This document shows positions 1 through 34,581 of a stretch of 34,581 nucleotides of DNA, piece after piece. Source of the DNA: Desulfobacteraceae bacterium (lineage in GTDB: Bacteria > Desulfobacterota > Desulfobacteria > Desulfobacterales > Desulfosalsimonadaceae); the NCBI GenBank assembly GCA_014237465.1, contig JABZFM010000039.1, forward strand, positions 1 through 34,581. Reading direction: 5' to 3'. The translations under genes were made by a program, and so were the position numbers. A model generated the notes under the pieces. That model saw only the letters and a program-made list of their open reading frames with translations. It was not told the origin of the DNA and made no database searches. Position 1 is the stretch's first letter, and each line of letters opens with the position of its first letter.

Positions 1-57
1 TCCCGCATCTTCGGGCCAATCCCACGGTGGCATGTCATAGAGTTTCTTTATCATCAT
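1..57 (-). CDS. Unidentified protein, N-terminal fragment cut by window edge
   Basis: The minus strand opens at ATG 57-55 (a second ATG follows at 54-52) and reads MMIKKLYDMPPWDWPEDAG before leaving the window. An AAGGA-type ribosome site lies just upstream. The acidic, tryptophan- and proline-rich start resembles N-termini of some HEAT-repeat proteins of sulfate reducers, but 19 residues are too few to assign a family. Only the start is supported. Confidence 0.45.
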   Translation of the reverse strand, partial: MMIKKLYDMPPWDWPEDAG

Positions 58-156
58 CCTGTCCTTTCATTCTTTTATCATCTCTTTTGATATCTAAAAT
101 CAGGGTGCCCCCCAAATTTCAAGTAACAGACTTTTTAACATTAACGAATTTAGTAG

Positions 157-210
157 AATTTAGTAGGGACGTCCTTAAATAATAATTTAGTAGGGACGTC
201 CTTAAATAAT
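157..210. repeat. Two adjacent perfect 27-bp direct repeats
   Basis: Positions 157-183 and 184-210 are identical. Each carries the core TAGGGACGTCCTTAAAT with a GGACGTCC palindrome. A partial third start (gaatttagtag) lies just to the left. The second copy runs into the stop codon of the transposase-like remnant at 210-212, so the repeats abut its 3' end, as terminal repeats of a REP-type element might. Confidence 0.8.
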
Positions 211-634
211 TAAATAACTTGACGCAAACAGTCATTCCTGATAAGAGACGGGGTCTGCCCATGACTCTTGATGATCTGGCCGGATATTTTTTCTACACGG
301 TTTTTAAGTTGTTTGTCAGTTTTCATGCGAGCTTTCATTCTTTCAATCACACTGCTGACTGAACTGTATTTTTCCATCCGGAAATATTCTCTAATCTCAT
401 TTAAACGATCACGTCTTAATCGCCGAAATAAGTAAATCGCTACATTTTTGGGCTCATTAAACTGCCCCCTTCTGGAAACAAACAGGGCATCTGTATCTAT
501 GCGATAATACCTGTTTACATACTTAATGATCTGTTCTTTTTCAGGTGCGAGTGTTTTTGCCTGTGGAATCTCATCATCTGTTTTCCGGGCATAATATTCT
601 CCTTTTACCCAGTCAATATCTCGGGGGTCGCGTC
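210..634 (-). pseudogene. REP-associated transposase remnant (DnaA-C-like helix-turn-helix end)
   Basis: On the minus strand an open frame without a usable start reads DWVKGEYYARKTDDEIPQAK and continues for about 130 residues to TAA at 212-210. Its centre (NVAIYLFRRLRRDRLNEIRE, then SSVSSVIERMKARM) resembles the DnaA C-terminal DNA-binding fold found at the end of a group of REP-associated/IS200-like transposases. The N-terminal catalytic half with the HUH motif and tyrosine is absent. The frame degrades into 16-bp tandem repeats at 619-666. I read it as the C-terminal stub of a dead mobile-element gene. A standalone DnaA-C-like regulator is less likely because no start codon is visible. Confidence 0.6.
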
Positions 635-666
635 TCTCGGGGGTCGCGTCTCTCGGGGGTCGCGTC
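619..666. repeat. Three perfect 16-bp tandem repeats
   Basis: The unit TCTCGGGGGTCGCGTC occurs three times without a mismatch at 619-634, 635-650 and 651-666. Sixteen is not a multiple of three, so the array disrupts any reading frame through it. It sits exactly where the transposase-like remnant loses its N-terminal part. Immediately right of it, CTTGACTC (from about 671) and GAGTCAAG form an 8-bp inverted repeat. Confidence 0.85.
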
Positions 667-716
667 TGCTCTTGACTCTTGGAAAAATCCTCAATGAGTC
701 AAGGGCTCCCCCGTCG

Positions 717-1478
717 TTAAGCCTTCATCAAAATTTTCCTACAAATCTCATCCACTTCCGGAAGGGTCTTTGTTAACTGTTTTCCTTCAAGGCTTTCCAT
801 AAATATCGAATGGTCTTTGGGAATCATACCAATAACGTTTGCCGGTTCCAGCTGCTGTTTCATCACATCCTCAATGGCCGGTTCCACCTTGTTTAAAACA
901 AAACAAATCTCTTTATCGGCATTTGCGGCCATCTGCGTCATCTTTTTTGCCAGCTGAAACGACTCGGCCGTGGGGTCAATAACCCCTATGATCAGATCAC
1001 ATTCCCCGACAATCCCCCGGCCGAAATGTTCCACACCGGCCTCAGAATCAACCAGGATCACTTCCCGGTCACCGGTTTCAAGACTGGCCAGAAATTTCTT
1101 CGACAAGACCCCCATGGGACATGCGCACCCTTCCCCGAAATGATGAATTTTTCCGATTACCAGCATCTCAACCCCATCTTCTGCGGATGCGATACATTCT
1201 TTTGGCAGGTCGTCAATTGTCTGTTTTCCTGAAAACAATCCGGCTGGATTGTCCGTCATCAAGGTCTGGTTCAATTTTGCCTTAAACCCTTTTTTCCCAC
1301 CCAGGTAATCCAGCAGATGCATCGGTTCTGCAATCCCTGTCATATTTTCAATTCCGATATTGGATTCATCGCCATCAACGAGGAGCACCCGATACCCCAG
1401 TTTTTTCATGGACCGTGCCATCAATACCGACAAAGTGCTTTTCCCGCACCCGCCTTTTCCGGAAACTTCTATTTTCAT
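717..1478 (-). CDS. CooC-like nickel-insertion ATPase (MinD/ParA-type)
   Basis: A 253-residue P-loop ATPase. The deviant Walker A motif GKGGCGKS occupies residues 7-14, and VLLVDGDESN at 31-40 is the switch region. The pair Cys118-x-Cys120 (EGCACP) matches the CXC metal site of CooC, the dimeric ATPase that inserts nickel into carbon monoxide dehydrogenase. The sequence DSEAGVEHFGRG is also typical of the family. An AGGAG site lies 7 bases before ATG. It is the last gene of the Ton-type operon, only 9 bases after the TonB gene, so co-transcription is likely. No carbon monoxide dehydrogenase gene is in the window, so the client enzyme is inferred from the family only. Confidence 0.85.
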   Translation of the reverse strand: MKIEVSGKGGCGKSTLSVLMARSMKKLGYRVLLVDGDESNIGIENMTGIAEPMHLLDYLGGKKGFKAKLNQTLMTDNPAGLFSGKQTIDDLPKECIASAEDGVEMLVIGKIHHFGEGCACPMGVLSKKFLASLETGDREVILVDSEAGVEHFGRGIVGECDLIIGVIDPTAESFQLAKKMTQMAANADKEICFVLNKVEPAIEDVMKQQLEPANVIGMIPKDHSIFMESLEGKQLTKTLPEVDEICRKILMKA

Positions 1479-1487
1479 TATTTTCTC

Positions 1488-2192
1488 CTATTTAATCAAC
1501 TCAAATGCGATGGGAACCTTCACCCTCACCTGTCTTGCAAAATATTTTTCAGGCGGCGATGAAAACGGCGCCGCATTATTTACCGCGGCAATCGCTGCCT
1601 CATCCAGCGAAGGGAATCCCGAACTCCTGACCACGGTTAAACCGAAAATATAGCCGGTCGGCCCGATCATAAACTCTACAGTCACCATTCCTTCAATATT
1701 TCTTTGCCGAGAAAACGGCGGATACTGCTTACGGCTTTCAATTTTGAGCCGAACCATATCCAGATAATCCATCCGGGACCCGAACCCCCCGGTCTCTTCA
1801 ACCTCCGGCAAAGAGAACTCGACCACATCCATTTTAACATCTTCCGGGATATCTTCAGAAGGTGATTCGGACTCCGGAACAAATTCGTCGGGATTCAAAT
1901 TTTCAACTGCCGCCGGCACGGATTCGATAACCGGAACCGTATAATCCGGCAAAACGGGGGATTGATTTTTCTTAAGAGCATCAGCAGCAGCCTGACGTAT
2001 CCGGGGCCGGGGGATCTGCCGGGTTTGCGGTTTGACTTCTTTACGGACACCGATCTCAATGTACGATATTTTCTTGAAACGAAACCGCCCTGAAGCTTCA
2101 AGAAAAAAAGCCGCATGAATCACGATTGAAACCGCAACCAAAAAATACAATAGCCAGTTTGGTTTTTCTTTATTTATATTCTCTGCGACCAA
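1488..2192 (-). CDS. tonB: TonB-family energy transducer
   Basis: A 234-residue protein with one N-terminal membrane helix (about residues 13-31, WLLYFLVAVSIVIHAAFFL). A proline- and glutamate-rich periplasmic spacer follows (about 50-135). The C-terminal TonB fold (about 150-232) includes GMVTVEFMIGPTGYIFGLTV and SSGFPSLDEAAIAAV. It should span the periplasm and transmit inner-membrane proton motive force to an outer-membrane partner. It lies between ExbD and the CooC-like ATPase in one tight minus-strand operon. No TonB-dependent receptor is in the window, so the cargo is unknown. Confidence 0.9.
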   Translation of the reverse strand: MVAENINKEKPNWLLYFLVAVSIVIHAAFFLEASGRFRFKKISYIEIGVRKEVKPQTRQIPRPRIRQAAADALKKNQSPVLPDYTVPVIESVPAAVENLNPDEFVPESESPSEDIPEDVKMDVVEFSLPEVEETGGFGSRMDYLDMVRLKIESRKQYPPFSRQRNIEGMVTVEFMIGPTGYIFGLTVVRSSGFPSLDEAAIAAVNNAAPFSSPPEKYFARQVRVKVPIAFELIK

Positions 2193-2211
2193 TTATTTCC
2201 TCAACAGATTT

Positions 2212-2628
2212 TTAAAACGACCCTGAGCCTTTTTCCGTGGCAAGGAACAATTTTTGGGCACCGGCTGCCTGGGCAATATCCATCACCTGGACCGCCCGGT
2301 CTAATATTATGTCTCCGTCGGCTTTAATGACCACCAGCTGTTCCGGATTTTCCCGGATCCGTTCCTGCAGACGATCAAACAGATCATTGAAAGCAATCGG
2401 CTGGTTGCCCATATATACCATTCCGGCCGCATTAATATAAACCGTGATTTCCTTCCGGGTTTGAGGGGCGGACGCCTTGGCATCCGGCAGATTAACGTCA
2501 ATTCCCTGCTCTACCATAAAATTTGTGGTCAGCAGAAAATAAATGAGCAGCATAAATACAATATCAATCAATGATGTCAAGGGCGCCTGAATCTGATACC
2601 GGGTTCGTTGTTTTTTATGAACCAGCAT
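2212..2628 (-). CDS. exbD: ExbD/TolR-family proton-channel subunit
   Basis: 138 residues: a short basic cytoplasmic N-terminus, one membrane helix (about 17-37), then a periplasmic domain. Asp22 in SLIDIVFMLLIYFLL is the conserved membrane carboxylate required for proton passage in ExbD/TolR. The sequence DVNLPDAKAS after the helix is typical of the family. The gene sits 18 bases downstream of ExbB and 19 bases upstream of tonB, so the three form a complete Ton motor. ExbD rather than TolR is preferred because the partner is TonB-like and no tolA, tolB or pal gene is nearby. Confidence 0.9.
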   Translation of the reverse strand: MLVHKKQRTRYQIQAPLTSLIDIVFMLLIYFLLTTNFMVEQGIDVNLPDAKASAPQTRKEITVYINAAGMVYMGNQPIAFNDLFDRLQERIRENPEQLVVIKADGDIILDRAVQVMDIAQAAGAQKLFLATEKGSGSF

Positions 2629-2646
2629 ATGATGAATATCCTCTTC

Positions 2647-3252
2647 CTATTTCTGATCCAGCTCTGTTATAAACCTCACAGCCCCGGCGTTTAAGCGGGC
2701 TTCATATTTGTCTACACGTGCAAACAGATAACTATGGGCCACCATGGTCGGAAGCGCTACCGCGAGCCCGAGGGCGGTTGTCAGCATGGCTTCCCATATC
2801 CCCCCGGCCAGCACTGCCGCGTTCACCTTGCCACCCATTTGCTGAATGACCATAAACGCTTTGATCATTCCCAGAACAGTCCCCAGCAGTCCCAGCAAAG
2901 GAGCGATATTGCCTATTGTTGCAAGTGCCTGGAGATATGATGAAAGCCCCCTTACTTCTTCTTCCGTGGCATGGACGATGACCGTCTCCAGTGTCTCCCG
3001 GTCTCGCTCCCTGAACCGAATGGCCTGGGCCAGTACACGGCCCATGGGAGAATTGCTGCTGATCGCTTTTTCATGAGCCGCCTTTGCATCACCGGTTCTC
3101 AACAGACGGATTATTTTATCCGCCAGCCCCGCACCCCGGCTTCGCATCAGGGAAAAGCGTATCATTCGTTCAATAAAAATTGCCAGAGCCAACACTGAAC
3201 ATAAAAAAATCGGGACGACGAGCACACCGCCCTTTGCCAGAAATTCCAACAT
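2647..3252 (-). CDS. exbB: ExbB/TolQ/MotA-family proton-channel protein
   Basis: 201 residues with an N-terminal membrane helix (about 6-28, LVVPIFLCSVLALAIFIERM), a cytoplasmic loop, and two further helices. The conserved GNIAPLLGLLGTVLGMIKAF segment contains the family's TGTVxGM-like signature. The final helix is followed by LAVALPTMVAHSYLF. It forms the pentameric ring around ExbD in the inner membrane. It is the second gene of the operon, 15 bases after the repeat protein. Confidence 0.92.
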   Translation of the reverse strand: MLEFLAKGGVLVVPIFLCSVLALAIFIERMIRFSLMRSRGAGLADKIIRLLRTGDAKAAHEKAISSNSPMGRVLAQAIRFRERDRETLETVIVHATEEEVRGLSSYLQALATIGNIAPLLGLLGTVLGMIKAFMVIQQMGGKVNAAVLAGGIWEAMLTTALGLAVALPTMVAHSYLFARVDKYEARLNAGAVRFITELDQK

Positions 3253-3267
3253 GGATATATCCTCCGG

Positions 3268-4923
3268 TTATTCTGCTTTTTTAAAATCCTCTTTAATGTC
3301 GGGAATGCCGTCAAAATTCAAATCCCTTAACTGCCGAATCATCTTTTCCGAATCGTCATATTCTTCCCAGACATCCGGTTTACCGTCATGATTGGTGTCC
3401 TCCCGGACAGTTACCATGCGGTTGTCGATATAAAAATACCAGATATCCGCCCGGCCGTCGGCATCCGCATCTTTTTCAGCACGGACCGGCGATTGCGATG
3501 CATCATAATACCAGGCCATGTTTAAACATCCGGCGCCGTCAACGGCTTCTTCGCTTTTTATCATTCGGCCGCTGCAATCATAATACTCCCGAAAATCAAT
3601 GCGCCCGTCACTATTTTCATCAATATCTTTTCTTGCCAGACCTTCTGCGGTATAGAAAAAAATTAAATCGACAATCTTATTTTCATCTGAATCGAGTTCT
3701 ATAATTACGTTCCAGCCGGCCTGGTCAAATTTTTGTGTAACTTCAAAAAAACCGTTGAAATCATCATCCTTGATCAGACGCTGCTTCTCACCGTTGGTAT
3801 AAAATATCTTTAAATCCGCTTTTCCATCATCATTCCTGTCACTTTCAAACCATTCCAGCGACTCCTTGCAGTACCCCTGCCACTGGTCCGGAACGCCGTC
3901 TGCGTTGGTATCCAAAATAATTTTTTCAGAATTTTCATCATTATCAAAAAAAACCGTGCGATCCATGACACCGTCAAAATCCGTATCCTTTTTATATTGC
4001 ACTCTTTTTCCATTTTTATAATAGGTTTCAATGTCATTTGCGCCGTCAAAATTTACATCCTGAGTTTCAATAATTTCCTCAAACTCCGGGCTGCTCCGGT
4101 ATTCGATCGTCAAATCAAACACACTGTCCCGGTTTAAATCCTTTTTTTCCGTCACCAGCTTCCCATCGTTGTATTCCCGCCGGGTTTCAAGATAACCGTC
4201 CGTATCCAGATCATGGCAGGATTTCTCCGGCTCCTGTTTTTGATTATAAAATATCTCCTGTTCCGGCAAGCCATCCCCGTTTTTATCAATCTTTTTATAT
4301 ACCATCTGCTTGTTTTGATAGGTTTTCCAGACATTGACGTTTCCATCGCCGGTCTCATCAAAGGTGGAAGATGCCAGGGTGCCTTCCTGGTAAAAAAAAT
4401 TCTGATCAAATGTTCCGTCTTTATTTGTATCTTTTTTAATTTCTGATATTTTTTCGTTTCCATCAAACAAGATCACATAAATCACATTTCCCTTTGGATC
4501 CATTTTCTCCTGGGAAACGCGATGGCTTTGATCAAAAAAATTCCGGGTATCCATTGCCCGGTCGCCGTTTGTATCTCTTTCCGCCCGGACCAGATTGCCG
4601 TTTTCGTAATATTGAATGGAGTCAATATGGCCGTCTGCGTCTTTGTCGATTTCCAGCTGTTTAACATTTCCATCTGCATCAATATATGCGACCTGATCGA
4701 TGACGCCGTCATTATTGATATCCCGTTTCAAAGACCTTTGGCCGGCAGATGAAATATCGGCACAAAAGATCCCTAAGATTACGAGACATATCACCGGACG
4801 CAGCACCAGGGATAGCACCAGGGATAGTTCCGGATACATCCATCGGGACGATCGATGGACCGGTTTTACTTTTTGTTGATATTTACAACCGTTCACATGC
4901 TCACCGCTTTTAGTAAATGTCAT
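3268..4923 (-). CDS. Exported protein of about 20 Ca-binding-type DxNxDGxxD repeats
   Basis: Almost the whole protein is an array of about 20 units of 23-26 residues with the consensus D-x-[ND]-x-D-G-x-x-D followed by a short aromatic strand. Examples are DTNADGVPDQWQGY, DRNDDGKADLKIFY and DTNHDGKPDVWEEY. Such acidic loops bind calcium in EF-hand, dockerin and thrombospondin type-3 proteins. A hydrophobic signal segment ending near DISSAG implies export. The start is uncertain: the frame is open back to a TTG at 4965, ATG 4923 is used here, and ATG 4839 would give a compact signal peptide. It is the first gene of the ExbB-ExbD-TonB-CooC-like operon, so a surface or periplasmic role tied to Ton-dependent transport is possible. 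No catalytic domain is visible. Confidence 0.8.
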   Translation of the reverse strand: MTFTKSGEHVNGCKYQQKVKPVHRSSRWMYPELSLVLSLVLRPVICLVILGIFCADISSAGQRSLKRDINNDGVIDQVAYIDADGNVKQLEIDKDADGHIDSIQYYENGNLVRAERDTNGDRAMDTRNFFDQSHRVSQEKMDPKGNVIYVILFDGNEKISEIKKDTNKDGTFDQNFFYQEGTLASSTFDETGDGNVNVWKTYQNKQMVYKKIDKNGDGLPEQEIFYNQKQEPEKSCHDLDTDGYLETRREYNDGKLVTEKKDLNRDSVFDLTIEYRSSPEFEEIIETQDVNFDGANDIETYYKNGKRVQYKKDTDFDGVMDRTVFFDNDENSEKIILDTNADGVPDQWQGYCKESLEWFESDRNDDGKADLKIFYTNGEKQRLIKDDDFNGFFEVTQKFDQAGWNVIIELDSDENKIVDLIFFYTAEGLARKDIDENSDGRIDFREYYDCSGRMIKSEEAVDGAGCLNMAWYYDASQSPVRAEKDADADGRADIWYFYIDNRMVTVREDTNHDGKPDVWEEYDDSEKMIRQLRDLNFDGIPDIKEDFKKAE

Positions 4924-5023
4924 AAAACATTCCATATTTAAAAAAACATGAAACAAACTTTCCAAAAATTAAAACCATCAAGTCAGGCCTGAAACAATAC
5001 CATTACCATGGATTAACCACAAA

Positions 5024-5074
5024 AAAACCACAAAAGCCAAGAAAAAATCAACCGAGTTTCGCTCTTGTGGTTTT
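5024..5074 (-). terminator. Rho-independent terminator after the zinc-ribbon gene
   Basis: AAAACCACAA at 5024-5033 and TTGTGGTTTT at 5065-5074 form a 10-bp stem. Read on the minus strand the stem ends in a run of seven Ts. It lies between the stop of the zinc-ribbon protein (5126) and the start of the repeat-protein operon (about 4923), where it would insulate the two minus-strand units. The 31-base loop is long for an intrinsic terminator. Confidence 0.55.
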
Positions 5075-5125
5075 ATTTATGATTTATTGTAATGTCGAGT
5101 GGTTGAAAAAGAACGCTGGCTTTAT

Positions 5126-5911
5126 TTACCCTTCCATATCCCGCAGCCCAAGCGGCAAACCCAGTATTTCAGACCAGACTACTGCGTTCCTGAGCCCTTC
5201 CCGGGACAGTTGACGGGTAATTTCCATTTCACCAATGGCCGGCGCGGCTTCCTGGCGCCCGTCACCCGGCATTCTTTCATACGCCCTGCTTTTTTTCGCA
5301 ACTGTGCGGTACCTTCTTTCAGGCGCTATTAGAGATTCGCTGGTTACCTGTTTTAATGTCAATTCACCATTCAAAATCTGATATTTATGCTGCTCACCGC
5401 AACTGTCACAGTAAATCAGACCGCTTTGCATTCCGGTTCCCAGGTCCGTTATCTCTTTCATGGGTTCATCGCAGGCCATGCATTCCGGCCAAAATTCTGC
5501 TATTTCCCGAACCGGATCATCATGAATAATCGGCTGTTTGGGCGGCCGGGCAACTTTTGCCTTTTCAGGTCTTTTTTCCGGCTCCCTTGCCGCAGCATCA
5601 CTTTCGGAGATAATATCATCCCACCCGGTGGAATGCTTTAATGGTGTGCCCGCTGACTCAGGCTCAGCAGCATTCTCCATCTGCTTTCGGGCCTCTTCCA
5701 GCAATTGCTCCAGCACGTTCTTCCACCCGGATTTTTTTTCAGGTTGTTTCACGGGTTGTTTCACGGGTTGTTTCACGGGTTGTTTCACGGGTTGTTTCCC
5801 GGCTGTTTCTTTTCCGGATGTCTGCTTACCGGCTTTTTTCAATTGTTTCATTATATTGGAAATAATAATGATTACAAAAATAATGAAAAATATTACATCT
5901 CCAAAATCCAT
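5126..5911 (-). CDS. Membrane-anchored zinc-ribbon protein with KQPV repeats
   Basis: 261 residues, family not recognised. An N-terminal membrane helix (about 5-21, DVIFFIIFVIIIISNIM) is followed by a basic linker with KQPV repeated four times (residues 39-54). A charged helical region comes next. A zinc-ribbon-like site has Cys144-x-x-Cys147 and Cys168-x-x-Cys171. The topology suggests a cytoplasmic domain tethered to the inner membrane. It lies downstream of floA and the two NfeD genes on the same strand, separated from floA by a palindromic element, so it may be a microdomain-associated partner. The repeat tract is encoded by near-perfect 12-base repeats and could vary in length. Confidence 0.75.
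   Translation of the reverse strand: MDFGDVIFFIIFVIIIISNIMKQLKKAGKQTSGKETAGKQPVKQPVKQPVKQPVKQPEKKSGWKNVLEQLLEEARKQMENAAEPESAGTPLKHSTGWDDIISESDAAAREPEKRPEKAKVARPPKQPIIHDDPVREIAEFWPECMACDEPMKEITDLGTGMQSGLIYCDSCGEQHKYQILNGELTLKQVTSESLIAPERRYRTVAKKSRAYERMPGDGRQEAAPAIGEMEITRQLSREGLRNAVVWSEILGLPLGLRDMEG
5744..5803. repeat. 12-bp tandem repeats inside the zinc-ribbon gene
   Basis: The unit TTGTTTCACGGG occurs four times exactly at 5744-5791, followed by a degenerate fifth copy to 5803. On the minus strand it encodes the KQPV repeats. The period is a multiple of three, so copy-number change would alter linker length without a frameshift. Confidence 0.85.
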
Positions 5912-5958
5912 GATGGTCCTTTCATGGAAAAATTAACGTATTATTGAGAAATGATTTA

Positions 5959-6077
5959 AAAACCCCAGATCGCATCCAAGAACAAGGCGCGGGCCGACGA
6001 GAAAACGGAGCATATAAGCATATGTGAGCATTTTGAGAAGGACCGCAACGCCGTTATTGGATGTTAGATGGGGTTTT
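5959..6077. repeat. About 120-bp palindromic intergenic element
   Basis: The element begins AAAACCCCAGATCGCATCCAA and ends TTGGATGTTAGATGGGGTTTT, so the ends are inverted repeats with few mismatches (AAAACCCCA, CATCCAA and GGCG all pair). It begins 3 bases after the floA stop codon and separates floA from the zinc-ribbon gene. It encodes no protein and looks like a REP/MITE-type repeat. If transcribed it could fold into a long hairpin and modulate the distal gene. Confidence 0.6.
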
Positions 6078-6080
6078 CTA

Positions 6081-7079
6081 CTACCCTTCCTGATCCGGCG
6101 TGGGTGCCCCCTTACTGTCTTTCGGGCCGCCGATGGCATCCCGCATCTGCGTATCTGCCTGGATATTGCGGATCTTCAGGTAATCCATGACGCCCAGATT
6201 ACCCTGCCGGAAAGCGTCCGCCATTGCCAGGGGTACCTGAGCCTCTGCCTCAACGACCTTTGCCCGCATCTCCTGCACCCTTGCCATCATCTCCTGCTCC
6301 GCCGCAATCGCCATTGCCCGGCGTTCTTCGGCTTTTGCCTGGGCGATTTTTTTGTCTGCTTCCGCCCGGTCGGTTTCAAGCTCCGCACCGATATTTTTTC
6401 CCACATCCACGTCTGCAATATCAATGGATAAAATTTCATAAGCGGTTCCGGCATCCAGCCCCTTTTCAAGCACGCGCTTGGATATACTGTCCGGATTTTC
6501 CAGCACCTTTTTATGGCTGTCCGATGAACCGATGGTGGTGACGATGCCTTCGCCAACCCGGGCGAGAATGGTTTCCTCTCCGGCCCCCCCCACCAGCCGA
6601 TCAAGGTTGGCCCGGACGGTTACCCGGGACAATGCCTTGAGCTGAATACCGTCTTTGGCCATAGCCGCAACAATGGGGGTTTCGATCACCTTGGGATTAA
6701 CGCTCATCTGGACGGCTTCCAGCACATTCCGGCCGGCCAGGTCAATGGCGGCCGCCCGGTTGAATTTTAACTCTATATTGGCCTTGTCTGCGGCAATCAA
6801 AGCCTGGACGACCCGCATCACCTCACCGCCGGCCAGGAAATGGGATTCCAGATCATCGGTTGTAATATCTGACAGACCTGCTTTCACCGCCATAATTTTG
6901 GTTGTTACCACAAGCTTTGGGGGCACTTTTCGAAACCGCATGAACACGATATTGAACAGCCCCACCCGGGCACCGGATACCAGCGCCTGCACCCATAGAG
7001 AAATGGCTGATCCAATAAAATATATTAAAATGATCAGCGCAATAAATAAAAGAATTACAAAAATCTGTTGGATTCCCAT
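6081..7079 (-). CDS. floA: Flotillin-like protein FloA
   Basis: A 332-residue protein of the FloA (UPF0365) family at the expected length. An N-terminal hairpin membrane segment (about 4-29) leads into the SPFH-like domain, with the family sequences [20 protein letters not shown] and [21 protein letters not shown] glutamate/alanine-rich coiled-coil (about 225-290) and a C-terminal tail follow. FloA scaffolds membrane microdomains. Two NfeD genes lie directly upstream on the same strand, the usual genomic partnership. The gap to the short nfeD gene is 170 bases and contains a CCACAGGACACAGAG-type repeat. Confidence 0.93.
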
Positions 7080-7249
7080 TGAAACACTCCTTTTGGCTTT
7101 AATGGTTTGACTGATTATTTAAAAGTCTAGTAAAAAGTTCTTTTTGACCACAGGACACAGAGAAAATATTTTATTTTAAAAAACTTACCTCTGTTATCTC
7201 TGTGATCTCAGTGATGAATTTTATTTTTTAAGAAGCCATACATTCAACG

Positions 7250-7732
7250 CTATTCTTCAACCTGCTTGACGATGACCTGATTCCCCTCCACTGTGACAAC
7301 GGCAACCGCGGTTCCTTTTTCAATATACTCCCCCCGGCTGACCACATCCACCCGCTGATTCTTGATCAAAACGGTCCCGGCAGGCCTGAGATTGGTGATC
7401 GCGGTCCCGGTACCCCCCAGGTACGTACTGAGCTCTTCAGGCTGCGAAGAATACCCGTTTGTTTTAGAAAGTTCTGTTTTCAGGGTAACCGGTGATTTGG
7501 CAAGCAGTTTGATACCAACAATCAGTACAACCGGCAGCATAATCACATCCGCTATCACAAACATCATCCCTGCAAAAGTGGATACTTCCGCAAATACGGT
7601 GTACAAGGAATACCCGAATAGACCGGCGGCAATAATTGACAAAATACCGCCGGACGGAAGAATAATTTCCGCAATTATAACCACCACGCCTGCCAGCTGT
7701 AAAATAATCGGAATAATTAACGCGCCCATCAT
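7250..7732 (-). CDS. Short NfeD-family membrane protein
   Basis: 160 residues without the protease domain. Two or three membrane helices occupy about residues 3-80 (LIIPIILQLAGVVVIIAEIIL; GILSIIAAGLFGYSL; a further helix near 57-77). A C-terminal OB-fold of about 60 residues contains GTAITNLRPAGTVLIKNQRVD and GTAVAVVTVEGNQVIVKQV, the NfeD C-terminal domain. Its ATG overlaps the end of the long nfeD gene by 4 bases, so the two are translationally coupled. It probably interacts with FloA through the OB domain. Confidence 0.88.
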   Translation of the reverse strand: MMGALIIPIILQLAGVVVIIAEIILPSGGILSIIAAGLFGYSLYTVFAEVSTFAGMMFVIADVIMLPVVLIVGIKLLAKSPVTLKTELSKTNGYSSQPEELSTYLGGTGTAITNLRPAGTVLIKNQRVDVVSRGEYIEKGTAVAVVTVEGNQVIVKQVEE

Positions 7733-9258
7733 GTTTGCTGATCCCCCGATACACCTGATACGCCCGATACGTTTGATACGATAATTCGATTTCCCTTGAT
7801 GGCACTCACAACAACCAGTGTCCCTTTTTCCATGAATTCATTTTCAGTTACCACATCAATTATATCCCCGTTGATTTTCATTTTCCCGGAAGGCCGCAGT
7901 AATGTCATGGCAATGCCTTTATCCCCGACACTTACCTTTCTGGTTTCACTGGAATCCGCGTGCGCCGACTTTAAGTCTGCCGCAAGAAACGGCCCCTGGC
8001 GGGCGAATGAAAACTGCGGAAGCACATAACGCAGGAAAAATAATCCCACCAGAAAGGACGCAATCAATGCGCCGACCACTTCAATGACATTATTGATAAG
8101 AATATCAAGTTGCCAGGGGACCGACGGATCCGGCAGGACAAATCCCTGAAGTGATAATATCAGGCCCACAGCCAGAAATACAATTCCCGCAAAACCGGCA
8201 ATACCGAACCCGGGCAGGACAAACACTTCAATGCCCATTAAAACGATGCCAAAACCGATCACCAGAAGTTCCGTGTAATCCGCAAGCCCCACCATATACT
8301 GGTTTAAAAAAACAATGGCAAGGCAGATAATGCCGATAATGCCCGGTACACCAAATCCCGGAGCCTTCATTTCCATATACAGGGCTGCGAGTCCGATCAT
8401 CATGAGGATAGGCGCGATCCTGCCGATAAACCTCACCATGGACTCGGACCAGCTCTGCTCGATATGGATCACTTCATAATTTTCGATTCCCATCTGTCCC
8501 AACATGTCAGCAATGCTGTCCGCCGTCATTTTCGAAAAACCCAATTCCACGGCTTCTTCGGCGTGCATAGTCAACAATTCGCCTTTTTCGACAACTGTTT
8601 TCTTTAACGTAATCTTCTGCTTTTCCTCGTCTGTGAGGTCGGCATAATCACTGGCATCCATCAATATCTTTTTGCCATCGATCACCACCTCGTAAATTTC
8701 CTTGTCCAGCGAGACCATGGCCTCAGCCAGTTTCACGGGATACCCGTTTCTTTTTGCCAAAGCCCTGAATTTCGCACGAATGGGTGACTGGAATTTTTCA
8801 CCCAGCATTTCAGGCCCTTCCTGGGAATAAGTGATCGGTGCACAGTCACCGATGGTTGTCGCCGGTATCATCACAAGTTCTCCACAGGAAAGCGCAATCA
8901 GCGCACCGGCGGATATGGCTTTTTTCTCCACAAAGGCAATGGACTGATTTTCAGGAATCTTTAAAAACGTATCAACGATTTCCAGCGCGGAATCCACACG
9001 ACCGCCAAACGTGTCAATGTTCGCCACCACGATTCCGTCCGGGTCTTTGGATATATCCTGAACCGCCCGGTCAATAAATGCCGCCATGCCGGGATCCACT
9101 TCACCGGAGACTGAGATAACATACACGGCCTGTTTCGATGCCGGCGCTTCAGAATCGGCGAAACCAATATCAACAGGAGAAAAAACAACACCCAGGGCCA
9201 GCGTTAACAGGATAAAAATGCCCAAAGGAATCGGCCCGGTATTTGAAAATTGTCTCAT
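7729..9258 (-). CDS. Full-length NfeD protein (ClpP-like serine protease plus OB domain)
   Basis: 509 residues. A signal peptide (about 10-34) precedes a periplasmic ClpP/crotonase-fold protease domain (about 44-230). NIDTFGGRVDSA is the oxyanion region, Ser116 in KAISAGAL is the likely nucleophile, and a Lys near 155-163 is the likely partner of the Ser-Lys dyad. Four to five membrane helices follow (about 272-410), then a C-terminal OB-fold (about 435-500). Known family members cleave membrane proteins such as stomatins and flotillin-type clients. It is the first gene of the nfeD-nfeD-floA cluster and overlaps the next gene by 4 bases. The C-terminus ends in a short SGVSGVSG repeat. Confidence 0.92.
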   Translation of the reverse strand: MRQFSNTGPIPLGIFILLTLALGVVFSPVDIGFADSEAPASKQAVYVISVSGEVDPGMAAFIDRAVQDISKDPDGIVVANIDTFGGRVDSALEIVDTFLKIPENQSIAFVEKKAISAGALIALSCGELVMIPATTIGDCAPITYSQEGPEMLGEKFQSPIRAKFRALAKRNGYPVKLAEAMVSLDKEIYEVVIDGKKILMDASDYADLTDEEKQKITLKKTVVEKGELLTMHAEEAVELGFSKMTADSIADMLGQMGIENYEVIHIEQSWSESMVRFIGRIAPILMMIGLAALYMEMKAPGFGVPGIIGIICLAIVFLNQYMVGLADYTELLVIGFGIVLMGIEVFVLPGFGIAGFAGIVFLAVGLILSLQGFVLPDPSVPWQLDILINNVIEVVGALIASFLVGLFFLRYVLPQFSFARQGPFLAADLKSAHADSSETRKVSVGDKGIAMTLLRPSGKMKINGDIIDVVTENEFMEKGTLVVVSAIKGNRIIVSNVSGVSGVSGDQQT

Positions 9259-9706
9259 CTAAGCGCCCTTAAGCAAAAAAAATCTATTGTTTCAAAAAGT
9301 TATAAACACCATTAAAAATACTATGCCAGCAGACTAGTGTCAAGCTGAAACCGCACCCGCCATGTGGATAACCTGTTCTCTTTGATATCCGATTTCAGCC
9401 GAATCAAAAAACTTATATAATGCCTGAACGGAAAGTGCCGAAATTATCACTTTTCTGTCATCGAGGGAGGCACGACGTCAAGCAAACTCATTAAAAGCAG
9501 GGGATTACTTCGTCGTTCGTTCCCTCCCTGCCAAGCCGAAGGCATGGCTCGTAATGGCAACTTGGATTCAGAGGTTTTCGTTCAACCACTATAATAAGAT
9601 ATCATGTTTGATTATTCTGTAAAATGTCAAATTCAGATGACCATCATACTTGACTTTCTCTTAATCCTAGTTTAACATTAATCCATAATAACCGTAGGGG
9701 GTTAGA
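9259..9706. other. Divergent intergenic region with a palindromic repeat
   Basis: A 448-base gap separates the divergently oriented nfeD and EIIA genes and must hold both promoters. I see an imperfect inverted repeat with arms near 9463-9477 (GAGGGAGGCACGACG) and 9511-9529, which resembles a dispersed REP-like element. No convincing gene is present. A TATAAT hexamer occurs near 9413, but no matching -35 element is obvious. Confidence 0.5.
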
Positions 9707-10177
9707 TTGAAAATTACAGATCACCTGAAAAAGGAAAACATCTTTTTAGATGCTATGCTGGATAATAAGCCGGATGTATTGAAATACATTTCCGATGTCT
9801 GCGCGCACAACGGAATCATTAACGATCCGGAAATATTATATAACGGCCTTATCCAGCGGGAACAAACCATGAGCACCGGCGTGGGGAGCGGCATCGGATT
9901 TCCGCACACAACAAATTCGGAAACCCGCCATGCCAATGTGATTTTAATTCGCCTGGCAAAACCCATTGATTTTGAATCGCTTGACCATCAGCCGGTGGAC
10001 ATTATTTTAGGGCTGATCTTTCCGGATTCGGACCCGGGCATCCATGTCCGCATGCTGGCCAGGGTTTCCCGCCTGTGCCAAAACCCCGACTTTTTAAGTG
10101 CCATCAAACAGGCCGAAGATGCCGATCTCCTGATTGAACAGATTAAAATCATTGAAAACAGTACAATCTTTCATTAA
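9707..10177 (+). CDS. PTS EIIA-like protein (PtsN/fructose type)
   Basis: 156 residues of the mannitol/fructose EIIA fold. His67 in GSGIGFPHT is the expected phosphorylation site, and the sequence HANVILIRLAKPIDFESLDHQPVDIILGLIFP fits PtsN-like EIIA. The start is TTG 9707, 6 bases after a G-rich TAGGGGG ribosome site; no in-frame ATG occurs near it. No EIIB or EIIC transporter gene is in the window, so a regulatory role (nitrogen-PTS type) is more likely than sugar uptake. It is followed after 49 bases by a P-II-like gene and then by the acetate-activation genes. Confidence 0.85.
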   Translation: MKITDHLKKENIFLDAMLDNKPDVLKYISDVCAHNGIINDPEILYNGLIQREQTMSTGVGSGIGFPHTTNSETRHANVILIRLAKPIDFESLDHQPVDIILGLIFPDSDPGIHVRMLARVSRLCQNPDFLSAIKQAEDADLLIEQIKIIENSTIFH

Positions 10178-10226
10178 AACAGCATCTGCCAATCCATCAA
10201 CTCTTTTGCCATAAGGCTGAATAACC

Positions 10227-10571
10227 GTGTACCTTCTCTTTGCCGTTATTGAAAACGAAGACCTTTTAGACGACCTGATCACAGGCTGGATGGATCTGGG
10301 GATTGGCGGTGCAACGGTGATCGAAACCACTGGAGCCCTCCAGCTGATCACCCAGCATATCCCCATTTTTGCAGGATTACGAAGCCTTACCAGCGGTGGC
10401 GGACGTCATAATAAAACTATATTTACCGCCATTCAAACGGATGAACTCCTGGATTCAGCTGTTTCTTTTCTTGAAAACCTCTGCCAAAAATCGGAAAAAC
10501 CCCACCAGGGGGTATATTTTGTAACACCGCTTTCTCACTTCGGACGCCTTGGAATCAATCATACCCCCTGA
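10227..10571 (+). CDS. P-II-like signalling protein
   Basis: 114 residues starting with GTG 10227. The beginning (YLLFAVIENEDLLDDLITGW, then GIGGATVIETTG) and the strand near the end (QGVYFVTPLSHFGRLG) match the ferredoxin-like fold of P-II-family proteins, where a GxxFVxPxxxxxR strand closes the domain. The T-loop tyrosine of classical GlnB is not evident, so it is a divergent P-II-like protein with unknown effector. It probably forms a unit with the EIIA-like gene 49 bases upstream. The ribosome site is weak. Confidence 0.6.
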   Translation: MYLLFAVIENEDLLDDLITGWMDLGIGGATVIETTGALQLITQHIPIFAGLRSLTSGGGRHNKTIFTAIQTDELLDSAVSFLENLCQKSEKPHQGVYFVTPLSHFGRLGINHTP

Positions 10572-10615
10572 CCAGCCGGCGAGATATAAAAATTATAAAA
10601 CTCCCAAATTTATAA

Positions 10616-10652
10616 TTGACGTTCCCCGATCATGTGTTAAATTACTTATAAG
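10616..10652 (+). promoter_or_regulatory. Candidate sigma-70 promoter with palindrome upstream of the acetate module
   Basis: TTGACG at 10616-10621 and TAAATT at 10638-10643 are separated by 16 bases, a fair housekeeping-type promoter. The perfect 10-bp palindrome ACTTATAAGT at 10643-10652 lies where transcription would begin and could be a regulator site. The start codon of the fused CoA-transferase/GNAT gene is about 60 bases downstream. This is based on sequence match only. Confidence 0.4.
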
Positions 10653-10712
10653 TAAACATTGTTCCGGTTTCTAAACCAAATTTCGACCTGTCAAAATACG
10701 GAGATCGATCTC

Positions 10713-12590
10713 ATGACCACGAGTTACTGGCCGGACGAATATATCGACAAACGGCGCACCGCCGAAGAAGCCATGCAAATAATCCGTTCCGGTCAAAGGG
10801 TATTTTTCGGCTCTTCCTGCGCCGAACCCCAGCACCTTGCCAACACCCTCATTCAGATGGCGGATCATTTTTCCGACCTTGAAATCGTCAGGCTCATGAG
10901 CCTGACAGACTCCCCGATCACCAAACTGGCCAATGAAAACCCCCATGGCAATTTCAACATCCGGAATATCTATCACGGGTCCGCGTCAGCCACGCATCTT
11001 GCGCCCAGCAAACCTTACATCACACCGATTAACATTTCAGCGGTACCCGGGTTATTTTTAAAACGACAGTTACCGCTCAATGCCGCCTTTGTTCAGACTT
11101 CTCCGCCGGATGACTTCGGATGGATGAGCCTGGGTATTTCAGTAGATATCTGCCTGGCTGCCATCCAGTCGGCAGATCTGGTCATCGCTCAGGTAAACCC
11201 GAAAATGCCGAGGGTACTGGGCCAGAGCTTTATCCATGTGAATGATGTGGACGTAGTGGTTGAAAAAGAAGAAGAACTACTGACCATTGACACCCTCCCG
11301 GAATTTGAAACCGCCCATAAAATCGCCCAAATGATTGCCAACCTCGTCGAAGACGGCTCCACCTTTCAGCTGGGACTGGGGGCCACCCCCAAGGCAATCC
11401 TACTGGCCCTGGCAGACAAAAATGACCTGGGGGTCCATACCCAGTTTATCATCAACGGTATCATGGACCTGGTCTCGGTCGGCGTTATCACCAACAAATA
11501 CAAAGGAATCCATAACGGCAAGCTGGTGGCCAGCAATGCGGTGGGCTCAAAGAACCTGTATGAGTTTATTCATGATAACCCGTCCATTGAATTCTATCCA
11601 TCGGATTATGTCAATAACCCCGGTATTATTGCCCAGCACAATAAAATGGTGGCCGTCAACATGGTCATGGAAATGGACCTCACCGGTCAGGCCGCAGTGG
11701 ATGCCCTGCCCAACAATTATTTTGCAGGCGTTTCGAGCATGATCGATTTTGTCAGGGGATCGGCCCTGTCTAACGATGGAAAATCGATCCTGCTGATTCC
11801 TTCGACATCTATTGACGGCGAAGAAAGCAGAATCGTCAGCGCTATTGACAGCGGCGGCGTGGTCATTCCTAGAGGAGACGTCTCCTATGTGGTCAGTGAA
11901 TTCGGCGCGGTTAACCTTTTTGGGAAAAATCTGCAGGAACGGGCAACCGCTATGATCAGCCTGGCACATCCGAAATTCCGGGACGAGCTCTTCGCAAAAG
12001 CTAAGGAACTCGGACTGATGAGCCATGGCCGGCAGCTCAGCGAATCCCTGACAAGCGTTTATCCCGCCGGTCTTGAGGAAATAAGGAAATACGGTGACCA
12101 GGACGTTCAATTAAGACCCGCCAAACCGGTGGATGAACGGCGGATCCAGGAACATTTCTATAACCTGGATAAAAAAGATGTGGTTGCACGATTTTTTCAT
12201 GAAAAAACATGTTTTATCCGAGATGATGTCGAATGCATGTTTGAAACCGATTATATTAAAAATCTGACCATTCTCGCAGTCACCGGGGAGTTTGGTTTCG
12301 GTGAAGTTGTGGGAATCGGTGCCTACATGATTGAACCGAAGAAAAATATTGCGGAAGTCGCCTTTTCTGTTACCAAAAAATGGCAGGGCAAGGGGATTGC
12401 GTCCGCGCTTCTTTTTAAACTTGCCCAGGCGGCAAAGGACAATGGAATTTCAGGGCTGGTGGCATACACCTCTCCGGAGAACTCGAACATGATCAAATTA
12501 TTTAAAAAGCTGCCGTACCCTGTGAAATCCTCACTGAATGACGGGATGATGATATTAACCTGCAGTTTTACAAACCTGAATGAGCAGTAA
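10713..12590 (+). CDS. Acetyl-CoA hydrolase/transferase-like domain fused to GNAT acetyltransferase
   Basis: 625 residues from ATG 10713, which has a GGAG site 8 bases upstream; the frame is open to TTG 10659. Residues 1 to about 440 match class I CoA-transferases of the acetyl-CoA hydrolase/4-hydroxybutyrate CoA-transferase type (FQLGLGATPKAILLAL; GVHTQFIINGIMDLVSVGVI; a C-terminal domain with IPRGDVSYVVSEFGAVNLFG). The usual catalytic Glu of the HTE motif is Gln244. Residues about 455-625 form a GNAT domain with an acetyl-CoA-binding loop, WQGKGIASALLF. The gene lies 12 bases before acs, with the ribosome site of acs at its stop codon. A protein lysine acetyltransferase acting on Acs is the inferred role; acting as a CoA-transferase remains possible if another residue substitutes. 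Confidence 0.88.
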   Translation: MTTSYWPDEYIDKRRTAEEAMQIIRSGQRVFFGSSCAEPQHLANTLIQMADHFSDLEIVRLMSLTDSPITKLANENPHGNFNIRNIYHGSASATHLAPSKPYITPINISAVPGLFLKRQLPLNAAFVQTSPPDDFGWMSLGISVDICLAAIQSADLVIAQVNPKMPRVLGQSFIHVNDVDVVVEKEEELLTIDTLPEFETAHKIAQMIANLVEDGSTFQLGLGATPKAILLALADKNDLGVHTQFIINGIMDLVSVGVITNKYKGIHNGKLVASNAVGSKNLYEFIHDNPSIEFYPSDYVNNPGIIAQHNKMVAVNMVMEMDLTGQAAVDALPNNYFAGVSSMIDFVRGSALSNDGKSILLIPSTSIDGEESRIVSAIDSGGVVIPRGDVSYVVSEFGAVNLFGKNLQERATAMISLAHPKFRDELFAKAKELGLMSHGRQLSESLTSVYPAGLEEIRKYGDQDVQLRPAKPVDERRIQEHFYNLDKKDVVARFFHEKTCFIRDDVECMFETDYIKNLTILAVTGEFGFGEVVGIGAYMIEPKKNIAEVAFSVTKKWQGKGIASALLFKLAQAAKDNGISGLVAYTSPENSNMIKLFKKLPYPVKSSLNDGMMILTCSFTNLNEQ

Positions 12591-12602
12591 GGAGTAAAAT
12601 AA

Positions 12603-14567
12603 ATGACTGAACATCCGAAATTTTATGACGCACATCTGGCGGAATACCAGAAAATTGCCTATATCAACAGCAAGGAACAATACCAGGAAATCTACCAGCG
12701 CTCTATTGACAACCCGGAAGATTTCTGGGCGGAACAGGCCAGAAAATACCTTTCATGGGATAAAGAATGGGATTTTGTATTAAATTATGATTTTAACGAG
12801 GCAAAAATCGAATGGTTCGGCAACGGCAAGCTCAATGCATCTTATAACTGTCTTGACCGGCACCTGGACACGATCAGAGATAAAATCGCGTATTACTGGG
12901 AAGGGGACCGGCCGGAAGACGCAGAAACCTACACCTACGGAGACATCTACGAAAAAGTCAACCGGTTTGCCGCAGTTTTAAAATCCAGAGGCATCAAAAA
13001 AGGTGACCGGATCATTATTTATCTTCCCATGATCATCGAGTTGCCGGTTTCCCTGCTGGCCTGCGCCAGAATCGGCGCGGTTCACAGTGTGGTATTCGGC
13101 GGATTCAGTGCTGAAGCCATCGCCAACCGGATTACCGACTGTGATGCCAAACTGGTGATTACGGCGGACGGCGGTTACCGCGGCGGCAAACCTGTTTCAT
13201 TAAAAAACAATGTGGACGCGGCGCTAAAAAACTGCCCGAACGTGCAAACCGTGGTTGTTGTCAATCGTACCGGCGCGGACATACAGTTGGACGCATCCAA
13301 AGAGATCTGGTGGCATGAGACGGTGGCCGACCCCGGCCTGCCGTCCTATGTGGCGCCCGAGTCAATGGATGCCGAAGACCCGTTGTTTATTCTTTACACC
13401 AGTGGGAGTACGGGAAAACCCAAAGGGGTTGTTCATACCCACGGCGGATATCTCCTGTATGCGGCCATAACCACGCAGCTGGTTTTTGATTTAAAAGATA
13501 ATGAAGTGTTCTGGTGTACCGCGGACATCGGCTGGATCACCGGTCACAACTACATTGTTTACGGCCCGCTGATCAACGGACTGACCAGCGTCATGTTTGA
13601 AGGCGTGCCGAGCTACCCGGATTTTGACCGGTTCTGGGCCATTGTCAGCAAATACAAGGTCAATAAATTCTATACCGCCCCCACCGCGATCCGAGCCCTG
13701 GCCAAGGAAGGCGAAGCCCATGTTCAAAAGCACGATATCTCCTCCCTTAAACTCCTGGGCACGGTGGGCGAACCAATCAACCCGGAAGCCTGGCGATGGT
13801 ATTATCATCACGTGGGCAGGGACTGGTGCCCGATTATCGACACCTGGTGGCAGACCGAAACCGGCGGCCACATGCTCACCCCCATGCCGGGTGTGGCCCC
13901 CATTAAAGCCGGCTCCTGCTCCACGCCGTTCTTCGGGGTGGACCCGGTCATCTTAGATGATGCGGGTGATGAAGTCAAATTCCCCAACGAAGAAGGGCTT
14001 CTATGCATCCGCAAACCATGGCCAGGCATTGCAAGGACTGTATACGGCGACCATGAACGGTTCCGGGACACCTATTTCAGCCAGGTGCCGGGAATGTATT
14101 TTACCGGTGACGGGGCCAAGAAAGATGAGGACGGGTATTTCTGGATTATCGGCCGTATTGATGATGTTATCAATGTATCCGGGCACCGCATGGGCACCGC
14201 TGAGGTCGAATCCGCTTTGGTATTGCATAAAAATGTCGCAGAAGCTGCTGTGGTGGGTGTTCCCCATTCCATCAAAGGCCAGGGAATCTATGCCTTTATT
14301 ATCCTGAAAAGCGGTGCAACGCCTTCTGATGATTTGAAAAAAGAACTGGTAATGCAGGTCCGAAAGGAAATCGGGCCCATTGCCACCATTGATGTGATCC
14401 AGTTTACCGAAGGACTGCCCAAAACCCGGAGCGGTAAAATCATGCGGCGGATCCTGAAAAAAATCGCGGCCGGCAAGCTGGATGAACTGGGCGACACCTC
14501 CACCATTGCCGATGAGTCGGTTATTGATCTGCTGATTGATGATCGGGTGGATGTTTCTGCGTTGTAA
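12603..14567 (+). CDS. acs: Acetyl-CoA synthetase, AMP-forming
   Basis: 654 residues, the normal length for Acs. An N-terminal cap (about 1-110) is followed by the adenylation core with the P-loop TSGSTGKPKG, the acetate/CoA region DIGWITGHNYIVYGPL, and the A5 motif DTWWQTETGG. The hinge and C-terminal domain carry YFTGDGAKKDEDGYFWIIGR and PKTRSGKIMRRILKK. Lys612 is the catalytic lysine, known in Acs to be switched off by Pat/AcuA-type acetylation and reactivated by deacetylases. It converts acetate, ATP and CoA to acetyl-CoA, AMP and pyrophosphate in the cytoplasm. An acetyltransferase fusion lies directly upstream and a deacetylase-family gene downstream. Confidence 0.97.
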   Translation: MTEHPKFYDAHLAEYQKIAYINSKEQYQEIYQRSIDNPEDFWAEQARKYLSWDKEWDFVLNYDFNEAKIEWFGNGKLNASYNCLDRHLDTIRDKIAYYWEGDRPEDAETYTYGDIYEKVNRFAAVLKSRGIKKGDRIIIYLPMIIELPVSLLACARIGAVHSVVFGGFSAEAIANRITDCDAKLVITADGGYRGGKPVSLKNNVDAALKNCPNVQTVVVVNRTGADIQLDASKEIWWHETVADPGLPSYVAPESMDAEDPLFILYTSGSTGKPKGVVHTHGGYLLYAAITTQLVFDLKDNEVFWCTADIGWITGHNYIVYGPLINGLTSVMFEGVPSYPDFDRFWAIVSKYKVNKFYTAPTAIRALAKEGEAHVQKHDISSLKLLGTVGEPINPEAWRWYYHHVGRDWCPIIDTWWQTETGGHMLTPMPGVAPIKAGSCSTPFFGVDPVILDDAGDEVKFPNEEGLLCIRKPWPGIARTVYGDHERFRDTYFSQVPGMYFTGDGAKKDEDGYFWIIGRIDDVINVSGHRMGTAEVESALVLHKNVAEAAVVGVPHSIKGQGIYAFIILKSGATPSDDLKKELVMQVRKEIGPIATIDVIQFTEGLPKTRSGKIMRRILKKIAAGKLDELGDTSTIADESVIDLLIDDRVDVSAL

Positions 14568-14606
14568 TTTTGATGGCGACAAAATCTTTGCGGCTTCGAA
14601 AAAATT

Positions 14607-14643
14607 GGTGTCAGGTTTCAGGTGTCAGGTTTCAGGTTTCAGG
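14607..14643. repeat. Tandem GTGTCAGG/TTTCAGG short repeats
   Basis: Five consecutive 7-base-type units of the form (G)TGTCAGG or TTTCAGG occupy this stretch between acs and the deacetylase gene. Related TCAGGTTTC strings recur near 17790-17815 and 22560-22575. A CTCTGTG-type repeat follows at about 14678-14695. These look like dispersed intergenic repeats rather than regulatory sites. Confidence 0.6.
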
Positions 14644-14731
14644 AAAGAGTCATGTAACCGAAACCTGGCACCTCTTTTCTCTGTGCTCTCTGTGGTAAAA
14701 AAAAACTTTCACGGAAAGGAAAATTTACGGA

Positions 14732-15763
14732 GTGAAAGTCGGCATTGCCCGTGACAACAGGTTCCTGGAACACAAAACCGGTCATTTTCACCCGGAACAC
14801 CCCAAACGACTGGATGCGATCTATCGAATGGTCGACCAGCATTTTGACGGCCGGCTGATCCATATCCCTTCGTCACCGGCAACCCTTGAACAGATTGAGC
14901 GGATCCATTCCCCGTCTTACGTTAAACGAATTTTAAAAACTGCTGAACAACGGATCACCAGCCTTGCGCCGGACACCCCCATCAGTGCGGACAGCTATTT
15001 TGCTGCCTGGCTTGCCGCAGGCGCCTGCGTTAAAGGCATTGACAGCCTGATGGAAGAAACGTGCGATGCCTTTTTCGCGTTTGTCCGTCCCCCGGGACAC
15101 CATGCCCTCCCGGATAAGGCGTCCGGGTTCTGCATCTTTAACAATATCGCCATTGCGGCACAGTATGCCATTGACCGGTACGCGCTGGAACGGATTATAG
15201 TCATTGACTGGGACATCCATCACGGTAACGGTATCCATGACATCTTCTATGACAACCAAAAAGTGCTGTACGTGTCTACCCACGATTTGATGCTGTATCC
15301 ATATACCGGCGAGATTGATCAAAAAGGCAGCGGAAAAGGCGAAGGGTACACCGTCAATATCCCCATTTTACGCGAGTTTACAGATGACGACATGATCTAT
15401 CTTTACCAGGAAATACTGCGGCCCCTCATAAACGGATACCAGCCCCAGCTGATCATGGTGGCGGCTGGTTTTGACGCCCACATCAGTGACCCCATCGGCC
15501 GGTCCCGCTTAACGGAGGCGACTTACAGCGGGGTTACCCGCCTGCTGAAACATTTCAGATCTTCGGTGGAAAACCCGCCCCTGTTCTATTCGCTGGAAGG
15601 CGGTTATCACCAGCGCGCACTGGCCGAATCCATCAAAACTGTTTTAATGGAACTGACCGGCAGCCTGTCCCCCATGCCGCCGCTGTCACCGGGCCAGGCA
15701 GTAACTGATCTCGTCGCGCAGTTAAAAAAAATTCATTTACCAGACGGAGTATTCAATGATTAA
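14732..15763 (+). CDS. Histone-deacetylase-family protein (AcuC/acetylpolyamine amidohydrolase-like)
   Basis: 343 residues from GTG 14732 (AAAGGA 11 bases upstream). All active-site elements are visible: His123-His124 in RPPGHHA, the zinc ligands Asp161 and His163 in DWDIHHGNG, Asp248 in AAGFDAH, and the closing LEGGY tyrosine. The family is zinc-dependent and removes acetyl groups from lysines or polyamines. In Bacillus, AcuC of this family deacetylates AcsA. Here it lies between acs and an AcsA-type gene that overlaps its last 8 bases, which strongly suggests deacetylation of these synthetases. Acetylpolyamine hydrolysis is the main alternative. Confidence 0.93.
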   Translation: MKVGIARDNRFLEHKTGHFHPEHPKRLDAIYRMVDQHFDGRLIHIPSSPATLEQIERIHSPSYVKRILKTAEQRITSLAPDTPISADSYFAAWLAAGACVKGIDSLMEETCDAFFAFVRPPGHHALPDKASGFCIFNNIAIAAQYAIDRYALERIIVIDWDIHHGNGIHDIFYDNQKVLYVSTHDLMLYPYTGEIDQKGSGKGEGYTVNIPILREFTDDDMIYLYQEILRPLINGYQPQLIMVAAGFDAHISDPIGRSRLTEATYSGVTRLLKHFRSSVENPPLFYSLEGGYHQRALAESIKTVLMELTGSLSPMPPLSPGQAVTDLVAQLKKIHLPDGVFND

Positions 15764-17486
15764 AGCAAGAATACCGGCCCAGAACAAATTCGCCAACCTG
15801 AAATCCTATGAAAACTTTTTGCCTGATTTTCATTGGGCGGATATAGAAAAAGAATTTTCATGGGCTGGCACGGACCGGATGAATATTATCGCCGAGTCCA
15901 TCGACCGGTGGGCCGAGGACCAGCAACGATGCGCCCATGACGCCCTGATCTTTTCAAAAGGCGGTCAGGTGCAGACCTATTCCTATCAACAGCTAAAGAT
16001 CAAGTCCTGCCAATGGGCCGGTTTGCTTACAAAATACGGGTTTAAAGCCGGTGATCGGCTAATCATCCTTCTGCCGCCCTGCCCGGAAATATTTTTTGCC
16101 ATGTCTGCCTGCGCCCGGATGGGTGTTATCTTCTGCCCGGTATTTTCCAGCTCCGGCTTTTATGAGCTGGAAATCCGACTGGAAAGCACCACGCCAAGGG
16201 GAATTCTCACCCTGCCGGACCTTGTGGAAAAAATATCCTATGAATTTGCCGGACAGATCCAGCATATTTTCCTGACCCAGGGACCGGCCCCGGGATTATT
16301 TTCAAATGAGGTCATGATCACCGGCCTGCCCGAACAGATGCCGTCTGAATTCGAACCGGAAATACTCTCCGGAGACACCCCGCTTTACCTGATTTACACA
16401 TCCGGTTCCACCCGGCCACCCAAGGGCGTCATTCACACCCACCGGGAGATGACCGGCATGCTCGCATCCGCCAGGTGGGTGCTTGACGTCAAGCCCAACT
16501 CAGTTCTTTGGACAGACGCGGATCCGGCATGGGTGACCGGAACCGTTTACGGCGCGTTTGCACCCTGGCTGTGCGGGGTCACCTCTTTTGTCCAGGGAGA
16601 TCCGTTTACGGCCGCCAACTGGTACTGGACCCTTGAGAAATTCAAGGTGTCGGTCTGGTATACCACACCAAAAATTATCCGCGATCTGATGGATGCCGGC
16701 GACGACCTGCCGTCACGGTATGACTTAAACGCCTTAAGACATATCACATGTGTCGGCGCCCCCCTGATCCCGGAACTGTTGTACTGGGTCGGGGAACACC
16801 TGAAATGTTACCCGCATGACACCTGGTGGATGACCGAAACCGGCATTATCTGTATTGCCAACCTTCCCTGCAATGACATCAAACCCGGCTCCATCGGCAA
16901 ACCACTGCCCGGCATCGAAGCCGCCATTTTAGATGAAAACGGGGAACCTCTTCCGGCCCTGTCCCTTGGAGAGCTGGCGTTAAAATGCCCCTGGCCCGGC
17001 CTGACCATCGGCTTGTGGCAGGACAATGACCGGTTTCAGCGATATTTTATAGACGACAAATGGTTTCTCACCGGTGATATTGCCTTAGAGGATGAAGAGG
17101 GATATTTTTACCACCAGGGAAGAAATGATGATCTGTTAAAAGCCGGCGGCGACAAGGTCATCGGTCCGTTTGAAATCGAACAGATATTGTGCGTCCACCC
17201 GGCAGTGGCTGAAGCGGCCGTTATTTCAAAAGGCAGCGAGCCCGGCAAAGGCATATCCTATTTAAAGGCATTTATCACCCTGAAAAAAGGATATATCCAG
17301 TCCACGCGTCTAAATTATGAAATCAAGGCGTTTTTAAAGGGCAACCTGGCGCCGGATATTGTCATCCAGGATATCATCTTTTTAGACAAACTCCCCAAAA
17401 CCCGAAGCGGCAAGCTTCTCCGCCGGGTTCTGCGGGCCCGGGAGCTGGGAATTCCGGGGGGGGAATCATTAAATATGCAGGATTAA
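15756..17486 (+). CDS. AcsA-type AMP-forming acyl-CoA synthetase
   Basis: 576 residues, the length of Bacillus AcsA/medium-chain acyl-CoA synthetases rather than classical Acs. The ATG overlaps the deacetylase gene by 8 bases and has a CGGAG site. Motifs are the P-loop TSGSTRPPKG (Arg replaces the usual Gly), DPAWVTGTVYG, DTWWMTETG, WFLTGDIALEDEEGYFYHQGR, and PKTRSGKLLRRVLRA with catalytic Lys553. It should activate a short- or medium-chain carboxylate as an acyl-adenylate and then a thioester. Translational coupling to the deacetylase implies shared regulation by lysine acetylation. Substrate identity cannot be read from the sequence. Confidence 0.92.
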   Translation: MIKARIPAQNKFANLKSYENFLPDFHWADIEKEFSWAGTDRMNIIAESIDRWAEDQQRCAHDALIFSKGGQVQTYSYQQLKIKSCQWAGLLTKYGFKAGDRLIILLPPCPEIFFAMSACARMGVIFCPVFSSSGFYELEIRLESTTPRGILTLPDLVEKISYEFAGQIQHIFLTQGPAPGLFSNEVMITGLPEQMPSEFEPEILSGDTPLYLIYTSGSTRPPKGVIHTHREMTGMLASARWVLDVKPNSVLWTDADPAWVTGTVYGAFAPWLCGVTSFVQGDPFTAANWYWTLEKFKVSVWYTTPKIIRDLMDAGDDLPSRYDLNALRHITCVGAPLIPELLYWVGEHLKCYPHDTWWMTETGIICIANLPCNDIKPGSIGKPLPGIEAAILDENGEPLPALSLGELALKCPWPGLTIGLWQDNDRFQRYFIDDKWFLTGDIALEDEEGYFYHQGRNDDLLKAGGDKVIGPFEIEQILCVHPAVAEAAVISKGSEPGKGISYLKAFITLKKGYIQSTRLNYEIKAFLKGNLAPDIVIQDIIFLDKLPKTRSGKLLRRVLRARELGIPGGESLNMQD

Positions 17487-17738
17487 CGATGCCTGCGTAA
17501 AAAATTCAATTTCTGCGTTGCGCTGCATCCTTCATCACTCAACGTAGCAAGCTACGCCTCGCTCTTCAGGATTTGCGCGCCTTGAACTTGAAACTTTTTT
17601 CTTTGCCATCGGGTATTTTATAAAAATTTCGGTAGGCGAGCTACAGCTTCATCCTTTATGCCTTGAAAATGAACGAATCAAAACGTTGAGAAAACCGGGT
17701 GCAGATTCTCTTTTGCTTTTTCTAAGTAAGGTACCCGA

Positions 17739-17775
17739 TTGTAGGCCGGATTAGCGCGTGAGCGCGTAATCCGGC
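17739..17775. repeat. 37-bp REP-like hairpin, left copy
   Basis: Begins TTGTAGGCCGGATTAG and ends GTAATCCGGC. The inner arms GCCGGATTA and TAATCCGGC pair around a GCGCGTGAGCGC centre. A copy with one mismatch lies at 22514-22550 in the same orientation, on the other side of the tetR and glycyl-radical-enzyme genes. Confidence 0.85.
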
Positions 17776-17953
17776 GATTCAAGGTATCAGAAGTCAGGTT
17801 TCTGTTGTCAGGTTTCAGTCTTTTAGGGTGCATTTTATAAAAAAATGAACATCGAATAATGATGTCGCTCCGCTCCGCAAATTATTTTAGAAGCGAATAA
17901 AAAAAAACAATGCCGATTCTTTAATAACTATTTCGTTTACCTGCTTATCTGCT

Positions 17954-18088
17954 TTAGTTAAGTTGAGCTTAATGTCCCAAAATTCAGAAAATTATCGGCA
18001 GGCACGGTGGCCTGCCCTACGGGGTTTTGCAATAATCTTCGTAGAGTCGGCCACCGTGCCGACCGATCAAACTTGACTTAACTTAATC
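17954..18088. repeat. Nested inverted repeat, MITE-like
   Basis: Outer arms TTAGTTAAGTTGAG and CTTGACTTAACTTAA pair imperfectly. Inner arms GGCACGGTGGCC (18001-18012) and GGCCACCGTGCC (18049-18060) pair perfectly and extend on both sides with few mismatches. The size of about 135 bp, nested arms and lack of coding suggest a non-autonomous mobile repeat. Confidence 0.6.
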
Positions 18089-18172
18089 GAAGTAGATAAC
18101 CATATTCGTTTATTTTCAGCGTTTTGATTCTCGCAAAAAAAATTAATTAATTCTTCTCCGCTAAAATATCAT

Positions 18173-18264
18173 GTAGGGCGGATTAGCAAAGCGTAATCCG
18201 CCATATGTCTCAACCCGGCTCACCGACCACATGCGGTGGATTACGCTTCGCTAATCCACCCTAC
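18173..18264. repeat. Paired REP-like palindrome
   Basis: The left arm 18173-18202 (starting GTAGGGCGGATTAGC) and right arm 18235-18264 (ending GCTAATCCACCCTAC) are inverted copies matching at 27 of 30 bases. Each arm is itself palindromic around GGATTAGC...GCGTAATCC. The arrangement resembles bacterial interspersed mosaic elements made of two opposed REPs. Confidence 0.75.
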
Positions 18265-18341
18265 GCAGCTGTAAACTTATTCATTACCAATGATGTAATG
18301 AACAGTTATTTATTTTGATTTTCCGAAGCTGATTTTTATAT

Positions 18342-18382
18342 TTGACTTTTCTCCTGAACAACGTTAATTTAACACTGTTAAA
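18342..18382 (+). promoter_or_regulatory. tetR promoter with 15-bp palindromic operator
   Basis: TTGACT (18342-18347) and TAATTT (18365-18370) are spaced by 17 bases. The sequence TTTAACACTGTTAAA at 18368-18382 is a perfect 7-bp inverted repeat around one base. It overlaps the -10 element and the expected transcription start. Autoregulation by the TetR protein encoded 30 bases downstream is the natural reading, and the glycyl radical enzyme gene would be controlled with it. Confidence 0.65.
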
Positions 18383-18412
18383 CTATAAAATTTAATGCCA
18401 TCAGGAGCACCT

Positions 18413-19063
18413 ATGCCCAAAGCCATTCGAAGTCCGGAAGAAATTGAAACCGTTAAAAACGACATCCTCACGACGGCCCTGAAACTGATGTGCGATGACG
18501 GATTTGACGCCCTGTCCATGAGAAAACTGGCCACGCGACTGAAAATGACCGCCGCCAACATTTACAATTATTATAAGAACAAGGATGACCTGTATCTTGC
18601 TATACAGACCCGGGGATTTCAGATGATCGTGGACCGGTTTCAGGAAATTTATGCGTCAGATCAACCGACCCGGGAGAAACTCCATGACATGATGCACGCA
18701 TATCTCAAATTCGGTGTCGGGTACCCGGATTATTATGAAATCATGTTCAGCCGGAACACGCCCAAATATGCGGACTACAAAGGGACCCCCATGGAACCCA
18801 CCGCATACGTCGAAAAACAAACCGCTCTCAAAGTCTCCGAAATCACGACCCGGACGATCATGGAACTCTATGACGGGAGTGATGCGATTGACGAGAATGA
18901 AGCCTTGTACCGGACGATTATCGTCTGGAGCACGCTTCACGGCGTGGTCAACCTGTTTAACAGCCGCGTTCTGCAGGAGGTTGAAGAAGCCTCCGAAGAA
19001 CTGATTTACAGATTAATCAATGACTTGATGAAGATTGCAATCAAACCGAAAAACGAAGCGTAA
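18413..19063 (+). CDS. TetR/AcrR-family transcriptional regulator
   Basis: 216 residues from ATG 18413, which has AGGAG 5 bases upstream; an ATG at 18395 is in frame but lacks a ribosome site. The N-terminal helix-turn-helix (about 34-55) reads LSMRKLATRLKMTAANIYNYY followed by KNKDDLYLAI, typical of TetR. The C-terminal ligand domain contains WSTLHGVVNL, the Trp-His-Gly signature of the WHG-type TetR C-terminal domain. It is 33 bases upstream of the glycyl radical enzyme on the same strand, so it probably senses that enzyme's substrate or product and represses both genes. Confidence 0.92.
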   Translation: MPKAIRSPEEIETVKNDILTTALKLMCDDGFDALSMRKLATRLKMTAANIYNYYKNKDDLYLAIQTRGFQMIVDRFQEIYASDQPTREKLHDMMHAYLKFGVGYPDYYEIMFSRNTPKYADYKGTPMEPTAYVEKQTALKVSEITTRTIMELYDGSDAIDENEALYRTIIVWSTLHGVVNLFNSRVLQEVEEASEELIYRLINDLMKIAIKPKNEA

Positions 19064-19096
19064 ACGTCACTTTAATCGCTCAACAGGAGGAAACCG

Positions 19097-22000
19097 ATGA
19101 ACACCCGAGATATACAGCAACTTTTGTCCGCTCTTCTGGTCACCCCCGAAAGAAGCCTTACCGGACAAAGCTTTAAAAACATAGGGAAAAGCCTGGTATT
19201 TAATTCCTTATCCCACATTCTCCTGCAACTGATGGCGGTTCTTTTCAACCGGCGGGCAAAATTCAATCAATATCTCAAAGGATCTGACGGATGGATTAAT
19301 TTTAAAATCGGGTTTCAAACCGATACCGAAAGTATCCGGCAGACAGCGGTATTTTTTAATGGTAAAATATCCGTGATTCGTAAAATCGCCGAAGACGCGG
19401 ATGTGATTTTACGATTTTCAGATGAAAAAGCGCTCCTCGAAATGCTCCAGGTCACTCCGAATGAGGTGCTTGGCCTGATTTTAAAAAACCGGATGATCCT
19501 TGACGGCAACCTGGCCTACCTCCAGCTCTTTAATTATTATGTCTCTCTGCTGATGGGGAACAAGCACCAGAAAATGCTTGAAAAAGCGCATCAATCAGAC
19601 ATATCTGAAAGAAAGAAACGCTATGATCAATTCAAACCGCAACTTTCACAAGAGCTTATCACCAGACATCTTTACCGGATGGAAGCCCCAAACTCAGATC
19701 CGGCAAAAGACCCCGGCGTTATCTGCCTGAAAGATCCCTTTCTGGCGGAATTTGGTCTAAATGATTTCCCGCGGCTGGAAGAATTTCGTGATGACTATTT
19801 TAATATTAAACCGGAAATTTGCGCAGAACGGGCTGAACTTTTGACCCAATGGTTCAGAAAAAACGGGTTTGAAAAAGACAGCACCGGAAAAAAATGGGTG
19901 CCCGAACTCCGCCAGGCCATGGCATTTAAATTTCTGATGGAAAATAAGAAACCCATTATCCGAAAAAATGACCTGATCGCCGGAACCACGACGACCAATG
20001 ACACCATCGGCGTCATTGTCTATCCGGATGCCCAGGGTGTCATGGTTTGGGGTGAACTGGGATCCATTGATAAACGGGTGTTGAACCCGTATGCCATTTC
20101 AGACAAAACCGCAAAAAAACTGCACTACGACATTTTCCCTTTCTGGGCCAAACGAAATTTCCGTGAATTCGTCAGAACCAACTTTGATTACCCTCATTGC
20201 CAGCGAATTGAAGAGCGGTGGGTGGCCTATTTTGTGTGGAAATCCGTGGGCATTTCCCATACCATCCCGGATTTCAAATCCCTGCTGGAAAAAGGAGCAT
20301 CCGGCATCATTGAGGACATCACCCGCCAACTGAATATAGAGGACTTAAGCAAAGAACAGGTCATCGCCCTTCAATCCATGAGAATCACCCTTGAAGGGCT
20401 TTATGCGTATGCGCACAACCTGTCAAAAACCGCTACCCATCAGGCCAGGTCAGAAACCAGCCTGAAACGGCAACAAGAACTCATCCGCCTGGCAAACATC
20501 TGCTCCAAAGTCCCTATGCAGCCTGCCGCCACCCTGGACGAAGCCGTGAACCTTCTCAATATCGCATGGGTGGCATTAAACCTTGAAAATGCCAATACCG
20601 GATTTTCCTTCGGACGTCTGGATCAGCTGCTGCAGCCGTTTTTTATCATGGATATGGAAAAACTGGAAACAGATAAGGAGAAGGCCGCATATATCAAAAC
20701 CGCCATTGAACTGATCGGTTCACTGTTTCTTCGTTTTTCAGATCACCTGCCCCTGTCACCGGATATCGGTAACTACCTGTTCGGGGGGGCGTCTTCCACC
20801 CAGGCGCTCACCATCGGGGGCATGACACCGGACGGTAAAGACGCGGTCAATGACATGACCTATATCATGTTAAAAGCCGCCGAGATGCTCGGTCTGCGTG
20901 ACGTGAACGTCAACGCCCGCTTTCACCCGGATGTCAACAGCAGCACCTATCTGAAACGGCTGTGCGAGGTAAATATCATCACCGCCGGCACCCCGTCCAT
21001 GCATAACGACAAGGCGGTGTTTGAGGCACTCAAACAGCATGATTATCCGGTTGAAGATATGCGCGACTGGTCCGCCACCGGGTGCGTGGAGCCGACCATC
21101 TCCGGAAAGCATATGGGCCATACCGGTTCTATTTTATTTAATATGGTAGCGCCTCTTGAGATGGCGTTAAACAATGGGTCCCACCCGCTGATGAACTGGG
21201 ACCCGGGCCCGAAAACAGGCAGCATTGAAAATAATAATTTTAAATCCTTTGATGACTTTTTTAATGCCTATGCCGCGCAAACAAAATATTTAATCCGCCA
21301 GGCGGTGGAATTTAACAATATGCTGGCCGAAGCCCATGTGGCCTACCGCCCCACACCGCTACTGTCGGCCATGATGGCCGGGTCCATTGAGAAGGCGGCA
21401 GATGTCACCAAAGGCGGGGCCAAATACAACACTTCCGGCACATCCAATATCGGTCTGGCCGATGTGACAGATTCCATGATGGTGATCAAACAGCTGGTGT
21501 TTGAGGAAAAATCAGTCTTGTTTACAAAACTTAAATCAGCCCTTGACACCAATTTTGAAAACGACCCGGCCCTGCATGCCATGATCATGAGCAAGGTCCC
21601 CAAATTCGGGTCCGGCAGTCCGGAAACCATTGACATGGCCAACCGGATTGCCCGCATGGTGCATGCGATTCACCACAGTCAGAGCAATTATCGGGGCGGG
21701 AAATACACCACCGGGTTCTGGTCCATGTCCCAGCATGTGGCCTATGGGTCGCTGTCCGGGGCCTTGCCCTCCGGACGTCTTTACGGCAAGGCCTTCACGC
21801 CGGGACTCACCCCGCACCCGTCAGCATCCAAAAGCTTTTTGGACAATATCCGGGACGTGGCTCAGCTGGATCCTGAAACCATGGACAATAATATCGCGTT
21901 TAATGTAAAACTGAATTTAAGCCCGGAAGACACCCGGGAAAAAAGCGTGGATATCATGGCGTCCTATGTTCAAACCTACTTTGACATGGGCGGCATGCAG

Positions 22001-22165
22001 CTCCAGTTTAACGTGGTGACATCGGAAACCTTAAAAGACGCCATGGCCAACCCGGAAAACTACAAACACCTCATGGTTCGGATCTCCGGGTATAACGCCT
22101 ATTTTACCATGCTTAATAAGGAAATTCAGCTGGAGCTCATTGAGCGGGCAGAATACGCAACATGA
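19097..22165 (+). CDS. Glycyl radical enzyme with N-terminal SCP2-like domain
   Basis: 1022 residues after a strong AGGAGG site. Residues about 190-1022 are a pyruvate-formate-lyase-family barrel. The thiyl-radical Cys663 lies in ATGCVEP with Glu665, as in the dehydratase/lyase branch (glycerol dehydratase, choline trimethylamine-lyase type). The C-terminal radical Gly998 lies in RISGYNAYF. The first 190 residues are extra for the family. Residues about 55-155 (ADVILRFSDEKALLEML, MILDGNLAYLQLF) resemble an SCP2 lipid-carrier domain. Cys-x-Glu points to elimination chemistry; the substrate is unknown, and a hydrophobic or CoA/lipid-like one is my inference from SCP2. No radical-SAM activating enzyme lies in the window. 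Confidence 0.93.
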   Translation: MNTRDIQQLLSALLVTPERSLTGQSFKNIGKSLVFNSLSHILLQLMAVLFNRRAKFNQYLKGSDGWINFKIGFQTDTESIRQTAVFFNGKISVIRKIAEDADVILRFSDEKALLEMLQVTPNEVLGLILKNRMILDGNLAYLQLFNYYVSLLMGNKHQKMLEKAHQSDISERKKRYDQFKPQLSQELITRHLYRMEAPNSDPAKDPGVICLKDPFLAEFGLNDFPRLEEFRDDYFNIKPEICAERAELLTQWFRKNGFEKDSTGKKWVPELRQAMAFKFLMENKKPIIRKNDLIAGTTTTNDTIGVIVYPDAQGVMVWGELGSIDKRVLNPYAISDKTAKKLHYDIFPFWAKRNFREFVRTNFDYPHCQRIEERWVAYFVWKSVGISHTIPDFKSLLEKGASGIIEDITRQLNIEDLSKEQVIALQSMRITLEGLYAYAHNLSKTATHQARSETSLKRQQELIRLANICSKVPMQPAATLDEAVNLLNIAWVALNLENANTGFSFGRLDQLLQPFFIMDMEKLETDKEKAAYIKTAIELIGSLFLRFSDHLPLSPDIGNYLFGGASSTQALTIGGMTPDGKDAVNDMTYIMLKAAEMLGLRDVNVNARFHPDVNSSTYLKRLCEVNIITAGTPSMHNDKAVFEALKQHDYPVEDMRDWSATGCVEPTISGKHMGHTGSILFNMVAPLEMALNNGSHPLMNWDPGPKTGSIENNNFKSFDDFFNAYAAQTKYLIRQAVEFNNMLAEAHVAYRPTPLLSAMMAGSIEKAADVTKGGAKYNTSGTSNIGLADVTDSMMVIKQLVFEEKSVLFTKLKSALDTNFENDPALHAMIMSKVPKFGSGSPETIDMANRIARMVHAIHHSQSNYRGGKYTTGFWSMSQHVAYGSLSGALPSGRLYGKAFTPGLTPHPSASKSFLDNIRDVAQLDPETMDNNIAFNVKLNLSPEDTREKSVDIMASYVQTYFDMGGMQLQFNVVTSETLKDAMANPENYKHLMVRISGYNAYFTMLNKEIQLELIERAEYAT

Positions 22166-22727
22166 TGAATAAAGCAGGGGTCGGGGGTCGGGTCAGCGGA
22201 GATCTGGTTTTCTACTAAAAAACTTAATATCCAACCCGGAAAAGCTATCAAAAATTAATTAAAAGCTAAACTTTGAACATTCAACATCGAAGACGGATAT
22301 CGCTTCGCTCTATGATTCATAATAAAGGGAACTTAAGAAATAATCAGGCTTCAATAAACTAGATATGGATGGTAAAAAATAAAACAAAAAAAATCGACAG
22401 AATACCTTTCTGGAAGTTGAACGTTGGATGTTCGATGTTGATTTTCTCAGGTAGTGCCTCATTCTTCGAGACTCAAGCGCCTTGAACTTGGAACGTTTTA
22501 CACAGCCATAAGTTTGTAGGCTGGATTAGCGCGTGAGCGCGTAATCCGGCAGAACATGGTGTTAAGTGTCAGGTGCCGGAATAATTTGGTTACCACTCTG
22601 TTCCGGCAAATTTAATGCAGCCTTTTTTTTCAAATCCTGTTTAATTCAAGTTGCTCCAAACAATTTGTTATGCTAACAAATCAATTGTTTCAGGAAATAC
22701 AAAAAAACTTACAGTTTGAAGAATTCC
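22166..22727. other. Repeat-rich intergenic region after the glycyl radical enzyme
   Basis: No gene is seen in about 560 bases. It contains inverted relatives of a TTGAACATTCAACATCGAA string near 22272-22290 and GTTGGATGTTCGATGTTGA near 22422-22440. Then come GCGCCTTGAACTTGGAAC near 22478-22495, the REP-like hairpin 22514-22550, and a GTGTCAGGTGCCGG string. These mirror the cluster left of tetR. No clear terminator follows the enzyme gene. Confidence 0.6.
22514..22550. repeat. 37-bp REP-like hairpin, right copy
   Basis: Same orientation and one mismatch (CTGG for CCGG) relative to 17739-17775. Together the two copies bracket the TetR and glycyl-radical-enzyme genes. Confidence 0.85.
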
Positions 22728-23393
22728 ATGCACCTTGAAATCACTTCAGAGATTTTTCAGGTCGGCGGGTCAGGATATACCGCCCCCGAGGACGCGGCCA
22801 TCTATTTAATCTGCTTTAACGAAAAATCCGCCTTAGTTGACGCGGGTTGCGGAAACCGCCTGGACCGGCTGTACGGCAATATCTCCGAATGCAATATCAA
22901 CCCCGAAACCATTGAATACCTGCTGATCACCCACTGCCACTATGATCATACCGGAGGCGCGGCAAATGTCTGCAAGGATCTTTCCTGCAAAACAGTGGCC
23001 CATAAGCTGGACGCCCAATACCTGGAAAAAGGCAACAACACAGTGACCGCAGCCGACTGGTACGGCTCAAGCATCAAACCCTTTACAGTGGATCAGAAAA
23101 TTTCCAACAAACAAACCGACATCCTGCTGGGAGATAGAAAAATTACCGCCATCCACACTCCCGGTCATTCCCCCGGTTCCCTGGTGTTTCTAACCGAATC
23201 CGACGGCAAAAAGGTGTTGTTCGGCCAGGATGTTCACGGACCGCTGGCACCGGGTTTAAAATCCAACCGCAAGGATTACATCGCCTCTCTGGAAAAAATG
23301 ATCTCCCTGGATGCGGATATTCTGTGCGAAGGACATTTCGGGATTTACACGGGAAAAAATAAGATCCGGAAATTCATCAAATCCTTCTTATAA
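22728..23393 (+). CDS. MBL-fold metallo-hydrolase (glyoxalase II-like)
   Basis: 221 residues from ATG 22728; TTG 22716 is an alternative start four codons upstream, and neither has a strong ribosome site. The metal-binding motif HCHYDH (HxHxDH) is intact. It is followed by the later ligands His in HTPGHSPGSLVF, Asp in FGQDVHGPL, and His in CEGHFGIY. This set binds two metal ions in thioesterase- and lactonase-type MBL hydrolases. It lies 560 bases after the glycyl radical enzyme across a repeat cluster, so linkage is possible but weak. The substrate cannot be assigned; thioester or lactone hydrolysis is the common family activity. Confidence 0.88.
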   Translation: MHLEITSEIFQVGGSGYTAPEDAAIYLICFNEKSALVDAGCGNRLDRLYGNISECNINPETIEYLLITHCHYDHTGGAANVCKDLSCKTVAHKLDAQYLEKGNNTVTAADWYGSSIKPFTVDQKISNKQTDILLGDRKITAIHTPGHSPGSLVFLTESDGKKVLFGQDVHGPLAPGLKSNRKDYIASLEKMISLDADILCEGHFGIYTGKNKIRKFIKSFL

Positions 23394-23685
23394 AGCTGCA
23401 TAAACTTTTCAAGGTTTAAAGAGGCATTATGAATATTCCAATACCAAACAAAAAAGATTGCATACCCGCTTTGTAATTGATAATCTTTTATAAAAGTTAC
23501 ATTCAACTTCCATTTCACCTGACCGACATCTCTACAGCCTTCATCTCCATTGTTTACCAATATCAATTTCAGATGTGCCTGACAGTGAGATCCTTTCCAT
23601 GAAATTCTATTGGGGAACCGGAAGTCGTTGATCAAGCATCAAGTAACGAATATCCATGATTTGAAAATTTAAAAGGATTCCCAAA

Positions 23686-25098
23686 ATGAGAATCAAAGAA
23701 ATTGTATTTTCAAAATTAAAACGATTGTATTTGGTGGATTCAAAAAATGACATTGCCGAAATCGGAGAAATGCTGAAAGATCAGCTCCATGACATCGCCG
23801 ATGTTTTTTTTAATGAGCTTCTTAAGATCCCGGAAACATCTATTATTCTGAAAAATACGAAAATTGACATAAACCTTCACAACACCATAGCCGACTGGAT
23901 AGGATCTATTTTTACAAATTATTCAGAAGCAGAACTCGAATCGCTGATTGAGCGTCAAAAAAGGATTGGAATAGTCCATGCCACCATCAATGTCAACCTG
24001 AATTACTTTAATCACGGCATCGGCATTTTAAAGGATGAAATTTATCGACGCATGCGAAAAAAGATATCGGATGTTCACCGTTTCAGTGAAGCCGTTCTTA
24101 TTGTCGGCGAATTGTTTGATATATATATTTCCATTATTTCAGAAAGTTATTTTTTCAATGAACTGCTTCATGAGAGCAATCAGCTTTCGCTGAAAGTAAA
24201 GGGATTGACACAAAATACAGCCATCGAATGTGAACGTCTCCGCTCCATGCTCATGGAATGGTCACGAAACGCACTGATGTTCCTGTATCAGTCTCCTGAA
24301 ATCAACGTTAAAAACATTCCTCATCTTCAATATTCTAATTTTGGACTATGGGTGATTTATAAGTCGGATTTTCTTTCACACCCGTTAAATGTTTCCAGTG
24401 AGCTGAAACAACACATCTCTGAAATTGATAGTGCCCTGTTTCAGGCCGTCAGATTCCGAATGAAAAATAAAAAAGATAAATTTGCCAATGCGGTGACGAT
24501 CTTTAATGACGCGGTGACAAAATCTTCATGGTTCATATCTACCATTGTCGACCAGGCAATTGAAATTGACACCGGCATGGATCCGCTGACCCGGCTCTTT
24601 AACAGGCGCTATTTAAGCACCATATTACGACGGCAGACGGAAATCTGCAATAAACAGGGTTTGCCGTATTCAATTTTACTGATTGATCTGGACCATTTTA
24701 AAAAGATTAACGATGAATTCGGACATGACGGCGGAGACAGGATTTTAGAACAATTTTCAAAACTGTTACTGGAATCCGTCAGAGCCAGTGATTTTATATT
24801 CCGTTACGGGGGAGAAGAATTTCTGATTGTCATGGGGAATGTGAACCAAAACGAAGCCATCATAGCTTCGGAAAAAATAAGAAAAAAATGCGATAAACAC
24901 ATCTTTAAACTTACCAACAATAAAAACATCCATTTAACCTGCAGTATCGGGATTGCAGTACACGATGGCCATCCGGATTACAATCGAATGGTGAAAAAGG
25001 CCGATCTTGCTTTATATGATGCCAAAAATCAAGGGAGAAACAGGGCCATCTTCATTGTTGAGAATAATGAGGCCGAACAATTCCGAACACTCCATTAA
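23686..25098 (+). CDS. Globin-coupled diguanylate cyclase (DosC-like)
   Basis: 470 residues. The N-terminal globin domain (about 1-155) has the proximal heme ligand His98 in IGIVHATINV. A helical middle domain (about 160-290) contains SNFGLWVIYKSDF, matching the corresponding FGLWF segment I recall in Escherichia coli DosC. The C-terminal GGDEF domain (about 297-465) has the catalytic GGEEF at 375-379 and an inhibitory RxxD site, Arg366-Ala-Ser-Asp369, five residues before it. It should make cyclic di-GMP under control of heme-bound oxygen or another gas. By my alignment the DosC distal Tyr43 position is Asn43 here. AAGGA precedes the ATG. Confidence 0.92.
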   Translation: MRIKEIVFSKLKRLYLVDSKNDIAEIGEMLKDQLHDIADVFFNELLKIPETSIILKNTKIDINLHNTIADWIGSIFTNYSEAELESLIERQKRIGIVHATINVNLNYFNHGIGILKDEIYRRMRKKISDVHRFSEAVLIVGELFDIYISIISESYFFNELLHESNQLSLKVKGLTQNTAIECERLRSMLMEWSRNALMFLYQSPEINVKNIPHLQYSNFGLWVIYKSDFLSHPLNVSSELKQHISEIDSALFQAVRFRMKNKKDKFANAVTIFNDAVTKSSWFISTIVDQAIEIDTGMDPLTRLFNRRYLSTILRRQTEICNKQGLPYSILLIDLDHFKKINDEFGHDGGDRILEQFSKLLLESVRASDFIFRYGGEEFLIVMGNVNQNEAIIASEKIRKKCDKHIFKLTNNKNIHLTCSIGIAVHDGHPDYNRMVKKADLALYDAKNQGRNRAIFIVENNEAEQFRTLH

Positions 25099-25482
25099 TT
25101 ATTCCATGTCCGATACCGGTCCTGCAGCACCTATTGAAAACAACTGCCGACGCACCCATACCGTGTGTCCGATTTCTGAAACTCGGCAGCAGGCCATTTC
25201 TCATCCTTTTGCCCATTTTCATCCATCCACAGGGTCTTTTCGTTAAAATATTTGATGAGCAGTGCTTCCCGCCAAAGTTTTAAGCATTATCTCAACTCTA
25301 TGGTTGAATTCCAATCATTCGGGTGCTAATAATTTTAATTAAAAACAATTCGATATTGTTCCGGCTCCCGGCCGACGATCGGAACATGGATGAATTTTAC
25401 GGCATTTTAGATAGTTATAACAGATGCTAATTTTCCATCTATCAACACGATTTTATAAATATCATAAAAATATGATTAAAAA
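25099..25482. other. AT-rich intergenic gap, nothing recognised
   Basis: About 380 bases between the cyclase and the J-domain gene. No reading frame with plausible composition, no strong hairpin and no known repeat was seen. The AT-rich end (25430-25480) probably carries the J-domain gene's promoter. Confidence 0.4.
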
Positions 25483-25797
25483 ATGAAACCCCGATTTGAA
25501 ATAATAACTGAAGCAAGAAAAATCCTGAAGCTGCCGGAATCGGCCACATTGGAACAAATCAAGAGAAATTATAAACAATTAATTAAAAAATGGCACCCGG
25601 ATAAAAATTTATCCAACCAGGGGCTTGCTGAAAACAAGACAAAAGAAATCATCCAGGCATATAAGATCATCGTCCAATATTGTGATCATTATAAATTTTC
25701 ATTTACCCGGCAAGAGATTGAAAAATATTTAAGCGACCGGGAAAGATGGTTCAAACAATTTGGCTGTGATCCGATCTGGGCCAATGAAAATGAATAA
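25483..25797 (+). CDS. Small J-domain (DnaJ-like) protein
   Basis: 104 residues that are nearly all J-domain. Helix II (LEQIKRNYKQLIKKW) is followed by the invariant HPD tripeptide (WHPDKN) and helix III (ENKTKEIIQAYKII). No Gly/Phe-rich linker, zinc domain or substrate-binding domain is present, so it is a type III or J-only co-chaperone that would stimulate an Hsp70 ATPase. The unusual C-terminal tail (KYLSDRERWFKQFGCDPIWA) may specify its partner. It stands alone; no dnaK is near. Confidence 0.88.
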   Translation: MKPRFEIITEARKILKLPESATLEQIKRNYKQLIKKWHPDKNLSNQGLAENKTKEIIQAYKIIVQYCDHYKFSFTRQEIEKYLSDRERWFKQFGCDPIWANENE

Positions 25798-25952
25798 GAA
25801 ATCAATTAACGATTAAAAAAATCCGCCGCCGGCTGTTTATTTTTATGACTTTTCTCATCATTCTCCGGGCGCTCTGTGGTGAAAATGTCTTTTCTTCGAA
25901 TCTATTGCAGTTCACCATTGCAAACTTAATAACCTTAGAGGAGGAAACAATT

Positions 25953-26363
25953 ATGGCAAAAATGACTGAACGCATGATGGAACTGTTTAACAAAGTGCCC
26001 ACCGCCGTACTTTGCACGGCAACCGGAAACGGCGTTCCCAATGCCGTGCCGGTGGGGGCCAAAAAAATCATTGATGACGAGGCCGTCCTCATTTCCGACC
26101 AGTTTCTCAACAAAACCCTGGCCAACCTGAAAGCCAACCCCAACGCAGCAATCACATACTGGGAAGGACATGAAGGATATCAGCTCAAAGGCACCGTCAC
26201 CATTGAAACATCAGGAAAACGGTATGAAGAAACAGCGGCCTGGATTGAGGAACTGGGCAACAAGGCCGGATTCCCATTAAAATCAAAAGGTGCTGTTATT
26301 TTAAAGATCGATGAAATTTTCGGCCTGGCACCGGGACCAGGAGCAGGTAAAAAACTGGCCTAA
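25953..26363 (+). CDS. Pyridoxamine 5'-phosphate oxidase-family flavin-barrel protein
   Basis: 136 residues from ATG 25953, chosen over an upstream in-frame ATG (25845) because GAGGAGG lies 8 bases before it. The split-barrel fold is seen in TAVLCTATGNGVPNAVPVGA, ADNLKANPNAAITYWEG-like strands and the GYQLKGTVTIETSGKRY strand, as in small FMN- or heme-binding members. It is probably a soluble redox protein. The next gene is a selenoprotein peroxiredoxin about 125 bases downstream, which suggests an oxidative-stress context. Confidence 0.82.
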   Translation: MAKMTERMMELFNKVPTAVLCTATGNGVPNAVPVGAKKIIDDEAVLISDQFLNKTLANLKANPNAAITYWEGHEGYQLKGTVTIETSGKRYEETAAWIEELGNKAGFPLKSKGAVILKIDEIFGLAPGPGAGKKLA

Positions 26364-26487
26364 ACCGTATATCCGTTTTCTTGAAGAAAATATCTGCTAT
26401 TCGATGGAGCATCGTGTCGCGTCAACTCTGTTCTGATGCGACACTATGGTTTCAACATTAATTTTTCAGACAAAGAAGGAGAAGCTT

Positions 26488-27207
26488 GTGCCTGAGGAAT
26501 TTAAAGCGGGTTGCGCCCGCCCCACCGGGGGACCGGTTGGTGAAACGGTAGAGAAGGAAGAAACAATTATCAAAAACAAACCAAAGGAGATTCAGCGCAT
26601 GATACAAGTCGGTAAAAAAGCACCGGATTTTTCAGCTCCGGCGTATCTGAACGGCAAATTTGTTAATATTAATTTGTCCGAATATCTGGGCAAATGGGTG
26701 GTCTTGTGTTTTTATCCAGGCGATTTCACATTTGTCTGAGCCACTGAAATTTCAGCAGTTGCTGAAAAATTTCCTGAATTCCAGAAACTCGGCGTTGAAG
26801 TGCTTTCCATGAGTATTGACAGTGTCTTTGTGCATAAAATGTGGGACGATTATGAACTTTCAAAAATGGTGGACGGCGGGGTTCCGTTTCCCATGATGTC
26901 GGATGCCGGCGGAAAAGTCGGGTCCATTTACGGTGTATACGATGACGATGCGGGCGTGGAAACCCGGGGCCGGTTTATTATTGACCCGGATGGCGTAGTC
27001 CAGGGATTCGAAGTCCTGACACCGCCGGTGGGCAGGAACGTCAGTGAATCTTTAAGGCAAATTCAGGCCTTTCAACTGGTCCGCGAAAGCAAGGGCACGG
27101 AAGCCACCCCGTCCGGGTGGAAACCAGGCAAACTGACCTTAAAGCCCGGTGTCGACCTTGTTGGAAAGGTATGGGAGGTTTGGAAAACAAGCATGGCATT
27201 TGACTAA
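26488..27207 (+). CDS. prxU: Selenocysteine-containing peroxiredoxin
   Basis: The frame continues through an in-frame TGA at 26737-26739 that replaces the peroxidatic cysteine codon: [15 protein letters not shown], where cysteine peroxiredoxins have FTFVCPTE. Homology continues unbroken to TAA at 27205-27207 ([31 protein letters not shown]). Two starts are possible. GTG 26488 (AAGGAG 6 bases upstream) gives 239 residues with Sec84 and a Cys9-containing leader ([13 protein letters not shown]). ATG 26599 (AAAGGAG 9 bases upstream) gives 202 residues with Sec47. No cysteine follows the Sec: the usual VCP resolving site reads EATPSGW. It reduces hydroperoxides in the cytoplasm. Confidence 0.93.
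26740..26774 (+). promoter_or_regulatory. Bacterial SECIS-like hairpin
   Basis: Directly after the UGA, GAAATTTCAGC (26746-26756) pairs with GCTGAAAAATTTC (26761-26773) through 11 base pairs, with a two-base AA bulge on the 3' side. This leaves an AGTT apical loop at 26757-26760, about 18 bases past the UGA. A G-U pair in the loop at this distance fits the loose consensus for SelB-dependent elements. It also encodes residues after the Sec. Confidence 0.7.
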
Positions 27208-27211
27208 ATTT

Positions 27212-27323
27212 TTTAGGTGGATAGTCTGAAGGTAGAAGTCTGAAGGTAATAATGCGAACAAATTTTTTTGATGAAACCGATTGTTTTTCCCTTCAGTCTT
27301 CAGCCTTATACCTTCCACCTAAA
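27212..27323. repeat. Large imperfect inverted repeat after prxU
   Basis: TTTAGGTGG at 27212-27220 pairs with CCACCTAAA at 27315-27323. Inside them, copies of GTCTGAAGG face CCTTCAGTCTTCAG. The arms are about 35 bases long with mismatches. The element fills the gap between the peroxiredoxin and the next gene and resembles other dispersed GTCTGAAGG repeats rather than a simple terminator. Confidence 0.6.
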
Positions 27324-27350
27324 CACCTGATCCAAAACATAGGAGAAACA

Positions 27351-27764
27351 ATGAGTGACAACCTGCACGAACTTGAATCCTTTATTGAAAACTGGCCGGA
27401 CTCTCCGGAACAAAACAAACAGACATTTATTCGCTTAAAAAAATCCCTGGAATCCAAACCCGGGGTGATTTTAGAATTTATTCCCCGGCCGGAAGTCACC
27501 TATTCCCTTCGGGCAAAACATGAAAACCAGACAGGTAAACCGTTGTTTGCCATGATGGATGTAATTGAAGACTCCCCCCGCTGGCTGTCGGTCTGCTTTT
27601 ACGGCGAGCTGATCAATGATCCGGATGAATCCGGCGATTACGTGCCCGAAGGACTGCTCGGCGAAGACGCCATCTGTTTTGACCTGGAAGAATTTGACGA
27701 AGATGCTATCCGATATGTGGAAACGAGGTTGGACGAGGCATATACCAGCGCATCCAAGGCTTAA
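27351..27764 (+). CDS. Uncharacterised acidic protein
   Basis: 137 residues from ATG 27351 with AGGAG 6 bases upstream; the frame is open further left but without a better start. It has no signal peptide or membrane helix and is acidic, especially the end (ICFDLEEFDEDAIRYVETRLDEAY). The middle (GVILEFIPRPEVTYSLRAKH; LFAMMDVIEDSPRWLSVCFY) looks like an alternating-strand globular fold. I do not recognise the family. Codon use and the ribosome site argue that it is a real gene. It sits between the peroxiredoxin and a stretch of gene remnants. Confidence 0.75.
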   Translation: MSDNLHELESFIENWPDSPEQNKQTFIRLKKSLESKPGVILEFIPRPEVTYSLRAKHENQTGKPLFAMMDVIEDSPRWLSVCFYGELINDPDESGDYVPEGLLGEDAICFDLEEFDEDAIRYVETRLDEAYTSASKA

Positions 27765-27777
27765 AGGAAAGAATGGC

Positions 27778-27848
27778 AACGCCTATTTTTTTACTTTAAA
27801 CAAGGATATGCAGCTGGACTCATTGAACGGGCGGGATACGGGATGTAA
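27778..27848 (+). pseudogene. C-terminal remnant of a second glycyl radical enzyme
   Basis: The DNA reads NAYFFTLNKDMQL and, after restoring one missing base, ELIERAGYGM and a TAA at 27846-27848. The intact enzyme at 19097-22165 ends NAYFTMLNKEIQL then ELIERAEYAT, so 17 of about 23 residues match, and the bases align well, including CAGCTGGA(G)CTCATTGA. The radical glycine and everything upstream are missing; similarity stops exactly at the Gly-Tyr. It is the stub of a deleted paralogue or of a partial duplication. Confidence 0.7.
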
Positions 27849-28011
27849 AACATACGCGCTTAAATGATCAGTTCTTCATTCTACGGTATTTGAACTGTCA
27901 GAATGGAGAACTGCCCGCTTATCAAATATTAATACCATTTTGAGAACTCCGCCAAATATATTATCATATCAGCCGTTTGAAGGTTTTCGAAAAACGTGAT
28001 ATATCCAACCG

Positions 28012-28554
28012 ATGCGTAAAAACAGAAATGGTACAATTTCCGGCACCCTTCACAGCATCCAGGCATCGATCCGTTTTGCTTTTTCTCTGCTTTCAACATT
28101 CAAAGAGCCGTGGTCGCCTGAGAAATCAGAGTCATTCATGCGGCAGGGGATCGAGAATCGGATTAAAAACTTCCTTGACCTTTGTGATTCTCAAATCTTT
28201 GCAAACAACAAAAATCCATATCAAAGCCTCTTTGACCATGCGGGATACACAAGGGAAAAACTGGCCTCCAAAGTAAGATGTCAAGGTCTGGAGGCCACGC
28301 TATCTGAACTTGCAGCTGAGGGCGTCTACCTTGATATCGAAGAGTTTAAAGGCAAAAAACCGGTTATCCGCCCGGGCCTTCATATGACTGTCGATGCCTC
28401 GGTCTTCGATATTATCAAGGGACCTTCTTTAACCCTTAAAAGCAGCGGTTCAAGGGGGCCCGGCCGGACCCGGATCGGAATCCATGGACTCAGCCTGCTG
28501 GCTTCCAACATCCCGCTGATGCCATCACTGTCCGGCGTGAGCACCCCGCCTTGA
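28012..28554 (+). pseudogene. Truncated LuxE/PaaK-like adenylate-forming enzyme
   Basis: An open frame of 180 codons with coding character up to about residue 150. MRQGIENRIKNFLDLCDSQI, NPYQSLFDHAGYTREKLASK and IEEFKGKKPVIRPGL lead to a P-loop-like LTLKSSGSRGPG. This resembles the N-terminal part of LuxE/PaaK-type acyl-protein or acyl-CoA synthetases, where SSGSxG binds ATP. Just after the P-loop the sequence becomes unrelated and stops, so the main adenylation core is missing. No convincing ribosome site precedes the first ATG; ATG 28138 is an internal alternative. The family call rests on pattern memory. Confidence 0.45.
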
Positions 28555-28606
28555 CCCGAAGTGGAAAAATCCTGACGCTGCGCAACATCAGGAAAGGAGT
28601 ATCTGC

Positions 28607-29470
28607 TTGAAAAACATGCTTATCCGGAAGGCGACCCCGAAAGATGATGAAAGGGTAAAGGCGCTTTGCCTCACAGACAACCCAAAGGATTTTGTACCGG
28701 GAATCTGGCCGGTCTGGATGGCCGGCAAAAACACGACCAATCTGGTGGCCGTAGCTGACGGCCGCATCATCGGTTGTATCTATGGTGAGATCATCTCCGG
28801 TCATGACGCCTGGGCGCAAGGACTCCGGGTTCATCCAGATTTCCGTAAAAGGGGTATCGGAACAAAACTCATGATGGCGCTTGAAAGTGACCTTTTTCAA
28901 ATGGGTGGAAAAGATATATATGCGAACATCGGCGCATTCAACGAGGCGTCCCTTTCTACGGTACTCAAATTGAAATGGCGAATTGACACTCATTTCATCC
29001 GACGGCGAAGCAAACCGACCGGCAGGCTTCAGAATCAACCCGTTCTCTTTTCCCGCGACAGGATTTTGAAACTGATTCACGGCAGCCCGATACTTGCGAG
29101 CTGTAAAAAAGTAGCGTATTTCCAGCGCGCGTATTTTTCCATGACCAATCACTATATTGATCAGGCCTTCCGTAAAAACACCATCCGGGTCTCCCCGGAC
29201 GGTCGAGCATACGCGATCACCGACCTTGAAACCGATCCGGCAAAAAAAATCTGGGTGGTGGCCATGGCCGGAGAAGCGCCGGGCATCCAATGGCTTCTTG
29301 AAAGCTTTATGGGAGACGCCGGCCGCCTGGGAGTCGAACTTGTCATCGACAGCACGAAAAACCATCTGCTTCAGTCTTTAATGGATAAACTTCAATTCTG
29401 CCCGCCGGAAAAAAATGGACATTATGTGGTTGTCAAAAAGGACTTGTCTGAAGTGAACACAAATTTCTGA
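28607..29470 (+). CDS. GNAT-family N-acetyltransferase
   Basis: 287 residues from TTG 28607, supported by AAAGGAG 7 bases upstream; the first ATG is too far from that site. The acetyl-CoA motif A is clear (GLRVHPDFRKRGIGTKLMMAL, residues about 72-92), followed by ANIGAFNEASL. The second half (about 135-287) is an extra domain without recognisable motifs, possibly a second degenerate GNAT fold. The substrate is unknown. It is about 50 bases after the truncated LuxE/PaaK-like gene, which may once have been its operon partner. Confidence 0.88.
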   Translation: MKNMLIRKATPKDDERVKALCLTDNPKDFVPGIWPVWMAGKNTTNLVAVADGRIIGCIYGEIISGHDAWAQGLRVHPDFRKRGIGTKLMMALESDLFQMGGKDIYANIGAFNEASLSTVLKLKWRIDTHFIRRRSKPTGRLQNQPVLFSRDRILKLIHGSPILASCKKVAYFQRAYFSMTNHYIDQAFRKNTIRVSPDGRAYAITDLETDPAKKIWVVAMAGEAPGIQWLLESFMGDAGRLGVELVIDSTKNHLLQSLMDKLQFCPPEKNGHYVVVKKDLSEVNTNF

Positions 29471-30047
29471 AAAGGCGGTTTCGTTTCCTCCTTGAATTAC
29501 ACCCGCGATTAAACAGTCAGTTCAGGACATATTATTATCTCATTCCCACGCTCCTCTATGGGGACGCATATCTTTGATTCAAAGAACAACGCCATCATCG
29601 GTCATTCAACCAGCACAGGCTCAAAAAAACAACCGCCCCTTGGTATGGGTTCCCATGGAAGACCGTGGAAACCAGAGAAAAAAATTCTTGAAACTGCCAA
29701 TGAGAATTAGGCCTTTGGTCTGAATATCCCCCGCCCGGCATGGCCTTTTTTGTTTGAAAAAATCATACCTCCGACCTATTGTTTTTCATAATATTTCCGG
29801 TATATTAAAATTATTATAATTCCGTTGTCTGCATGCCCGTTTAATAACCAGATATCCCAAACCAGCATAATATATGAGACTACAAAATTTAAAAATAGCC
29901 ATCCAAAGCCTCCAGGGTTCATATTTCTGGAAAATTTGCAGATAAAAACCATGGTACTTACAAAAAGAATGATGCCATCCCGTAAACCTTGGTACAAGGG
30001 CATGTTCAGCCAAAAAAATTAACATTTAGAAAAAAGGAAAATTGACT
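29471..30047. other. Intergenic gap without convincing gene
   Basis: About 575 bases. The left half has a degenerate CATTCCCACGCTCC...GGTTCCCATGG-type repeat (about 29541-29670). The right half is AT-rich. Short minus-strand frames of 75-79 codons with hydrophobic segments exist at 29776-30025 but lack ribosome sites and overlap the leader of the next gene. Confidence 0.4.
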
Positions 30048-32312
30048 ATGAAAGAAATCATATCAGACTTTACAAAGATCCTGTCGTGCCTATTGATGAT
30101 AACCTTTTTGGGAACCCTGATATTGATCGGCCCTGCTTCATCAGCAATCGCCGATGATTCAATTGAAGCTGTAATCGACGTGAACCCGAACACATTTAAC
30201 CTTAAGAGTAAGGGGAAATGGGCAACTGTTTATATTGAATTTCCGGATACCTGCACAACCGATGTCGGACAAATCGATGTGGGCAGTGTAATATTAAATG
30301 TAAACGGATACGACATACTCGCGGAAACCAGACCGTCTGGAATCGGAGACTATGATCATGATGGAGTGCCGGACCTGATGGTCAAATTTGACAGACAATC
30401 TTTACAGTCCCGTATGTTTATGGGTTCGGAAGAATTGGTCATCAGCGGAACAGCCGATGGCGCCGATTTCATGGGATCCGATACAGTGTCCGTCAAAGCG
30501 AAAGGTATAACGTCTACCATTTTACAGACATCCGACATACACCACCATGCGAGCGGTGCCGGTGCTTATCTGGATTATACCCCGGATGGCGGAGAAAACG
30601 ATGTCGTCCGCGGAGGCTTTGCCCGGATGGCAACGATTATCGGTACAGTCCAGGCAACGCAGGAAGCCGCAGGAATCGATGTACTCACACTGGACTCAGC
30701 CGATTGGTACATGGGTACAACCTATGACATGACCGTATCTGACCCCATTATTCTAAGATTTTTTCAAGCCATGGGGTATGACGCCACCACCCTGGGCAAC
30801 CATGAATTTGACTGGACCCCGGACGGCCTTGCTCTGATTCTGGGAAATGGCATTGGAGCCGGTTTTACTGTTCCTGTTGTTGCGACCAATACCATCTTTG
30901 ATGATGATCCGGCAGAAACCGGCGATGACCTCCTGAAAACCCTGAAGACTGCCGGCTATATCGTGGAAAAGCTTATTATTAACCTGCCCAATTCCGGTCT
31001 TCGCGTCGGTATTTTAGGGCTGCTGGGGCCAAATGCAGACCAGGATGCGCCGGTGGCGCCGCCGGTCACATTTGATCATGATTACCCGTTTATACAGGCG
31101 CGCGTGGATGATCTTCGCAACAATGACAAGGTTGATTTTGTGGTTGTACTTTCCCACGGCGGCGTTGAAAATGATGGTACCGGTGATGATGCGGATCTTG
31201 CTGAAAATGTGACCGGTATTGATATCATCGCGTCCGGGCATTATCACACGGCTACACAGAATGCTTTAATAAAAGGAGATTCGAATACCATTATCTTTTC
31301 TCCCGGCGAATACGGAGAATATGTAAGCAGACTTGATTTTACCTATAATGAGAAAATTGGCCGCATTGTTGGTTTTGATTTTGAACTCATGGCCGTAGAC
31401 GACACGGTAGTAGGTGACCCGGCCATGCAGGGGATGGTTGCCTACTATAATGGCGAATTGGATACAGCGCTGACTCCGCTGGGCGTTACACTGGCAACCC
31501 CCATCTCATCAACCACGTTTGATCTTACGCTTGATTCTCCGACACCGTATACCGGCATCACCGGACTCGGCAGCCTGTGCGCGGACTCTGTGCGTAATGT
31601 GTGCAATGCGTTGGCGCCGTTTAACTTCGGGACCCTTGTAGATGTCGGCATTGTGGCAAACGGTGTGATCCGTGATCCGCTACTTAAGGGGAATACGGGA
31701 GTCATCTCATTCACGGACGTGTATAACTGCCTGCCCCTGGGTGCTTCTCCATACCAGCCGTCCCCTCCGGGATATCCGATCGTGGCGGCTTATTTCTTAG
31801 GCTCGGAAATTACGACTCTCTGTGAACTTTCACTCTCTGTTTCCCAGGCAATCGGCAATAATTATTACCTGAACCTGTCCGGCCTTCAGATAGATTATAA
31901 CCCATTGTTATGGCCCCATGGAGTGCAGGCAGTTCGGGTTTACAGTCCTGCGGATCCTCTGTGCCTAGGTGCTGCAGGTGGATTTCCCGCTCCTGTCGAC
32001 ATTGTTGACGGTAATTTATACCATATTGCCGTGGACCTCTATGCGTTGCAGATGATGGGTGTGGTGAATGCTTACCTGCCGCTATTCGGTCTTCCGCCCA
32101 TCTATCCACGGGATGCCGCAGGAAACATTCTTGATCTGAGCGATGGGACACTTGTTGGGAGCCTTCGTATCGACGCCGACGGCACTGGACAGGAGCTTAA
32201 AGAATGGATGGCGCTGTTGAATTACCTGCCGACATTGGGCGGAGTTCCGGCCGGTGTTTACGACAACACCGCTGGCGGCGCGGTAAACGGACGAGTCCTT
32301 TTACTATGGTAA
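30048..32312 (+). CDS. Exported 5'-nucleotidase/UDP-sugar hydrolase-family protein
   Basis: 754 residues from ATG 30048 (AAGGA 9 bases upstream). A signal peptide (about 12-36) precedes a beta-sandwich domain (about 40-150) with GIGDYDHDGVPDLMVKFDR, an acidic loop seen in exported proteins of this group. The calcineurin-like metallophosphatase domain (about 155-460) has LQTSDIHHH, DSADWYMG, LGNHEFDW, VVLSHGG and SGHYHT, which together supply the dinuclear metal ligands. The 5'-nucleotidase C-terminal domain (about 490-730) includes IVANGVIRDPLLKG. It probably dephosphorylates nucleotides in the periplasm or outside the cell. It is a single-gene unit ended by a strong terminator. Confidence 0.92.
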   Translation: MKEIISDFTKILSCLLMITFLGTLILIGPASSAIADDSIEAVIDVNPNTFNLKSKGKWATVYIEFPDTCTTDVGQIDVGSVILNVNGYDILAETRPSGIGDYDHDGVPDLMVKFDRQSLQSRMFMGSEELVISGTADGADFMGSDTVSVKAKGITSTILQTSDIHHHASGAGAYLDYTPDGGENDVVRGGFARMATIIGTVQATQEAAGIDVLTLDSADWYMGTTYDMTVSDPIILRFFQAMGYDATTLGNHEFDWTPDGLALILGNGIGAGFTVPVVATNTIFDDDPAETGDDLLKTLKTAGYIVEKLIINLPNSGLRVGILGLLGPNADQDAPVAPPVTFDHDYPFIQARVDDLRNNDKVDFVVVLSHGGVENDGTGDDADLAENVTGIDIIASGHYHTATQNALIKGDSNTIIFSPGEYGEYVSRLDFTYNEKIGRIVGFDFELMAVDDTVVGDPAMQGMVAYYNGELDTALTPLGVTLATPISSTTFDLTLDSPTPYTGITGLGSLCADSVRNVCNALAPFNFGTLVDVGIVANGVIRDPLLKGNTGVISFTDVYNCLPLGASPYQPSPPGYPIVAAYFLGSEITTLCELSLSVSQAIGNNYYLNLSGLQIDYNPLLWPHGVQAVRVYSPADPLCLGAAGGFPAPVDIVDGNLYHIAVDLYALQMMGVVNAYLPLFGLPPIYPRDAAGNILDLSDGTLVGSLRIDADGTGQELKEWMALLNYLPTLGGVPAGVYDNTAGGAVNGRVLLLW

Positions 32313-32343
32313 ACCTTGAATCTTTAAACCACAACATTTAACC

Positions 32344-32376
32344 AAAGGCAGGGTCGTTAGCGACCCTGCCTTTTTA
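32344..32376 (+). terminator. Strong Rho-independent terminator
   Basis: AAAGGCAGGGTCG (32344-32356) and CGACCCTGCCTTT (32361-32373) form a perfect 13-bp stem with a TTAG loop, followed by Ts. It lies about 30 bases after the stop of the 5'-nucleotidase gene. The A-rich 5' side could also serve the minus strand. Confidence 0.93.
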
Positions 32377-32389
32377 ATGGGTCACATAT

Positions 32390-32614
32390 CTACTGATTCC
32401 CAAACCCGTTCTGCGCCCCGCAATCCGGACAATCCCAGGTAATTCCGTTGCAGGACATGCCCCAGATATTTTCATTCATGCACACCTGACAGATGGCAAA
32501 ACCGCACCGGCAGGTCCAGGAAAACGGGGCAATCTTTCGGCAGCAGTGGCAGGTTCTGTCTTTTGTCCGACGCCGGCGTTTTCGCCGCTGACGGGAATCA
32601 CTTGTACCAGAAGA
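32390..32614 (-). pseudogene. Cysteine-rich zinc-ribbon small protein or remnant
   Basis: The minus strand is open from 32614 to TAG at 32392-32390 and reads an arginine-rich segment (RQRRKRRRRTKDR), then TCHCCRKIAPFSWTCRCGFA, ICQVCMNENIWGMSCNG and WDCPDCGAQNGFGNQ. Ten cysteines in CxxC/CxC spacing indicate two or more zinc ribbons. No ATG, GTG or TTG precedes the first cysteines in this frame and a stop lies at 32617-32615, so the start has been lost or is unconventional. Confidence 0.45.
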
Positions 32615-32937
32615 TTAAGAGTAGGATTACGATTACGAATTGTTCAAAGCATAGCCTGATATCTAAGATTGAAGTCTCCGATACGATCGGAACGGTAAAG
32701 TCCCATGCCGACATTAATCGGATCAACATTGCCGTATTCATTTCGGATCTCCTTCAAGAACACCGTGGCTGTTTTCATAAAAGGTGATGGTAACCGGAAA
32801 ATATCTATCATATCCCCATATTCAAAAATTATTTGTTTTTTGTATTCATTGCATAGTAAATAAATATTTGGTGATATTTTGCCTGAACTTAATTCATAAA
32901 CATAATTATTAATTTCATAAAAATAAGGAGAAACCCC
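32615..32937. other. Intergenic leader of the acyl-CoA dehydrogenase gene
   Basis: About 320 bases. The left part holds no gene with coding character. The right part (32810-32920) is strongly AT-rich, as expected for a promoter region, but no hexamer pair stands out. Confidence 0.35.
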
Positions 32938-34581
32938 GTGTTACTATTAAACCCCAAAAAATACCAGGACAGAAATTATCCTGACGGGCGTTCAAAGGAA
33001 ATCATGCTCAAAACCATCGAATGGTTTGAAAACAAAGGGCTGAAAAAAATGAAGGATGATTATTTTGCAGCGGAATTCACCTATGATTTTGCAGAATTCA
33101 TTAAAAAGGAAAAAATATTTGAAACCCTTTTCCTCCCCAAGGGATATGGAGACAACGACCAGTATTACAGCACATATAAAATGTTCGAATTTTCCGAAAT
33201 CTGCGGATTTTACGGAAGCGCCTACTGGTATATGTATCATGTGTCCACCCTGGGCCTGGACCCGGTCTTTTTAGGAGACAATGAAGTTCTGAAGCACAAG
33301 GCGGTTGAAACCCTGAAGGAAAACCCGCTGTGCGCATTTGGCCTTTCTGAAAAAGAACGCGGGGCGGACATCTATTCATCCGACATGAAACTTTATCCCC
33401 AGGAGGACGGAACATACCTTGCCCGGGGAACCAAATATTACATCGGCAACGCCAACGAAGCCGACGTTATCACGGTTTTCGGAAAAATTGACGGCACGGA
33501 TGAATATGTCTTTTTTGTCGTGAACTCAAAACATGAAAAATACGAATGCATCCAGAATGTCATTCACGCACAAAATTATGTTGCTGAATTTGCCCTGCAT
33601 GATTACCCCATCACGGACGCGAATATTTCTGCAAAAGGGTCGAAAGCATGGGATGACATGCTTAACACTATCAATATATGCAAATTCAATATCGGTTCCG
33701 GAGCCATTGGAATTGTCACCCACTCTTTTTATGAAGCATTAAATCATGCGGCACACCGGAATCTTTACGGAAAAGACGTGATTGACTTTCCCCATGTCAA
33801 ACGCCTGTTTGTGGACTCGTTCTGCCGGCTGGGGGCCATGAAACTGTTCGGCCTCAGGGCCACGGATTACATGCGGGCCGCTTCTGAAGACGACAAGCGG
33901 TACCTGCTGTTTAATCCGGTCATGAAAATGAAGGTCGCCATCCAGGGTGAACTCGTCCATGAACTGCTCTGGGATATTATTGCGGCCAAGGGATTTGAAA
34001 AAGACAACTACTTCAGCCAGGCCGTCGTGGAACTCAGGGGTTTCCCGAAACTGGAAGGAACTCGTCACGTCAACATGGCGCTGATTGCCAAGCTGATCCC
34101 CAGCTACATGTTTAATCCCAAAGAGTTTCCGGAAGTACCGAGACGCAACGGCAATGAAGATGATGACTTTCTGTTTAAGCAGGGGAAAACCCGCGGATAT
34201 GCCAAAACCCAGTTCCATGATTTCCGCAAAACATACGCGACTAAAAACCTGCCGAATATCGAGATTTTCAAGGAACAGATCACGGCATATGAAGAGTTCC
34301 TGATGGTTTCGGGTATGGAACTCGGTGAGCAGATGATGAATGATTTTGACTTTCTTCTGTGTGTGGGCGAAATCTTCACCATCATTGCCTATGGCCAGCT
34401 GATCATCGAAAGCGCGGCCATGGAAAATATTGATGATGACCTGCTGGACCAGATCTTTGATTTCATGGTCCGGGATTTTTCCGCGTACGGTCTGGACCTG
34501 TACGGCAAACCGTCAACCACTGAAAAACAGCAGGCCGCATGCCAGAAAATGATCAAACGGCCGGATGCAAACATGAAGCGG
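32938..34581 (+). CDS. Acyl-CoA dehydrogenase, 3' end cut by window edge
   Basis: 548 codons from GTG 32938 with AAGGAG 7 bases upstream, open to the edge. The fold is seen in ICGFYGSAYWYMYHVSTLGL, CAFGLSEKERGADIYSSDMK (the flavin/substrate region, usually ALTEPxxGSD), the middle beta domain (YLARGTKYYIGNANEADVIT), and C-terminal helices with VVELRGFPKLEGTRHVN near the expected catalytic-base region. It would oxidise an acyl-CoA to the 2-enoyl-CoA using FAD. The protein is already longer than standard 380-residue members, like the 600-residue group with an extra C-terminal domain. Substrate is unassigned. Confidence 0.85.
   Translation, partial: MLLLNPKKYQDRNYPDGRSKEIMLKTIEWFENKGLKKMKDDYFAAEFTYDFAEFIKKEKIFETLFLPKGYGDNDQYYSTYKMFEFSEICGFYGSAYWYMYHVSTLGLDPVFLGDNEVLKHKAVETLKENPLCAFGLSEKERGADIYSSDMKLYPQEDGTYLARGTKYYIGNANEADVITVFGKIDGTDEYVFFVVNSKHEKYECIQNVIHAQNYVAEFALHDYPITDANISAKGSKAWDDMLNTINICKFNIGSGAIGIVTHSFYEALNHAAHRNLYGKDVIDFPHVKRLFVDSFCRLGAMKLFGLRATDYMRAASEDDKRYLLFNPVMKMKVAIQGELVHELLWDIIAAKGFEKDNYFSQAVVELRGFPKLEGTRHVNMALIAKLIPSYMFNPKEFPEVPRRNGNEDDDFLFKQGKTRGYAKTQFHDFRKTYATKNLPNIEIFKEQITAYEEFLMVSGMELGEQMMNDFDFLLCVGEIFTIIAYGQLIIESAAMENIDDDLLDQIFDFMVRDFSAYGLDLYGKPSTTEKQQAACQKMIKRPDANMKR

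Follow-up and report, generated by a model that had tools for sequence, protein, structure and literature searches.

A putative acetyl-CoA feedback switch in Desulfobacterota with a pseudo-CoA-transferase fused to a Pat-like acetyltransferase

Four consecutive plus-strand genes of a Desulfobacteraceae bacterium appear to form an acetyl-CoA feedback switch, a reading from sequence and genomic context to which we give a probability of roughly 70%. The genes lie at positions 10713-17486 of the window, that is, the whole stretch of 34,581 nucleotides analysed here, which is contig C61 in a genome assembly of 5.09 Mb (70 contigs, 99.96% complete). They encode a CoA-transferase-GNAT fusion, an acetyl-CoA synthetase (Acs), an HDAC-type deacetylase and an AcsA-type ligase (AcsA2). 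It is well established that Acs can be acetylated reversibly. That such a switch would act here on two synthetases is well supported by recurrent clusters, a Pat-like GNAT, the presence of deacetylase motifs, conserved target lysines, and the small GNAT that other families carry in their version of the cluster.

In the proposed mechanism, plentiful acetyl-CoA would lead the pseudo-CoA-transferase domain to bind acyl-CoA, and the domain thus occupied would license, or scaffold, the GNAT. The GNAT would then acetylate Acs at Lys612 and the second ligase at Lys553, which would stop acetate adenylation until the HDAC strips off the acetyl group and both ligases become active again.

Table 1. Genes and protein regions of the putative switch, in window coordinates.
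Feature	Position	Strand	Remarks
Pseudo-CoA-transferase-GNAT fusion (putative)	10713..12590	+	625 aa from ATG; ORF and Pfam
Fusion, CoA-transferase-like region	residues ~8-436		Gln244 at nucleophile position
Fusion, Pat-like GNAT region	residues ~462-618		Glu548; Q558-x-x-G561-x-A563
Acs	12603..14567	+	654 aa; candidate target Lys612 in PKTRSGK
Zn-dependent HDAC-family deacetylase	14732..15763	+	343 aa; GTG start
AcsA-type AMP-forming acyl-CoA synthetase (second ligase, AcsA2)	15756..17486	+	576 aa; candidate target Lys553 in PKTRSGK

Twelve bases separate the fusion from acs and 164 separate acs from the HDAC gene, and the ORFs of the HDAC and the second ligase overlap by 8 bases. ORFs and Pfam domains agree with an earlier note on this DNA in the number, strand, identity and final overlap of the four genes: the fusion combines AcetylCoA_hydro, AcetylCoA_hyd_C and Acetyltransf_1, Acs combines ACAS_N and AMP-binding, and the second ligase has AMP-binding. 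An alternative start of the fusion at a TTG (10659) is possible. In a promoter and terminator scan, promoter-like sites numbered 21, compared with 12.4 (sd 3.8) in shuffled sequence, and terminator-like sites 11, compared with 11.8. The gap between acs and the HDAC gene contains a heptamer repeat, GGTTTCA (14607-14643).

The surroundings hold further genes. Upstream of the fusion are an EIIA-like protein (9707-10177) and a weakly P-II-like one (10227-10571; E 0.031, below the cut-off); the same pair is found at L134 and L136, and L146 has the EIIA-like protein alone. Downstream of the cluster lie glycyl radical enzymes (19097-22165) and a protoglobin-GGDEF protein, likely a gas-sensing diguanylate cyclase (23686-25098). 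A Pfam scan of the 10 proteins at 9707-25095 revealed no AcuB-like (CBS/ACT) gene.

Is the CoA-transferase half of the fusion still an enzyme? The alignment of residues 8-436 to 4-hydroxybutyrate CoA-transferases runs from end to end (best PDB match 9vag, E 9.3e-107), and a structure model of the fusion (mean pLDDT 80.3) has CoA-transferases as its top Foldseek matches. In an ungapped match, Gln244 stands opposite E238 of 3gk7, which we take to be the catalytic nucleophile. All five solved CoA-transferases that were aligned carry Glu at this position and GGQ in a later glycine loop, where the fusion has Gln and SSM. The earlier note had missed this absence of the catalytic residue.

The replacement extends through the fusion family. 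A survey of 121 fusion ORFs left 115 distinct sequences, whose nucleophile column reads Gln in 104, Glu in 5, Leu in 2, and Arg, His, Met and Ala in one each, so that 110 of 115 lack Glu. In a FastTree tree, from which one short fusion was omitted, the five Glu-bearing fusions sit among Gln rows in three separate places, and their Glu therefore looks secondary. As a control, 29 genomes from the family to which the window belongs were searched for PF13336 domains; 30 loci given by the search, 20 more picked from among those it listed and 4 found before gave 52 distinct proteins. Among the GNAT-fused copies we read Gln in 25, Pro in 7, Asp in 4 and Glu in none of the 36 readable ones, with one unreadable. 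The unfused copies have Glu in 6 and Gln in 2, with 7 unreadable; one of the two Gln copies is a fusion truncated by its contig, and the other, of a 730-aa type, scores low and is misaligned. Fused and unfused copies thus contrast: losing the nucleophile accompanies GNAT fusion.

Taken by its residues, the CoA-transferase half looks like a pseudoenzyme. A role as an active CoA-transferase was rejected on the replaced nucleophile and the lost GGQ loop, with the qualification that Gln at the nucleophile position need not be strictly dead, as such a mutant can deamidate. The corresponding rival explanation makes the fusion a working CoA-transferase or hydrolase of acetate metabolism, with an accessory GNAT and an incidental linkage to the HDAC. 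The good conservation and end-to-end alignment of the domain would fit it, as would the few Glu copies and the Asp in 4 of 36 readable family copies; we regard it as highly unlikely, given that the replacements include Leu, Arg, His, Met and Ala, and Pro in 7 of the 36, and that the GNAT glutamate is kept throughout. Mean pairwise identity is higher in the CoA-transferase domain (62.6%) than in the GNAT (57.2%), and a dead domain that is better conserved than its partner argues for a retained job, for example ligand sensing. The inactive domain is a probable sensor of acyl-CoA, which may respond to acetyl-CoA in particular.

The GNAT half matches nine PDB sequences at E<=0.001, seven of them named as protein or lysine acetyltransferase or Pat and two as acyl-CoA synthetase. 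These nine comprise Pat chains of 886 and 877 aa, one other protein acetyltransferase, four entries named Pat or lysine acetyltransferase that are presumably mycobacterial, and the two named acyl-CoA synthetase, which we take to be S. lividans PatA. In the alignments, E548 stands opposite residue 809 in the 886-aa Pat chain and residue 123 in 4u5y, presumably the catalytic positions. This glutamate is present in 115 of 115 distinct fusions, and both it and the P-loop are found in the GNAT domain of the window's fusion. By its sequence, the GNAT half is Pat-like.

On the target side, PKTRSGK ends at K612 in Acs and at K553 in the second ligase, just as the earlier note had it. With 1024 bits against 657 and 1003 against 725, Acs scores above the NCBIfam cut-offs for acetate--CoA ligases; the nearest NCBIfam model of the second ligase is the PRK04319 acetate--CoA ligase, below its cut-off (574.5 vs 729). 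Across the clusters, the lysine motif is found in 31 of 31 AcsA2 and in 26 of 27 Acs; the remaining Acs is truncated by its contig.

The deacetylase belongs to Pfam Hist_deacetyl (E 7.9e-91), and no NCBIfam model matched it at E<=0.001. It contains H123-H124, D161, H163, D248 and Y292, which we take to be the catalytic motif residues of HDACs. Instead of a protein deacetylase it could be an amidohydrolase with small-molecule substrates, such as acetylated polyamines: its PDB matches include HDAC10 polyamine deacetylase, HDAH and acetylpolyamine aminohydrolase. The best of these matches are to HDAC6, though, and every one of the 32 class genomes that code for this HDAC type (at least 389 bits, with the next match at 304) has acs, acsA2 and/or the fusion next to it, which leaves the small-molecule alternative unlikely.

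The earlier note had asked for conservation of the neighbourhood beyond one strain, and the cluster does recur, in 34 distinct versions with the same HDAC type. Twenty of these have the fusion only, seven a small GNAT of 158-165 aa only, two both (L081, L083) and five neither; in these last five the contig ends on the acs side. Recurrence in other genomes argues that the gene set is not a product of chance. A small-GNAT profile run over the 34 clusters and L054 returned exactly the same nine small GNATs and no more. Six of the nine were scanned with Pfam and all match PF00583 (E 5.2e-15 to 4.3e-18); the remaining three are homologues at 47-63%.

The small-GNAT-only clusters, all in other families, run acs, small GNAT, HDAC, with acsA2 next in five of the seven, and the small GNAT lies between acs and the HDAC in 8 of 9 cases. 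In the clade of the window, the fusion precedes acs and a small GNAT is missing, so the fusion takes the place of the small GNAT in the cluster, not in its slot. In the AcsA2 tree, the fusion-only clusters form one side of a branch with support 100*, which fits a single displacement; the corresponding branch of the HDAC tree has a support of 53. Three of the small-GNAT-only clusters (L261 12450-12878, L264 3469-3897, L265 10916-11359) are followed by a cyclic-nucleotide-binding protein of ~145 aa (PF00027), perhaps a sensor in trans.

Other arrangements also occur. A sub-clade (L147, L150-L152) keeps fusion, HDAC and acsA2 together, with acs elsewhere or not found. L054 has the fusion and acsA2 without HDAC or acs, and L082 has the fusion and Acs on 21.9 kb without HDAC. 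The cluster genes are absent at L059, L060 and L156, three of the 26 rows in the window's clade, and at L158 just outside it.

The fusion family reaches far beyond this cluster, a point that the earlier note had also missed, with many copies beside genes of the CODH/ACS complex. The source genome alone has four fusions, the window's and three more (C3a, C3b, C66). Two of these paralogues adjoin AMP-ligases, and the ligase beside C3a is without the target lysine. The column of E548 reads Glu in C3a and C66 and Asp in C3b. A glycyl radical enzyme lies near the C66 paralogue (L008 72-2885). The genome further codes for two sirtuins and other HDAC-family genes. With these enzymes and the three additional fusions in the same genome, the earlier description of the acetylation switch as self-contained was too strong, while its core, a switch on two synthetases, gains support from the genomic context.

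In the class, the fusion query matches 256 of 291 genomes at E<=1e-60, paralogues included, and Acs matches 105 of 291 at E<=1e-180. By hand count over the 291, 89 genomes have both, 167 the fusion only, 16 Acs only and 19 neither. Strict class-wide coupling of the fusion to Acs was rejected on this lack of co-occurrence, and the family therefore cannot exist for Acs alone. Coupling to the presence of CdhC was discarded as well, as 15 of 20 fusion-less genomes among those listed (35 in all) have CdhC. In the phylum, the fusion is found in 103 of 247 genomes at E<=1e-100, with nearly all matches listed spanning both domains.

What do these fusions stand next to? Among the 115, 27 have acs-cluster genes as neighbours, 21 have CODH/ACS genes (counted as RACo, CdhC, CdhD, CdhE or CooS), none has both and 67 have neither, many of them on short contigs; four loci (L072, L075, L114, L130) were omitted from the neighbour clustering. 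At least 24 genomes, by hand count of the matches listed, have the fusion and CdhC less than 9 kb apart on one contig. When only the acs-cluster and CODH contexts are placed on the fusion tree, one change is needed; with the other rows counted too, the ACS label needs 6 changes and the CODH label 7. At L121, L122, L125 and L132, the fusion has Acs-like genes of 40-44% identity on the opposite strand on both sides.

These distributions bear on another explanation, compatible with the switch, in which the fusions are general or CODH/ACS-directed protein acetyltransferases and Acs control in the window's family is one derived use. The wide spread in the phylum, the neighbours from CODH/ACS and the missing co-occurrence with Acs all point its way. 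Against it, the fusion of the window's clade belongs to an acs-HDAC-acsA2 cluster whose counterparts in other families hold a small GNAT, and the presence of the fusion does not track CdhC either; we hold this explanation as a tentative possibility, with the odds somewhat against it. The occurrence in both acs and CODH/ACS contexts, following neither Acs nor CdhC, indicates a family broader than Acs, which most likely serves acetyl-CoA metabolism at large, with the window as its Acs version.

Beyond the four-gene switch, we lean towards the view that the fusion adds a sixth type, defined by its architecture, to the bacterial protein acetyltransferases. It would join a pseudo-CoA-transferase sensor to a Pat-like GNAT, would have spread through Desulfobacterota, and would be stationed with the producers of acetyl-CoA: in one clade these are AMP-forming synthetases, in others the enzymes of the CODH/acetyl-CoA-synthase cluster. 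It could also take over from a small dedicated GNAT in an operon for Acs acetylation. If this is true, two unrelated CoA enzymes have each given rise to an inactivated, GNAT-fused domain that senses acyl-CoA. Sulfate reducers and related anaerobes would then have reversible lysine acetylation at their acetyl-CoA node, perhaps also at CODH/ACS. The fusions are frequent, and their longest domain makes them read as CoA-transferases, so a non-enzyme may be counted as an enzyme in models of acetate metabolism.

How does this compare with known systems? In Bacillus subtilis, AcuA acetylates AcsA at K549 and AcuC reverses this (PMC11255334, PMC8556138, both as excerpted), and AcuB senses energy charge (excerpts of PMC11255334 and PMC13121692). 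As in the acuABC/acsA arrangement, a GNAT and a Zn deacetylase adjoin an AMP-forming acetyl-CoA synthetase in the window, so that a linked acetyltransferase-type gene, deacetylase motifs and a synthetase target lysine are all found. Unlike there, a fusion of 625 aa that includes a Pat-like GNAT is the candidate acetyltransferase, and the cluster has two synthetases and no CBS/ACT (AcuB-like) gene. The window's deacetylase is nearest to HDAC6 in the PDB, whereas AcuC is called class I-like in the excerpted text of PMC8556138.

The same excerpts of this review distinguish five types of bacterial acetyltransferases, of which types I and II have an inactive NDP-forming acyl-CoA synthetase domain; a CoA-transferase domain is not among the types they describe (PMC8556138). 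A narrow literature search by title and abstract opening, with most subscription journals outside its coverage, found no CoA-transferase-GNAT protein acetyltransferase. Like the Pat proteins of types I and II (S. enterica and E. coli Pat, S. lividans PatA), the fusion joins a Pat-like GNAT to an inactive CoA-handling domain. Here this domain (AcetylCoA_hydro) is a 4HB-type CoA-transferase instead of an NDP-forming acyl-CoA synthetase, with putative acyl-CoA binding. It shares sequence and predicted fold over residues 8-436 with the 4-hydroxybutyrate CoA-transferases (3gk7, 2oas, 3eh7, 3d3u, 9vag), and differs from them in lacking the nucleophilic Glu and the GGQ loop and in the attached GNAT. 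On this comparison, the system of the window probably works like the Acs-acetylation systems, with a different sensor domain.
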